From: Rhodovulum euryhalinum | Lineage (GTDB): Bacteria > Pseudomonadota > Alphaproteobacteria > Rhodobacterales > Rhodobacteraceae | Direction of reading: 5' to 3' | Assembly (NCBI RefSeq): GCF_004342445.1 | Contig: NZ_SLWW01000017.1 | Location: forward strand, 1 to 59,109 | Length of the DNA: 59,109 nucleotides | Shown here: one piece after another, positions 1 to 59,109 of the stretch | How the letters are laid out: the number at the start of each line of letters is the position of its first letter | How positions within the stretch are numbered: the first letter of the stretch is position 1 | Position numbers and translations under genes: made by a program | Notes under the pieces: model-generated | The model's input: the letters and a program-made list of their open reading frames with translations, nothing else | The model's database searches: none | Told to the model about the DNA's origin: nothing

Positions 1-1795
1 CGTTGAAATCATGCCGCAACTGCTCGTAATCCGCCGGGAACGGCGCATCCAGAGACTCCGTCAGGTCCCCAGACGACAGACGTTGCAGCGCTTCGGCAAG
101 GCGCGTGACCAGTGCGTGCTGTTCTTCGGCACGCTTCTGGCGTTCTTCCTCGGCAAGGCGCTCGTGCTCCTGCATCCGCCCCCGTTCGATCAGACCTTCT
201 CGGAATACGCCCAGCGCCGTCGCCATCCTGCCGATCTCGCCTCCGGTGAAACGGAAGCCGGTGATCGGGGCGAGATCGCCCTTCGACAGCCGGACGGTCA
301 GCCGTTCAAGCCGCGACATCGGCCGTAGGATCAACAGCCAGGTGAGGAACGGGGCTGCGATCAGGATCGCGACACTGCCCATCGCCACCAGTTCGAGGCG
401 CCGCTCGGCACGTTCGGATTCGGCGAGGATCGCATCGCCGGCCTCGACCGCGCCCGTCAGCGCGACGCCGCCATGGCTTGCGGCCAGGTCGCCGATAAGG
501 CGCAGCCGCTCATGGGCGGCGTGGGAGGTCTGTTCGGCGCGCGCCTCGGCGGTCAGAACCTCGGCTCGGGTCGCCACGATACCGTCTTCGGCCGCGGTGA
601 ACGCCAGAAGTTGCCCGACGATGACCTCGAGGTCATCGGTCAGGTACACGTTTTCGGACAGTTCCCGGAGATGGCTGGCCGCGTCGTCGAGCTGGGCCTG
701 TGCCGTGCCGATCGCGTCGAGCGAGCGAACAGTGGCCCCGAGGAATGCCGTCGCCACCACGGTTTCGACCGCGATCTCCAGGTTCGCGGCGTCGCGGATC
801 GACTGCACCTCGTTCTCGAGCAGGCGGGTGATCGCATCCTGGTTGAACGTCGCGGTATCCTCGGCGCCGATCATCAGGGTGGCGGTCAGATCGTCGATTG
901 CATAGGTCAGCGCGAGGTTGCTTTCTTCGCGCAACTCCATCAGGCGCTCGCGATAGCCCGCCCGGGCGCGGAAACCCTGGCGCGCCGCCTCGGCGACGAC
1001 GCCGCGGATTTCTGTGAGGGCCGGCAGATGGTCGGGAATCGCGTCGCGCTCTTCGAGATCGGCGAGAATCGTATCAAGTTCGCCCAGACTTGCCTCGGCA
1101 ATGTCGCGAAGCGAGTCGGAAAGCGCGCTGTCCTCGGTTTCGGACAGGGCAATCGCGAGGCCGCTCAGAAGGTTGACTTCGCCCCGCGCTCTCAGCACCA
1201 GGGTTGTCGCCGCGAAGTCGTAGTCGACGAGGTTCCCGAGCGTGCTGGCGACGACTTCGATGGTCTGGTCGCCGGCAAGCCCCATGTCGTAGACCGCGTC
1301 TTCGGTCAGCTGAACCAGCAGTTCGCGGGCCCAGGCAGAGAGGTTGCGAAAGCCTGCAATGGTCGTCTCGAGCGCGGCCTGCTGTGCGAAACCCTCTTTG
1401 ATCGCGGACTGCATTTCGTCGACCCTCTGTTCGAGGTCCGTCAGGGCCGGGATCATCTCGGCGACCGTCGCATCGGGCAATCCGTTCATCCCCTTGGCGA
1501 GGAAGTTCTTTTCCTCTTGGAAGCGGGCCTGCGCCTCCTCGACGTCCGAGGATGAGCGGGCAAGCAGCATGTCCGACAGAGAGTCGCGTATCCCGGCGCT
1601 GTGCTGGATCACGGTGACGCTGTCGCGAAGGTCCGGCAGTTGTTCGGCAAGCAGCGCGTTGAACGACGCGGACAGCGTGTTGAACACCATCAGGCCGATC
1701 ACCACGGCGGTGCCCGTCATCGCGGTCAGGGCCGCAACGGTCAGAGAGATCTTCAGGGCGATACTGCCCAACAGAAAGGACAAAATCCTGCGCAT
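1..1795 (-). CDS. Methyl-accepting chemotaxis protein, N-terminal part, cut by window edge
   Basis: About 598 codons are open to the left edge with no stop. A transmembrane helix lies near residues 10-36. A long, mostly helical periplasmic region of about 430 residues follows, then a second membrane helix (near MGSVAILIAAPFLTWLLIL), a HAMP domain with a GDLAPITGF turn, and the start of a second HAMP-like repeat ending YEQLRHDFN. The pair GDLT..L and YEQLR.DFN is typical of alphaproteobacterial chemoreceptors, so the methyl-accepting signalling domain should lie just outside the window. It lies 71 bases downstream of a periplasmic binding protein gene on the same strand. A sensor kinase is the alternative but fits the second HAMP less well. 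Confidence 0.85.
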   Translation of the reverse strand, partial: MRRILSFLLGSIALKISLTVAALTAMTGTAVVIGLMVFNTLSASFNALLAEQLPDLRDSVTVIQHSAGIRDSLSDMLLARSSSDVEEAQARFQEEKNFLAKGMNGLPDATVAEMIPALTDLEQRVDEMQSAIKEGFAQQAALETTIAGFRNLSAWARELLVQLTEDAVYDMGLAGDQTIEVVASTLGNLVDYDFAATTLVLRARGEVNLLSGLAIALSETEDSALSDSLRDIAEASLGELDTILADLEERDAIPDHLPALTEIRGVVAEAARQGFRARAGYRERLMELREESNLALTYAIDDLTATLMIGAEDTATFNQDAITRLLENEVQSIRDAANLEIAVETVVATAFLGATVRSLDAIGTAQAQLDDAASHLRELSENVYLTDDLEVIVGQLLAFTAAEDGIVATRAEVLTAEARAEQTSHAAHERLRLIGDLAASHGGVALTGAVEAGDAILAESERAERRLELVAMGSVAILIAAPFLTWLLILRPMSRLERLTVRLSKGDLAPITGFRFTGGEIGRMATALGVFREGLIERGRMQEHERLAEEERQKRAEEQHALVTRLAEALQRLSSGDLTESLDAPFPADYEQLRHDFN

Positions 1796-1866
1796 GGGTG
1801 CCTCCCGCAGGTGACGGTTGGTCGACGAGAGGGGCGGCACGGCGATGCGTGCCGCCCCCCGTCGGT

Positions 1867-3036
1867 TCAGCTTTGATCCCCACCTGTCGCCATGGGGACC
1901 GGTTCAAAGATGCCGTCCTGCCCGATACGGGCGAGGTAGGCAGTGTCGAGACCCTGGTTGTCGCCAGGGCCGAAGTGCAGCACGAGGCCGCCAAGGTCGA
2001 CCTCGCCGAGCGCGGCGAGAGTGGCCAGATAGCGTTCGCGGGTAAGCCAAGGCCCGGCCTCGTCGAGGGCGGCCAGCGCGAGGCGGCCGGCGATATAGCC
2101 TTCGAGGGATGCGAAGCCCGGCGCCGCCGCTGCATCGAGCATGGCGAGTGCAGCGCGGTACTCGGCCACGATCGGCAGGGTGTCATCCCGGGGAAGCGGA
2201 ACCGCGCGGGCGAAAACAAGGCCCTCGGCCTCATCCCCGAGGGCGGTGGCCAACGCTTCGGCGTCGGCATTGGCAAGACCGGCAAAGACCGGCGCAAAGT
2301 CGAGCGAGGTGGCGAAATCGACGGCCTTTGCCGTGGCGTCCGCGCTGCCAAGCAGCAAAACGGCATCCGGCCGGGTCTTGCGAATACCCAGCATGGCGAC
2401 CTTGATGGCGCTGGTCCCGCTGGCATAGCGCCCGACGGTGACGGGGGGGAGGTCGCGGCGCGCGAGCCCAGTCTCGATCGCCTTGAGCAGCCCCCGGCCC
2501 GCGTCGTCGTTTTCGTGAAGGACGGCAATCCGCCGGGCGCCCAGGCCGTCGATGAGATGGCTCAGCACGGCCTCGATCTCGGTGGTTTGTGTCGGGCGGA
2601 TGTTCACCGCATTGGTGACCCAGGGCGCGCGCAGCGCCTCGTCTCCGGTGGCCGCGCCGATGAAGGGCATGCCCACCTCGTCGGCGAGCGGCTGGATCGT
2701 GCGCGACTGGGCGGCGCCGACGGCGCCGATCACCGCGACATGCGCTGCACCATCGGCCACGAGCCGCATGCGGTCGGCCGAGCGCTCGGGGTCGCGGCGA
2801 TCACAGAGACTGTCGAGTTCGATCCGGCGGCCATGGATGCCGCCCGCGCGGTTCGCCTCGTCGAAGGCGGCGAGCAGCCCCTGGCGCAGCCCGAGGCCAA
2901 GCGCGGCGCCGGGACCCTCGAGCGGCGCGATCTGGGCGAAGCGGACCGACCCAGGTTCGACCCCGTCCGCCGCCTGGCCCGCCAGAGGGGCAAGGCCGAA
3001 GACGGCCGCGAAGGCCAGGGTCGAGAAAATATGCAT
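1867..3036 (-). CDS. Periplasmic type-1 substrate-binding protein (branched-chain amino acid ABC type)
   Basis: 389 residues with a Sec signal peptide (cleavage after about residue 22, GQA-A). The fold is a two-lobed type-1 periplasmic binding protein: RFAQIAPLEGPGAALG at the start of lobe 1, GGIHGRRIEL near residue 65, and the characteristic VIGAVGAAQSR and MPFIGAATGDEALR stretches. Family members bind amino acids, amides or related small molecules. No ABC permease or ATPase gene is adjacent; the next gene downstream on the same strand is a chemoreceptor. This suggests, as inference, that the protein presents ligand to the receptor rather than to a transporter. The ligand cannot be read from the sequence. 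Confidence 0.85.
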   Translation of the reverse strand: MHIFSTLAFAAVFGLAPLAGQAADGVEPGSVRFAQIAPLEGPGAALGLGLRQGLLAAFDEANRAGGIHGRRIELDSLCDRRDPERSADRMRLVADGAAHVAVIGAVGAAQSRTIQPLADEVGMPFIGAATGDEALRAPWVTNAVNIRPTQTTEIEAVLSHLIDGLGARRIAVLHENDDAGRGLLKAIETGLARRDLPPVTVGRYASGTSAIKVAMLGIRKTRPDAVLLLGSADATAKAVDFATSLDFAPVFAGLANADAEALATALGDEAEGLVFARAVPLPRDDTLPIVAEYRAALAMLDAAAAPGFASLEGYIAGRLALAALDEAGPWLTRERYLATLAALGEVDLGGLVLHFGPGDNQGLDTAYLARIGQDGIFEPVPMATGGDQS

Positions 3037-3267
3037 CAGAAAGTCCTGATTTCATGGGCGCTTCGGCGGACATTGCGCCCGAAGCCTTAACAACATGTTC
3101 TCCTTCCCCGGCCTGGAAGCTTCGTGTTCCCCGAAAATTCTAACGACTGACCGCGTCGGCTCGCCTGGGGCAGGGCCGTCAAGGGCGCGGGCAAAGCGCC
3201 CGGCACGGCAGGGCCGCGCGGGACATTGTGCGATCAGGGACAATCGCGGCGCGGACGCGTGCGGCGC

Positions 3268-4329
3268 TCAGGCGCCCCAGGTCCTTTCCAGGACCCGCAA
3301 CCAGTTGCCGTGGCACAGCCGTTCGATCAGCGCCGCGCCGTAGCCATGTTCGGCCATTGCCCGGCGCAAGGCGGGCAGCCCGGCGGCCGTGCCGATATCC
3401 GAAGGGATGATCGCGCCGTCGAAATCCGACCCCAGCCCCACCCGGGTCTCGCCCAGCCTGTGCAGCAGGTGGTCAAGATGCCGCAGCATGTCGTCGATCG
3501 CGGTATCGACCATGCGCCCGTCGGGCCTGAGGAAGGCCACCGCGAAATTCAGGCCCACCATTCCGTCGCTGGCGGCGATGGCGTCAAGCTGGGCGTCGGT
3601 GAGGTTGCGTGCCTGCGGCGTGATCGCGTGGGCGTTGGAATGGGTGGCCACCAGCGGCGCGGTCGACTGCCGCGCCACGTCCCAGAACCCGGCCATGGTC
3701 ATGTGCGACAGGTCGATGAGGATGCCGAGCCGATTGCAACGTTTCACCAGGTCGATCCCGTCCTCGGTCAGCCCGCCCCCGGTATCGCCGTCCGACGGAT
3801 AGCGGAAGGGCACGCCCGCGCCATAGATCGTCGGCCGGCTCCAGACCGGACCCAGAGACCGCAGTCCGGCGCGGTAGAGCACGTCAAGCACATGGAATTC
3901 CGGGTCGATCGCCTCGGCGCCCTCCATGTGCAGAACCGCCGCGAGAGTCCCGCTTGCGAGGCAGACGCGAATCTCTGCCGCCGTGCGGCAGACTTTCAGC
4001 GCGCCCAGCTCCTCCAGCCGGAACAGCGTCGCGGCCTGGGTCATCACGACGGGCAGGGCGTCCTCCCACTCGATCGGGGCGGGCAACGGCAGGTCGTAGC
4101 TGCCGGCCCGCATCCGGCCCGTGGTGTCGTCGAGGTCGATGTCGTTCGAAGGCACGAAAATGGCGAAGAATCCGCCACCAAAGCCGCCCGCCCGCGCCCC
4201 GGGCAGGTCGAGATGCCCCGCGCGTCCGGTCAGGAACTGTTCGGCGGCCATCGGTCCGCCCGCGCGGAACAGCCGCAGAAGCACGTCGTTGTGCCCGTCG
4301 AAAATGGCCGGCTCGGTTGGCAGCGTCAC
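3268..4329 (-). CDS. Membrane dipeptidase, peptidase family M19
   Basis: Zinc-dependent dipeptidase of the amidohydrolase fold. Metal-binding elements are visible: FDGHNDV at the N-terminus (HxD), LSHMTMAGF and ATHSNAHAI in the middle, and GLGSDFDG toward the C-terminus. Length (353 residues) is usual for bacterial M19 enzymes. I chose the GTG at 4329, which puts the conserved FDGHNDV about ten residues from the start. An ATG at 4368 is also in frame but would add a G-rich, unconserved leader. Substrate is not predictable; relatives cleave D,L- or L,L-dipeptides. Stands alone between the binding protein and the AAA ATPase. Confidence 0.9.
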   Translation of the reverse strand: MTLPTEPAIFDGHNDVLLRLFRAGGPMAAEQFLTGRAGHLDLPGARAGGFGGGFFAIFVPSNDIDLDDTTGRMRAGSYDLPLPAPIEWEDALPVVMTQAATLFRLEELGALKVCRTAAEIRVCLASGTLAAVLHMEGAEAIDPEFHVLDVLYRAGLRSLGPVWSRPTIYGAGVPFRYPSDGDTGGGLTEDGIDLVKRCNRLGILIDLSHMTMAGFWDVARQSTAPLVATHSNAHAITPQARNLTDAQLDAIAASDGMVGLNFAVAFLRPDGRMVDTAIDDMLRHLDHLLHRLGETRVGLGSDFDGAIIPSDIGTAAGLPALRRAMAEHGYGAALIERLCHGNWLRVLERTWGA

Positions 4330-4484
4330 GCGATCCCCGCTTGTCCCACGGGGCTTTGCCCCCCGCATGGCAGGCCGAGCCTAGCGAAAAACGCCACGCG
4401 GGAAAGGCCGAAGCCGTGCCCGATCAATGAAACGAAGAACATCCCGGCGCAGGCGGCCGGGCTGTCCCGCGGGGCGCGGTGGGG

Positions 4485-5795
4485 TCAGTGCAGGATTTCC
4501 TCTTCGCGCACGAACATGTTGGCCCAGGCGCGGTCGATCAGTGCGGGGCTCATCTGGTAGGGGATGCCCTCGAATTCGCAGATAGAGATCATCTGGTCGA
4601 TCAGGAACACCGGCTGGTAGTTGGCGTATTCGTTGTTGATCGAGGGATATTTCTCTTTGAGCAGGTAGATCAGCGTCGCCTCGTCGATCGGCATCTTCTT
4701 CTTGCGGGCGACAAGGGCGAAGATCTTCAGGAAATCCTCCTGGCAGGGGCCATCGATCTTGATCTTGAAGAAGATCCGGCGCAGCGCGGCGCGGTCGAAG
4801 ATCTCGTTCGGGTGGAAGTTGGTCGAGAAGATCACCAGCGTGTCGAACGGCACCTCGAACTTCTCGCCCGATTGCAGCGCGAGGATGTCCTTGGATTCCT
4901 CCAGCGGCACGATCCAGCGGTTGACCAGCGCCTGCGGCGGTTCCGCCTGGCGGCCAAGGTCGTCGACGATGAAGACGCCGCCGGTGGATTTCAGCTGCAG
5001 GGGCGCCTGGTAGGTCCGCGCGGTGGGGTTGTAAACCAGATCGAGCATGGAGAGCGAGAGTTCACCGCCGGTGATGACCGTCGGGCGGTCGCACAGCACA
5101 TAGCGCGTGTCGAACCGTCCCGAGGTGCGGCGCAGCGAGTTCGGATCGTCCACCAGTTCCTCGGCGGCGGAATGGACGATCGGGTCGTAGACGGTGATGA
5201 CCTGACCGGAATACTCGATGGCACGGGGGATGTAGATCCTGTCGCCCAGCGCGTCGCGGATGCCGTTGGAAATGGACGACTTGCCGTTGCCGGGCGGGCC
5301 GTACATCAGGATCGACCGGCCCGCGCTGACCGCAGGGCCCAGGTGATCCAGCAATGCGTTCGGCAGGATCAGGTGGCCCATCGCCCCGGTCAGCTGGTCG
5401 CGGGTGATCTGGATGTTGCGGATCGACTGGCGCCTGACCTGTTCGGCATAGACCTCCAGCGGCACGGGCATGGCGCCATAATATTCCGACTGGGTCAGCG
5501 CGTCGAGCGCGCGCGCCTTGCCGGAATCGGTCAGCTGGAACGCCATCTCGTTGCCCGCCCCGGCATGCAGCGTGCCGGTTGCCTCCAGCAGTCTCTGGCC
5601 GCGCGCCATATCCACCAGTTCCTGGGTCACGGGAACCGGCAGGCAGATCGCCCGGGCGATCTCGGTCACGACGTTGACGTTCTTGCGGAACACGGTCTTG
5701 AGCAGGATGTCGCGCATCATCACTGCCGGCAATTGCATCTCGGCCAGCGTGCGCGGCGCGGGCGGGGCCATTACCGACGAGGTCTGGATATTCAT
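4485..5795 (-). CDS. AAA-family ATPase bordering the Tad locus
   Basis: 436 residues. A Walker A motif GPPGNGKS lies near residues 166-173 and a Walker B-like GVFIVDDLG near 250; sensor-like IFSTNFHP and an arginine-rich AALRRIFFKI follow. The first 150 residues are helical with no recognised catalytic motif. Related stand-alone ATPases are known beside tad loci in Rhodobacteraceae, but I know of no assigned role. The start at 5795 (MNIQTSS) was preferred over an upstream ATG at 5969, whose 58 extra codons overlap the divergent gene and look non-coding. It faces away from the membrane protein gene at 5947, leaving a 151-base shared promoter region. Confidence 0.85.
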   Translation of the reverse strand: MNIQTSSVMAPPAPRTLAEMQLPAVMMRDILLKTVFRKNVNVVTEIARAICLPVPVTQELVDMARGQRLLEATGTLHAGAGNEMAFQLTDSGKARALDALTQSEYYGAMPVPLEVYAEQVRRQSIRNIQITRDQLTGAMGHLILPNALLDHLGPAVSAGRSILMYGPPGNGKSSISNGIRDALGDRIYIPRAIEYSGQVITVYDPIVHSAAEELVDDPNSLRRTSGRFDTRYVLCDRPTVITGGELSLSMLDLVYNPTARTYQAPLQLKSTGGVFIVDDLGRQAEPPQALVNRWIVPLEESKDILALQSGEKFEVPFDTLVIFSTNFHPNEIFDRAALRRIFFKIKIDGPCQEDFLKIFALVARKKKMPIDEATLIYLLKEKYPSINNEYANYQPVFLIDQMISICEFEGIPYQMSPALIDRAWANMFVREEEILH

Positions 5796-5946
5796 GGACT
5801 TGCCCTGAAACTGCTGCGGTCTTGGCCCGAAAGTCACCGCATTTTGGGGCGATTCTTGGGCGATACACCGGGCGTTTTTGAGACAATCCCGGAAAGACGC
5901 GGCGATCCGTCGACCGGCGGACACGAGGCAAGGACGAGGGCAGGGT

Positions 5947-7566
5947 ATGAAGCGATCCGATCCGGTCACGCTGGCGGCGGCAATGGCCGCGGTCCTTGGT
6001 CTGGCTACATGGGCGGGGCTGGCACGCGGCGGGCTCTACCCGGTCATGCACGAGGGCGACATGCTGCACATGGTGCAGATCGTGTTGCGCGAGGCCGCGG
6101 GCGAGTGGCCGCATCTCGACTTCATGACGCCGCTGGGCGTGCTGGCCTTTGCGCCGGTCACCCTGTTCGTCCGCCTGGGCTGGCCGCTGGCCGAGGCCTT
6201 CGTGCTGGGTCAGGCGCTGGTGGGCGTGGTGATTTTGCCCGCGGCATGGTGGGCGGGGCTCGGCCGGCTGCCGCGGGGCTGGGCGCATCTCTTCGGGGCG
6301 GGGATCATGGTGCTGGTGGTCGCGCTGGTCCCCGCGACGCCCGATCCCGACATCTCGCTGTCGATGAACTACAACCGCTGGGCCTGGGCGCTGCTGTTCG
6401 TGGTACTGGTCGTCGCCGTGCTGCCCGCGCGCTGGGCCGGGCCGCGGGCGCGGCTTGGCGACGGGCTGGTGCTGGGGCTTGGCCTTGCAGCGCTGGCGCT
6501 GATCAAGGTGACATTCTTTCTTGCCGCGGCACCGGTCGTGGTGCTGGCGCTCTGGCTCGGGCGCGACCGGCTGGGGGCGATCGTGGCGCTTGCTGCCGGG
6601 CTCGCCGTCACCCTCGCCGTGACCATGGCGGCGGGGCCGATGATCTGGCCGGCCTATCTCGGCGACCTCGGCGCCGTTGCATCGACCGAGGTGCGGGCCT
6701 ATCCCAGCGCCAGCCTGCCGGACGTCGTGGCGGGAACCGCGGCCCGCGTCGGCAGCCTGCTCTACCTCGCCGCAGTGATCCTTGCGCGCCGGGCGGGGCA
6801 GGCGCGCGCGGGACTCTTGCTGCTGGCCGCGGCGCCGGGGCTTGTCTATGTCACCTACCAGAATTTCGGCAACGATCCGGTCTGGCTGTTCTTCCTCGGC
6901 CTTGCCGCGCTGGCGCTGCGCCCCGTGCCCGGCGGCCGGCATGCGGGCCCAGGCCAGGGGCTGACGGTGGCGGGCTGGGGGGCGCTGCTGCTTGTCGCGC
7001 CGGTCTTCATGGCGATGGCCGAAAGCCCGCTGCGCAACCTTGCCGCCGGCGAGGCCGGGCGGGTCGAGATCCTGCCCGGCAATCAGGGGATATGGATGCC
7101 CGACGATCGGGTCGCCCATGTCCAGACCCGTGTCAGCCGTGCGCTATTCGCGGGTGAACCCGCCGCGCAGGCGCACACCTTGCCCGAGCCGACGCTTCTG
7201 CTGGGTCAGCCGCTGGAGAATTGCCGCCTGATCAGCGGATTGGTCGGCTGGTTCCGCACGGTGTCCGACGATATCGGTGCGTCGGAGTTCGGCGGGCGCC
7301 CGGTCCTCGTGGCCGACATGTTGAACGCCTACTGGCTTTACGGTGGCGTCGCCCCGCTGCCCGGGGGGGCGCCCTGGTATTACGGCGGGTTGCCGGGGGT
7401 CGAGGTGGCAGAGCTTTTGCTGGTGCCGCAATGCGCGACCCGGCCCGACGTGCGGGCGCGAGTGCTGCGCGAGCTGGCGGATGGCGGCTTTGGTCTGACC
7501 GAACTGCGCCGGACGCCGGATTACGTGCTGCTGGCCATCAGGCCTGCGGCCGAGAGCGCGAGATAG
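5947..7566 (+). CDS. Polytopic inner-membrane protein, possible GT-C-type glycosyltransferase
   Basis: 539 residues with about ten hydrophobic helices in the first 380 residues and a C-terminal soluble part of about 160 residues. The first inter-helix loop carries acidic residues (MHEGDMLHM) and is followed by HLDFMTPLG, an arrangement that resembles GT-C glycosyltransferases using polyprenyl-phosphate sugars; this is inference. No other domain is recognised. The start ATG at 5947 follows a GAGGGCAGGGT ribosome-binding region. The 3' end overlaps the prepilin peptidase gene on the other strand by 46 bases. It is the only plus-strand gene inside the Tad region, so it is probably an independent unit. 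Confidence 0.75.
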   Translation: MKRSDPVTLAAAMAAVLGLATWAGLARGGLYPVMHEGDMLHMVQIVLREAAGEWPHLDFMTPLGVLAFAPVTLFVRLGWPLAEAFVLGQALVGVVILPAAWWAGLGRLPRGWAHLFGAGIMVLVVALVPATPDPDISLSMNYNRWAWALLFVVLVVAVLPARWAGPRARLGDGLVLGLGLAALALIKVTFFLAAAPVVVLALWLGRDRLGAIVALAAGLAVTLAVTMAAGPMIWPAYLGDLGAVASTEVRAYPSASLPDVVAGTAARVGSLLYLAAVILARRAGQARAGLLLLAAAPGLVYVTYQNFGNDPVWLFFLGLAALALRPVPGGRHAGPGQGLTVAGWGALLLVAPVFMAMAESPLRNLAAGEAGRVEILPGNQGIWMPDDRVAHVQTRVSRALFAGEPAAQAHTLPEPTLLLGQPLENCRLISGLVGWFRTVSDDIGASEFGGRPVLVADMLNAYWLYGGVAPLPGGAPWYYGGLPGVEVAELLLVPQCATRPDVRARVLRELADGGFGLTELRRTPDYVLLAIRPAAESAR

Positions 7567-8141
7567 GCAACCAGCACGCCCGCAAGTGCGATGCCCATCG
7601 GGAAATCGCTGCGCTCCCACGAGTCCCAGCCGGGCAGCGCGCGGCGCACGGCGGGGATGCGGCGGGCCAGCCGGTGCCCGGCAAAGGCCGCCAGCGTCAC
7701 CCCCGAGAACAGGAACAGGAAGCTGCCGATATCGGCCAGCGCCACGAACGGTGCCATCGCCGCGGCGAACTTGGCGTCACCCGCGCCGATCAGGCGCAGG
7801 CTGCTCATCACGAAGCCCAGGACGAGGATCGCGGCAAGGTGTGTCCAGCGCCAGGCCCAGACCTCGACCGGCAGTGCCACCAGCCCCACCGCGGCAAAGA
7901 CCGCGACCAGCGCCAGAACCGCCCGGTTCGGGATCTTCATCGTCTTCATGTCGCTGCGGGCCACCCAGAAGGCGACCGGCAGCACGAAGGGCAGGAAGGC
8001 CACCGCACCGAGCGGCCGGCCCAGCGAAAGCGCCAGCGCCGCAAGCGCGGCCAGGATGGCGAGCGCCATGCCGCCGGCCAGAATGGTCAGCGCGCGCGCA
8101 CCATGGCGGGGGGAATCGGCGGACATGTCGATCGAACTCAT
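7521..8141 (-). CDS. cpaA: Prepilin peptidase (TadV/CpaA, aspartic peptidase A24)
   Basis: 206 residues, about six membrane helices. The two catalytic aspartates of the family are visible: ARSDMKTMKIPN (first Asp, cytoplasmic loop) and GAGDAKFAA (GxGD motif). It cleaves the Flp prepilin leader on the cytoplasmic face of the inner membrane. The short form, lacking the N-methyltransferase domain, is normal for Tad systems. Start at 8141 (MSSIDMSAD); an ATG 15 bases further in is possible. It is the last tad gene of the minus-strand series and its end converges with the membrane protein gene at 5947-7566. Confidence 0.92.
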   Translation of the reverse strand: MSSIDMSADSPRHGARALTILAGGMALAILAALAALALSLGRPLGAVAFLPFVLPVAFWVARSDMKTMKIPNRAVLALVAVFAAVGLVALPVEVWAWRWTHLAAILVLGFVMSSLRLIGAGDAKFAAAMAPFVALADIGSFLFLFSGVTLAAFAGHRLARRIPAVRRALPGWDSWERSDFPMGIALAGVLVAYLALSAAGLMASST

Positions 8142-8235
8142 ACGGAATCCCGGGGAAACAGGGTCACCGGTCAGGATTGCGGCGGAATCCGGCGGGGGTA
8201 AGGCGGCCCGGTGACGCCGGGATGGTTCGCCGCCC

Positions 8236-9087
8236 TCAGCCCCGCGCCTCAAGCGCGCGCAAGGCGCGGACCGCCGGTTCGAAATGCTGCGGGTGGGTGT
8301 CGATCGCGTCCTGCAAAAGCCCCTTGCCGATGCCGACATCGCCCTGCTTGATCGCGGCCAGCGCCAGCGTGTGGTAAAGCTGCGCCCGTTCCGTGGGCGT
8401 CATCTGGACCACCGGCAGGTCATAGTTGCGTTGCGCGCCGCGGGCGAGCACCAGGTTGTTCTTGGCGGTAAACAGCGACGGGTCGTAGGTGATCGCCTCG
8501 GTGAACAGCCGTTCGGCGCCCTTGAAATCGCCCCGGGTCAGCTTGGAATAGCCCCAGTTGTTGTACACGCCCGAGGGTTTGGTGGTCAGGCCCGCAGCGG
8601 TTTCGTAGAAGCTGTCGGCCCGGCTCCATTCCTTGTTGGCATCGGCGACCATCGCCTCGAGCCGGTAGCGCTGATAGGCCTCGTAGGTGGGCGGGATCGC
8701 GTCCAGCACTGCCTCGGCCTTGGCCCATTCGCCCACGCGGATCAGTGCGTCGGCATGGTCGACCCGGTCCTCGTTGGTGGCCTCGGGGTGCTCGGCCACC
8801 CGCGCCCAGGCGGTGGCCGCCTCGGTGTTCCGCTTGGCCCGGATCAGCGACCTGGCAAGGCCCCGTTGAAAGGTGATCCGGTCGGGCTGCTTCTCGAGAT
8901 TGCGGCGGAAATAGGTGACCGCCTCGTTGGGGTCGGCCACCGTCATCATGATGTCGTTGAGACTGCTCTCGTCGCCCGAGATCACGTCCTGGACGGCACG
9001 TTCGACCTCGGCCTCGCCGGCGTGCTGGCACCCGGACAGGGAAAGGGCGCCGATCACGCAGATCGGAATAAGAAAAACGTGGCGCAT
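8236..9087 (-). CDS. tadD: Tad pilus TPR lipoprotein (TadD type)
   Basis: 283 residues with a lipoprotein signal ending LSGC (Cys20). Several tetratricopeptide repeats span about residues 50-280, for example FQRGLARSLIRAKRNTEAATAWARVAEH and VYNNWGYSKLTRGDFKGAERLFTEAI units. TadD proteins are outer-membrane-associated pilotins or scaffolds that help secretin assembly. The gene lies 29 bases downstream of a second TPR lipoprotein gene and 94 bases before cpaA, in the same transcription direction. The family assignment is firm from position and architecture; the exact role of each of the two TPR proteins is inferred. Confidence 0.85.
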   Translation of the reverse strand: MRHVFLIPICVIGALSLSGCQHAGEAEVERAVQDVISGDESSLNDIMMTVADPNEAVTYFRRNLEKQPDRITFQRGLARSLIRAKRNTEAATAWARVAEHPEATNEDRVDHADALIRVGEWAKAEAVLDAIPPTYEAYQRYRLEAMVADANKEWSRADSFYETAAGLTTKPSGVYNNWGYSKLTRGDFKGAERLFTEAITYDPSLFTAKNNLVLARGAQRNYDLPVVQMTPTERAQLYHTLALAAIKQGDVGIGKGLLQDAIDTHPQHFEPAVRALRALEARG

Positions 9088-9116
9088 GACTGCTGCGTCC
9101 TCTGCTCTTTTTTGCC

Positions 9117-9719
9117 TCAGGGTGTGGCGAGCAACAGGTACCGGTCGCTGCCGCGCCTCACCAATTCGAACTCGTTCTTATTGGGGGCATCATAGGCCGG
9201 ATCGCCGGTTTTTTCGATAGCGAGCAGAAGATTTTGCCGGATGTCGTCCGAATGGCCACTATCGAGCGCGAAGGCGGTTTCGAAGACGCGCCGGGCCTCT
9301 CCGGTCTCGCCCGTTTCCATCAGCACCACGCCCAGATTGTTCCAGGCCGGCACGAAGCGGTCGTCCTCCTTCAGGGCGCGGCGCAGTTGTGTCTCGGCCT
9401 GGCCGAGCCGGCCAAGGCGCAGGTTGGCTGACCCGATGGCGGACAGGACGTCGACGGTCAGCCCCTGCTCGGCCCCCGCGCGGTAATAGGCCCTGAGCGC
9501 GAGTTCGTACTCGCCCGCGGCCATCAGCCGGTGGCCGACGATCAGACCGTCGACGGCCTCGGTGATCTCGGGCGTGCCGCGGGGCGGGGGCAGGCCCTGG
9601 AAGCCGGGCCCAAGACCCGGCCCGGTCTGGCAGGCCGTCAGCACCACAAGCGCGGCCAGGGGCAGGCCGCGCCGGATCGTGTCAGAAGCTCGAATTCGAC
9701 AGGGTGTCGTAGATCGCAT
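9117..9719 (-). CDS. Second TPR lipoprotein of the Tad locus
   Basis: 200 residues. A lipobox LTAC places the lipidated Cys at residue 30, after an unusually long charged N-region, because no internal start codon exists between the ATG at 9719 and the hydrophobic stretch. About three TPR units cover residues 55-175 (GEYELALRAYYRAGAE, GRLGQAETQLRRALKED, GEARRVFETAFALD). The start overlaps the end of tadC by 38 bases, suggesting translational coupling. Rhodobacterales Tad loci commonly carry two such TPR genes. A role in secretin or pilus assembly at the outer membrane is inferred. Confidence 0.85.
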   Translation of the reverse strand: MRSTTPCRIRASDTIRRGLPLAALVVLTACQTGPGLGPGFQGLPPPRGTPEITEAVDGLIVGHRLMAAGEYELALRAYYRAGAEQGLTVDVLSAIGSANLRLGRLGQAETQLRRALKEDDRFVPAWNNLGVVLMETGETGEARRVFETAFALDSGHSDDIRQNLLLAIEKTGDPAYDAPNKNEFELVRRGSDRYLLLATP

Positions 9720-10671
9720 AGATCGAGGGGCCGATCAGGATGATGAGCAGCGGCGGAACCGTGAACATCATCGTGCCCAGTGTCAGCTTCGTCGGCAAGA
9801 CGTTTGCCTTTTCTTCGGCGCGCATCACGCGCTTGTCGCGCATTTCGGCGGAAAAGACCCGCAGCGCCTCGGCGATCGAGGTGCCGAATGTCGCCGACTG
9901 GATCAGCACGGTCACGAAGGACGAGATGTCGGTCACGCCGCAACGCTCGGACATGTCCTTGAGCACCTGCACCTTGTCCTTGCCGGCCTTCATTTCCTGG
10001 GCGACGATCTCGTATTCGTCGGCGAGGTCGGGAAAGCCCGCGCGCATCTCACGGGCCACGCGGACGATCGACTGGTCCAGCGACTGGCCGGCCTCGACGC
10101 AGACCAGCATCATGTCGAGACTGTCGGGGAAGCCGTTGGTGATCTCCTGCTGGCGGGTCTGGACCCGTCGTTCGACCCAGTATTTCGGCAGGAAATAGCC
10201 CACGCCCCCCGGGATGATGACCGACATCAGCAGGTTGGTCGTGCTCAGATCGGTCGAGGCGCTTTTCAGGACAGTGTAGAAGACGCCGAAGATCAGCAGG
10301 CCAAGCCCCAGCGCAAGCTGCGCGAAATGGAAGGTCCGGACCGCGTTCTTCGTGCGGTAGCCCGCGCGGACCAGCTTGAGCCGGATCGCCGAGAATTCCT
10401 CTTCGTCCTGGGGTTCGAGGAAGTTCGAGAACCGCTCGAGCTTGTCCGCGCGCGAGGTGGGGCGCAGCGAACTCGCCGGATCACGGGTGCCCGCGGCCTT
10501 CATCTCGCGGGTCTCGCGCCGGAGCTTGTCCAGGGGATCGACGCGCTTTTTCAAAAGCGCCGGCAGGGTCAGGGCGATCATCAGAAAACCGAGAAGCCCG
10601 ACCGCGTAAAGCGGCCCGAGTGCGCCGAACCGCTCGACGAGAACGCTGTTGGTTGTGGCGACGATATCCAT
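9682..10671 (-). CDS. tadC: Tad pilus inner-membrane platform protein TadC
   Basis: 329 residues of the type II secretion F (T2SSF) family. One N-terminal membrane helix is followed by a charged cytoplasmic stretch (about residues 40-110), a helix pair near 120-165, the conserved cytoplasmic F domain containing FPDSLDMMLVCVEAGQ, and a C-terminal helix pair (TMMFTVPPLLIILIGP). With TadB it forms the membrane platform on which the CpaF ATPase acts. It begins 12 bases after tadB ends. Ends within the next TPR gene. Confidence 0.93.
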   Translation of the reverse strand: MDIVATTNSVLVERFGALGPLYAVGLLGFLMIALTLPALLKKRVDPLDKLRRETREMKAAGTRDPASSLRPTSRADKLERFSNFLEPQDEEEFSAIRLKLVRAGYRTKNAVRTFHFAQLALGLGLLIFGVFYTVLKSASTDLSTTNLLMSVIIPGGVGYFLPKYWVERRVQTRQQEITNGFPDSLDMMLVCVEAGQSLDQSIVRVAREMRAGFPDLADEYEIVAQEMKAGKDKVQVLKDMSERCGVTDISSFVTVLIQSATFGTSIAEALRVFSAEMRDKRVMRAEEKANVLPTKLTLGTMMFTVPPLLIILIGPSIYAIYDTLSNSSF

Positions 10672-10683
10672 GGTTCCGGCTCC

Positions 10684-11652
10684 TCAGACCTTGATGTTGA
10701 CCATGATCCGCATGAAGATCACGTTCACGACGAGGAACACGCCGACGGCGATCGCGGCGGGAATGAAGGCGGATGTTTCCTTGACCTGGTCGTAGTAGTC
10801 GGGTTTCAGCACCGAGATCATGATGATCGCGCCGATCGGGAAGCCCGACAGGAACATGCCCGACCACTTCGCCTCGGCGGTGATCGCCTTGACGCGGCGG
10901 AACAGCTTGAAGCGCGAGCGGATCACCGCGGCGAGGCCCGCCAGGACCTCGGCCAGGTTGCCGCCGGACTGCTGCTGGATGGTCACCGCCACCGCCAGGA
11001 AGCGCATGTCCTGCATGTCCACGCGCTCGGCCAGATCCTTCAGCGCCTCGCCGACATCGCGGCCATAGGCGGCCTCGTCGGCGATGATGCCGAACTCGGT
11101 GCCCAGCGGGTCGGGCACCTCCTTGGCGACGATGTTGATGGCCGAGACGAAGGGGTGGCCGACGCGCAGGCTGCGGACCATCAGCTCGACCGCGTCGGGC
11201 AATTGTTCCTCGATCAGGCCGAGGCGCTTCTTGGCCTTCTTGTTGACCCAGACATAGACCCCGCCGATGCCCATCGCGACGGCGACGAGCGCGCGCACCG
11301 GCAGCGGCGCGGCGGTGCCCACGGTCAGGCCCAGGAATGCGACGCCGGACAACAGCACCATGATCATGATCAACTGGTTCGGCGTGAAGGCGATGTTGGC
11401 CTTCTGCGCCCGTTCCGCAAGCAGCGAATAGAGCGGGATGCCGCGCGCGTTCATGTGCTGGCGCATCTCCTTGCGAAGCTGTTCCAGCACCTTTTCGCGG
11501 TCGGTCCCCTTTTCCAGCATCTCCAGCCGGCGGTTCACCTTTGCGTTCAGGCTGATCGACTTGCCGAAGACCGTCAGGTACAGGCCCTCGACCAGCAACA
11601 GGACCGCGACGAAGATCACGCCGTAGATGATGGGTTCCGCGCTGATCTGCAT
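10684..11652 (-). CDS. tadB: Tad pilus inner-membrane platform protein TadB
   Basis: 322 residues of the T2SSF family, paralogous to TadC. A membrane helix lies at residues 8-28, a helix pair near 95-135, the core domain carries LPDAVELMVRSLRVGHPF and QSGGNLAEVLAGLA, and two C-terminal helices end the protein. The start lies three bases after the cpaF stop codon. TadB and TadC are predicted to form a heteromeric platform for Flp pilus extrusion. Confidence 0.93.
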   Translation of the reverse strand: MQISAEPIIYGVIFVAVLLLVEGLYLTVFGKSISLNAKVNRRLEMLEKGTDREKVLEQLRKEMRQHMNARGIPLYSLLAERAQKANIAFTPNQLIMIMVLLSGVAFLGLTVGTAAPLPVRALVAVAMGIGGVYVWVNKKAKKRLGLIEEQLPDAVELMVRSLRVGHPFVSAINIVAKEVPDPLGTEFGIIADEAAYGRDVGEALKDLAERVDMQDMRFLAVAVTIQQQSGGNLAEVLAGLAAVIRSRFKLFRRVKAITAEAKWSGMFLSGFPIGAIIMISVLKPDYYDQVKETSAFIPAAIAVGVFLVVNVIFMRIMVNIKV

Positions 11653-11655
11653 GGC

Positions 11656-13068
11656 TCAATGCCCCCTGTTGGGTTCGAAGAGGCTGGCCGGCAGGTCGTA
11701 GCCCCACTGGCGGAAGCGTTCGGAATAGTGGCTGCGTACGCCGGTGGCGGTGAACCGGCCGATGATCTTGCCGTTCGGTTCCAGCCCGAGGCGTTCGTAG
11801 CGGAACACCTCCTGCATCGAGATCACCTCGCCCTCCATCCCGGTGATCTCGGTGATCGAGACCATCCGGCGCGAGCCGTCCTGCAGGCGGCTGGCCTGCA
11901 CGATCAGGTTGACGGCCGAGGCGATCTGGCTGCGCACCGCCTTCAGCGGCATCTCGATCCCCGCCATCGCGATCATGTTTTCCAGGCGGCTGACCGCGTC
12001 GCGGGCGTTGTTGGCGTGGATCGTGGTCATGGACCCGTCATGGCCGGTGTTCATCGCCTGCAGCATGTCGATCACCTCCTCGCCGCGGGTCTCGCCCACG
12101 ATGATGCGGTCGGGGCGCATCCGCAGCGCGTTCTTCAGACAGTCGCGCTGGGTGACCGCGCCCTTGCCCTCGACGTTGGGAGGGCGGCTTTCCATCCGGC
12201 CCACATGGGTCTGCTGCAATTGCAGTTCCGCGGTGTCCTCGATCGTCAGGATGCGTTCCGCATTGTCGATGAACCCCGACAGCGCGTTCAGCGTCGTCGT
12301 CTTGCCCGAGCCCGTGCCGCCCGAGACGATGACGTTCAGCCGGGTGGCCACGGCGGCCTGCAGATAGGCCGCCATCTCGTCGGTGAAGGCGCCGAACTTC
12401 ACCAGATCCTCGATCCCCAGCTTGTCCTTCTTGAACTTCCGGATCGACACGAGGCTGCCATCGACCGCGATCGGCGGCACCATCGCGTTGAAGCGCGAGC
12501 CGTCGGCCAGGCGGGCGTCGACATAAGGGTTGGATTCGTCGACGCGCCGGCCCACGGCGGACACGATCTTGTCGATGATCCGCAGCAGGTGGCGTTCGTC
12601 CTTGAAGGTGATGTCGGTCAGCGTCAGCTTGCCGGCCCGTTCGACGAAGATCTGCTTGGGTCCGTTCACCAGGATGTCGTTGATGGTCTCGTCCTGCAGC
12701 AGCGGTTCCAGCGGCCCGAGGCCCACCACCTCGTCATAGAGTTCCTGGTTGAGCTGCTGGCGGTCCTCCTTGTTGAGGACGATGCCCATCTCTTCCAGCG
12801 CCTCGCCCGCGATCGCCTGAATCTCGGCGCGCAGTTCCTTTTCGTCGGCATGTTCCAGCGCGGCGAGGTTGAGGTTCTCCAAGAGGCGCTTGTGCAGTTC
12901 GACCTTCAGCTCGCCCAGCCGCTCCTTGCGCTTGCGTTCCTTGTCGACTGGCGCAGGCTTGGCCGGGGCGGTCTTGGGCAGCGGTGCCGGGACGGGCGCC
13001 TGCTGGCCTTCGGGCGCTGTGGCCGGTCGCGCGGCCCGGGCGTCGGCTTTCTTGTATCTGGAGAACAT
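11656..13068 (-). CDS. cpaF: Tad pilus motor ATPase CpaF/TadA
   Basis: 470 residues of the VirB11/PulE secretion ATPase family. A basic, Ala/Pro-rich N-terminal region of about 60 residues precedes the N-terminal domain ([18 protein letters not shown]) and the RecA-like core with Walker [12 protein letters not shown], the [11 protein letters not shown] Asp box, Walker [14 protein letters not shown] and the His box [10 protein letters not shown]. It powers pilus assembly, and in Caulobacter also retraction. MFSRYKK at 13068 was chosen over an in-frame ATG at 13200 because the latter's 44 extra codons overlap cpaE and are arginine-rich nonsense. Confidence 0.95.
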
Positions 13069-13087
13069 CGGGCTTGCGCCTTTCCTG

Positions 13088-14341
13088 TCACGCCTCGGCC
13101 GTGGCCGAGATCTGGCCCAGCTCGTAGAGCGAGGCCGCGAGTTTCTGGATTTCCCTGCGCAGCGGCGCCTTGGCGGCGGTCTCGGCCAGCGGCAGGCCAT
13201 GGTCGCCCGCCTCGGTGATCACCTTGCCGCCATCCGGCAGGTGGATCTCGATATCGATGTCGAGGCTTTCGGCCAGCCGCTTGACCCGGCTCTTGCCCGA
13301 CAGATCGGTGAATTTCGGTGCCCGGTTCAAGGCATAGCGCAGCCGTTCGTGCGGCAGGTCCTCGGATTTCAGGGCCCGGATCAGCCGCAGCGCGTTCTGG
13401 GCCGAGCGCATGTCCAGCTCGACCAGGGTGAAATAGACATGGGCCTGGCTCAGCACCGTTTCCGTCCATTGCACCAGCGTGGTGGGCATGTCGATCACGA
13501 CGAACTCGAACTGCGCGCGCGCCATCTCGATCAGCCGCTTCACGTCCTCGGAGGTAATGATGTCCAGCGGCAGGATGTCCGCGGGCGCGGTCAGCACGTG
13601 CAGCCCGTCCTTGTAGGTCTGCAGCGCCTGCATGAAGCTGTCGCTGTCCATCGAGGGGATGTCCGACAACATCTCGAACACCGCGTCCTTGCGGGGCAGG
13701 TCGAGATAGGTCGAGGCCGACCCGAATTGCAGGTCGAGATCCAGAAGGCACACGCGGCCGTTCGACCCCTTGGCGGCCAGCGCAAGTTCCCAGGCCAGGT
13801 TGACCGCGAAGGTCGACGCGCCGACACCCCCCGCCAGCCCGTGGACCGGCAGCACCACCCCGTCGCGATCGGATTTGGAGACCGCGGGCCGTGCCTCGCC
13901 GCCCGCGCCGCGTGCGATCGACGCGACCGGATCGGGGCGGCGCAGCCGCTCGACCGCCTCGTGCAGCGCGCCTTCGGGCAGGGGGTAGGGCACGAAATCG
14001 TCCGCGCCCACGCGCATCAGCTGGTGCAGCGCGATCGGGCTGAGTTCCTCGGCGATGACGATGACCTTGATGCCTCGGCGCTTGGCATTGCGGACGATCT
14101 CGCCGATGAAGCCGATGTTGTCCTCATCCTCGTCGTCAACGGCGATCGCGATGAATTGCAGCGAACTGCCGTCGGGCTGGTCGAAGAAGCTGTTGGCATC
14201 GGGGAAGGCGAGATCGCCCCAGCTTTCGCCCAGCTCCGCCTCCATGTCCTCGATCAGCAGGTCGAAGTTCTGGATGTCCCGGGACACCGTGCAGGCGATC
14301 ACCGGAGCCGGTTCGGATTGCAAGGCGGCCGTGCTCGTCAT
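13088..14341 (-). CDS. cpaE: Pilus localisation ATPase CpaE/TadZ
   Basis: 417 residues. An N-terminal atypical receiver-like domain (residues 1-130, with VVIAEELSPIALHQLMRVGADDF) is followed by a ParA/MinD-like ATPase domain. The Walker A region reads GLAGGVGASTFAVN, a deviant form lacking the usual signature lysine of MinD but typical of TadZ proteins. TadZ/CpaE places the Tad machine at the pole. The start at 14341 (MTSTAALQ) was preferred over an ATG at 14404. The upstream 210 bases to the OmpA-like gene contain no gene. Confidence 0.93.
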   Translation of the reverse strand: MTSTAALQSEPAPVIACTVSRDIQNFDLLIEDMEAELGESWGDLAFPDANSFFDQPDGSSLQFIAIAVDDEDEDNIGFIGEIVRNAKRRGIKVIVIAEELSPIALHQLMRVGADDFVPYPLPEGALHEAVERLRRPDPVASIARGAGGEARPAVSKSDRDGVVLPVHGLAGGVGASTFAVNLAWELALAAKGSNGRVCLLDLDLQFGSASTYLDLPRKDAVFEMLSDIPSMDSDSFMQALQTYKDGLHVLTAPADILPLDIITSEDVKRLIEMARAQFEFVVIDMPTTLVQWTETVLSQAHVYFTLVELDMRSAQNALRLIRALKSEDLPHERLRYALNRAPKFTDLSGKSRVKRLAESLDIDIEIHLPDGGKVITEAGDHGLPLAETAAKAPLRREIQKLAASLYELGQISATAEA

Positions 14342-14551
14342 CGTCCCATTCCCTCCTTGCGGACCGGCCCGCGGGCCGTCCGGCCGCGTCGGAAGCCTGT
14401 CCACGCACGACTCGCCGCCGCGCGCACTGCTCTCGATCAGGGAATGTGATGACCAATCTGGGCAACATTACGGCCCGAAAGCCGAAATTGTTGGAATTCC
14501 GGCTGCGCATCGCCCCGGTGACAGTCCGAACCGGGGCGCGGGTGGGGCAGC

Positions 14552-15181
14552 CTAGTCCTCGTTATGGGGTTCCTGCGCGCTTTCGAGATACAGGCCGTAG
14601 GTGCGCTGCATGTACTTGCCGTCATGGATCAGGCGCTTGGGCTCGAGGAAGCCCCAGACCTCGGTCACGGTGCGGCGGTTGCGCCGTTCGCGCCCCTCGG
14701 TCACGACCAGCGGCTGGGTTTCGCCATAGGATGCGACCGCCTCAAGCCGCGAGCGGGAAATGCCGCGCGATACCAGGTGGTTGACGGCGGCGCGGGCGCG
14801 CCGCAGGCCCAGCGCCTTGTTGTAGGCCGCACTGCCGACCAGGTCGGTATGGCCGTAGACGCGGAACTTGACATAGGGGTATTGCGCGATCCATGCCGCC
14901 TGCGCGTCCAGCTTGGCGCGCGCCTCGCCGTCAAGCTGGGCACTGTCGAAGGCAAAGTTGATCGTGCTGTCCACCTCGGCTGCGAAGCGGCGGTTGAGGT
15001 TGATCGCCATCGCCCGCGACCCGGTGTGCACCAGCGCGTTGCTCATGGTGGCGTTGCCGAAATCTCCGTCGTCCAGGCTTGCCCCGGCGGGGCGGTTGAA
15101 ATCCGCGATCTGCCTGGGGCTGCAGCCGGTCAGTGCGACCGCCGCGGCCAGTGTCAGAAGGGCAAGAGGGGCGCGCATCAT
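14552..15181 (-). CDS. OmpA-family lipoprotein of the Tad locus
   Basis: 209 residues with a lipoprotein signal (VALTGC, Cys20). The C-terminal two-thirds is an OmpA/MotB peptidoglycan-binding domain: INFAFDSAQLDGEARAKLD, then FRVYGHTDLVGSAAYN and LGLRRARAAVNHLVSRGI. Such a protein between cpaC and cpaE is a recurrent member of rhodobacterial Tad loci and probably anchors the outer-membrane part of the machine to murein. Its start lies two bases from the cpaC stop, so the two are translationally linked. Confidence 0.88.
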   Translation of the reverse strand: MMRAPLALLTLAAAVALTGCSPRQIADFNRPAGASLDDGDFGNATMSNALVHTGSRAMAINLNRRFAAEVDSTINFAFDSAQLDGEARAKLDAQAAWIAQYPYVKFRVYGHTDLVGSAAYNKALGLRRARAAVNHLVSRGISRSRLEAVASYGETQPLVVTEGRERRNRRTVTEVWGFLEPKRLIHDGKYMQRTYGLYLESAQEPHNED

Positions 15182-15182
15182 G

Positions 15183-16604
15183 TCACTCCATCACATAGCC
15201 GTAGGAGCCGCTGAAATCCTGCCGCGCGACCTCGCCCGCGGCGCCCTTCCTCGGCGTGTTGGGGGCGGACAGTTCGCCGAACAGGAACAGTTCGCGCTCG
15301 CTCGGCGGGCGCACCCGGTCGGTCGGCAGGGCCAGCGCCTCGCCGCGGGTCGGGCTGACCAGATGCGCCGTGACGATGATCACCAGCTCGGTCTGACCCC
15401 GTTCATATTCCGCGCTGCGGAACAGCGTCCCCAGGATCGGGATGTCGCCCAGCCAGGGCACCTGTCCCTTGAGGCTGCTGAAATCGTCCTGCAGCAGGCC
15501 CGCCACCGCAAAGCTTTCACCGTCGCGCAGTTCCACCGTCGTCTGGGTGCGGCGGGTCGAGAAGCCGCTGATGGTGATGGTGCCGTCGGTGTAGGTGGTC
15601 GAGGGGTCGACGCCGCTGACCTCGGCACGGATGCGCAGGTTGATGTTCTCGCCCACCACGCGCGGGGTGAAGTCGAGGCCGATGCCGAAGGGCTTGAACT
15701 CGACGGTGATGTCGCCATCATCGCCCACCACCGGGATCGGGTATTCGCCACCGGCGAGGAAATTGGCGTTCTGCCCCGACAGCGCGGTCAGGTTCGGTTC
15801 GGCCAGCGTGCGGACGAAGCCCTTTGATTCGAGGGCTTCCAGCAGGACGTTCAGTTCCACATCGCCGGCGCCGATGCCCAGTGACAGCACGCCGGTGCTG
15901 TTGCGCGAACGTTGGGCAAGATGCGGCGGGCTGGCTGCAAAACTGCCGAGGTTGTTCCCCTCGGTTGCGGTGATGGTGCCGCCCAGCACGTTCAGATCGC
16001 CGCTGATCCCGCTGATCGCAAGGCTGGTACTCAGGCTCTTGGAGATCGAGCGGCTCATCTCGGCGAAGCGGACCTTCAGCATCACCTGCTGGCTGCCCGC
16101 CACCGTCATCAGGTTCGAGATCCGCTCGGGCGCATAGCGCGAGGCAAGGTCCAGCGCGCGGTCCACGGCCTGGGCCGAACTGACCGTGCCCGACAGCACC
16201 AGGCCGTCATTGGCGGACCGCACCTCGATCGCCTCGCCCGGCAGCACCTCGCGCAGGCGTTCCTTGAGTTCGCTCATGTCCGGGGTCACGCGGACCTCGA
16301 CATTGGTGATGAGGCTGCCGTCCGGGCCCAGAAGCGTCAGCGTGGTGCGCCCCGGCGACTTGCCAAGCACGTAGATCGAGCGGTCCGACAGGGTCGAGAT
16401 GTCCGCGATCTGCGGGTTCGAAATCGACAATTCGGCGAACACCTCGTCGCTTTCGACCACCACGGCGCGATTCATTGGAACCGTCAACTGACCGGTGGCC
16501 TTGCCGGTCAGGGTGCGCAGGGTCTGGGCCTTTGCCTCGGCCACGGGGACTGCCGCAGTGGCCAGGCCAACGAGGCCAGCCACCATGAGCGCCTTGATTT
16601 TCAT
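15183..16604 (-). CDS. cpaC: Tad pilus secretin CpaC/RcpA
   Basis: 473 residues. A signal peptide (cleaved near residue 27, AEAKA) is followed by a pilus-assembly N-terminal domain (VPMNRAVVVESDEVFAELSISNP), a BON-like domain (EVRSANDGLVLSGTV), and a type II/III secretin domain with VELNVLLEALESKGFVRTLAEPNLTALSGQNA and a C-terminal VPWLGDIPILGTLFRS signature. It forms the outer-membrane channel for the Flp pilus. It is separated from cpaB by 215 bases holding a strong stem-loop, so it may have its own expression level. Confidence 0.95.
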   Translation of the reverse strand: MKIKALMVAGLVGLATAAVPVAEAKAQTLRTLTGKATGQLTVPMNRAVVVESDEVFAELSISNPQIADISTLSDRSIYVLGKSPGRTTLTLLGPDGSLITNVEVRVTPDMSELKERLREVLPGEAIEVRSANDGLVLSGTVSSAQAVDRALDLASRYAPERISNLMTVAGSQQVMLKVRFAEMSRSISKSLSTSLAISGISGDLNVLGGTITATEGNNLGSFAASPPHLAQRSRNSTGVLSLGIGAGDVELNVLLEALESKGFVRTLAEPNLTALSGQNANFLAGGEYPIPVVGDDGDITVEFKPFGIGLDFTPRVVGENINLRIRAEVSGVDPSTTYTDGTITISGFSTRRTQTTVELRDGESFAVAGLLQDDFSSLKGQVPWLGDIPILGTLFRSAEYERGQTELVIIVTAHLVSPTRGEALALPTDRVRPPSERELFLFGELSAPNTPRKGAAGEVARQDFSGSYGYVME

Positions 16605-16758
16605 GTGATCCTGCCTTTCCGATCACGCCTCTGGTCGGGTCTTCATGCCCATATTGCAGGGCAGCATGGGCCAACCGGCGTTTTATTGCAAGATTCAAGC
16701 GATTGCGGAATTCGCCTTATGTGGATATCCCGCAACATCACCAAGATCGGACAAGACG

Positions 16759-16792
16759 GCGCGCCGCAACCGCAAGATGCGGACCGGCGCGC
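16759..16792 (-). terminator. Stem-loop between cpaB and cpaC
   Basis: Perfect 8-base-pair GC stem (GCGCGCCG with CGGCGCGC) just after the cpaB stop in the direction of transcription. No U-tract follows, so it is more likely an attenuator or mRNA-stabilising hairpin than a full terminator. The rest of the 215-base gap shows no gene. Confidence 0.35.
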
Positions 16793-16819
16793 TAGGGGTT
16801 GTGGGCAGGGCGCCCGGGA

Positions 16820-17656
16820 TCAGTTCGTGCAGGGGATCGGAATCTCCATCACTTCGCCGCCCCGACGGGTTCGAATGGTGCAAACTTCCTCTTTCTCGAC
16901 CTCGACGATCGGGGTGTCCTCGATGCCGAGCAGCAGCTTCTGGTCGACCTCGACCACCTCTGCCATCTCCTCGTCCTGATTACCGACCAGCGACAGGGAC
17001 AACCGGCCGGTGGACTGCGCCTGGGCCAGGGCGGCAACCTGTTGGGGGGTGGCTTCGACGGTCACGGTGCGCGCGATCAGCGGGCGCGACGTGTCCTCGT
17101 CCGCGATCTGGTCGACCGCGATCAGCGGGATGCCGGTCTGGATCAGCCGGGTGACCTGCTTGTCCTGTGACTGGCCGGTCCAGTAGACGTCGACCGTGTC
17201 GCCCGGCCGCAGGAAGCCCGACACGCCCGAGGCGACGTCGACGCGGATCGCGAAGGCGCGCATGCCACGGCTCAGCCGCGAGGTCAGCCCGGCGTCCCCG
17301 CCGGGCGCGGTGACCTTGACGGCGAGCAGGGGTTCGCCAGCCTCCATCGCACGCAGTACGGTGCGGAATTTGGGCTGTCCGTCGGGGAAAAGCTCCTCGG
17401 CGGTCTGGAACACCCCTTCGGGCAGCGAGTCCTTGGGCCACAACACGCGGCGAAGGTTTTCCAGCGTGACCTGCTGGCCGTAGCGCAGGGGTTCGTTGGC
17501 GACGACGACGGGCACGAGGTCCACCTGCTCGGCACGCGCCGCGCGTTCCTCGGCAAGCTGGCGTTCGTATTTCTGGATGTAGCCTTGGGCCATGTAGACG
17601 GCGAAGCCGGCGAGCCCCAGGCCCACCAGGAGCACCAGTCCGAAAATCATCCGCAT
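16820..17656 (-). CDS. cpaB: Flp pilus assembly protein CpaB/RcpC
   Basis: 278 residues. One N-terminal membrane helix (residues 5-25), then a periplasmic SAF domain (VPVVVANEPLRYGQQVTLENLRRVLWP) and the RcpC/CpaB domain (AFAIRVDVASGVSGFLRPGDTVDVYWTG). The family is needed for secretin-linked pilus assembly. It lies downstream of flp, separated by 246 bases that hold the flp terminator, which fits high flp expression with partial read-through into the machinery genes. Confidence 0.92.
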   Translation of the reverse strand: MRMIFGLVLLVGLGLAGFAVYMAQGYIQKYERQLAEERAARAEQVDLVPVVVANEPLRYGQQVTLENLRRVLWPKDSLPEGVFQTAEELFPDGQPKFRTVLRAMEAGEPLLAVKVTAPGGDAGLTSRLSRGMRAFAIRVDVASGVSGFLRPGDTVDVYWTGQSQDKQVTRLIQTGIPLIAVDQIADEDTSRPLIARTVTVEATPQQVAALAQAQSTGRLSLSLVGNQDEEMAEVVEVDQKLLLGIEDTPIVEVEKEEVCTIRTRRGGEVMEIPIPCTN

Positions 17657-17848
17657 GGCGTGTCCTTTCCTAACGCAGGCCCGGGGCGCCGTGCCCGGAC
17701 ATGCCGATCCTGACCTTTGGCCGCAGACTGAACGGCGATTGCGGCGAAAACGGGGTTATCCCTTGGCCTGAAGGCGGATTTTGCCCGCGCCCGAAACAAT
17801 TCCGCAACTGCCACCCGTCGCGGTCGAAGGCAGGGAAAGAAATGAGAA

Positions 17849-17872
17849 GGGCCGCATCCGGGGATGCGGCCT
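17849..17872 (-). terminator. Rho-independent terminator after flp
   Basis: A near-perfect GC hairpin (GGCCGCATCC pairing with GGATGCGGCC) lies 31 bases after the flp stop codon on the minus strand, followed by a T-rich stretch (CTTCTCATTTCTTTCC). It separates the abundant pilin transcript from cpaB. Confidence 0.7.
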
Positions 17873-17902
17873 CTCCGGTTCCGCCTTGAAACGCGGGGTG
17901 AC

Positions 17903-18124
17903 TTATTCGGTGCCGTTGCCCCAGCCCAGCGAGCCAAGTTGCTTGACCTCGGCGGAGGTCAGCGAGGTCTTGATGTCGACGGCCAAGGCGTCGACGCCGG
18001 TTTTCACCTGGCTCAGAACGGCGATGCCCAGGCCCACGATCGCGGCGGTCAGCACGACCCAGTCCACGGTCACGGCGCCCGACTCGTCGCTGCGGAAGCG
18101 CTTGATCATGTCGAAAAGTTTCAT
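17903..18124 (-). CDS. Flp-family pilin
   Basis: 73 residues. A short charged leader MKLFDMIKRFRSDESG is followed by the hydrophobic segment AVTVDWVVLTAAIVGLGIAVL and a soluble tail. Processing after the Gly would leave Asp-Trp at mature positions 5-6 instead of the canonical Glu-Tyr of Flp pilins. The start at 18124 follows a strong GGAGGG ribosome site; the in-frame ATG at 18247 adds an unconserved leader. It is first in the tad series, as usual for the major pilin. A minus-strand TTGACA at 18264-18269 could be a -35 element but I see no convincing partner. Confidence 0.88.
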   Translation of the reverse strand: MKLFDMIKRFRSDESGAVTVDWVVLTAAIVGLGIAVLSQVKTGVDALAVDIKTSLTSAEVKQLGSLGWGNGTE

Positions 18125-18487
18125 TTTGGTCCCTCCAGTAGGATGCTCGTTCACTTCAACGTGCCTTGTCGGAGACTGTTGGGCCGGTCTCTGTCCTGAC
18201 CCGTAACCGCCTCGGCATGGGGGAATAAGGCCACCCGAATCGGGCAAGAGTTGGGCTGAGCCTTGTCAATTTCTGCCCGGCAGGAAAATTTGCGGAATCT
18301 TCTAACAACTCCATGAAAACGCGTTATAAAAGCCCCACAATTGAGAAGAATTTTTTGAATTCTGGGGCTGTTTGCGCTGGGCACACTGCGCTTTCGCCGC
18401 GACGATGGGCCATTCGATATGGCCTTTGACACCGGATTCTGCATAATTCTGCAAAGACGTTCGGATCGGGCAGGACAGAAAAAGGTC
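18125..18487. promoter_or_regulatory. Divergent intergenic region between flp and a transglycosylase
   Basis: 363 bases without a gene, clearly more AT-rich than its surroundings. It should hold the promoters for flp (minus) and for the transglycosylase (plus). Its main feature is the inverted repeat at 18331-18369, described separately. Confidence 0.6.
18331..18369. repeat. Nested inverted repeat in the flp upstream region
   Basis: Outer arms AGCCCCA and TGGGGCT enclose a second perfect pair AGAATT and AATTCT. The loop is a T-run. On the minus strand the outer arm is followed by TTTTAT. It could be an operator, or a terminator shielding flp from upstream transcription. Confidence 0.5.
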
Positions 18488-19336
18488 ATGGCGTCGAGGC
18501 TTATCGTGGCGACTGTCGCGGCAATCTTGCTGGCGACCGCGGGCGCGGCGGAACCGCCGCCCTGGCCCGACTTCAGCTTCAAGCGGGTGAAGCCGCCCGC
18601 GCCGGGTACGGCAAGGCGCATCACCGTCCAGGTGCAGCCCGTCGAACCGCGCCTGCCGCCCGCCGCGGCCCCGGTTGCCCGGCCCGAAACGCCCGAGACC
18701 GGGGCCGGGGCCGAGTCCGGTACCAGTGGCGACGCGGGTCCCGGTCCGGGCTGGTTCTGGGCCCGCGTCTCGCCCGCGCTGGCCGATGGCGGCCCCGGGC
18801 GGCTGGCCCCGGCGCTGGCGGCACTCGCAAAGCCGCCGCTGGGCGAAACCGTGCCGGCGCCCAGGCTGCAACGGTTGCAGGACATTGCCGCCACCCACGG
18901 GGCCGAGATCCTGATGGCGACGGTCGGAACCCGCGTCTCGCCCGCGCTTGCGCTTGCGGTGATCGGGGTCGAGAGCGGCGGGCGGCGCGCTGCGGTCAGC
19001 CCCAAGGGTGCGACCGGCCTGATGCAGCTGATGCCCGCGACCGCGACGCGGTTCGGCGTGGCCGACATCCTAGACCCGTGCGCCAACATCCGGGGCGGTG
19101 TCGCCTATCTCGACTGGCTGATGGGCGAGTTCGGCAACGACCCGATCCTGGTACTGGCCGCCTACAATGCGGGCGAGGGCGCGGTGCGCAACCATGCCGG
19201 CGTACCGCCCTATGCCGAGACGCGCAACTACGTCCCCCGCGTGCTGGCCGCCTGGGCGGTGGCGCGCGGCCTGTGTCAGACGCCGCCCGAGTTGATCAGC
19301 GATGGCTGCGTGTTCCGGGTGATGGGGGCAGGCTAG
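18488..19336 (+). CDS. Lytic transglycosylase, SLT domain
   Basis: 282 residues with a Sec signal peptide (cleaved near residue 20, AGAAE). A proline- and alanine-rich spacer runs to about residue 130. The catalytic SLT (Slt70/MltC type) domain follows: IGVESGGRRAAVSPKGATGLMQLMPATA with the catalytic Glu, then NIRGGVAYLDWLM and AAYNAGEGAV. It cleaves murein glycan strands. Start at 18488 was chosen because the preceding 23 codons from an ATG at 18419 lie outside the signal peptide. The stop is followed after one base by the HAD-UbiA gene. Because it diverges from flp, a role in opening murein for the pilus is possible but unproven. Confidence 0.9.
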   Translation: MASRLIVATVAAILLATAGAAEPPPWPDFSFKRVKPPAPGTARRITVQVQPVEPRLPPAAAPVARPETPETGAGAESGTSGDAGPGPGWFWARVSPALADGGPGRLAPALAALAKPPLGETVPAPRLQRLQDIAATHGAEILMATVGTRVSPALALAVIGVESGGRRAAVSPKGATGLMQLMPATATRFGVADILDPCANIRGGVAYLDWLMGEFGNDPILVLAAYNAGEGAVRNHAGVPPYAETRNYVPRVLAAWAVARGLCQTPPELISDGCVFRVMGAG

Positions 19337-19337
19337 C

Positions 19338-20771
19338 ATGGGATCGCAAAAGCCGCTGGTCCTGGACGTGGACGGCACGTTCCTTCGGACCGATCTTTTC
19401 CTGGAATCCGTCTGGGCCGGGCTCGGCCGCGATCCGCGCGCGACGCTTGCCGCCCTGGTCCGCACCCGCGCCCGTCCGGCCGCGTTCCGGCAGGCAATCA
19501 CCCGCCTTGCCCCGCCGCGGGTCGATCTGTTGCCACTGCGGGCCGAGATTGCCGAACGCGCGCTTGCCGCGCGCGAGGCCGGGCGCCAGGTGGTGCTGGT
19601 GTCCGATGCTGACGGCGATCTGGTGGCCGCCCTGTCCGACCATTACGGGTTCTCCGGCGGGCTCGGTACCGAGGGGCAATCCCGTTTGACCGGCGAAGAC
19701 CGGGCAGAGGCGCTGAAATCGGCCTTCGGGCTGCGCGGCTACGACTATGCCGGCGACAGCGGGCAGGACCGCGCGGCGTGGAAGGCGGCGGACCGGGCGG
19801 TGGTGGTGGGCGAGCATCCGCGCATCGCGGACGACCTGCGCGCCGCGGGGCGGCGGGTCGACGCGGTGCCGGGCGGCTGGCGCTGGCGCGATCTCGCCCG
19901 TGCATTGCGCCCGCACCAATGGGTCAAGAACGTGCTTCTGGTCCTGCCGGTGCTCGCGGCGCATGATTTCACGCTGCCGACGCTGGTGCTGGTGCTGGCT
20001 GGGATGGCGGCCTTCTCGGCGGCGGCCTCGTCGATCTACATCGTGAACGACCTGCTCGACCTCGAGGCCGACCGCCTGCACCCGACCAAGTGCCGCCGCC
20101 CCTTTGCCGCCGGGGCGGTGCCGATCCGGGCGGGCATGGCGGCGGGCGGTGCGCTGGGGCTTGTCGCGCTTGCGATCGGTACGGTGCTGGGACCGGCGTT
20201 TCTGGGCGTGCTGGTGCTCTACATGGCGCTGTCGCTGGCCTATTCGCTGCGGCTCAAGCGGATGCGCTGGATCGACGTGGCGACGCTGGCCGCGCTTTAC
20301 ACGATCCGGGTGGTGGCGGGGGCGGCGGCGACGGGGGTCGCGGCCTCGATCCTGATGCTGGTCTTCGTCTTCCCGGTGTTCCTGGCGCTGGGCTGCGTCA
20401 AGCGGATGACCGAACTGGCGCTGTCCCGAACCGACGAGCGTCTGCCGGGGCGCGGCTATGGCCGGGCCGACCGGGGCGATCTGCTGAACGTGGCCGCGAT
20501 CGGCGTGGTGGGCGCGCTGGTGGTATTCTTCGCCTACAGTTTCACCGAGCAGGCCCGGATGCTCTATCCGACGCGCTGGATGCTCTGGGTGGCGCTGATC
20601 CCGCTTGCCGCCTGGCTGGTGCGGATGGTCGTGCTGGGCTATCGCGGCAAGCAGGACTACGACCCGATCGTCTTTGCGCTGCGCGACCGGGCCGGGCTGG
20701 GGCTGGTCTTCTTCACGCTCTCGTTCATGTTCTACGGCGCGGGGCTCTGGCAGCGCTGGTTCGGGTTCTGA
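19338..20771 (+). CDS. HAD phosphatase-UbiA prenyltransferase fusion
   Basis: 477 residues in two parts. Residues 1-185 are a HAD-like domain: DVDGT at 10-14, VLVSDAD near 90, and a GDSGQD acidic motif near 138. Residues 190-477 are a UbiA-family membrane prenyltransferase with LRPHQWVKN at its start and NDLLDLEADRLHPTKCRRP near 236, then about eight helices. The UbiA part resembles decaprenyl-phosphate phosphoribosyltransferase, which attaches phosphoribose to a polyprenyl phosphate; the next step in that pathway is a dephosphorylation. The fusion might do both steps. That reading is inference. Confidence 0.85.
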   Translation: MGSQKPLVLDVDGTFLRTDLFLESVWAGLGRDPRATLAALVRTRARPAAFRQAITRLAPPRVDLLPLRAEIAERALAAREAGRQVVLVSDADGDLVAALSDHYGFSGGLGTEGQSRLTGEDRAEALKSAFGLRGYDYAGDSGQDRAAWKAADRAVVVGEHPRIADDLRAAGRRVDAVPGGWRWRDLARALRPHQWVKNVLLVLPVLAAHDFTLPTLVLVLAGMAAFSAAASSIYIVNDLLDLEADRLHPTKCRRPFAAGAVPIRAGMAAGGALGLVALAIGTVLGPAFLGVLVLYMALSLAYSLRLKRMRWIDVATLAALYTIRVVAGAAATGVAASILMLVFVFPVFLALGCVKRMTELALSRTDERLPGRGYGRADRGDLLNVAAIGVVGALVVFFAYSFTEQARMLYPTRWMLWVALIPLAAWLVRMVVLGYRGKQDYDPIVFALRDRAGLGLVFFTLSFMFYGAGLWQRWFGF

Positions 20772-20846
20772 GGGCGCCCGGCGCGCCATGCGCGGGGACC
20801 ATTCCGGGTGGTTTTGCCGTACGGTGCAAGTCTATTCTGAAACGCG

Positions 20847-20974
20847 CTTGCAGGTCTCCCGTTGGCGGAAGGAGCGCGACGTCCGTCGGCTTTTCCGGAT
20901 GGCCCGGCAATGCCCGGGGTTCGGCGGTCGCCACCGGGCCGGTATAGGGTATAGTCTGAAGGCCATTGGGCAAG
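20847..20974 (+). ncRNA. ssrS: Candidate 6S RNA (ssrS) upstream of 5-FCL
   Basis: The 213-base gap before the cyclo-ligase gene folds as a rod. The ends pair through CTTG/CAAG, CCC/GGG and TGGC/GCCA (20847-20866 with 20962-20974). A large open region follows, with a small hairpin CGAC-GTCC-GTCG inside a CGGAA/TTCCG stem on its 5' side. The apex is a perfect 7-base-pair GGCCCGG/CCGGGCC stem (20901-20940). 6S RNA lies upstream of the cyclo-ligase gene in many proteobacteria, and a rod with a central bubble is its hallmark. A weak TTTTGC...TATTCT pair at 20812-20838 would start transcription near 20845. Covariation was not tested. Confidence 0.5.
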
Positions 20975-20984
20975 GATGCTGCAC

Positions 20985-21683
20985 ATGAGCGACCAGGACA
21001 GCGGAAGGGGGCGCTATGCCTCGCCGCCCTGCATGGCGGGTGATCTGGCGCCCGGCTATTTCGATCCACTTGGCGTCGACCCCGCGCAGGCCGGTGATGT
21101 GGACCGCTGGCGCCGCGCGGAACGGGCACGCCTGCGGGCCCGGCGCCAGGCGATGAGCGTGGCAGCGCACCAACGGGCGAGCCATGCGCTTGCCGGGCAC
21201 TTGCGGGATTTTCTGTCGTCGCGCCCGGGCGGCGCGAAGGGGCGCGTCGTCTCGGGCTATTGGCCGATCAAGGGAGAGCCCGACCTGCGCCCCGTGCTGG
21301 CCGAGTTGCACGACGCGGGCGTCATGGTCGCCTTGCCGGTGGTCGAGGTGAGGGCCGCGCCGCTGGTCTTTCGCAGGTGGAGCCCGGCGACGCGGATGGT
21401 GCTGGGCGACTGGAACATCCCGGTGCCGCCCCCGGATGCGGGAACGCTCACGCCAGACATCACGCTTGCCCCCGTGATGGGTTGGGACAGCGCGGGCTAT
21501 CGACTGGGATATGGCGGCGGGTATTTCGACCGGACGCTGGCGGCGCTTTCCCCGCGCCCCGTGTCGATCGGTGTCGGGTTCCAGTCCGCGCAGCTTGCCA
21601 CGATCTACCCGCAACCCCATGACATCCCGCTGGACGTCATCCTGACCGAAGCCGGCATCCAGTTCACGAGAGGTATACGATGA
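20985..21683 (+). CDS. 5-formyltetrahydrofolate cyclo-ligase with N-terminal extension
   Basis: 232 residues. The C-terminal 185 residues are the cyclo-ligase (5-FTHF to 5,10-methenyl-THF): RRAERARLRARRQAMS, SGYWPIKGEPDLRPVL, and the nucleotide-binding APVMGWDSAGYRLGYGGGYFDRTL. About 40 residues precede it, with a compact SPPCMAGDL motif and FDPLGVDP; this extension is not part of the usual enzyme. ATG 20985 is preferred to ATG 20976 because AAGG at 20972 then has a 9-base spacing. The stop overlaps the nnrS start by four bases. Confidence 0.88.
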   Translation: MSDQDSGRGRYASPPCMAGDLAPGYFDPLGVDPAQAGDVDRWRRAERARLRARRQAMSVAAHQRASHALAGHLRDFLSSRPGGAKGRVVSGYWPIKGEPDLRPVLAELHDAGVMVALPVVEVRAAPLVFRRWSPATRMVLGDWNIPVPPPDAGTLTPDITLAPVMGWDSAGYRLGYGGGYFDRTLAALSPRPVSIGVGFQSAQLATIYPQPHDIPLDVILTEAGIQFTRGIR

Positions 21684-22879
21684 GCGGCACCGCCGGGAAA
21701 ATGCGCGCCTGGGACGGGCCGGCGATCCTGAGCTACGGCTTTCGCCCCTTCTTTCTGGGGGCCGCGGTCTGGGCGGCCTTGGCCATGGCGATCTGGGTCG
21801 GCATGCTGACCGGCGCGCCGGGCCTGCCCACGGCCCTTGACCCGGTATCCTGGCACGCGCACGAGTTCCTGTTCGGCTATCTCGGCGCGGTCGTCGCGGG
21901 CTTTCTGTTGACCGCGGTACCCAACTGGACCGGACGGCTGCCCATCGTGGGCTGGCCGCTCGGCGCCCTGTTCGGAGTCTGGATCATCGGCCGGATCGCG
22001 ATTGCCGTGTCGGCCGTCTTGCCGCCCGTGTTCGTCGCCGCGGCAGACCTGCTGTTCCCGGTCATGCTTGCCGCTGCCCTCGCGCGCGAGATCGTCGCGG
22101 GGCGCAACTGGCGCAACCTGATCGTGCTGGCGATGCTCGGCGTCCTGATCGCGGGGAACGCCTTGTTCCACTGGGAAGCCGCCAGGGGGCGTATTCCGGC
22201 GCAGGGCGCGGGGCTGCGTCTGGGGCTGGCGGCCGGCATCATGATGATCGGGGTGATCGGCGGGCGGATCGTGCCCTCGTTCACGCGCAACTGGCTGGTG
22301 AGGCGTCAAAGCCCCGTCCTGCCGACGCCGCCGATGCAACGGTTCGACACGCTGGCGCTGGCGGCCTTGGGGCTCGCGCTTCTCGCCTGGGTCGCGGCGC
22401 CGGACGCGACGGTCACGGGCGCGGCGCTGATCGTCGCGGGCGGTCTGCATCTGGGCCGCCTTGCACGATGGGCCGGGCATCGCACCGGTGCCGAGCCTAT
22501 GGTGCTGGTCCTGCACGCCGGGTACGCCTTCGTGCCGGTCGGCGCGCTGGCGGTCGGGGCGGCGATCCTGTGGCCCGCGGTCCTTGCCCCGGTGGCGGCG
22601 CAACATCTCTGGATGGCGGGCGCCCTCGGGTTGATGACGCTGGCGGTGATGACGCGCGCGACGCTTGGCCATACCGGACAGGTACTGAGCGCCGATGCGG
22701 GCACGATCACGATCTACCTGCTGCTGGTCGGTGCGGTGCTGATGCGTTTTCTTGCGGGGGCGTTCCCGACATTCGCGTCTGCGTTCCATGTCCTTTCGGG
22801 CCTCGCCTGGATCGGCGCTTTCGGCGGCTTTTCCGTGCGCTACGGGCGATACCTGCTGACGGTCCGCCCGGCGCGGTAA
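21680..22879 (+). CDS. nnrS: NnrS family heme/copper membrane protein
   Basis: 399 residues with about twelve membrane helices. The NnrS signature is visible: LSYGFRPFFLGAAVWA at the N-terminus, WHAHEFLFGYLGAVVAGFLLTAVPNWTG with its conserved histidines, and MTRATLGHTGQ toward the end. In Rhodobacter, NnrS is regulated by NnrR and is linked to nitric oxide stress. No denitrification genes are in the window. It overlaps the cyclo-ligase gene by ATGA, so the two are co-translated. Confidence 0.92.
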   Translation: MSGTAGKMRAWDGPAILSYGFRPFFLGAAVWAALAMAIWVGMLTGAPGLPTALDPVSWHAHEFLFGYLGAVVAGFLLTAVPNWTGRLPIVGWPLGALFGVWIIGRIAIAVSAVLPPVFVAAADLLFPVMLAAALAREIVAGRNWRNLIVLAMLGVLIAGNALFHWEAARGRIPAQGAGLRLGLAAGIMMIGVIGGRIVPSFTRNWLVRRQSPVLPTPPMQRFDTLALAALGLALLAWVAAPDATVTGAALIVAGGLHLGRLARWAGHRTGAEPMVLVLHAGYAFVPVGALAVGAAILWPAVLAPVAAQHLWMAGALGLMTLAVMTRATLGHTGQVLSADAGTITIYLLLVGAVLMRFLAGAFPTFASAFHVLSGLAWIGAFGGFSVRYGRYLLTVRPAR

Positions 22880-23033
22880 GCGATCGGCCGAGGCATGGCC
22901 GTCCTCGCCAGGTTCCGCGTGCATCGCGCGTCCACGCGGCACGGCGCCGGCGCGAAAGGCCCCGCAAAGCGCGTGCGGCGGGCCAGTCGCGTCCATGAGC
23001 CGAGGGGCCTGCCCAGGCCGTGCGGCGAAGCGC

Positions 23034-25036
<2,003 letters not shown>

Positions 25037-25196
25037 CTGCGATAAGACCAGCCCGTTCCGGTGGGGTCAACAGGCAAACGGCGGGCCCCATGCCGCCCAG
25101 CGCGACGCCGCCGTCGCGGACCCACGCCGATGTCCGCAGGTGCCCGGACGGGTTGTCCGGCAGTGTCCTGCCCGGCCGCATCGGGTTCAGGAAGGG

Positions 25197-25994
25197 TTAC
25201 AACGCGGATCGTTCCCACGCCGTCCAGCTTGCCAGTGAGCCGCGAAAGACGTTGATGTCGACCGGGCCGGGCACCCCCTCGACGCGGCCGGTGCCGGTAT
25301 ATTGCCAGAACGTCCAGCGCGCGCCGGGATATGTCTCGCGCGGATGGCCCGCGACCGAGCGCAGCCAGAATTCGGTGCCCGGCAGCCGCTCGATCCCGGT
25401 GTCGCGGGAGAAATCCACCGTGGTGTAGACGACCGGCCGCCGCCCGTAATGGCGTTCGAGGATGTCGAGGAAGGTCTTCGCCTCGGCCCGCACGGTCGCG
25501 GGGTCGGGCCGGTGCCGGCAGGTCGGGGAGCGCGGGTTCCACTCCATGTCCAGCACGTGCGGCAGGCTGGCCGCCGAACGCGGCACGTTGGCGATGAACC
25601 AGCGCGCCTGTGCGTCGGCGGGCGCGCAGAAGTAGAAGTAGTGGTATGCGCCGCGCGCCACCCCGGCGCGGCCCGCGCCCTCCCAGTGCGTGCGGAACAT
25701 CGGATCCAGTTCCTCGACCCCCTCGGTCGCCTTGACGAAGGCGAACGAGACGCCCGCCGCGCGCGCGGTGGCCCAGTCGATCGCGCCCTGCCAGCGCGAG
25801 ACGTCGATGCCGTGCACCGGATAGGACCAGGGCGCCTCGCCGTCCCAGGCATGGGGGTCGTGGTCGGCAAACCGCGGGTGCGGGGTCGCGATGGCGCGCC
25901 CGGCCGCTTCGGGGCCGGGGGGCAGCGGCCCAGGGGACGGGCCGCCGCAGGACATCAGGGCAAGCGCGCAGAGGGCCACCAACGTGCGCAGCAT
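25197..25994 (-). CDS. GH25 family muramidase lipoprotein
   Basis: 265 residues with a lipobox (ALMSC, Cys16). The glycoside hydrolase 25 fold is clear: HGIDVSRWQGAIDW with its first acidic residue, SFAFVKATEGVEELD, GAYHYFYFCAPADAQARWF, LDMEWNPR with the catalytic Asp-Glu pair, then VYTTVDFS and WQYTGTG. It hydrolyses the murein MurNAc-GlcNAc bond. The gene is convergent with nothing and sits upstream of the TPP riboswitch on the same strand, but thiC has its own control. Confidence 0.93.
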   Translation of the reverse strand: MLRTLVALCALALMSCGGPSPGPLPPGPEAAGRAIATPHPRFADHDPHAWDGEAPWSYPVHGIDVSRWQGAIDWATARAAGVSFAFVKATEGVEELDPMFRTHWEGAGRAGVARGAYHYFYFCAPADAQARWFIANVPRSAASLPHVLDMEWNPRSPTCRHRPDPATVRAEAKTFLDILERHYGRRPVVYTTVDFSRDTGIERLPGTEFWLRSVAGHPRETYPGARWTFWQYTGTGRVEGVPGPVDINVFRGSLASWTAWERSAL

Positions 25995-26118
25995 GGCGTG
26001 CGGTTCTCCCCGTGGCGCGGCCGATTCCCCGGCCGCAGCCCCATCCCGCCCGAGGACGGCGCCCGAGGCAACAGCTTCCGGGTGCGGCCCGCGGGAAACC
26101 GCCGCCGAAGGCGCCCGC

Positions 26119-27351
26119 CTATCGCAGGCGGGCCAGCAGGGCGCGCGAGGGCGTGCCGTCCACCGGCAGCCCGGCGCGCGCCTGATAGGCCCGGATCGCG
26201 GACTCGGTGTTCGCGCCGATCACTCCGTCGGTGCCCTGGGTGTCGAAGCCCCGTGCGGTCAGCCGCCGCTGAAGCTCCTTTCGGTCGTCGATGGTCAGGC
26301 CCTGCGCATCCGGCGGGAAGGCGGTCCGCAGGGGCGGTTTCCCTGCAAGACGGTCCGACAGGTGGCCGACGCCGATCCCGTATTTCTCGGCGTTGTTGTA
26401 ACGCAGCAGGACGTTGAAATTGTGGAACACGGCAAAGGCCGGCCCGCGCGGCCCCTGCGGGATCAGGATCGCTGCGGCCCCGAGGTTCGGCAGCGTGCGG
26501 CCTGCGCTGTCGGTCACGCCGAGCCCCGCCCAGGCCGAAGTGGCCCGCGCCCGCCCGCGCCCCGCAAGGCCGGTGTCGAACCCCGCGGGCAGGCGAACCT
26601 CCATCCCCCAGGGCTGGCCCGGGCGCCAGCCCGAGCGTTGCAGGTAGGCCGCGGTCGAGGCCAGCGCATCGGACGGATCGTCCCCCCAGATGTCACGCCG
26701 CCCGTCGCCAGTGAAATCGACCGCATAGGCCAAGTACGAGGTCGGGATGAACTGGGTATGCCCCATCGCGCCCGCCCAGCTGCCGGTCATGCGCACGGGC
26801 GTTATGTCGCCGCGCTGGACGATCCGCAGCGCCGCGATCAGCTGGTCTTCGAAGAACGCGCCGCGCCGCCCGTCGAAGGCCAGCGTCGACAGCGCCGAGA
26901 TCACGGGAACGTCGCCCCGCCGTTCGCCATAGGTGCTTTCAAGGCCCCAGATCGCCGTCACGATCTCGGGCGCGACGCCGTAGCGCGCCGCGATGGCCAC
27001 CAGCGTCCTTTCCTGCCGGCGCAGCGCGGCGCGGCCCTTGCGGATCCGCTCGTCCGAGGTGGCGATGGCCAGGTAGTCCTCGAGGCTGCGCGTGAACTCG
27101 GTCTGGCTGCGGTCCTTCTCGATCACGGCCGGAAGGTAGCCGGCATCCCGAAAGGCACGCTCCAGTGTCTGCTGCGAGATCCCGCGGCCCGTGGCCCGCG
27201 CCTGGAAGGCCGCGACCCAGCCATCGAAGGCCCTGTTCGGCACGGCCCTGACCGAAGATTGCGACGCCGTCTGCGAGGGCCGATCGCCGACACAGGCCGA
27301 AAGCATCGTCGTTGCAAGCCCCGAAATGACCGTCCGTCTCGAGAGTTCCAC
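26119..27351 (-). CDS. Lytic murein transglycosylase, MltB family, with peptidoglycan-binding tail
   Basis: 410 residues. The N-terminus SRRTVISGL...LSAC could be either a Tat or a lipoprotein signal (Cys20). The MltB catalytic domain (about residues 40-335) has AIWGLESTYGERRG with the catalytic Glu at about 138, GAMGHTQFIPTSY and DFTGDGRRDIWGDDPSDALAS. A PG_binding_1 domain occupies the last 65 residues (LQRRLTARGFDTQGTDGVIGANTESAIRAYQ). It lies 124 bases upstream of the GH25 gene; the two may be co-transcribed. Confidence 0.94.
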   Translation of the reverse strand: MELSRRTVISGLATTMLSACVGDRPSQTASQSSVRAVPNRAFDGWVAAFQARATGRGISQQTLERAFRDAGYLPAVIEKDRSQTEFTRSLEDYLAIATSDERIRKGRAALRRQERTLVAIAARYGVAPEIVTAIWGLESTYGERRGDVPVISALSTLAFDGRRGAFFEDQLIAALRIVQRGDITPVRMTGSWAGAMGHTQFIPTSYLAYAVDFTGDGRRDIWGDDPSDALASTAAYLQRSGWRPGQPWGMEVRLPAGFDTGLAGRGRARATSAWAGLGVTDSAGRTLPNLGAAAILIPQGPRGPAFAVFHNFNVLLRYNNAEKYGIGVGHLSDRLAGKPPLRTAFPPDAQGLTIDDRKELQRRLTARGFDTQGTDGVIGANTESAIRAYQARAGLPVDGTPSRALLARLR

Positions 27352-27732
27352 TGTCTTTCCTCTTCACGCGGGGTGAACCATCCTTGACCGGCCCGCGGGC
27401 CGGGACCTGCACCTTGTGCGCCGATCGAGCGGGCGCGCGGCAAGCCTGACCGATGTTACTCGAAAGGGCCACATCCCATGGCCCCAAAAGACTCCTCGAA
27501 CGGTCATGCCCGCGGGGGGTGACGACGGCAGGATCAAGCGTGGCAAAGCCGCATTACCATCCGGCGAGACCGAACCGACTCACGGTGCAAGTGCCGCGTC
27601 TGGGGTGGGATCCCTACTGGGCGGGTGCGGCCGGAAAAACGCGTCAATTCGATTGTATTGGAGCGGACCGTTGGTCTGATCTCGAGACAAGTGGCGGGCA
27701 AGGCCAGACATATCGGTTAAAGGCGCGCGCCC
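27352..27732. other. Intergenic stretch without a supported gene
   Basis: 381 bases between the MltB-type gene and the Hint pseudogene. Open frames here have no start with a ribosome site and no recognisable protein. It should contain the promoter of the minus-strand transglycosylase gene. No tRNA or clear hairpin was seen. Confidence 0.5.
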
Positions 27733-28173
27733 GTGGCCACCTATACCCTTGCGGCGATGCCGTCGCGCAGTTCCTGATCGAGGGCGGCGTTCCAAAGACC
27801 GGCTCGCGCTTCATGCTCGAACCCGGTTTCGTTGCCGAAGCCGACAGCCTGACCATCACCGTCACCGATGACGATGGCATCTTCAGCGGCTCGGCCTCCA
27901 GCCTATGGCGGCGACGGCAATGACGCGCTCATCCAGGCCGAGGGGCTGGCGGTCGAAAGCTTCTGGCCCGGCCCCCGGGCCTTCGCCGCGTTCGACCGCG
28001 CCACCCGCGCACGGTTCCTGCACGAGCGGCCCGAGCTTGCCCGCGCGGCGCTTGGCCTGGCCCCGGTCGAGGCGGTCTATGGCCCCATGGTCCTGCCGCT
28101 GAAGAAGAAACGCGAGATCGACCGGCGCCGCCTGGCCCGATGGGCGCGTCAGGCCGCCCGCGTGCCGGCCTGA
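27733..28173 (+). pseudogene. Remnant of a Hint-domain protein
   Basis: Two parts in different frames. A GTG at 27733 opens VATYTL and, after a frame change within about 20 bases, continues as GDAVAQFLIEGGVPKTGS and DSLTITVTDDDGIFSGSAS. That frame runs into a stop at 27923. A third frame carries YGGDGNDAL, then AEGLAVESFWPGPRAFAAFD and PVEAVYGPMVLPLKKKREIDRR to a stop at 28173. The ends resemble the N- and C-terminal parts of rhodobacterial Hint-domain secreted proteins; the whole CF-AGT-I-T-G central Hint domain is missing. So at least one frameshift and an internal deletion have occurred. The intact relative at 38959 is not a close copy. Confidence 0.6.
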
Positions 28174-28376
28174 TCCGCCCATCCCTCAGCGCGGAGTTCC
28201 GCCCGGCACAGGCGTTGGCGCCCGCGTTCCGTGCGGGAAGGCCCTGGACCTGGCCGGTCGCGGCGGCGTTCGAAACGCAGACGGGAATGTGCCGCGGCAC
28301 CGATGGCGACCGGCCGCAGGGCGGCAGATCGATCTGCGTCTGGTCACCGTGCAGATGTATGGCTATAGGCTGATCC

Positions 28377-28715
28377 ATGACCGAGATTTTGCCCCCGTGC
28401 CCCGAATGTGCCTCTGCCTACACCTATCAGGTGGATGCCCTTCTGTGCTGCCCCGAATGTGGACACGAATGGTCGGCGGTCGAACAACCCGAGGCAGCGG
28501 CCGAGGTGCGCGACAGCGTGGGCAACATCCTCAGGGACGGCGACACCGTCACGCTGATCAAGAGCCTGAAGGTCAAGGGATCGTCCTCGATGCTCAAGGT
28601 CGGCACCAAGGTGCAGGGAATCCGGCTGGTCGACGGCGATCACGACATCGACTGCACGATCCCGGGCTTTGGACAGATGGGCCTGAAATCGCAGTTCGTG
28701 AAAAAGGTATCCTGA
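28377..28715 (+). CDS. PhnA-family zinc-ribbon protein (YjdM)
   Basis: 112 residues. An N-terminal zinc ribbon is visible with paired cysteines CPEC and CCPECGHEW (residues 8-30), followed by the PhnA C-terminal domain: [23 protein letters not shown], then [19 protein letters not shown] and LKSQFVKK. Despite the historical name (alkylphosphonate uptake), the family has no firm link to phosphonate breakdown. No phn genes are near. Monocistronic by spacing (250 bases to the next gene). Confidence 0.93.
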
Positions 28716-28969
28716 GCCGCATCGGGCAAGGGCATCGCCGCGGGGCCGCGAAGTCCTGCGTCCGATCTTGTCGCCTCCTGTGCGGCGCGTCTGGCTGCGC
28801 GGATGCCCACGCCATTCGTCGCGGGCGCGGCACCGGCCCCACCCTGCGTCAGGGCCGGGCCACCGGCGCGAAAATCCGTGGCGCGGCATGCGTGTGCCCC
28901 CCTATAACTGGACCGCACCGGCGATGACCGGTTCGGCAACAGCGCGCGCACAGAGCAGGAGAGGACAGC

Positions 28970-29746
28970 ATGAAGTGGGGCAGGGGCTTTACCAGCGACG
29001 GATCGCAGATCACCGGTGTCATCGCCGAGGACAGGTTTCACCCCCGCGCGGGCCTCGGCTCGGAAACCTCTGCCGGTGCCCCGCTGTCCCTGTCCGAGGT
29101 CACGCTGCTGGCCCCGGTCCGGCCGGGCAAGTTCATCGGGCTGTGGAACAACTACAAGGCGGCCGCCGAAAAGGGCGGGTTCGACCTGCCCACGCATCCA
29201 CTGTATTTCCTCAAGGCCGACACGTCCCTGTCGGGGCCGGGTGCAGAGGTCGCGATCCCGCAATCCGCCGGGCGGGTGGTGTTCGAGGGCGAGTTGGGGA
29301 TCGTGATCGGCAAGACCTGCAAGGCGATCGCGCCCGAGGATGCGGGCGAAGCGATCCTTGGCTATACCTGCGTGAATGACATCACCTCGCTCGACGTGCT
29401 GAAGGCCGATGCCTCCTTCCCGCAATGGACCCGCGCCAAGAGCTTTGACGGGTTCGGTACCGTCGGGCCGGTGATCGAGACCGATATCGACTGGCAGGCG
29501 CTTACGGTCCGGACGCTGGTGAACGGGCGGGAACGCCAGTCCTACCCGACGTCGGACATGATCCTGACACCGGCCGAGATCGTCAGCCTTCTGTCCCGGG
29601 ACATGACCCTCAACCCCGGCGACCTGATCGCCTGTGGCACCTCGCTGGGGGCGGGGCCGATCAAGCCCGGCATGAATGTCGAGGTGGTGATCGAGGGGAT
29701 CGGCGCGCTCAGCGTGACCATGACGGCACCCGCCGGACAGGACTGA
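28970..29746 (+). CDS. Fumarylacetoacetate hydrolase family protein
   Basis: 258 residues. The FAH fold is seen from FIGLWNNYKAAAEKGG and FLKADTSLSGPGAEV to VVFEGELGIVIGKTCKAI (metal-binding Glu residues), GYTCVNDITSLDVLKADASFPQWTRAKSFDGFGTVGP and the C-terminal GTSLGAGPIKPGMNVEVVIEGIG. Members hydrate or cleave 2-oxo acids in aromatic catabolism, or decarboxylate oxaloacetate; the substrate cannot be assigned. A good terminator follows, so it is separate from the aminotransferase gene. Confidence 0.93.
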   Translation: MKWGRGFTSDGSQITGVIAEDRFHPRAGLGSETSAGAPLSLSEVTLLAPVRPGKFIGLWNNYKAAAEKGGFDLPTHPLYFLKADTSLSGPGAEVAIPQSAGRVVFEGELGIVIGKTCKAIAPEDAGEAILGYTCVNDITSLDVLKADASFPQWTRAKSFDGFGTVGPVIETDIDWQALTVRTLVNGRERQSYPTSDMILTPAEIVSLLSRDMTLNPGDLIACGTSLGAGPIKPGMNVEVVIEGIGALSVTMTAPAGQD

Positions 29747-29803
29747 CGGCCCGGCGCCCCGGTCCCTGCGCCCGATGGCACGTCGGGACGCCCGGCCGCG
29801 AAG

Positions 29804-29841
29804 GCGCCCGATCGGCGGGTGCGCCGCGGGCGGGCTTTTTT
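29804..29841 (+). terminator. Rho-independent terminator after the FAH gene
   Basis: A GC-rich hairpin (CGCCCGATCGGCGG region pairing with CCGCGGGCGGGC) is followed by six T at 29836-29841. It closes the FAH transcript before the aminotransferase. Confidence 0.7.
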
Positions 29842-29901
29842 GCTGGCGAACGGGCGGTTCCGGTCCTAGACGTGGCAGCGAGCAAAAGAGGAGTTTCCGC
29901 A

Positions 29902-31035
29902 GTGTCCGGCTTGCGTCCCGATGTCGATCCCGATGGCCTGAGCGAGTTTTCGGTGGTCTTCACCGACCGGTCGCTGAACCACATGTCCGCACGGTTCCAG
30001 ACCGTCATGCGCGACATCTCTGCCATGCTGCGCGAGGTCTATGGCGCCGATGCGGTTGCCCTGGTGCCGGGCGGGGGAACCTTCGCGATGGAGGCGGTCG
30101 CCCGCCAGTTCGCCACCGGCCGCCGGGCCCTGATCGTGCGCAACGGGTGGTTCTCCTATCGCTGGACTCAGATCCTGGAGGCTGGCGGCTTTGCGGCCGA
30201 GACCGCGGTGGTCATGGCGCGGCCCGCAGGCAACGTGCCCCGCGCCCCTTATGCGCCCCCGCCGATCGAGGACGTGACCGCCGCGATCCGCGACACCCGC
30301 CCCGAGATCGTCTTTGCCCCGCATGTCGAAACCTCGTCCGGCATCATCCTGCCCGACGCCTATATCCGCGAAATGGCCGCCGCCGCCCACGAGGTCGGCG
30401 CGCTGATGGTGCTGGACTGCATCGCGTCGGGCTGTGTCTGGGTGGACATGGGGGAAACCGGGGTCGACGTGCTGATCTCGGCCCCGCAAAAGGGCTGGTC
30501 GGCCTCGCCCTCGGCGGGGATGGTGATGCTGTCGGCATGCGCGGCCGCGCGGCTTCAGGAAACGGTGTCGAATTCCTTCGCGATGGATCTGAAGAAATGG
30601 CGCGCGATCATGCAGGCCTATGAGGACGGCGGGCATGCCTATCACGCCACGATGCCGACAGATGCGCTGGCCGGGTTGCGCGATGCCATGGCCGAGATCC
30701 GGGCGCTTGGCTTCGAGGCCGCGAAAGAGGCGCAGTGGCGGCTTGGCCGGGCCGTGCGCGAGATGCTGGCCGAATTGGGCGTGGCCTCGGTTGCCGCGCC
30801 GGGCTTTGGCGCGCCGGGGGTCGTGGTGTCCTATACCGACGATCCGGACATCCAGAATGGCCGCAAGTTCCTGGCCGAAGGCATGCAGATCGCTGCTGGT
30901 GTGCCGCTTCAGGTCGGCGAAGGCGCCGAGTTCCGCACCTTCCGGATCGGGCTTTTCGGCCTCGACAAGCTGACCGACATCGACGGTACGCTGGCGCGCC
31001 TGCGCGCGGTTCTGGAAAAGGTGGTCCGGGCCTGA
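29902..31035 (+). CDS. Class V aminotransferase (alanine-glyoxylate / serine-glyoxylate type)
   Basis: 377 residues from a GTG start at 29902. PLP-dependent fold type I: the glycine-rich PGGGTFAMEAVAR near residue 54, HVETSSGIILPDAYI, LDCIASGCVWVDM with the cofactor Asp, and ISAPQKGWSASPSAG with the Schiff-base Lys. Members use alanine or serine as amino donor and glyoxylate or pyruvate as acceptor. The GTG follows AGAGGAG at the right distance; a GTG at 29872 is less likely. Monocistronic. Confidence 0.92.
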   Translation: MSGLRPDVDPDGLSEFSVVFTDRSLNHMSARFQTVMRDISAMLREVYGADAVALVPGGGTFAMEAVARQFATGRRALIVRNGWFSYRWTQILEAGGFAAETAVVMARPAGNVPRAPYAPPPIEDVTAAIRDTRPEIVFAPHVETSSGIILPDAYIREMAAAAHEVGALMVLDCIASGCVWVDMGETGVDVLISAPQKGWSASPSAGMVMLSACAAARLQETVSNSFAMDLKKWRAIMQAYEDGGHAYHATMPTDALAGLRDAMAEIRALGFEAAKEAQWRLGRAVREMLAELGVASVAAPGFGAPGVVVSYTDDPDIQNGRKFLAEGMQIAAGVPLQVGEGAEFRTFRIGLFGLDKLTDIDGTLARLRAVLEKVVRA

Positions 31036-31041
31036 CACGCG

Positions 31042-31066
31042 GCAGGCCCGTCAGCGGCGGGCCTGC
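31042..31066 (+). terminator. Hairpin after the aminotransferase gene
   Basis: GCAGGCCCG pairs with CGGGCCTGC seven bases after the stop. No U-tract follows, so termination is likely but not strongly supported. The remaining bases to the tRNA show no gene. Confidence 0.4.
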
Positions 31067-31270
31067 TCCATCCCGGACAGAGACGCAGCCCGGCACCCAT
31101 CGGCCTGCCCGAACGCCGGGTCTCCTCTGGCGTGATGGCTGCCGCTCGGACCCGAGCCCGCATCATTCCTGACGGCTGAAGATCGCTGAAAAGGCGGAAC
31201 CGAACGAACTATGAACGCAGGGCTTACCCGCGTTTCATGTCCTCAACCCATTCAAGTCTTTCAAGAAAAT

Positions 31271-31345
31271 TGGAGCGGGCGATGAGATTCGAACTCACGA
31301 CCCTTACCTTGGCAAGGTAATGCTCTACCCCTGAGCTACGCCCGC
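31271..31345 (-). tRNA. tRNA-Gly(GCC)
   Basis: Read on the minus strand: acceptor GCGGGCG, D-arm GCTC-AGGGGTA-GAGC, anticodon loop CTTGCCAAG with anticodon GCC, T-arm GAGTTCGAATCTC, 3' acceptor CGCCCGC, discriminator T and an encoded CCA (31271-31273). All arms pair fully. It decodes GGC/GGU, the commonest glycine codons in this GC-rich genome. Confidence 0.97.
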
Positions 31346-31365
31346 ATCCATTGGGTGAGGCGTGG

Positions 31366-31392
31366 TTTATAAAGTTGGGCGGGGGGCTGCAA
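31366..31392 (-). promoter_or_regulatory. Probable tRNA-Gly promoter
   Basis: On the minus strand TTGCAG (31387-31392) and TATAAA (31366-31371) are 15 bases apart, and predicted initiation lies about 13 bases before the mature tRNA. The spacer is shorter than ideal. The rest of 31346-31662 shows no gene and must also hold the promoter of the plus-strand VPLPA-CTERM gene. Confidence 0.4.
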
Positions 31393-31662
31393 GGGCAAAA
31401 ACGCGGCTTTCGTAAAATTTCTGTGCCGCACCTGCCGCTCTGTCCCGCCGGGTCCGTCCTGGGGGCGCCGGGATGCGTCCGCTTGGCGGATCGGATCGGT
31501 TTCGGACACAACACAGGTCGATTTCAACGACTGTCTGCGATGCAGATGGGCTGTGACGATTTGCGCATGCCAGTAACCGGAACTCCCCCGGAATGAGATT
31601 GACCTTATGTCATGAATACGCCCGTGTTTTGCCACATTCAGTCTGTGCAAGGGGTAACGATC

Positions 31663-32262
31663 TTGAAGAAACTCATCACCATCGCCGCCGTTTCGACGGC
31701 ACTTGCCGGGGCGGCCGGGGCGGCGACCGTCGGATTCGATCTGGCGATCTCTGGGTCGGCAAACGGGCCGGTCTTCACCGTGACGAACATGTCGAGCGCG
31801 GCCCGGATCACGGGCGGTCAGGCCGTCATCGGCAATACGGCGTACAACTTCGACTGCGTCCAGAACGGTGTGGCGCCCGCCGGCGGCACGCTTGGCTTTA
31901 CCACGCCAGAGGTGGGCACATGTTTCCCCGGCGGCGGCCTGCGTCCCGACGAGATCGTGTTCCAGGTCACGGATTTCGATCCCGGCGAAACTCTTTCCTT
32001 CGCAACCGACATCGATCCGGATTCCCGCGACGCGTCCGTTTACGACTTCAACATCCTGCTGAATGGCGGAAGGTTCGAGGTCACGTTCGCGGATACGGAT
32101 CTGAACGGTCCGCTGGTTGCCGCGTTTCAGCCGGGCCAGATGACCTACAGCATCTCGGCGTCGACCGCCACGCCGTCCGCGGTGCCTCTGCCGGCCGGGG
32201 GCGCGCTTGTCCTGACGGCGCTGGGGGCGCTGGGACTGCTTGGCCGGCGCAGGATCCGCTAG
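31663..32262 (+). CDS. VPLPA-CTERM sorted exported protein
   Basis: 199 residues. A signal peptide (LKKLITIAAVSTALAGAAGAA) leads, then a beta-rich secreted region of about 145 residues with no known domain, then the C-terminal sorting tail VPLPAGGALVLTALGALGLLGRRRIR: motif, hydrophobic helix, Arg cluster. VPLPA-CTERM is the rhodobacterial version of PEP-CTERM, handled by an exosortase encoded elsewhere. The TTG at 31663 follows AAGGGGT at 7 bases and begins exactly at the signal peptide. The in-frame ATG at 31612 would add 17 residues before it. Confidence 0.85.
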   Translation: MKKLITIAAVSTALAGAAGAATVGFDLAISGSANGPVFTVTNMSSAARITGGQAVIGNTAYNFDCVQNGVAPAGGTLGFTTPEVGTCFPGGGLRPDEIVFQVTDFDPGETLSFATDIDPDSRDASVYDFNILLNGGRFEVTFADTDLNGPLVAAFQPGQMTYSISASTATPSAVPLPAGGALVLTALGALGLLGRRRIR

Positions 32263-32274
32263 ACACTCCGGGAG

Positions 32275-32297
32275 GCGGGCCGGTCTGACCGGCCCGC
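32275..32297. terminator. Shared hairpin between converging genes
   Basis: GCGGGCCGGTC-TGA-CCGGCCCGC: a near-perfect GC hairpin in the 40-base gap between the VPLPA-CTERM gene (plus) and the pyruvate carboxylase gene (minus). Neither side has a clear T-run. It probably serves both genes. Confidence 0.55.
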
Positions 32298-32302
32298 TGC
32301 GG

Positions 32303-35300
32303 CTACTCGAATTCGACCAGCAGGTCCTTGGCGTCGATCTGGGCGCCCGGGGTGACGTGAACGGCCCTGATCGTGCCGTCACGCTCGGCATGCAGGCCGG
32401 TTTCCATCTTCATCGCCTCGATGGTCAGGAGCAGGTCGCCGGTCTTGACCTTCTGGCCCGCGCTGACCGCGACGGTCGCGATCGCGCCCGGCATCGGCGC
32501 ACCGACATGGCCGGGATTGCCGAGTTCCACCTTGGGCCGCTTGGCCACCTTGGCCTTGGCCTTGCGGTCGGGCACGCGGATCACCCGGGGCTGGCCGTTC
32601 AGCTCGAAGAAGACACGCACGTCGCCCTCTTCGGTGGTCTCGCCGATGGCCGACAGCCGAATCTCCAGCGTCTTGCCGGGGTCGATCTCGGCGGTGATCT
32701 CCTCGCCCGGCTCCATCCCGTAGAAGAAGGTGCGCGTGGGCAGGGTGCGGACCGGGCCATACATCTGGTGCCGCGCCGTGTAGTCGGTGAAGACCTTGGG
32801 ATACATCAGGTATCCGTTCAGGTCCTCGTCGTCGAAGTCGAGATCGTCGAACTGCGCCTTCAGGTCGGCGCGCAGCTTGTCCAGATCGGCGGGCGGCACC
32901 TTGGCGCCGGGCCGTTCGGTCAGGGGTTTCTCGTCCTTCAGCACCTTGCGGACGATGGCTTCGGGAAACCCGCCCGGCGGCTGGCCCAGGTTGCCGCGCA
33001 GCATGTCGATGACGGAATCGGGAAACGCCACGTCGCGGGCGGGGTTCTCGACATCGGCGCGCGTCAGCCCCTGGCTGACCATCATCAACGCCATGTCGCC
33101 CACCACCTTGGAGGACGGCGTCACCTTGACGATGTCGCCGAACATCTGGTTCACGTCGGCATAGGTCTTGGCGACCTCGGGCCAGCGGTCCTCCAGCCCC
33201 AGGCTGCGGGCCTGCGCCTTGAGGTTGGTGAACTGGCCGCCCGGCATCTCGTGCAGGTAGACCTCGGAGGCGGGCACCTGCATGCCGGATTCGAAGGCGG
33301 CGTATTGCGTGCGCACCTGCCCCCAGTAGTCCGAGATCTCGCGCACCGCCTCGATGTCGATCCCGGTATCGCGTGGCGTGTTGCGCAACGCCTCGACGAT
33401 GGACCCCAGGCAGGGCTGCGAGGTGCCGCCCGAGAACGCGTCCATGGCGGCATCGACCGCGTCCACGCCCGCCTCGGACGCGGCCAGGATCGTTGCGCCC
33501 GCGATGCCGCTGGTGTCATGGGTGTGGAAGTGGATCGGCAGGCCCACCTCCTCCTTCAGCGCCTTGAAGAGCACGCTGGCGGACGCGGGTTTCAGCAGGC
33601 CCGCCATGTCCTTCAGCCCAAGGATATGGCAGCCCGCCGCCTTCAGCGCCCTGGCCATCTCGACGTAATACTTCAGGTCGTATTTCGCCCGGTCCGGGTC
33701 GAGGATGTCGCCGGTATAGCAGATCGCGCCTTCCAGCACCTTGCCGCTGTCCAGCACCGCGTCCATCGCGACGCGCATGTTCTCGACCCAGTTCAGGCTG
33801 TCGAACACGCGGAACACGTCCACGCCCGTTTCCGCGGCCTGTCTGACGAAGCTCTGGACCACGTTGTCGGGATAGGTGGTATAGCCCACCCCGTTCGCCC
33901 CCCGCAGCAGCATCTGGGTCATCAGGTTCGGCATCCGCGCGCGGATGTCCCTCAGCCGCTGCCAGGGACATTCCTGCAGGAACCGGTAGGCCACATCGAA
34001 GGTGGCGCCGCCCCAGCATTCCACGCTGAACAGCTGTGGCAGGTTGTGGGCATAGGCGGGTGCGACGCGCACCATGTCGATCGACCGCATCCGGGTGGCC
34101 AGGAGCGACTGGTGCCCGTCCCGCATAGTGGTGTCGGTCAGCAAAAGCTGCTTCTGCTCGGCCATCCAGTCCGCCACCGCCTGCGGCCCGAACTCGTCGA
34201 GGATCTGCCGTGTGCCGGGGGCGAAGCTTTCGCGCCGGTTCTCGGGCGGGCGCGGGGTGCGCGCCTCGGCTGGCGGGCGCGGGCGGCCCTCGGTCTCGGG
34301 GTTCCCGTTGACCGTGACATCGGCGATGAAGGTCAGGATCCGTGTCGCCCGGTCGCGCCGCTTCTCGAACTGGAACAGCTCGGGCGTCTGGTCGATGAAC
34401 TTGGTATGGTATTCGTTCGACAGGAAGGTCGGGTGCTTCAGCAGGTTCTCGACGAAGGCGATGTTGGTGCTGACGCCCCGGATGCGGAATTCGCGCAGGG
34501 CGCGGTCCATCCGGGCGATGGCGGCCTCGGGGGTGGGCGCCCAGGCGGTGACCTTTTCCAGCAGGCTGTCGTAATAGCGCGTGATGACCGCGCCCGAATA
34601 GGCCGTGCCGCCGTCCAGCCGGATGCCCATGCCCGTCGCACCCCGATAGGCAGTGATCCGGCCGTAATCGGGGATGAAGTTGTTCAGCGGATCCTCGGTC
34701 GTGATCCGGCATTGCAGGGCGTGGCCGGTCAGTTCCACGTCGTACTGGCTGGCGATGCCGGTCGCCTCGACCAGGCTCTTGCCCTCGGCGACCAGGATCT
34801 GTGCGCGCACGATGTCGATGCCGGTCACTTCCTCGGTGACGGTGTGTTCCACCTGGATGCGGGGATTGACCTCGATGAAGTAGAACTCGCCCGATTCCAT
34901 GTCCATCAGGAACTCGACGGTGCCCGCACATTCGTAGTTCACCGCCTCGGCGATCTTCTTGCCGAGATTGCACAGGTGCTCGCGCTGGGTGGGACTCAGG
35001 TAGGGGGCGGGCGCGCGTTCGACGACCTTCTGGTTGCGCCGCTGCACCGAGCAATCCCGTTCCCACAGGTGATAGATGTTGCCGTGGCTGTCGCCGAGGA
35101 TCTGCACCTCCACGTGGCGGGCGCGCAGGATCATCTTTTCCAGATAGCCCTCGCCGTTGCCGAAGGCCGCCTCGGCCTCGCGCCGGCCCTCGCGCACCTT
35201 TTCCTCCAGTTCGTCCGGGCCGTTGATCGGGCGCATGCCGCGCCCGCCGCCGCCCCAGCTGGCCTTGAGCATCAGCGGATAACCGATCTCGGCGGCCTCG

Positions 35301-35746
35301 GCGCGGATCGCGTCCATGTCCTCGCCCAGAACCTCGGTCGCGGGGATCACCGGCACGCCCGCGGCAATCGCCACCTTGCGCGCGGACGCCTTGTCGCCCA
35401 GCGCCCGCATGGTCTCGGCCTTCGGCCCGATAAAGGCGATGCCCGCCGCGTCGCAGGCCTCGACGAAGGCCGGGTTCTCGGACAGCAGGCCATAGCCCGG
35501 GTGGATCGCGTCGGCGCCGCACATCTTCGCCACGCGGATGATCTCGTCGATGGCCAGATAGGCCTGCACCGGCCCCAGCCCCTCGCCGATCTTGTAGGCC
35601 TCGTCCGCCTTGAAGCGGTGCAGCCCCAGCTTGTCCTCCTCGGCATAGACCGCGACCGTGCGCTTGCCCATTTCATTGGCAGCGCGCATCACGCGGATGG
35701 CGATTTCACCGCGGTTGGCGACGAGGATTTTCTTGAAGTCGGTCAA
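32303..35746 (-). CDS. pyc: Pyruvate carboxylase
   Basis: 1147 residues, the full length of the single-chain enzyme. Order of domains: biotin carboxylase (1-455; KILVANRGEIAIRVMRAA, GGGGRGMRPI ATP loop, EVNPRIQVEHTVTEEVTG), carboxyltransferase (about 530-800; TDTTMRDGHQSLLATRMR, HFHTHDTSGIAGAT metal site), the allosteric linker domain, and a C-terminal biotinyl domain with EAMKMET, biotin Lys at about 1113. It replenishes oxaloacetate from pyruvate. It stands alone, with a 110-base gap to the next minus-strand gene. Confidence 0.98.
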   Translation of the reverse strand: MTDFKKILVANRGEIAIRVMRAANEMGKRTVAVYAEEDKLGLHRFKADEAYKIGEGLGPVQAYLAIDEIIRVAKMCGADAIHPGYGLLSENPAFVEACDAAGIAFIGPKAETMRALGDKASARKVAIAAGVPVIPATEVLGEDMDAIRAEAAEIGYPLMLKASWGGGGRGMRPINGPDELEEKVREGRREAEAAFGNGEGYLEKMILRARHVEVQILGDSHGNIYHLWERDCSVQRRNQKVVERAPAPYLSPTQREHLCNLGKKIAEAVNYECAGTVEFLMDMESGEFYFIEVNPRIQVEHTVTEEVTGIDIVRAQILVAEGKSLVEATGIASQYDVELTGHALQCRITTEDPLNNFIPDYGRITAYRGATGMGIRLDGGTAYSGAVITRYYDSLLEKVTAWAPTPEAAIARMDRALREFRIRGVSTNIAFVENLLKHPTFLSNEYHTKFIDQTPELFQFEKRRDRATRILTFIADVTVNGNPETEGRPRPPAEARTPRPPENRRESFAPGTRQILDEFGPQAVADWMAEQKQLLLTDTTMRDGHQSLLATRMRSIDMVRVAPAYAHNLPQLFSVECWGGATFDVAYRFLQECPWQRLRDIRARMPNLMTQMLLRGANGVGYTTYPDNVVQSFVRQAAETGVDVFRVFDSLNWVENMRVAMDAVLDSGKVLEGAICYTGDILDPDRAKYDLKYYVEMARALKAAGCHILGLKDMAGLLKPASASVLFKALKEEVGLPIHFHTHDTSGIAGATILAASEAGVDAVDAAMDAFSGGTSQPCLGSIVEALRNTPRDTGIDIEAVREISDYWGQVRTQYAAFESGMQVPASEVYLHEMPGGQFTNLKAQARSLGLEDRWPEVAKTYADVNQMFGDIVKVTPSSKVVGDMALMMVSQGLTRADVENPARDVAFPDSVIDMLRGNLGQPPGGFPEAIVRKVLKDEKPLTERPGAKVPPADLDKLRADLKAQFDDLDFDDEDLNGYLMYPKVFTDYTARHQMYGPVRTLPTRTFFYGMEPGEEITAEIDPGKTLEIRLSAIGETTEEGDVRVFFELNGQPRVIRVPDRKAKAKVAKRPKVELGNPGHVGAPMPGAIATVAVSAGQKVKTGDLLLTIEAMKMETGLHAERDGTIRAVHVTPGAQIDAKDLLVEFE

Positions 35747-35857
35747 GGGCGGGCCTCCTTGTGGATCGGTCCGTCCGGTGCGTGGGCACGCGGGGGCATC
35801 CCAATGGGTATATCTCTGCGCCGCAGCGGCGCAAGAGGGCAGGGCGCGCGCCGCAGG

Positions 35858-36325
35858 TCAGCGCGGCGTCAGGGTGACGACCCGGCCCTCGGGATCGGTC
35901 TGGCAACGCCAGACCCGCGCCGCGCCCGGCATGCCCAGGTCGACGAACCAGCCCGCCGCCGTGCGCCCCTGTCCGCCCAGCAGCGCCGAGGTCGCGGGCA
36001 GCCGGAACCGGGCGGTGAAATCGGCCACGCAGTTCAGCCGGGCCTTGGCGGGCGGCGTGACCATGGCGGTGGCCGCATCTTCCAGTGCGGCATCGGCACG
36101 GGGGCCGGGCGGGATCGGCCCGACATCGACGCCGGGCGCGGTTCCCGCCGGGGCCGGATAGGTGCCCCCGGGCCACAGCGCGGCGGGCGCGGGCGCGGCA
36201 GGCACCACCTCGACCGGGCGCAGTTCGCGCGGTGCCCGCTGGGGCTCTGGCGCGGTGCAGGCCCCGAGGCCGCCCAGTGCCAGCCCCGCCACCAGCACCC
36301 GTGTTGCGATCTGTCGGTGTCCCAT
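35858..36325 (-). CDS. Small hypothetical lipoprotein
   Basis: 155 residues. Signal peptide with a lipobox LGGLGAC (Cys23). A proline-rich stretch follows, then a C-terminal segment with LNCVADFTARFRLPATSALLGGQGRTAAGWFVDLGMPGAARVWRC and two cysteines that could pair. Not a family I recognise by name. Start at 36325 (MGHRQIA) was chosen because the 26 earlier codons lie upstream of the signal. It diverges from the helicase gene with 128 bases between. Confidence 0.75.
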   Translation of the reverse strand: MGHRQIATRVLVAGLALGGLGACTAPEPQRAPRELRPVEVVPAAPAPAALWPGGTYPAPAGTAPGVDVGPIPPGPRADAALEDAATAMVTPPAKARLNCVADFTARFRLPATSALLGGQGRTAAGWFVDLGMPGAARVWRCQTDPEGRVVTLTPR

Positions 36326-36453
36326 GGCCCGACTATTCCCGTTTCGCGCGAAAACACAACCGCCAGAGGTGCTTGGCCTCGTGCCACGATGGGCAAGGAA
36401 CATTCTGCGAACACGCCTTTAACTCCGCTGCGGCCCGCGCTAGATTGGTCGCC

Positions 36454-38838
36454 ATGTGCCCCATCGACGACTCCGACGCCTTCGAGGCCGCCGCCCAAAG
36501 CTCGCTTTCCATGCGTGCCATGGCCGCGCGGCCCGCGCCCTATCTGGATGGTCTGAACCCTGCGCAACGGCAGGCCGTGGAAACGCTGGACGGCCCGGTG
36601 CTGATGCTGGCGGGCGCGGGCACCGGAAAGACCCGCGCGCTGACCGCCCGGATCGCGCATCTGCTGAACACGGGCGCCGCCCGGCCGAACGAGATCCTCG
36701 CCGTCACCTTCACCAACAAGGCCGCCCGAGAGATGAAGGACCGCGTCGGCCGTCTGATGGGCCATGCGGTCGAGGGCATGCCGTGGCTGGGCACCTTCCA
36801 CGCAATCTGCGTGAAACTGCTGCGCCGCCATGCCGAACTGGCCGGGTTGAAATCGAATTTCACCATCCTGGATCGTGATGATCAGCTTCGTTTGATAAAG
36901 CAGGTTTTGACCGCCGAACAAATCGATCAGAAAAAATGGACTGATCGTTGGTTCGCTGGAAAAATAGAAGTCTACAAAAATGAAGCCAGAACGGCCGAGA
37001 GCGTCGGGCTTGGCGGCGGACAGACTGTGGATCGGGTTCCGGGTGCTGCTCGCGACGGAACGGGTTACCAGAGGACAGTCGGCGACGTTTACGTCCAATA
37101 CCAAGACCGCCTGCTTACCCTGAACGCCGTCGATTTCGGCGATCTCTTGCTGCACATGGTCACGATCTTCCAGACCCATGACGACGTGCTGGACCAATAT
37201 CGCCGCTGGTTCCGCTATATCCTGGTGGACGAATACCAGGACACCAACGTCGCCCAGTACCTGTGGCTGCGCCTGCTGGCCGGGGGGCACAAGAACATCT
37301 GCTGCGTGGGCGACGACGACCAGTCGATCTATGGCTGGCGCGGCGCCGAAGTGGGCAACATCCTGCGCTTCGAAAAGGATTTCCCCGGCGCGCAGGTGAT
37401 CCGGCTGGAACAGAACTACCGCTCGACCCCCCATATCCTCGCCGCCGCCAGCGGTTTGATCGCCGCCAACAAGGGCCGGCTGGGCAAGACGCTCTGGACC
37501 GAGGCCGATGAGGGCGAAAAGGTGCGCCTGATCGGCCACTGGGACGGCGAGGAAGAGGCCCGCTGGATCGGCGAGGAGGCCGAGGCGATGACGCGGGGCA
37601 CCCGCGGGCTCGACCCCCTCAGCCTCGACGACATGGCGATCCTCGTCCGTGCCTCCCACCAGATGCGCGCCTTCGAGGACCGGTTCCTGACCATCGGCCT
37701 GCCCTATCGCGTCATCGGCGGCCCGCGCTTCTACGAGCGGATGGAGATCCGCGACGCGATGGCCTATTTCCGCCTCGCCGTCAGCCCCGCGGACGACCTC
37801 GCATTCGAGCGGATCGTCAACACCCCGAAACGCGGCCTTGGCGACAAGGCGCAGCAGAGCATCCAGCAGATGGCGCGGGCCAACGGCGTGTCGCTGGTCG
37901 AGGGCGCGCGGCTCTTGCTGGAGTCCGGCGGGTTGGGCGGCAAGGGCGCCAAGGAACTGGCCAGCCTGTTGCAGGGCATCGGCCGCTGGCACGGCGCCGC
38001 GCTGGATGTCCGCGTGAACCATGTCGAACTGGCCGAGACCATCCTCGACGAGTCGGGCTATACCGCGCATTGGCAGAACGACAAGACGCCCGAGGGGCCG
38101 GGCCGGCTGGAAAACCTCAAGGAACTGGTCAAGGCGCTGGAGGAGTTCGAGAACCTCCAGGGCTTCCTCGAACATGTCGCCCTCATCATGGACAACGAGA
38201 CCGAGAGCGAGGGCGCCAAGATCACCATCATGACGCTGCACGCCGCCAAGGGCCTGGAATTCCCCGCGGTTTTCCTGCCGGGATGGGAGGACGGGCTGTT
38301 CCCCTCGCAACGCTCGATGGACGAAAGCGGGTTGAAGGGGTTGGAGGAGGAGCGCCGCCTCGCCTATGTCGGCCTCACCCGCGCCGAGGAGTTGTGCACG
38401 ATCTCCTTTGCCGCCAACCGCCGTGTCTACGGGCAATGGCAGTCGCAAATGCCCTCGCGCTTCATCGACGAACTGCCCGAGGATCATGTCGAGGTGCTGA
38501 CGCCCCCCGGCCTTTACGGCGGGGGCGCGGCACCCGTGCGGTCCGGCATCGAAGAGGCCGCCAGCCGCGCCGATGTCTACGCCTCGCCCGGATGGAAGCG
38601 GCTTCAGTCCCGCAGCACCCAGCGCCCGATGGCCCAGCCGCGCGAAAGCCGCAGCATCGTCATCGACGCCGAGGCGGTCGCGGCCTATCAGACCGGCGCC
38701 CGCGTGTTCCACACGAAATTCGGCTACGGCACCGTGACCGGGATCGAGGGCGACAAGCTGGACATCGCCTTCGACAAGGCCGGCGACAAGAAGGTGGTCG
38801 CACGTTTCGTCATGGCCGCCGACGACGTGCCATTCTAG
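36454..38838 (+). CDS. ATP-dependent DNA helicase, UvrD/PcrA family
   Basis: 794 residues. Superfamily 1A motifs in order: LNPAQRQAVET (Q motif), LAGAGTGKTRALTARIA (I), AVTFTNKAAREMKDRV (Ia), LVDEYQDTNVAQY (II), CCVGDDDQSIYGWRGAE (III), LEQNYRST (IV), MTLHAAKGLEFPAVFLPGWEDGLFP (V) and EERRLAYVGLTRAEE (VI). It unwinds DNA in repair and replication restart. About residues 140-225 are unlike the rest: AT-richer and with an odd GLGGGQTVDRVPGAARDG stretch in the 1B subdomain. I chose the ATG at 36454; earlier in-frame codons overlap the divergent lipoprotein. Confidence 0.95.
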   Translation: MCPIDDSDAFEAAAQSSLSMRAMAARPAPYLDGLNPAQRQAVETLDGPVLMLAGAGTGKTRALTARIAHLLNTGAARPNEILAVTFTNKAAREMKDRVGRLMGHAVEGMPWLGTFHAICVKLLRRHAELAGLKSNFTILDRDDQLRLIKQVLTAEQIDQKKWTDRWFAGKIEVYKNEARTAESVGLGGGQTVDRVPGAARDGTGYQRTVGDVYVQYQDRLLTLNAVDFGDLLLHMVTIFQTHDDVLDQYRRWFRYILVDEYQDTNVAQYLWLRLLAGGHKNICCVGDDDQSIYGWRGAEVGNILRFEKDFPGAQVIRLEQNYRSTPHILAAASGLIAANKGRLGKTLWTEADEGEKVRLIGHWDGEEEARWIGEEAEAMTRGTRGLDPLSLDDMAILVRASHQMRAFEDRFLTIGLPYRVIGGPRFYERMEIRDAMAYFRLAVSPADDLAFERIVNTPKRGLGDKAQQSIQQMARANGVSLVEGARLLLESGGLGGKGAKELASLLQGIGRWHGAALDVRVNHVELAETILDESGYTAHWQNDKTPEGPGRLENLKELVKALEEFENLQGFLEHVALIMDNETESEGAKITIMTLHAAKGLEFPAVFLPGWEDGLFPSQRSMDESGLKGLEEERRLAYVGLTRAEELCTISFAANRRVYGQWQSQMPSRFIDELPEDHVEVLTPPGLYGGGAAPVRSGIEEAASRADVYASPGWKRLQSRSTQRPMAQPRESRSIVIDAEAVAAYQTGARVFHTKFGYGTVTGIEGDKLDIAFDKAGDKKVVARFVMAADDVPF

Positions 38839-38958
38839 GCCCCCCCAACGCCCCAGATTTGCCGAAAATCCGCGCGATAAACCGCTTCCCGCCGGGAATC
38901 GGGTTAATGGCTTGTTCTTTACCCAAGGTCAGAGTCCGGCGGGAGGGATTCCGAAACC

Positions 38959-40041
38959 ATGGTCACGTTCACCACCATAGACACCGAATTCGCGGCCGCG
39001 ACGGGCGACAACGTCAACAGCAATGCTGGCGGCGCCGGTACGTCCACCTTCGACTATCCGCCGAACGGGACCAAGGACCTTGTCATCACCTCCAAGGAGG
39101 GCGATCCCGACCCCTATACGTTCGAGGTGGGCGATATCTACGAGGTGTCCTTCGGTGGTGCACATTCGGCCGTTCTGACCGACGCGGTGGTGATCCGCTC
39201 GGACGAGATCAGTTTTGCCAGCGGCCACGCGGTCGTGTTCGAGGGCACGGACGAGAACGGCGACCTGGTGCAGGTCGTCTGGTCGCCCGGCTTCGACCTG
39301 GAACAATGGTACTGGGACCATTTCGAGGGGGGGGTAAGCCCCGGCTTCTACGTCTACGACACCGACCCCAACTCCGAATACTCCGCGCCCGTCATCTGTT
39401 TCGAGGCCGAGACGCTGATCGCCACCCCGCGCGGTCCGGTCCGCGCGGCAAGCCTTGCGCCCGGCATGATGGTCGAGACGGTCGACCACGGCCCGCAGAT
39501 GCTGCTGTGGGTGGGGCAAAGCGTGACGCGGGGCACCGGCCAGATGGCGCCGGTGGAATTCCCCCCGGGCGCGATCGGCAATGACCGGACGCTGGTCCTG
39601 TCGCAACAGCACAGGGTGCTGCACGCCTCGCCGATGGCCATGCTGATGTTCGATACGTCCGAGGTGCTGGTGCCCGCGCGGTCCCACGCGATGCTGGGCG
39701 TGGCCGGTGCCGCGATCGTCGAGCGGCCGGTGGTGCGCTATGTCCACCTGCTGTTCGAGCGGCACGAACTGGTATGGGCAAACGGCGCCATCTGCGAAAG
39801 TCTGTTCCTCGGCGACGTGGCGCGGCGCGCCCTGGATTCCGAGGCGCGCGACGAGATCGCGACCCATTTCCCCGAGCTTGACCTGTCGGTGAAGGGGGAT
39901 GATCCGTTCGAGCCGGTCCGCCCGATCCTGCGCAGCTACGAGGCCCGCGCGCTGCTTGGCCCGCTGCGGGGCGCCGCTGGCGCGACGCCGTCCGGCTCCG
40001 CCCTTGCGTCCCGCGACATGTGCAAGCTGGCCGCCCTCTGA
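38959..40041 (+). CDS. Hint-domain secreted-type protein
   Basis: 360 residues. The N-terminal 150 residues are an acidic, beta-rich region (TFDYPPNGTKDLVITSKEGD). The Hint (Hedgehog/intein) domain starts at CFEAETLIATPRGPVRAASLAPGM with the nucleophile-like Cys, continues with LVLSQQHRVL and ends with FERHELVWANGAICESLFLGD. Proteins of this design are abundant in Rhodobacterales, often with RTX repeats and type I secretion; none has a clear function. It has no signal peptide. Start ATG 38959 follows GGAGGGA. Confidence 0.9.
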   Translation: MVTFTTIDTEFAAATGDNVNSNAGGAGTSTFDYPPNGTKDLVITSKEGDPDPYTFEVGDIYEVSFGGAHSAVLTDAVVIRSDEISFASGHAVVFEGTDENGDLVQVVWSPGFDLEQWYWDHFEGGVSPGFYVYDTDPNSEYSAPVICFEAETLIATPRGPVRAASLAPGMMVETVDHGPQMLLWVGQSVTRGTGQMAPVEFPPGAIGNDRTLVLSQQHRVLHASPMAMLMFDTSEVLVPARSHAMLGVAGAAIVERPVVRYVHLLFERHELVWANGAICESLFLGDVARRALDSEARDEIATHFPELDLSVKGDDPFEPVRPILRSYEARALLGPLRGAAGATPSGSALASRDMCKLAAL

Positions 40042-40077
40042 GGAACGGCACCTGCGCTGCACTTGCTGGTATCCTGC

Positions 40078-40170
40078 TGAAAAAAGAAACGGCGACGCCA
40101 AGGGAGGAGAGGCGCCGCCGTTCTTGACAACGGCGGTGTCAGGGAGGAGGAGACCACCCGCCGTATCCGG
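40078..40170 (-). ncRNA. Cuckoo/CcsR-like sRNA, second copy
   Basis: On the minus strand: a hairpin (40130-40164, ACGGC... stem with two G bulges) with loop UCCUCCUCCCU, a seven-base linker, then a 12-pair hairpin (40088-40122) with loop UCUCCUCCCUU, followed by UCUUUUUU at 40087-40080. The last hairpin thus doubles as a Rho-independent terminator. A position that would be an A-C mismatch on the plus strand is a G-U pair here, which supports the minus strand. Two stem-loops with exposed anti-Shine-Dalgarno loops define the Cuckoo family, known as CcsR1-4 in Rhodobacter sphaeroides. Confidence 0.8.
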
Positions 40171-40187
40171 TGGGACCTTTCGGCCCC

Positions 40188-40271
40188 GAAAAAGGTGCGG
40201 CGGCACCAGGGAGGAGGAAGGTGCCGCCGCGAGCAAAGGAAACCCAGGGAGGAGGAGGGGTTTCCCTTTCC
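40188..40271 (-). ncRNA. Cuckoo/CcsR-like sRNA, first copy
   Basis: On the minus strand: hairpin 40235-40269 (AAAGG-GAAACCC stem with one bulge) with loop UCCUCCUCCCU, four-base linker, then a perfect 11-base-pair hairpin 40197-40230 (GCGGCGGCACC/GGUGCCGCCGC) with loop UUCCUCCUCCCU, then ACCUUUUU. Both loops carry CCUCCUCCC, the motif of the Cuckoo/CcsR RNAs, which act in oxidative stress and C1 metabolism in Rhodobacter sphaeroides. There they follow a DUF1127 gene (ccaF1); no such gene is visible here. This copy precedes the second one in transcription. Confidence 0.8.
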
Positions 40272-40335
40272 GTCTGGCCCATCGAGCCGCCGCAGCGATC
40301 CCGAACCGCGACCTTGGCCGCGTGCCGTTGGATCA

Positions 40336-40363
40336 AACATACCCCGATGCTGCAGATGCACAA
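40336..40363 (-). promoter_or_regulatory. Possible promoter of the sRNA pair
   Basis: Minus-strand TTGTGC (40358-40363) and TATGTT (40336-40341) are 16 bases apart, about 65 bases before the first sRNA hairpin. It is only a weak match to sigma-70. A heat-shock sigma (RpoH) promoter, as used by CcsR genes, was not recognised. No other gene is supported in 40272-40544; the plus strand should hold the promoter of the mrp gene. Confidence 0.3.
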
Positions 40364-40544
40364 TAGCGCGCGGGTGAAATGCCGCCATGCAGAAACTGCA
40401 TAAGTCATGCTGACGTAATTTCGGGCGGCAGCGGTGGCCGTGCCGGGAAAACCGGCAGAATGGAAACGCTCTTGCCCTTCCGGCGCGGCTGACCAAGTAA
40501 GGGGGCACGATCCTTTGCCAGAAACGCCCCGAAAGGAGTCCTTC

Positions 40545-41618
40545 ATGCCCGTGACGCGTGATGCCGTGCTTGCCGCCCTGTCCCGAATCGCGCTGCCGGA
40601 CGGGGGCGATCTGGTCGCGCGCGACATGGTCCGCGCGCTGAGCGTCGAGGGCGACGCGGTGCGCTTCGTGATCGAGGCGCCCGACGCGGCCCAGGCCGCG
40701 GCGCTGGAACCGGTGCGCGCCGCCGCCCAGGAAGCGGTCGAGGCATTGCCGGGCATCGCGCGCGCCTCGGTCGTGCTGACCGCCCATGGTCCCGCGCCCA
40801 AGGCGGCGCCCGAGGGCGGGCTCAAGATCGGCCGGCATCCGACGGCGCAGGCTGGCCCCGAAAATCCCGCCGGAATCGACCGCATCCTCGCCATTGCCTC
40901 GGGCAAGGGGGGCGTCGGCAAGTCGACGGTGGCCAGCAACCTTGCCGTGGCGCTGGCCCGACAGGGCCGGCGGGTCGGCCTGCTGGATGCCGACATCTAC
41001 GGCCCCTCGCAGCCGCGCATGATGGGTGTCACGCGCCGCGCCGCCTCGCCCGACGGCAAGACCATCGAACCGGTCGTGGCCCATGGCGTCACCATGATGT
41101 CGATCGGGTTGATGATGGAGGAGGGGCAGGCCGTCGTCTGGCGCGGCCCGATGCTGATGGGGGCGTTGCAGCAGATGCTGACCCAGGTGAACTGGGGGCC
41201 GCTCGACGTGCTGGTGGTCGATCTGCCGCCGGGCACCGGCGATGTGCAGCTTACGCTGTGCCAGCGCACGCAGCTGACCGGGGCGGTGGTGGTGTCCACG
41301 CCGCAGGACGTGGCGCTGCTGGACGCGCGCAAGGCGATCGACATGTTCGCCAAGCTCAAGACGCCGGTGCTGGGCCTGATCGAGAACATGTCCACCTATG
41401 TCTGCCCCAAGTGCGGGCACGAGGCGCATATCTTCGGCCATGGCGGCGTCGCGGCCGAGGCCGAGAAGATGGGCGTGCCGCTTCTGGGGGCGCTGCCGCT
41501 GGCCCTCGAGGTGCGGCTGGCCGGCGACGAGGGACGCCCGGTCGCGCTGGGCGATGGTCCCGCGGCCGAGGCCTATGCCCATATCGCCGCGCGGCTGATC
41601 GGCGGCGGGATGGCCTGA
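40545..41618 (+). CDS. Mrp/ApbC-family iron-sulfur carrier ATPase
   Basis: 357 residues. An N-terminal MIP18-like domain (residues 1-90, LAALSRIALPDGGDLVARDMV and EALPGIARASVVLTAHGP) precedes the P-loop domain with IASGKGGVGKSTVASNLAVALA, LLDADIYGPSQPRMMG, LVVDLPPGTGDVQLTLCQ and STYVCPKCGHEAHIFGHGG with the CxxC cluster site. It is thought to bind and transfer Fe-S clusters to client enzymes. ATG 40545 follows GAAAGGAG; the ATG at 40434 adds an unconserved leader. Confidence 0.95.
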   Translation: MPVTRDAVLAALSRIALPDGGDLVARDMVRALSVEGDAVRFVIEAPDAAQAAALEPVRAAAQEAVEALPGIARASVVLTAHGPAPKAAPEGGLKIGRHPTAQAGPENPAGIDRILAIASGKGGVGKSTVASNLAVALARQGRRVGLLDADIYGPSQPRMMGVTRRAASPDGKTIEPVVAHGVTMMSIGLMMEEGQAVVWRGPMLMGALQQMLTQVNWGPLDVLVVDLPPGTGDVQLTLCQRTQLTGAVVVSTPQDVALLDARKAIDMFAKLKTPVLGLIENMSTYVCPKCGHEAHIFGHGGVAAEAEKMGVPLLGALPLALEVRLAGDEGRPVALGDGPAAEAYAHIAARLIGGGMA

Positions 41619-41684
41619 CCCCAGTCACGGGAATTCATGGCCCCCGGATCCCGGCGGCCCCGTTCCGGCGCGAATCACCGGCGC

Positions 41685-41709
41685 TTTCGTCCCGCCTTGC
41701 GGGACGAAA
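41685..41709 (+). terminator. Hairpin after the mrp gene
   Basis: TTTCGTCCCGC-CTT-GCGGGACGAAA, a perfect 11-base-pair stem 66 bases after the stop. No T-run follows on the plus strand. Likely the 3' end of the mrp transcript. Confidence 0.5.
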
Positions 41710-41764
41710 TCCGCGTGATATCCCCCTCTCTGCCCTTTGATGCGGGCGGTTTTCCGGTTGCCTC

Positions 41765-41779
41765 GGGAAATCACGGGAA
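41765..41779 (+). promoter_or_regulatory. MraZ-box-like direct repeat, upstream pair
   Basis: Two GGGAA units exactly 10 bases apart (41765 and 41775). MraZ operators in other bacteria are short G-rich repeats with a 10-base period. It lies 427 bases before the mraZ start, so its assignment is weaker than that of the array at 41915. Confidence 0.35.
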
Positions 41780-41914
41780 AAGTCGGCCGCGCCAGATTCC
41801 ACACAACATATAGATAGATTTTGTCAGATGCTCGCAACAAGAGGTGCGTCCCCGCGCCATGCGGTTGACCTTCCCTGCCGCTTCGGGCTGCTGGCTACCG
41901 GACTCAGCGGTCTT

Positions 41915-41949
41915 TTCCCGTCGATTTCAGTTGATTTCCATGAATTCCC
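41915..41949 (-). promoter_or_regulatory. MraZ-box-like array upstream of mraZ
   Basis: Four units on a strict 10-base period: TTCCC (41915), TTTCA (41925), TTTCC (41935), TTCCC (41945). On the minus strand these read GGGAA, GGAAA, TGAAA, GGGAA. The period matches MraZ operators (TGGGN N5 repeats), placing each unit on the same DNA face. The surrounding 587-base gap 41619-42205 shows no gene and should carry the dcw promoter. Confidence 0.5.
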
Positions 41950-42205
41950 GTGGCATCCCTTGGTCATCGGATGACGGCGGGCAGTTTCAGGGGCACCAAG
42001 ACCCCACAGGCAGTCAGGTTTCATACAGGCCCTCCGCCTTCATCGAAAAACAGAGATCCGGCGCGCGGGCGAGCAGAACATCCCCCCAGGTGGCGCGCGC
42101 AGCCGGACATCCCGAAGCGGGACGAGGGCGGCGGATCGGGCAGTGGCAGCAGCTCGATCCGCCGTTTTCGTTCCGGACCGGTGAACGAGAAGGAGCGGAC
42201 GGCCG

Positions 42206-42709
42206 GTGGCGCGCAGGTTCAGAGGTTCGAGCCGCCACAAGGTGGATGCCAAGGGCAGGGTGTCGATCCCGGCCCAGTTCCGGCGTGTGCTCGAATCCTG
42301 CGATCCCGAATGGACTGACGGCTTGCGTCCGCAACTGGTGATCTTCTTCGGAGACCACCGCCGCAAATTCCTTGAATGTTACACGATGAAGGCGATCGAA
42401 GAGGTCGACGAGAAGATCGAGTCGCTGCCGCGCGGATCGAAGGCGCGGCGCCGGCTGGAACACATGTTCAGCGGCCAGACCCTGCCGACCGAGGTCGACC
42501 CCGACGGTCGTCTCGTGCTGCCGCAGAAGCTGCGCGAAAGGATCGGGCTGGACGACGAGGCCTTCTTCATCGGCTCGGGCGACACCTTCAAGATCTGGAA
42601 CCCCGACATCTACGAGGCCGAGGAACAGGCCGATACCGAGGCCTGGCTCGAGGAAATGCCGGACGATTTCGACCTGCTTTCCCTGCTGGACAATCCGGAG
42701 GCGGTCTGA
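42206..42709 (+). CDS. mraZ: Transcriptional regulator MraZ
   Basis: 167 residues. Two tandem AbrB-like (SpoVT) folds: HKVDAKGRVSIPAQFRRVL near residue 11 and TEVDPDGRLVLPQKLRERI near residue 97, each with the family DxKGR-like motif. MraZ forms a ring that binds 10-base repeats in its own promoter and represses the dcw cluster. Start is GTG at 42206, preceded by GAGAAGGAGCGG. The rsmH gene follows after 3 bases. Confidence 0.96.
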   Translation: MARRFRGSSRHKVDAKGRVSIPAQFRRVLESCDPEWTDGLRPQLVIFFGDHRRKFLECYTMKAIEEVDEKIESLPRGSKARRRLEHMFSGQTLPTEVDPDGRLVLPQKLRERIGLDDEAFFIGSGDTFKIWNPDIYEAEEQADTEAWLEEMPDDFDLLSLLDNPEAV

Positions 42710-42712
42710 GCG

Positions 42713-43711
42713 ATGGCCGCCGCGGAACGCCTCTCCCCCTCTGATCCGCCCCACATCCCCGTCCTGCTGCGCCCGCTGCTCGAGGCGGTCTCGCCGGTCC
42801 GGGGCACCTGGCTGGACGGCACGTTCGGGGCGGGCGGCTATGCCCGCGGGCTGCTCGATGCGGGCGCGGACCGGGTGATCGGCGTCGACCGCGACCCCAG
42901 CGTGGCCGGGATGGCCGCCGACTGGGCCCCGGCCTATGGCGACCGGCTGCGGCTGGTGCAGGGCACGTTCTCGCAGCTTGACAGCCATGCCGGCGGGCCG
43001 CTTGACGGCGTGGTGCTGGATCTCGGCGTGTCGTCGATGCAGATCGACCGGGCCGAACGCGGGTTCTCGTTCCAGAAGGATGGGCCCCTGGACATGCGGA
43101 TGGGCGACGAGGGGCCGTCGGCGGCCGACCTGGTCAACACCGCGTCCGAGGCGAACCTGGCCGACATCCTGTTCCATTACGGCGAGGAACGCGCCGCCCG
43201 CCGGATCGCGCGCGCCATCGTGGCCGCCCGCGCCATCGCGCCCATCGTCACCACCGCGCAACTGGCCGAGGTGGTCGCCCGCTGCCTGCCACGCCCGAAG
43301 CCCGGCCAGATCCACCCCGCGACCCGCAGCTTCCAGGCGATCCGGATCGCGGTGAACGACGAACTTGGCGAACTGGTGGCCGGGCTCGAGGCCGCCGAAC
43401 GGGCGCTGACGCCGGGCGGCAAGCTGGCGGTCGTGACCTTCCATTCCCTCGAGGACCGGATCGTCAAGCGGTTCCTGCAACTCAGGTCCGGCCAGGCAGC
43501 CGGCACCAGCCGCCACGCGCCCGAGACGCCGCAGGAGGCGGCGCGCTTTCACCTGCTGACCCGCAAGGCCACCGCGCCCGACGACGCCGAGCTTGCCGCC
43601 AACCCGCGCGCGCGCTCGGCCAAGCTGCGCGTTGCCGAACGCACCGATGCGCCCGCGGGGCCGGTGGACCGCGCCCTGCTCGGCCTGCCGAAGATCATGG
43701 AAGGGGCCTAG
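42713..43711 (+). CDS. rsmH: 16S rRNA (cytosine-1402-N4)-methyltransferase RsmH
   Basis: 332 residues. [13 protein letters not shown] and the SAM site [17 protein letters not shown] occur near the N-terminus, then [23 protein letters not shown] and the C-terminal [16 protein letters not shown] typical of MraW/RsmH. It methylates C1402 of 16S rRNA in the ribosomal P site. The stop codon abuts the ftsL start. Confidence 0.97.
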
Positions 43712-44074
43712 ATGCGCAGCCTGTTCTACGTCCTGACCGCACTGGCCGTGATGGGGCTTGCCGTCTGGGCCTACCGCGAGAACTACCGCACCCAGGAGGC
43801 GATCGCCGAGGTCGAGACGCTGAACCGCGAGATCGGCCTGTTGCGCGAACGCCTGGCCGTGCAGAACGCCGAATGGGCCTATCTGAACCGGCCCGACCGG
43901 CTGCGCGCGCTGGCCGACATCAATTTCGACCGGCTGGGCCTGATGCCGCTGGCCCCCGAACAGTTCGCCAGCATCGACCAGGTCGCCTATCCGGCCTTCG
44001 AACTGCCCGAGATCGTGATCCCGGCCGAGCTGCTCGACAGCCTGCTCGCCGAAGCGGCGGAGGACCTGCCATGA
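43712..44074 (+). CDS. ftsL: Cell division protein FtsL
   Basis: 120 residues. A single membrane helix at residues 4-19 is followed by a coiled-coil leucine-zipper-like stretch (EAIAEVETLNREIGLLRERLAVQNAEWAYLNRPDRLRALAD) and a short C-terminal tail. FtsL links FtsB/FtsQ to FtsWI in the divisome. Identification rests on topology and position between rsmH and ftsI. The stop overlaps ftsI by ATGA. Confidence 0.9.
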   Translation: MRSLFYVLTALAVMGLAVWAYRENYRTQEAIAEVETLNREIGLLRERLAVQNAEWAYLNRPDRLRALADINFDRLGLMPLAPEQFASIDQVAYPAFELPEIVIPAELLDSLLAEAAEDLP

Positions 44075-45849
44075 TCCGGACGCCGCTGCGCCCGCTGGCC
44101 CGCATCCTGCAAGCCCGCGCAAGGGGCGAGAATCCCGCCGCCATCGAGCGCGAGAACCTGGCGCTTCGCCACGAGCGGATGCGCGATCAGGCCCGTGACC
44201 GGGCCGAGGGCCGCCTGCTGATGCTGGGGGTGATGTTCTTCGCGGCCTTCCTGGTGGTCGGCGTCCGCATGGGCAGCCTGGCCGCCTCGGACCCGTCCGA
44301 ACCGCGCGCCGCCACCCCCGGCGCCGCCATCGTCGCCCAGCGTGCCGACATCACCGACCGCAACGGCAACATCCTGGCCACCAACCTTGCCACCCATGCG
44401 CTCTACGCCCAGCCGCCCAACATGATCGAGCCGGGGCGGGTCGCGCGCGAACTGGCCGCGATCTTCCCCGACCTCGACGAGGCCGACCTGCTCAAGGACT
44501 TCACCGGCAAGCGCAAGTTCCTGTGGATCAAGAAGAAGATCAGCCCCGAACAGATGCAGCGCGTGCATGACATCGGCGATCCGGGACTGATGTTCGGCCC
44601 CCGCGAGATGCGGCTTTATCCCAACGGCCGGCTCGCCTCGCACGTGCTTGGCGGTTCGGGCTTCGGGCGCGAGGGCGTGTCCTCGGCCGAGGTGGTGGGC
44701 CGGGCAGGCGTGGAAAAGGCGTTCGACGGCTGGCTGCGCGATCCCGCGAATGGCGGCCAGCCGCTGCGCCTGTCGCTTGACCTGACCGTGCAGGCCGCGG
44801 TCGAGCAGGTGCTGGCGGGCGGCATGCGGCTGCTGGATGCCAGGGGCGCGGCGGCGGTCCTGATGGATGCACAGACCGGCGAGGTTGTCTCGCTGGTGTC
44901 GCTGCCCGATTTCGATCCGAACGAGCGCCCCCGCCCGTTGACCAAGGGCGATCCGTCCGAAAGCCCGCTGTTCAACCGCGCCGTCCAAGGGGTCTACGAA
45001 CTGGGCTCGACCTTCAAGACCTTCACCGTCGCCCAAGCCCTGGAAGAGGGGATCGTCACCCCCGCCACGATGATCGAGACCAAGGGGCCGCTGGTCTGGG
45101 GCCGCCACCGCATCCGCGACTTCCACAATTACGGGCCGCAGCTTTCGGTGACCGACGTGCTGGTGAAAAGCTCGAACATCGGGACCGCGCGCATCGTCCA
45201 GCGCATCGGGGCCGAGCGTCAGCGCGACTTCCTCGGCCGCCTCGGATTCCTGGAAGCGACGGGCCTGGAACTGGTCGAGGCGCCCAGCGGCAAGCCGCTT
45301 CTGCCGCCGAAATGGACCGAGATCTCGATGATGACGATCTCTTATGGCCACGGGCTTTCGGCCAGCCCGCTGCACCTGGCCGCGGCCTATGCGACCGTTG
45401 CCAATGGCGGCTACCGGGTGACGCCCACGATCCTGGCCGGTCAGGGCAGGCGGGGCGAACGCGTGATCTCCGAGGCGACATCGGCGGCGATCCGGACGAT
45501 GCTGCGGCAGGTTGTCTCGCGCGGGACGGCGACGCTGGCCGATGTGCCGGGCTATGCCGTGGGCGGCAAGACCGGCACCGCCGACAAGCCCAAGCCGACG
45601 GGCGGCTACTACAAGGACAAGGTGCTAGCGACCTTTGTCAGCGTCTTCCCGGCCAATGCGCCGCGCTACGTGCTGGTCGTCAGCCTGGACGAGCCCGAGG
45701 ACCGCACCGGCCCCGAACACCGCCGCACCGCGGGCTGGACCGCTGCGCCGGTGGCGGGCGAAATCATCCGCCGCGCCGCGCCGCTGCTGGGGCTGCGGCC
45801 GGAGATTGAAACCGCCGGGGGCTTCGGGGTAACACTGGCCGCAAATTAG
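44071..45849 (+). CDS. ftsI: Division transpeptidase FtsI (PBP3)
   Basis: 592 residues. Cytoplasmic N-tail, one membrane helix (about 51-70), the PBP dimerisation domain (AQRADITDRNGNILATNLATHALYAQP) and the transpeptidase domain with STFK (in ELGSTFKTFTVA), SSN (in KSSNIGTA) and KTG (in GGKTGTADKPK) active-site motifs. It crosslinks septal murein. Start overlaps the ftsL stop. Confidence 0.97.
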   Translation: MIRTPLRPLARILQARARGENPAAIERENLALRHERMRDQARDRAEGRLLMLGVMFFAAFLVVGVRMGSLAASDPSEPRAATPGAAIVAQRADITDRNGNILATNLATHALYAQPPNMIEPGRVARELAAIFPDLDEADLLKDFTGKRKFLWIKKKISPEQMQRVHDIGDPGLMFGPREMRLYPNGRLASHVLGGSGFGREGVSSAEVVGRAGVEKAFDGWLRDPANGGQPLRLSLDLTVQAAVEQVLAGGMRLLDARGAAAVLMDAQTGEVVSLVSLPDFDPNERPRPLTKGDPSESPLFNRAVQGVYELGSTFKTFTVAQALEEGIVTPATMIETKGPLVWGRHRIRDFHNYGPQLSVTDVLVKSSNIGTARIVQRIGAERQRDFLGRLGFLEATGLELVEAPSGKPLLPPKWTEISMMTISYGHGLSASPLHLAAAYATVANGGYRVTPTILAGQGRRGERVISEATSAAIRTMLRQVVSRGTATLADVPGYAVGGKTGTADKPKPTGGYYKDKVLATFVSVFPANAPRYVLVVSLDEPEDRTGPEHRRTAGWTAAPVAGEIIRRAAPLLGLRPEIETAGGFGVTLAAN

Positions 45850-45875
45850 GGCCGCGAACCAGGGGGCGGGGGATC

Positions 45876-47363
45876 ATGGACAGCCGCTCGGACACGACGC
45901 TCGCCGCGCTTGGCCTCCGGGCCCGGGGCGGGCGCGAGGCGCGGATCGCGGGACTGGCCATCGACAGCCGCGAGGTCAGGCCCGGCTATCTCTTCGCCGC
46001 CTTTCCCGGCAGCCGCGTGCACGGGGCCGAGTTCATCCCCTATGCGTTGCGGCAGGGCGCCGCGGCGGTGCTGACCGATGCCGCGGGCGCACGGGTCGCG
46101 ACCGCGCCCCTTGCCGGGTCGGATGCCGCCCTGATCGTGGCCGAAGACCCCCGGGCGGCCTTTGCCGCCGCCGCCGCCCTGTGGTTCGCGGCCCAGCCCA
46201 CGATCATGGCCGCCGTCACCGGCACCAACGGCAAGACCTCGGTCGCCCATTTCACCCGCCAGATCTGGACGCTGCTGGGCCACGAGGCGGCCAGCCTCGG
46301 GACCACGGGGGTCGAGGGGGCGTATCAGGCGCCGCTCGCCCACACCACGCCCGACGCGCTGACCCTGCATCGGCTGCTGGCCGGAATGGCCGGGGCGGGC
46401 GTCACCCACGCGATCATGGAGGCGTCCAGCCACGGTCTGGCCCAGGCCCGTCTTGACGGCGTGGTCCTGAGGGCCGCGGGCTTCACCAACTTCACCCAGG
46501 ATCACCTCGACTACCACGCGACCTTCGAGGAGTATTTCGCCGCCAAGGCGGGGCTTTTCGACCGGGTGCTGCCGCAGGACGGCACTGCCGTCGTGAACAT
46601 CGACGATCCCAAGGGGCCGGTCGTGTCGGGCATTGCCAAGGCGCGCGGCCAGCAGGTGCTGACCGTCGGCAGCGACCCCGGCGCCGATCTCAGGATCGCG
46701 GCCCAGCGATTTGACGCGACCGGGCAGGAATTGCGGCTCGACTGGCAGGGCCGGGCGCGGCAGGTGCGGCTGGATCTGATCGGCGGGTTCCAGGCGCAGA
46801 ACGTGGCGCTGGCCGCGGGCCTTGCCATCGCCTGCGGTGATGAGCCATGGCAGGTCTTCGACACGCTGCCAGGGTTGCGCGGTGTGCGCGGCCGGATGCA
46901 GCTGGCCGCGACGCGCGCCAACGGGGCGTCGGTCTTCGTCGACTACGCCCACACGCCTGACGCGATCCAGACCGCGCTGCGGGCGCTGCGCCCGCATGTG
47001 ATGGGCCGGATCGTCATCGTCTTCGGCGCGGGCGGCGACCGTGACCGGACCAAGCGGCCGTTGATGGGGCAGGCCGCTGCCGCCCATGCCGACGTGGTCT
47101 TCGTGACCGACGACAACCCCCGCAGCGAAAGCCCGCCGGTGATCCGGTCCGAGGTGATGCAGGGCTGCCCCGAGGCGATCGAGGTGGGCGACCGGGCCGA
47201 GGCGATCCTGCGCGGCATCGACGCGCTGGAACCTGGGGACGCGCTGCTGATCGCCGGCAAGGGGCACGAGACGGGGCAGACCGTCGGCGAGACCATCTAT
47301 CCCTTCGACGACGTGGAACAGGCCAGCGTGGCGGTCGCCGCGCTTGACGGGCGCGGCGCATGA
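45876..47363 (+). CDS. murE: UDP-MurNAc-tripeptide synthetase MurE
   Basis: 495 residues, usual length. ATP-binding VTGTNGKTSVAHFTRQIW, then EASSHGLAQARLDGV, FTNFTQDHLDYH, and DYAHTPDAIQTALRALRPH in the Mur C-terminal domain. The DDNPRSE motif (DNPR) near residue 410 indicates meso-diaminopimelate as the amino acid added. It acts in the cytoplasm. Its stop overlaps murF. Confidence 0.97.
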   Translation: MDSRSDTTLAALGLRARGGREARIAGLAIDSREVRPGYLFAAFPGSRVHGAEFIPYALRQGAAAVLTDAAGARVATAPLAGSDAALIVAEDPRAAFAAAAALWFAAQPTIMAAVTGTNGKTSVAHFTRQIWTLLGHEAASLGTTGVEGAYQAPLAHTTPDALTLHRLLAGMAGAGVTHAIMEASSHGLAQARLDGVVLRAAGFTNFTQDHLDYHATFEEYFAAKAGLFDRVLPQDGTAVVNIDDPKGPVVSGIAKARGQQVLTVGSDPGADLRIAAQRFDATGQELRLDWQGRARQVRLDLIGGFQAQNVALAAGLAIACGDEPWQVFDTLPGLRGVRGRMQLAATRANGASVFVDYAHTPDAIQTALRALRPHVMGRIVIVFGAGGDRDRTKRPLMGQAAAAHADVVFVTDDNPRSESPPVIRSEVMQGCPEAIEVGDRAEAILRGIDALEPGDALLIAGKGHETGQTVGETIYPFDDVEQASVAVAALDGRGA

Positions 47364-48808
47364 GCGCGCTCTGGACCGCCGAAGAGGCCGCCGCCGCCAC
47401 CGGCGGGCGCGCCACGACGCGCTGGCAGGCCACCGGCGTTTCCATCGACACCCGCAGCCTTGCCCGCGGCGACCTGTTCGTCGCGCTCAAGGACCAGCGC
47501 GACGGGCATGATTTCGTCGCCGACGCGCTGGCGCGGGGCGCGTCCGCCGCCCTTGTCTCGCGCATCCCCGAGGGCGTCGCCGATAACGCGCCGCTGCTGG
47601 TCGTGCCCGACGTGCTGGGCGCGCTCGTGGCGCTGGGCGTCGCGGGGCGGGCACGGGCGCGGGCGCGCGTGGTCGCCGTCACCGGCTCGGTCGGCAAGAC
47701 CTCGACCAAGGAGATGCTGCGCGCCGTCCTCGCCGGGCAGGGCCGGGTCCATGCCGCCGAGGCGAGCTTCAACAACCATTGGGGGGTGCCGCTGACGCTG
47801 GCCCGCCTGCCGGCTGACGCCGATTTCGCCGTGGTCGAGATCGGCATGAACCACCCCGGAGAGATCGCGCCGCTGGCCCGGATGGCCCGCCCCCATGTCG
47901 CCCTGATCACCACCATCGCCCCCGCCCATCTCGAGGCGTTCGATGATCTTTCGGGCATCGCCCGCGAAAAGGCGTCGATCTTCGAGGGGCTGGAACCGGG
48001 CGGGGTGGCGGTCTGTCCCGCCGATCTGGAGGTCAGCCCGATCCTTGTCGAGGCCGCCCGGGAACGGGCCGGATCGACGATCACGTTCGGGGCCACGAAA
48101 GAGTGCGACTTCAGGCTTCTATCGGCGGAAATTCATCCCACGTCCACGGTCATAGGTGCCAAGGTGCAGGGCGAGAAACTGCTGTTCAAGATCCGCGCGC
48201 CGGGGCGCCATTTCGCGACCAACGCACTGGGCGTTCTGGCGGTGGCCGAGGCGCTGGGCATCGACCGGGCGGTGGCGGCCTGCGACCTGGGGGCGTGGCT
48301 TCCGCCGGGCGGGCGGGGGGCGCGGCTGGGCATCGCGCTTGACCCGATCGACCGCGACATCGCGCTCGAGGTGATCGACGACGCGTTCAATGCCAACCCC
48401 GCCTCGATGGCCGCCGCCCTCGAGGTGCTGGCCGCCGCCATGCCCCGCGACGGGGTGGGCCGTGTCGCCCGCGGCCGCCGCATCGCCATCCTCGGGGACA
48501 TGCTGGAACTGGGCCCGCAGGAACAGGCGCTGCACGCAGGCCTTGCCGACCTGCCCGCCATGGGCCGCGTCGATCTGGTGCATTGCGTCGGACCGCGAAT
48601 GAGGGCGCTCTATTTCGCGTTGCCGTTGAAGCGCCGCGGCCAGTGGTTCGACGAGGCCGAGCCGCTGGCGGCCAGGGTGCACGGGCTCGTCGATGCGGGC
48701 GATGTCGTGCTGGTCAAGGGCTCCAAGGGCAGCCGCGTCTCGATCGTCGTTGACGCGCTGCGGAAACTGGGCCAAGCGCTCCCCGAAACCGACGAGGACC
48801 TTGACTGA
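47360..48808 (+). CDS. murF: UDP-MurNAc-pentapeptide synthetase MurF
   Basis: 482 residues. [23 protein letters not shown] in the N-domain, the P-loop [33 protein letters not shown] and [18 protein letters not shown]. It adds D-Ala-D-Ala to the stem peptide. ATGA overlap with murE and one-base overlap with mraY show tight coupling. Confidence 0.97.
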
Positions 48809-49893
48809 TGCTGTTCTGGCTGGCCGATCTTTCCGACGGGGGCGGCGCGTTCAACCTGTTCCGCTACATCACCTTCCGGGCGGGCGCGGCGTTCTTCACC
48901 GCGCTGGTGTTCGGCTTCCTGTTCGGGCGGCCGCTGATCAACCTGCTGCGCAAGCGCCAGAAGAACGGCCAGCCGATCCGGGCGGACGGCCCCGCTAGCC
49001 ACCTGGAAACCAAGGCGGGCACGCCCACCATGGGCGGTGTGCTGATCCTGGGCGGGCTGATCTTCTCGACGCTTTTGTGGGCGCGGCTCGACAATTCCTA
49101 TGTCTGGCTCCTGCTCTTCGTCACCCTGTCCTTCGGGGCGATCGGCTTTGCCGACGACTATGCCAAGGTGTCGAAGAACAACGTCAAGGGCGTGCCGGGG
49201 CGGGTGCGCTTCGGGCTTGGGTTGGCGATCGCGGCCATTGCCGGGGTCTGGGCGGCATTGATCCACCCGGCGGATCTCAGCTTTCAACTTGCCTTTCCTG
49301 TATTCAAGGACACGCTGTTGAACATGGGCTATCTCTTCGTGCCCTTCGCGATGATCGTGATCGTGGGCGCGGCGAACGCGGTGAACCTGACCGACGGGCT
49401 GGACGGCCTTGCGATCATGCCGGTGATGATCGCCGCCGCCACGCTGGGCGTGATCGCCTACGCGGTGGGGCGCGTCGACTTTACCGAGTATCTCGACGTC
49501 CACTACGTGCCCGGCACCGGCGAGATCCTGATCTTCTGCGCCGGACTGATCGGCGCGGGGCTGGGATTCCTGTGGTATAATGCCCCACCGGCTGCGGTCT
49601 TCATGGGCGATACGGGGTCGCTCGCGCTGGGCGGCGCGCTGGGCGCGATCGCGGTGGCGACCAAGCACGAGATCGTTTTGGCCATAGTTGGCGGGCTTTT
49701 CGTGATCGAGGCGCTGTCGGTCATCGTTCAGGTCGGCTACTTCAAGGCGACCGGTAAACGTGTGTTTCTTATGGCACCCATCCATCATCATTTCGAGAAG
49801 AAGGGATGGGCGGAACCCCAGATCGTGATACGGTTCTGGATCATCAGCCTGATCCTCGCGCTGATCGGGCTGGCAACCCTCAAGGTGCGCTGA
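48808..49893 (+). CDS. mraY: Phospho-MurNAc-pentapeptide transferase MraY
   Basis: 361 residues, ten helices. Family motifs: [29 protein letters not shown] with the catalytic Asp pair, [22 protein letters not shown], and [23 protein letters not shown] at the end (HHH motif). It forms lipid I on undecaprenyl phosphate at the inner membrane. Its ATG overlaps the murF TGA. Confidence 0.98.
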
Positions 49894-49914
49894 GAGGGAA
49901 AGGAGGACGAGAGC

Positions 49915-50343
49915 ATGGAATACAAGATCGTGGACGAAGAATTCGTCCGTGAGGTGCGGCCGGAACCAAAGCGGCCGCACCGTGACCGCAAGGCCTTCTG
50001 GGCGTCGCCCCGGCTGCACGCCGTCACCCCCGACGTCAGCCTCAAGCAATGGGACGGCGTGCCGCCCTTCGGGATCGTGGCCTTCATCGGCTACCTGATC
50101 GCGCTGACGGTGGTCTTTTCCGACCAGGTGGTGCCCTACTGCATCGAGAATTTCGCCCAGCCTCAGAACTGCGCGCCGATCTTCGACCGGGTGCTGCCGA
50201 TCGCGCTGGCGGCCATCGTGGTCGTTCCGGCGGTCAGCGGGGCGGTGCGGCGGATGGGCGGCAACCGGGCGGCAAGCCAGGCCCTGGCGGTCACCGCCGT
50301 CCTGATGCCGCCGCTGATCCTGGGCTGGCAGCTTCTGGTCTGA
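49915..50343 (+). CDS. Hypothetical membrane protein between mraY and murD
   Basis: 142 residues. A charged N-terminal region of about 45 residues (EEFVREVRPEPKRPHRDRK) is followed by about three helices (residues 50-70, 95-115, 122-140) with a short loop containing two cysteines (YCIENFAQPQNC). Not recognised. It sits in the same direction as the dcw genes with a strong GGAAAGGAGGA ribosome site, so it is expressed with them. A link to murein synthesis is suggested by position only. Confidence 0.85.
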   Translation: MEYKIVDEEFVREVRPEPKRPHRDRKAFWASPRLHAVTPDVSLKQWDGVPPFGIVAFIGYLIALTVVFSDQVVPYCIENFAQPQNCAPIFDRVLPIALAAIVVVPAVSGAVRRMGGNRAASQALAVTAVLMPPLILGWQLLV

Positions 50344-50433
50344 CCGCGCAGCGGCCCGGCAGGCACCGGGCCGTCTTGCATCCGGCGGCCCGCAATGGGC
50401 ATGCTCGCCCCGTCGTTCAGAGGGGGCGAAGGG

Positions 50434-51837
50434 ATGATTCCGGTACGCGGCGTGAACGGGGCGCGGGTGGCCGTTCTTGGGTTGGGCCGTTCGGGCCTGT
50501 CGGCGGCACGCAGCCTGCGCGCGGGCGGCGCCGAGGTGCTGGCCTGGGATGACAACGCCGCCGCGCGCGCCGCCGCCGAGGCCGAGGGCTTCGTCCCCGT
50601 CGACCTGACACGGGCCAGTGCGCTGGAGGGGGCCGCGGCGCTGATCCTCAGCCCCGGCATCCCGCATCTCTACCCGGCCCCCAACCCGGTCGTCGCCGCC
50701 GCCTGGGCGGCGGGGGTGCCCGTCGACAACGATATCGGGCTGTTCTTCCGCTCGCTCGCCACCGACGACTGGGAGGTGTTCGAAAGCCCGCCCCGCGTGA
50801 TCGCGGTCACCGGCTCGAACGGCAAGTCCACCACCGCGGCGTTGATCCATCACGTGCTGACCGCGGCAGGCCGGGACAGCCAGCTTGCGGGCAATATCGG
50901 CCGCGGCGTGCTGGACATCGCCCCCCCGGGCGAGGGTGGCGCGGTGGTGCTGGAACTGTCCTCCTACCAGACAGAGCTTGCCCGCGCGCTGACCCCCGAT
51001 ATCGCGGTGCTGACCAACCTGTCGCCCGACCACCTGGACCGGCATGGCGGGCGGGGCGGCTATTTCGCGGCCAAGCGCAGGCTCTTCGCCGAGGGCGGGC
51101 CGGACCGCGCCATCATCGGCGTGGACGAGGACGAGGGGCGGTTCCTGGCCAACCAGCTTGCCGAGGCGGCGGCGGACGACCGGGTGATCCGCATCTCCTC
51201 GGGTCAGAAGCTGACTGGCCCGGGCTGGTCGGTCTTCGCGCGCAAGGGGTTCCTGGCCGAATGGCGCAAGGGCCGGCAGGTGGCCAGCATCGACCTGCGC
51301 GCGGTGCCTGGCCTGCCCGGCGCCCACAACCACCAGAATGCCTGCGCCGCCTATGCCGCCGCGCGCTGCCTCGGCATCGGGCCGCGCGAGATCGAGCGCG
51401 CCTTCCACGATTTCGCGGGCCTGCCGCACCGCAGCCAGCTGGTGGCCGAGGCGGCGGGCGTGCGTTTCATCAACGATTCCAAGGCCACCAACGCCGCTTC
51501 GGCCGCGCAGGCGCTGGCCGCCTTCCCGCGCATCCGCTGGATCTGCGGCGGGCTGGAAAAGGAGGGCGGGCTCGACGCGCTGGCCCCCCATCTGGGCCAT
51601 GTCGCCAAGGCCTATGTGATCGGCCGCGAGGCCGCGTCCTTCGCCCTGCACCTGCGCGACATCCCGCACGAGATCTGCACCTCCATGGCCAGCGCGGTCG
51701 CCCGCGCCGCCGAGGAGGCAGCGCCGGGCGAGGTGGTGCTGCTGGCCCCCGCCGCGGCAAGCTTTGACCAGTACGACAATTTCGAAAAGCGCGGCGAGGA
51801 TTTCATCGCCGAGGTGCGGCGGCGGCTGGCGGGCTAG
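50434..51837 (+). CDS. murD: UDP-MurNAc-L-Ala-D-Glu ligase MurD
   Basis: 467 residues. [20 protein letters not shown] (N-domain), [19 protein letters not shown] (P-loop), [28 protein letters not shown] and [17 protein letters not shown] motifs. Start at 50434 (MIPVRG), with AGGGGGCGAAGGG before it; an ATG at 50395 is possible but adds 13 unconserved residues. It adds D-Glu to UDP-MurNAc-L-Ala. It is the last dcw gene here. Confidence 0.96.
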
Positions 51838-51911
51838 CTCACATGCCCCGCGCGCGATCGTGAGATGCGCCCGCGGCCGGGGGCGCCTATGATCCGTCCG
51901 AGGAGGACGCC

Positions 51912-52379
51912 ATGATCCGACGCCAGTTCCTGACCGGAGCCGCGGCCGCGGCTCTTGCCGCGCCCGCGCGGGCCGCCGACAGCTTCGAGATCACCCGGAC
52001 CGAGGCCGAGTGGCGTGCCCGTCTGTCCGACTTGGAATACCGCGTGATGCGGCAGGAGGGCACCGAGCGTGCGTTCACCAGCCCGCTCAACGACGAGAAG
52101 CGCCCGGGGCTCTTTCTCTGCAAGGGCTGCGACCTGCCACTCTACGACGCTGCCACCAAGTTCGACAGCGGCACCGGCTGGCCCAGCTTCTGGACGGCGC
52201 GGCCGGGCGCGGTGGGCACCAGGCCCGACCGCACGCTCTGGATGGTCCGCACCGAGGTCCATTGCCGCCGCTGCGGCAGCCATCTCGGCCACATCTTCGA
52301 TGACGGCCCGCCCCCCACCGGCAAGCGGCACTGCATCAACGGGGCAAGCCTCGCGTTCCGGCCCGCCAACGGGACGTGA
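51912..52379 (+). CDS. msrB: Peptide-methionine (R)-S-oxide reductase, exported MsrB
   Basis: 155 residues. The N-terminus IRRQFLTGAAAAALAAPARA is a twin-arginine (Tat) signal. The MsrB domain shows CKGCDLPLYDAATKFDSGTGWPSF, HCRRCGSHLGHIFDDGP and the catalytic Cys in RHCINGASL; the two CxxC pairs bind zinc. It repairs oxidised methionine in periplasmic proteins. Tat export fits a folded metalloprotein. Short 74-base gap from murD. Confidence 0.95.
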   Translation: MIRRQFLTGAAAAALAAPARAADSFEITRTEAEWRARLSDLEYRVMRQEGTERAFTSPLNDEKRPGLFLCKGCDLPLYDAATKFDSGTGWPSFWTARPGAVGTRPDRTLWMVRTEVHCRRCGSHLGHIFDDGPPPTGKRHCINGASLAFRPANGT

Positions 52380-52424
52380 GGCGATCTCCGCCGGACGACG
52401 GTCATGCGTCCCCTTGCGTCCCTT

Positions 52425-52512
52425 CGGATTTCGCCCTGGCTGACGCCAGGGCGACCCGCGCGGGGGGCGCTGCCCCCAGCGACCCCCCGGAGTATTTCTG
52501 CCAAGAAGAAGC
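52425..52512. repeat. Dispersed intergenic hairpin repeat
   Basis: TTTCGCCCTGGC-TGAC-GCCAGGGCGAC forms a 9-base-pair hairpin (52432-52453). A GC-rich stretch follows, then GGAGTATTTCTGCCAAGAAGAAG. The first part recurs at 58987-59014 with matched stem changes (CTGG/CCAG to TTGG/CCAA). Probably serves as a terminator for msrB. The whole 52380-52611 gap shows no gene. Confidence 0.6.
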
Positions 52513-52611
52513 ACAAACCCGGTTTCATCTGGCCGGAAATATCCGGTGGGGAGTCGGAGGGACGGGGGGGCAGATCCGCGCACGGTAGTCCGGCAAAGGC
52601 ACAGCACCACC

Positions 52612-53238
52612 TTAGCGGAAGCTGCGGCTGTCCTTGATCTGGTCCCAGGCCCAGACGACTTCCTGAAGGCGGTCCTCGTCGGCGCGATTGCCGCCGTTCA
52701 TGTCGGGATGCAGGTCCTTGACCAGCGACTTGTACTGCTTGCGGATTTCCAGCTTGGTCCAGCTGTCCTCGGCGCCGAGGATCTCCAGCGCCTTGCGCTC
52801 GGTCGGCGGCAGGCGGCGCGTCGCGCCGGTCGAGCGTCCCGGGTTCCGCGTGGCGTTGTCGCCCAGCACCTGATGCGGATCGTCCACCCCCAGCCGCGAC
52901 CAGGCGCGCTGTTCGTCGCGGTTGCCGAAGGGTTTGGTCTCGCGCTCCCAGACCCGATCCTTGTCGATCTGGGCCTCGAACTCTTCCTCGGACACACCGT
53001 GGAAGTAGTTCCATCTCAGGTTGTATTCCCGCACATGGTCCTTGCAGAACCACAGGTATTCGTCGAGGTGGTCGGGCGATCTTGGCGCACGGTACTGGCC
53101 CGCCAGCGTGCAGCCCGGGTGTTCGCAGTTGCGTTGCGAGGTCTCGATCGCGCCCGACATCCCGCGCCGCCCGCGGGTTCGCTTCTTCTTGTCCGCCGAC
53201 ACGGAGATGTCGAACCCGAAGGGATCGGTTTTCGTCAT
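52612..53238 (-). CDS. J-domain (DnaJ-like) protein
   Basis: 208 residues. The J domain is at the C-terminus (about 138-205), with ALEILGAEDSWTKLEIRKQYKSLVKDLHPDMNGG, the HPD motif needed to stimulate DnaK. The N-terminal half has CEHPGCTLAGQYRAPRSPDHLDEYLWFCKDHVREYN, with three cysteines and two histidines that may bind zinc. This two-part form is common in Rhodobacterales. No DnaK gene is near. Confidence 0.92.
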   Translation of the reverse strand: MTKTDPFGFDISVSADKKKRTRGRRGMSGAIETSQRNCEHPGCTLAGQYRAPRSPDHLDEYLWFCKDHVREYNLRWNYFHGVSEEEFEAQIDKDRVWERETKPFGNRDEQRAWSRLGVDDPHQVLGDNATRNPGRSTGATRRLPPTERKALEILGAEDSWTKLEIRKQYKSLVKDLHPDMNGGNRADEDRLQEVVWAWDQIKDSRSFR

Positions 53239-53314
53239 GGCCAGCCACCTTTTCGACTCGGACCAGAGAGTTTAGTCAGTTGTGTGTGAGAATGAAGGGG
53301 GCGCAGGGCGAAAA

Positions 53315-53572
53315 ATGAGTGTGAGCGAGGAAATCCGCAGCCGGCTGGAGGCCGCCTTCGCCCCGGACCGGCTGGACGTCACCGACGAGAGCGAGCGGCA
53401 CCGGGGCCATTCCGGCTGGCGCGAGGGGGGCCAGACGCATTTCCGCGTGGTGATCGCCGCCCCCAGCTTCGCGGCAATGACCCGGGTCGAGCGGCACAGG
53501 GCTGTCCATGCCGCGCTCGGCCCCGACCTCGTGGGCCGCATCCACGCGCTGGCTCTGACGGTCGAGGGCTAG
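53315..53572 (+). CDS. bolA: BolA-family protein
   Basis: 85 residues. The class II KH-like BolA fold: VSEEIRSRLEAAFAPDRLDVTDESERHRGHS, then THFRVVIAAPSFAAMTRVERHRAVHAAL. The conserved His in GHSG and HFRV and the FxxxxRVxRHRxV helix fit the family. BolA proteins pair with monothiol glutaredoxins in Fe-S traffic. ATG 53315 gives the family start. It converges with the DUF4177-like gene, leaving 3 bases between stop codons. Confidence 0.94.
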   Translation: MSVSEEIRSRLEAAFAPDRLDVTDESERHRGHSGWREGGQTHFRVVIAAPSFAAMTRVERHRAVHAALGPDLVGRIHALALTVEG

Positions 53573-53575
53573 GGC

Positions 53576-53983
53576 TCAGGCCTCGTCATCGCGCGCCGGG
53601 CCCAGCGGGCGGATGGCGCGGAACACGGGATCGCGCCGCGCGGCGCCCAGGCTCGGCGCCAGGCCGTGCCCGGGATCGGGCGACAGCGAGGCCGCAGCGG
53701 CGGCCGCGATCTCCTCGGGGCTTGCCGCCTGGGGCAGGGCGCCGCGCTCGGCCCGGGGGCGGCGGAACACCAGCATGGTCTGCGTGGTCTCGACCCGCCC
53801 CGTCAGCCCCTTGCGTTCCACGCAGGGCAGGCTTTCGGCGCGCAGGTATTCCCAGCCCTCGGCCGCCATCGCGTTCAGGATCTCGGTCAGCACGACCGCG
53901 AAGCGCTCGCCCGTTCCGCTCGCCCCCTTGGCCCGCCTGGCCCGCTCGGGGGCGGGCAGCACCTTGTACTCGAAAACGGTCAT
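53576..53983 (-). CDS. DUF4177-like hypothetical protein
   Basis: 135 residues. The N-terminal 75 residues (MTVFEYKVLPAPERA, AVVLTEILNAMAAEGWEYLRAESLPC, TTQTMLVFRRP) match the DUF4177 pattern of a small alpha-beta protein with a GWEY motif. The C-terminal 60 residues are Ala/Pro-rich and low in complexity. No function is known. Monocistronic. Confidence 0.8.
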   Translation of the reverse strand: MTVFEYKVLPAPERARRAKGASGTGERFAVVLTEILNAMAAEGWEYLRAESLPCVERKGLTGRVETTQTMLVFRRPRAERGALPQAASPEEIAAAAAASLSPDPGHGLAPSLGAARRDPVFRAIRPLGPARDDEA

Positions 53984-54053
53984 GTCGCCTGTCCTGCTGG
54001 AAGTTGTCGCCCCGATCTAGCCGATTCGGCGCGAAAGGTCCCGCCCCCGTCGC

Positions 54054-54338
54054 TCAACCGATCCGCGCGGCCAGTTGCGTGGCGATCCGCTCGCGAAGGG
54101 TGGTGCATTGCCCGTGCTCAAAGGCCGTATGCTCGGGATCGAAGACCCGCAGCGCCGCCGCGACATGGCCCAGCGCCGCCTCCAGGTGCGGGCACGGATT
54201 GGCGGTCGCTTCCTGTGCCGCCAGCGCCATGTTCTTCTGCGTCGTGTCCAAGTCCACCGGGTGGTCAGCCTCGGTGCGGACGCGCAGTGCGGAGCGATAG
54301 GCGGCGGCTACCTCTTCCAGAAGGCCCGCACGCTCCAC
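54054..54338 (-). pseudogene. C-terminal remnant of a TPR protein
   Basis: 94 residues. EEVAAAYRSALRVRTEADHPVDLDTTQKNMALAAQ matches the repeat unit of long TPR proteins, and the end (RVFDPEHTAFEHGQCTTLRERIA) is like their C-terminal cap. Only one repeat plus cap is left; the sequence upstream changes abruptly to AT-richer DNA. Likely the leftover of a gene cut by insertion or deletion at about 54340. A short functional protein cannot be excluded. Confidence 0.55.
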
Positions 54339-54497
54339 GCCAACCTGTCGCTACCGAACCGGGGGCCGAAATGAGAACTTGCTGGTACGTTTTACATCCC
54401 AAGCCTTTTAGACAGGCGGTTGGCACCAGCGTGGAGAACTTACACAAGTATGTGCGTTCGCGCGGCAGCGAACCTCGACCTGTGGTAGCCTTTAAAC

Positions 54498-55223
54498 ATG
54501 GACAGCCAGCCGACACCGCCCGGATGGGACAACGACCCGCTCACGCGATATCTCGACGATGCGCGAGGCAACCAGTTCGCCACGTTCGCCAACAAGCGGT
54601 CCGAAGTCATTGACCTGATCACCATCGACGGCATGTTTCGCAAACTGTTGGACGGTGCGCTGAACCCAAGGCCGTTCGTTCCGATGGGGTTTCTGCTCCG
54701 TGCGCATTCCGCATACCTTTCCGCGGTAGGTGCGGTGATGGCGGGTCAGGCCTATGAATCTCAGGCTCTGCTTCGTGTTTGTCTCGAACAAGGGGCCTAT
54801 GCCCACTACATCGGCGACGACAAGGCGCGGTACGAGTTATGGCTGAACCGCCACGACAGCCCTGCAACGATGCAGGCTGTGCGCGAAGAATTCACCTACG
54901 GCAAGGTCTCTCGCCACCTCACAGACGCCGACGCCAAGCTGGGCAGCGTCTACAAGACGCTTTACGAGCGGACCATAGATCGTGGCGCGCACCCGAATGT
55001 GATGGGGACGTCGCTCAGTTCCAAGTTCCTGGATCTGGAGGATGGCGGGAAGCAGATCCTTGCGATCTACCTCCAGGGCGAGGGGTTGTTGCTGGACGGG
55101 GGCCTCAAGGCGGCGGCTCAGGTCGGGCTGTGGGTGCTTCGCATCGCTCAGTCGATTTACCCGGCCCGCGTGCAGGCAGTCGGCATCCAGTACCAGCTTG
55201 CCGACATGCTCGAGCGGTTCTGA
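54498..55223 (+). CDS. Accessory hypothetical protein
   Basis: 241 residues, soluble, mostly helical. Visible stretches: FVPMGFLLRAHSAYLSAVGAVMAGQAYESQALLRVCLEQGAYAHYI and ILAIYLQGEGLLLDGGLKAAAQVGLWVLRIAQ. The pattern of an R-x-x-x-E helix pair recalls HEPN or DUF5677-like proteins, but I cannot assign a family. Base composition is lower in GC than the neighbours, especially the 150 bases before the start. No toxin or defence partner was seen. Probably acquired. Confidence 0.7.
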   Translation: MDSQPTPPGWDNDPLTRYLDDARGNQFATFANKRSEVIDLITIDGMFRKLLDGALNPRPFVPMGFLLRAHSAYLSAVGAVMAGQAYESQALLRVCLEQGAYAHYIGDDKARYELWLNRHDSPATMQAVREEFTYGKVSRHLTDADAKLGSVYKTLYERTIDRGAHPNVMGTSLSSKFLDLEDGGKQILAIYLQGEGLLLDGGLKAAAQVGLWVLRIAQSIYPARVQAVGIQYQLADMLERF

Positions 55224-55356
55224 TCGACATCAATCAGGAGACAGCAATCGACTGTGCGCTCAGAATGGACGTATCGGCTCACGCTCTAGGCGCGGCCCGA
55301 CGGGCCGATCAAGCGGTCCAACGAAAAGTCTGATCCTCATGAAACCGTGAGAAATC

Positions 55357-56868
55357 TCACACGCCCAGCTTCCGGGCCACGATCTCGTTCACCGCCTGGG
55401 GGTTGGCCTTGCCGCCCGTGGCCTTCATCACCTGGCCCACGAACCAGCCTGCAAGTTTCGGATTCTGCTTGGCTTTTTCAACCTGCGCGGGGTTCTGGGC
55501 GATGATCTCGTCGACCGCCACCTCGATCGCCGACAGGTCGGTGACCTGCCTCATCCCCCTTGCCTCGACGATCTCGGCCGGATCGCCGCCCTCGACATAG
55601 ACAAGCTCGAACAGGTCCTTGGCAATCTTGCCGGAAATGTCTCCCGAGGTGATAAGGTCGATGATCTTTCCCAGCTGGTCCGGGCTGACCGGGCTGCCGG
55701 TAATATCGCGGTCATCTTTCTTGAGCCTTCCGAAAAGCTCGTTGATGACCCAGTTCGCCGCCGTCTTGCCGTCGCGCCCCTCGGCCACGGACTCGAAATA
55801 GGCCGCCGAGTCCACATCCGCCGTCAGCACGCCCGCATCGTATTCGGTCAGGCCGAAGTCATTGACGAACCTCGCCTTCTTCTCGTCCGGCAGCTCGGGC
55901 AGCGACGCCTTGATGTCGTCCACCCAGGCCTGTTCGATCTCCAGCGGCAACAGGTCGGGGCAGGGGAAGTAGCGGTAATCATGCGCCTCTTCCTTGGACC
56001 GCATCGACCGCGTCTCGCCCTTGTCCGGATCGTAAAGCCGGGTTTCCTGCACGATCGAGCCGCCATCCTCGAGGATGGCGATCTGGCGGCGCGCCTCGTA
56101 CTCGATCGCCTGCTGGATGAACCGCATCGAGTTCATGTTCTTGATTTCGCAGCGGGTTCCCAGCACCGAATGATCGCCCGTCTCGCGGTACTTCTCGTAG
56201 TCGCCCGGCCGGCAGACCGACACGTTCACATCGGCGCGCAGATTGCCGTTCTGCATGTTGCCGTCGCAGGTGCCCAAGTACCGCATGATCTGGCGCAGCT
56301 TGCCGACATAGGCGGCGGCCTCTTCGGGGCCGCGCAGGTCGGGGCGGCTGACGATTTCCATCAGGGCGACGCCGGTGCGGTTGAGATCCACGAAGGACAT
56401 CGCCGGGTCCATGTCATGGATCGATTTGCCTGCATCCTGTTCCAGGTGGATGCGCTCGATCCTGACCCGCCGCGCGACGCCGGGGCCCATGTCGACGATC
56501 ACCTCGCCCTCGCCGACGATGGGGTGGTAAAGCTGGGAAATCTGATAGCCCTGCGGCAGGTCGGGGTAGAAGTAGTTCTTGCGGTCGAAGGCCGACACCA
56601 GGTTGATCGCGGCCTTGAGACCCAGCCCGGTGCGCACCGCCTGGGCCACGCAGAACTCGTTGATGACGGGCAGCATGCCGGGCATCGCGGCATCGACGAA
56701 GGCGACGTTGGAATTGGGCTCGGCGCCGAAGGCGGTCGAGGCGCCGGAGAACAGCTTGGCGTTCGAGGCGACCTGGGCATGCACCTCGAGCCCGATCACC
56801 AGTTCCCATTCGGCCTTGGCGCCGGAGATCACCTTGGGTTTGGGGGCTTCGTAGGCGAGGTCGAGCAT
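55357..56868 (-). CDS. gatB: Aspartyl/glutamyl-tRNA amidotransferase subunit B
   Basis: 503 residues. [25 protein letters not shown] at the start, then [56 protein letters not shown] and [21 protein letters not shown] of the GatB kinase-like domain, and a C-terminal YqeY-like tail ([36 protein letters not shown]). It amidates misacylated Glu-tRNA-Gln with GatA and GatC, which are not adjacent. Start ATG 56868. Confidence 0.97.
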
Positions 56869-57077
56869 GGCGGCGGTCCTTTCACAGCGCGGCATGTCTA
56901 CGGCAGGGGGCGGGCGCGGGCAAGGGGGAGGGGACCGGCGGCGGGCCGCCGATCGGGGGCCTGCGCTTCGGCGGGGCTCCGCCCATGGCCCGGCGTCGGG
57001 CTTGCTCGGCGGGCGCAGGGCGGGGGATAAGGTGGCGGCCGGGCACATAACGCCCGGCGCGATGTGATGTCCAGCCA

Positions 57078-57671
57078 ATGCGTGCCCTTGTCGTTGCCCT
57101 GTGCCTTGTTCTTCCCGCCGCCTGCATGAAGGCCCCCGATACGTCCTCGCGGGCGACATTCGGACCTTCGGGGCTCCCGCAGATGCGCTGGGACCACCGG
57201 CCCGAGGCGACGGCCTGGACCGCGGCAAGCCTGGAGGCGCTGTCGGCCCACGGCGCGGCATTGGCCGAGACCGTGCCCGCCGACATCGCACGCTGGTGCC
57301 CGTCCTATCCCGAGGCCGGAACCGCCCAGCGGCAGGCATTCTGGGCGGGGTTGTTCTCGGCGCTGGCCAAGCATGAAAGCACGTGGAATCCCGACGCCGT
57401 AGGCGGCGGAGGGCGCTGGTTCGGCCTGGTGCAGATCGCGCCGGCAACCGCGCGTGCCTACGGCTGCAGCGCAACCAGCGGCGAGGCGCTGAAGGACGGG
57501 GCGGCGAACCTCTCCTGCGCGATCCGGATCGCGGCGCGGACGGTCACGCGCGATGGCGTGGTGGCTGCGGGCGGGGGCGGCGTGGCGGCCGACTGGGGGC
57601 CGATGACCGTGGCCGCCAAGCGCGAGGAGATCGCCGCCTGGACCCGCGCCCAGCCCTATTGCGGCGGCTGA
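57078..57671 (+). CDS. SLT-domain transglycosylase lipoprotein
   Basis: 197 residues. Lipobox LPAAC (Cys16). The SLT-like domain contains [39 protein letters not shown] with the likely catalytic Glu in KHESTWNP, then [15 protein letters not shown]. It lacks the long repeat helices of Slt70. It could trim murein. 209 bases separate it from gatB, oriented away. Confidence 0.85.
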
Positions 57672-57871
57672 ACGGCGCGCCGTAACGGGATCGGATCAGC
57701 GTCGGGGTTTCATCGGACCTTTGTCCGCATCGGGTCATGCGGTGCACCCGGCGGGGGCGACTGCCTCGAAAAGCGGCACAGTCCCTTGGGTGCGCCTTGC
57801 GGCGGCGGCGCTGCATTGATATCCGCTCCGGAAGTCCGATAAATTCCATCGGAAATCGCGCGAGGCAGGAC

Positions 57872-58972
57872 TTGAGCACCCCGACCCCCCGGCTGGAAAT
57901 CCAGAACATCGCCCGCGCCTTCGATGGCCGCATGGTCGTCGACGATGTGTCGCTGAAGGTGATGCCCGGGCAGGTAACCTGTCTGCTGGGTCCGTCGGGC
58001 TGCGGCAAGTCCACGACGCTGCGCGTGATCGCAGGCGTCGACATGCAGGACACCGGGCGCATCTTCATCGACGGCCAGCTTGTCTGCGACACGATCTACC
58101 GGGTGCCGCCGGAACGCCGCTCGGTCGGGTTGATGTTCCAGGACTTCGCGCTGTTTCCCCATCTCAGCGTGGCCGAGAACGTGGCCTTCGGGCTGACCGG
58201 GCGGCGGGCGGACAAGCGGCGCCGGGTCGAGGAGTTGCTGGAGCGGGTCGATCTGTTGCGATATGTCGACGACTATCCGCACCAGCTCTCGGGGGGCGAG
58301 CAGCAACGGGTGGCGCTGGCACGCGCATTGGCGCCGCGGCCCAAGATCATGCTGATGGACGAACCCTTCTCGGGGCTCGACAACCGGCTGCGAGACGAGA
58401 TTCGCGACGAGACGCTGGGCGTGCTGAAGGAAGAGGGCACCGCGGTCCTGCTGGTCACCCATGAGCCCGACGAGGCGATGCGCATGGCCGACGAGATCGC
58501 GCTGATGCGGCGGGGCAAGATCGTCCAGCAGGGGGCGCCCTACAACCTCTACAACGCTCCGGTGGACCGGGCGGCGGCGGCGTTCTTCAGCGATATCAAC
58601 GTGATCCGGGGCAAGGTGAAGAACCTGCTGACCGAGACACCCTTCGGCCAGTTCCTGACGCCGGCCATGCCCGACGGATCCGAGGTGGACATCATCATCC
58701 GTCCGCAGCACGTTAAGATCGACTTCGACCGCAATGGGCGCGGGCCGAATCCGACGCCCGAGGACGGCGTGCCCGCGCGCGCGGTGGTCGAACGGGCGCG
58801 CTTCATGGGCTCGGAAAGCCTGGTCGAGTTCCGGATGGATTATGACGGGACGATCCTGAAGGCGACGGTGCCGGCGGTGTTCCTGCCGAAGCCGGGAATG
58901 ACGATGTGGCTGATGATCCGCCGCGACCGGTGCTTTGTCTTCCCGGCGCCGGGGCATGGACGGGCGGCCTGA
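57872..58972 (+). CDS. ABC transporter ATPase, Fe3+/spermidine-type
   Basis: 366 residues. Walker A GPSGCGKSTT near 38, Q-loop LMFQDFALFPHLSV, signature LSGGEQQRVALARAL, Walker B KIMLMDEPFSGLDNRL, His switch VTHEPDEAMRMAD. A C-terminal TOBE domain has VDIIIRPQHVKIDFDR. Closest in form to FbpC-type importers for iron or related substrates. The TTG at 57872 gives the family start (LSTPTPRLEIQ); an ATG at 57737 adds a basic leader. No permease is in the window; partners may lie beyond the contig end. Confidence 0.92.
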   Translation: MSTPTPRLEIQNIARAFDGRMVVDDVSLKVMPGQVTCLLGPSGCGKSTTLRVIAGVDMQDTGRIFIDGQLVCDTIYRVPPERRSVGLMFQDFALFPHLSVAENVAFGLTGRRADKRRRVEELLERVDLLRYVDDYPHQLSGGEQQRVALARALAPRPKIMLMDEPFSGLDNRLRDEIRDETLGVLKEEGTAVLLVTHEPDEAMRMADEIALMRRGKIVQQGAPYNLYNAPVDRAAAAFFSDINVIRGKVKNLLTETPFGQFLTPAMPDGSEVDIIIRPQHVKIDFDRNGRGPNPTPEDGVPARAVVERARFMGSESLVEFRMDYDGTILKATVPAVFLPKPGMTMWLMIRRDRCFVFPAPGHGRAA

Positions 58973-58986
58973 GCGGCGGTGGCGGG

Positions 58987-59109
<123 letters not shown>

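Follow-up and report, generated by a model that had tools for sequence, protein, structure and literature searches.

A row of four hairpins on the minus strand of Rhodovulum euryhalinum DNA (40268-40087 of the window, the whole 59,109-nucleotide stretch that was analysed), with anti-Shine-Dalgarno loops of the CCUCCUCCC type, is likely to be a CcsR/Cuckoo array at a ccaF1-CcsR locus that has lost ccaF1, acting as a stress-induced translational repressor under predicted LsrB-type control. The array, its strand, its conservation, its orthologous place, the gene loss and the retained promoter are established at the level of sequence.

Array structure and strand

The array comprises hairpin 1 (40235..40268, 11 pairs, loop CUCCUCCUCCCU), hairpin 2 (40197..40230, 11 pairs, loop UUCCUCCUCCCU), hairpin 3 (approximately 40130..40164, 7+3 pairs, loop UCCUCCUCCCU) and hairpin 4 (approximately 40087..40123, 13 pairs, loop UCUCCUCCCUU), all on the minus strand, as the original prediction had it. 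Its figure of 11 to 12 pairs each holds for hairpins 1 and 2; hairpin 4 has 13, and hairpin 3, with an internal loop in its stem, is weaker than claimed. Three exact loops and one variant were likewise found: CCTCCTCCC stands at 40247-40255, 40209-40217 and 40142-40150, and the fourth loop, TCTCCTCCC, differs from that type by a single change. The folding energy of 40078-40271 is -96 kcal/mol (z -6.5; none of 200 shuffles folded equally well), and its four CTCCTCC sites within 160 nt compare with a maximum of two when the window was simulated 300 times with a first-order Markov model. Beyond the array, the genome holds 16 other CCTCCTCCC sites, of which one forms a clear hairpin.

Minus-strand folds were compared with plus-strand folds for hairpin 1 (-13.5 versus -12.0), hairpin 2 (-24.6 versus -24.0), hairpin 3 (-14.3 versus -14.2) and hairpin 4 (-24.1 versus -18.3); each is more stable on the minus strand, if only slightly for hairpins 2 and 3, so only hairpins 1 and 4 are clear on strand. 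A hand count over the genus alignment gave 28 G-U cells on the minus strand versus three A-C cells, which supports the predicted minus orientation. Two complete sRNAs had also been proposed. Their U-tracts are present: UUUUU at 40189..40193 (minus), 3' of hairpin 2, may be a weak terminator or an RNase E site, and the U-rich tail UUUCUUUUUU at 40078..40087 (minus), after hairpin 4, is the likely 3' end. Separate termination of the two is unsupported, because a terminator scan (one site versus 0.8 +/- 0.9 in shuffles) did no better than shuffles.

Identity and conservation

In cmscan the array gave two matches to the Rfam model CcsR1 (RF02791), one of 59.5 bits with an E-value of 4.5e-14, the other of 40.3 bits with an E-value of 2e-8. 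Neither reaches the gathering score of 65.3 bits. A CcsR match is present in 243 of 295 family genomes; 233 of these 243 miss the gathering score, which is passed by 10 of the 295. The alpha-r14 model (RF02344) scored 46.5 and 39.1 bits, below its gathering score of 58.8 bits. A whole-genome covariance model search for further copies returned only the array's two RF02791 matches below E 0.1. Elsewhere in two other genomes of the genus, a third CcsR-like match was observed (L038, G010:C1:2308270-2308356, and G008:C2:53259-53345), the former foldable as a double hairpin.

Loss of the loops in close relatives was looked for and not seen: all 16 genomes of the genus (Rhodovulum group) have the array with its loops retained. 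In their alignment 98.0% of 635 cells are paired, and two-sided changes occur in 13 of 40 pairs, a value reached by none of 500 shuffles. Within the genus the stem of hairpin 1 is conserved as much as its loop (7 of 8 pairs invariant), so the claim that stems differ while loops are kept is true of hairpins 2 to 4 only. The array has the marks of a CcsR/Cuckoo anti-Shine-Dalgarno RNA, namely adjacent loop hairpins, paired varying stems and a significant covariance model match. Judged by its sequence, it is a genuine member, though below both curated Rfam cut-offs; the RF02791 scores, the covariation and the synteny with ccaF1-CcsR loci described below all support the identity first proposed.

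An ordinary ccaF1-CcsR locus

As predicted, the array lies between a Hint-domain gene (38959..40041, plus; Pfam PF13403) and mrp (40539..41618, plus; Pfam PF10609, PF01883). The divergent mrp marks the locus; the Hint gene, which stands between uvrD and the array, is a variable neighbour, seen in 8 of the 16 stretches from the genus. Tandem CTCCTCC loops lie on the strand opposite to mrp and within 1500 nt of it in 77 of 80 named Rhodobacteraceae mrp loci, one of the misses being a locus at a contig end (L060). A home-made HMM found a DUF1127 frame in 71 of these 80 stretches, and Pfam confirmed three of the proteins (two from the genus, one from a family locus); the nine loci without one are L042, L044-L047 and L119 (Rhodovulum), L048, L055 and the contig-end L060. 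Among the 29 best family loci (L122-L150, used out of 31 with a family match), mrp adjoins the array in 28 and a DUF1127 gene is present in 25. These comparisons place the array at an ordinary ccaF1-CcsR locus divergent from mrp. The R. sphaeroides ccaF1-CcsR locus is presumably this mrp-divergent locus, to judge from the best-scoring relatives. At six loci (L052, L054, L072, L114, L116 and L121, with titles that include Sulfitobacter) the first loops are near the promoter and the DUF1127 gene follows the loops or is farther away. A second conserved block (approximately 40485-40510, ACTTGG ... GGGCAAG, minus) was observed nearer to mrp and perhaps belongs to the promoter side of that gene.

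Loss of ccaF1

The absence of a DUF1127 gene by the array, also part of the original prediction, was borne out: no match was found on the window's contig, and the five that pass the cut-off are in other parts of the genome. Within the genus, ccaF1 is retained between promoter and array in G003 and G009 only (2 of 16), and the other 14 genomes gave no DUF1127 match in that interval. The distance from TTGTGC to the first loop is 329 nt in G003 and 322 nt in G009; of the genomes without ccaF1, 13 have 91 to 145 nt, and G004, in whose leader no DUF1127 frame was found, has 221 nt. In the window a short leader takes the place of ccaF1 (40269..40330, minus; promoter to first loop 106 nt, with a putative start near 40330). 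With a leader too short and no DUF1127 match on the contig, the gene content of a ccaF1-CcsR (CIN1) locus is thus not found here.

The missing gene reflects a lineage-specific loss, with the promoter retained and now running directly into the array. In a four-protein tree G004 is sister to the ccaF1-bearing G003 (support 90; deeper nodes weak, 25 and 63), and two losses within the genus are therefore likely. The loss recurs in other genera, since ccaF1 is also missing from L048, L055, L137 and L146 (leaders of 84 to 89 nt) and from L145 (223 nt). L140 lacks both ccaF1 and a recognisable promoter.

Promoter and candidate operator

The genus alignment shows a conserved promoter block of approximately 80 nt (40336..40416, minus) with a -35-like TTGTGC (40363-40358) and a -10-like TATGTT (40341-40336); no match to the sigma-70 consensus was found in it. 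Of 80 family loci, 67 contain the pattern TTGTGCAN(2-4)GCA[AG]C and six lack the TTGTGC block. Under a slightly different, stricter pattern, which retained 69 loci, GCATRGC stands 26 to 27 nt ahead of the promoter pattern in 69 of 69. A second genomic TTGTGC..GCAGCA site lies inside an htpX-like frame and was put down to chance.

The VtlR motif CAATGCAGCCATGCA, as given in PMC12595884, came to notice after the promoter block had been found. The block contains a box, TGCATGGCGGCATTT (40377..40391, minus), which matches the reported VtlR/LsrB operator at 13 of 15 positions, begins 28 nt before TTGTGC and is the sole site in the window, scanned on both strands, with at least 13/15. Compared with the consensus GCAT-N3-TG-N3-T, it has one mismatch, within TG. 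The reverse complement of CAATGCAGCCATGCA was scored over 300 nt upstream in 79 loci (contig-end L060 excluded) and reached 14/15 in 14, 13 in 47, 12 in 12 and 11 in 6; at least 13/15 was thus attained in 61 of 79 regions, against a maximum of 11 with one shuffle per region. Boxes within the genus match 11 to 13 of 15 positions, and 22 of 29 other family loci have at least 13/15 in place. In 753,070 bases of genus DNA (both strands), chance sites away from TTGTGC numbered three at 13/15 or better and 24 at 12/15 or better.

Taking TTG as the -35 element, the box spans approximately -63 to -49. The abcR1 promoter is reported to carry its LsrB motif at -61 to -49, and LsrB activates AbcR1 (PMC8844928) as well as the Cuckoo-type sRNA NfeR1 (PMC10746234). 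Brucella VtlR is described as a positive regulator of AbcR2 and three DUF1127 genes (PMC12595884). Against such control, R. sphaeroides papers name RpoHI/RpoHII and no LysR protein for the operon promoter. Among the literature matches listed, none mentions both VtlR or LsrB and CcsR.

A candidate regulator, L353 (G000:C9:142464-143057), came from the genome's 16 LysR proteins. In a one-way comparison it is 42% identical to 9HH1, the LsrB structure (PMC11975290), with 244 bits versus 134 for the next of the 16, and 49 of 64 residues of the DNA-binding part are identical. Linkage to trxB, tried as another route to LsrB, was negative: the gene is not linked to trxB in its own genome's stretch, which was read in detail. 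NCBIfam gave no name over cut-off to three LysR proteins among the best 25 matches listed for each. LsrB has been called unique to Rhizobiales (PMC11975290, 2025), a claim that is too narrow unless the protein here is a sister type. Overall, LsrB/VtlR-type control of the array is a prediction that is well supported and probably correct, though unproven.

Distant CcaF1-like genes

A distant CcaF1-like DUF1127 gene was found in 7 of the 14 ccaF1-less genomes of the genus, and none was shown in the other seven. Boxes were tested upstream of 39 DUF1127 genes away from mrp (30 + 9), a subset of the matches. Six of the seven distant CcaF1-like genes have a box of 12 to 13/15 in the layout of the array promoter: at array spacing the box is followed by TTGTGC, which one gene replaces by TTGCGC, and then by a TAT element. 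The R. euryhalinum gene, L006 (G000:C15:50481-50579), has a box letter-for-letter identical to that of the array, and its orthologues L165, L168, L169, L173 and L174 share the layout, which was not found at the distant gene of G004. The other 32 genes tested had boxes of 8 to 12/15, just one at 12. The best of 20 shuffles hit 12/15 in 4 of 30 DUF1127 upstream regions, so 12/15 is weak alone and the layout carries the weight. From the Brucella regulon (AbcR2 and three DUF1127 genes, PMC12595884) one would expect just such an operator, shared by an anti-Shine-Dalgarno array and a DUF1127 gene.

In a short-protein tree the six form a clade of their own (0.94), apart from the mrp-locus genes, which leaves a move of ccaF1 to the distant site unsupported. 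It is as likely as a move that these genes represent an older paralogue, comparable to RSP_0557 in R. sphaeroides (PMC10673084).

Comparison with known systems

The array resembles the CcsR1-4/ccaF1 system of R. sphaeroides (RF02791) in its tandem double hairpins, loop type and TTG and TAT promoter elements, and the best-scoring relatives share the divergence from mrp; it differs in having no ccaF1 between promoter and array and in scoring under the gathering cut-off. With alpha-r14/NfeR1 of Sinorhizobium meliloti (RF02344) it shares multiple hairpins, the loop motif and an upstream LysR-type (LsrB) promoter site, there reported at -72 to -57, whereas alpha-r14/NfeR1 has three hairpins per sRNA and other promoter elements, and its model, too, is matched below cut-off. 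The Rhizobiales VtlR/LsrB regulon (AbcR sRNAs, NfeR1, DUF1127 genes) has its likeness here in the candidate 15-nt operator (13/15), the LsrB-like protein, and the box common to the array and a DUF1127 gene; here, however, the host belongs to Rhodobacterales, where LsrB is said to be absent (PMC11975290), and the gene is not by trxB.

Alternative readings

The box could instead be read by the PHB-sensing repressor PhaR, so that the array would follow carbon storage. PhaR was our first choice as reader and was then demoted to a rival that we now hold improbable. The pattern CTGCNNNGCAG, an R. sphaeroides PhaR site (PMC12542648), occurs at most 45 nt upstream of the -35 element in 55 of 74 blocks, a phaR-like gene is present in 16 of 16 genus genomes, two PhaR-type sites stand upstream of phaP in 14 of 16 (one in the other two), and two symmetrical box positions change together (Fisher p 1.7e-4, uncorrected for shared descent). 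The window box CTGCATGGCGG, however, violates the PhaR pattern. In 69 of 69 loci the central letters of the box are ATR, and the conserved stretch continues through CATTG; an LsrB box would lead one to expect this, and PhaR binding does not require it. The central letters of the phaP sites, in turn, are free to vary. An LsrB-type activator is accordingly our preferred reader.

It is about equally doubtful that the loops are decoys which mimic the 16S rRNA tail and, instead of hitting chosen mRNAs, titrate a protein or Shine-Dalgarno sequences at large. Four near-identical loops retained in 16 of 16 genomes and the lack of a single conserved target would suit such decoys, but relatives do hit chosen mRNAs, as reported for NfeR1 (PMC7143759) and for CcsR and flhR (PMC8307010). 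That GC-rich hairpins followed by T-tracts are a mere terminator cluster or repeat element of no regulatory function is very improbable, given a sole genomic copy (covariance model, E < 0.1), a fixed place in 77 of 80 loci, covariation and a conserved promoter of its own.

Separately, 9 of the 16 genomes of the genus (set L267-L282; in this genome L274, G000:C8, approximately 127984, minus) have a lone anti-Shine-Dalgarno hairpin in the interval from phaP to phaR, with two unlike stems, both paired; in two further genomes the site lies outside a loop, and in five it is absent. In other genera 7 of 29 loci carry one with stems that are unrelated yet paired (L306, L308, L310, L311, L315, L316 and L320), two of nine matches having been set aside as not beside a phasin. 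A phasin-like frame ends 22 to 42 nt before the hairpin site in eight loci checked, our own included; of three phasin-like proteins compared with Pfam Phasin_2, two pass the cut-off and one is below. The hairpin may represent an sRNA from the phasin 3' UTR that shares the loop of the array, and no mention of it was found among the literature matches listed or in the available part of PMC8625941.

Proposed mechanism and meaning

In the predicted LsrB-type scheme, a LysR regulator of the LsrB/VtlR kind would bind the candidate box (40391-40377) and act together with an RNA polymerase of the stress (RpoH) type to give a precursor that starts near 40330, ends at 40078 and is approximately 250 nt long. 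A cut by RNase E between the second and third hairpins would leave two sRNAs of two hairpins each, whose CCUCCUCCC loops could pair with purine-rich Shine-Dalgarno sequences and lower the translation of transport and carbon-metabolism mRNAs. Reported CcsR1-4 are RNase E products of the ccaF1 mRNA 3' UTR, are bound by Hfq and target flhR (PMC8307010, PMC8625941); on CcaF1 the papers disagree, one stating that it promotes their maturation (PMC10253847), the other that its excess interferes with this (PMC8307010). With ccaF1 gone, maturation here may proceed via general factors or the distant CcaF1-like DUF1127 protein encoded on C15 behind the identical box. Targets are guesses from Shine-Dalgarno matches. 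Ahead of ATG, GGGAGGAGG has 68 sites in 16 genomes and its reversed pattern 10, but any Shine-Dalgarno sequence would be expected to show such an enrichment; the genes that recur behind it encode an AMP-binding enzyme, an acyl-CoA dehydrogenase and an XdhC-like protein (four sites each) and a DctP-like transport protein (three).

CcsR/Cuckoo stress RNAs are known; what is new here is that ccaF1 has dropped out and that a VtlR/LsrB-like box stands in the promoter. On balance, we lean towards an LsrB/VtlR regulon that also exists in Rhodobacterales, in which an LsrB-like regulator would control sRNA arrays and DUF1127 genes through one promoter type, most of the genus having lost ccaF1 and 6 of the 14 ccaF1-less genomes, that of R. 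euryhalinum among them, being able to supply a CcaF1-like protein in trans. Lineages with array and promoter and no ccaF1 are natural knock-outs, so the need of CcsR for CcaF1 is directly testable in them. If the operator reading is true, the control of one redox-type LysR regulator over DUF1127 proteins and anti-Shine-Dalgarno sRNAs would extend over more than one order of the Alphaproteobacteria.
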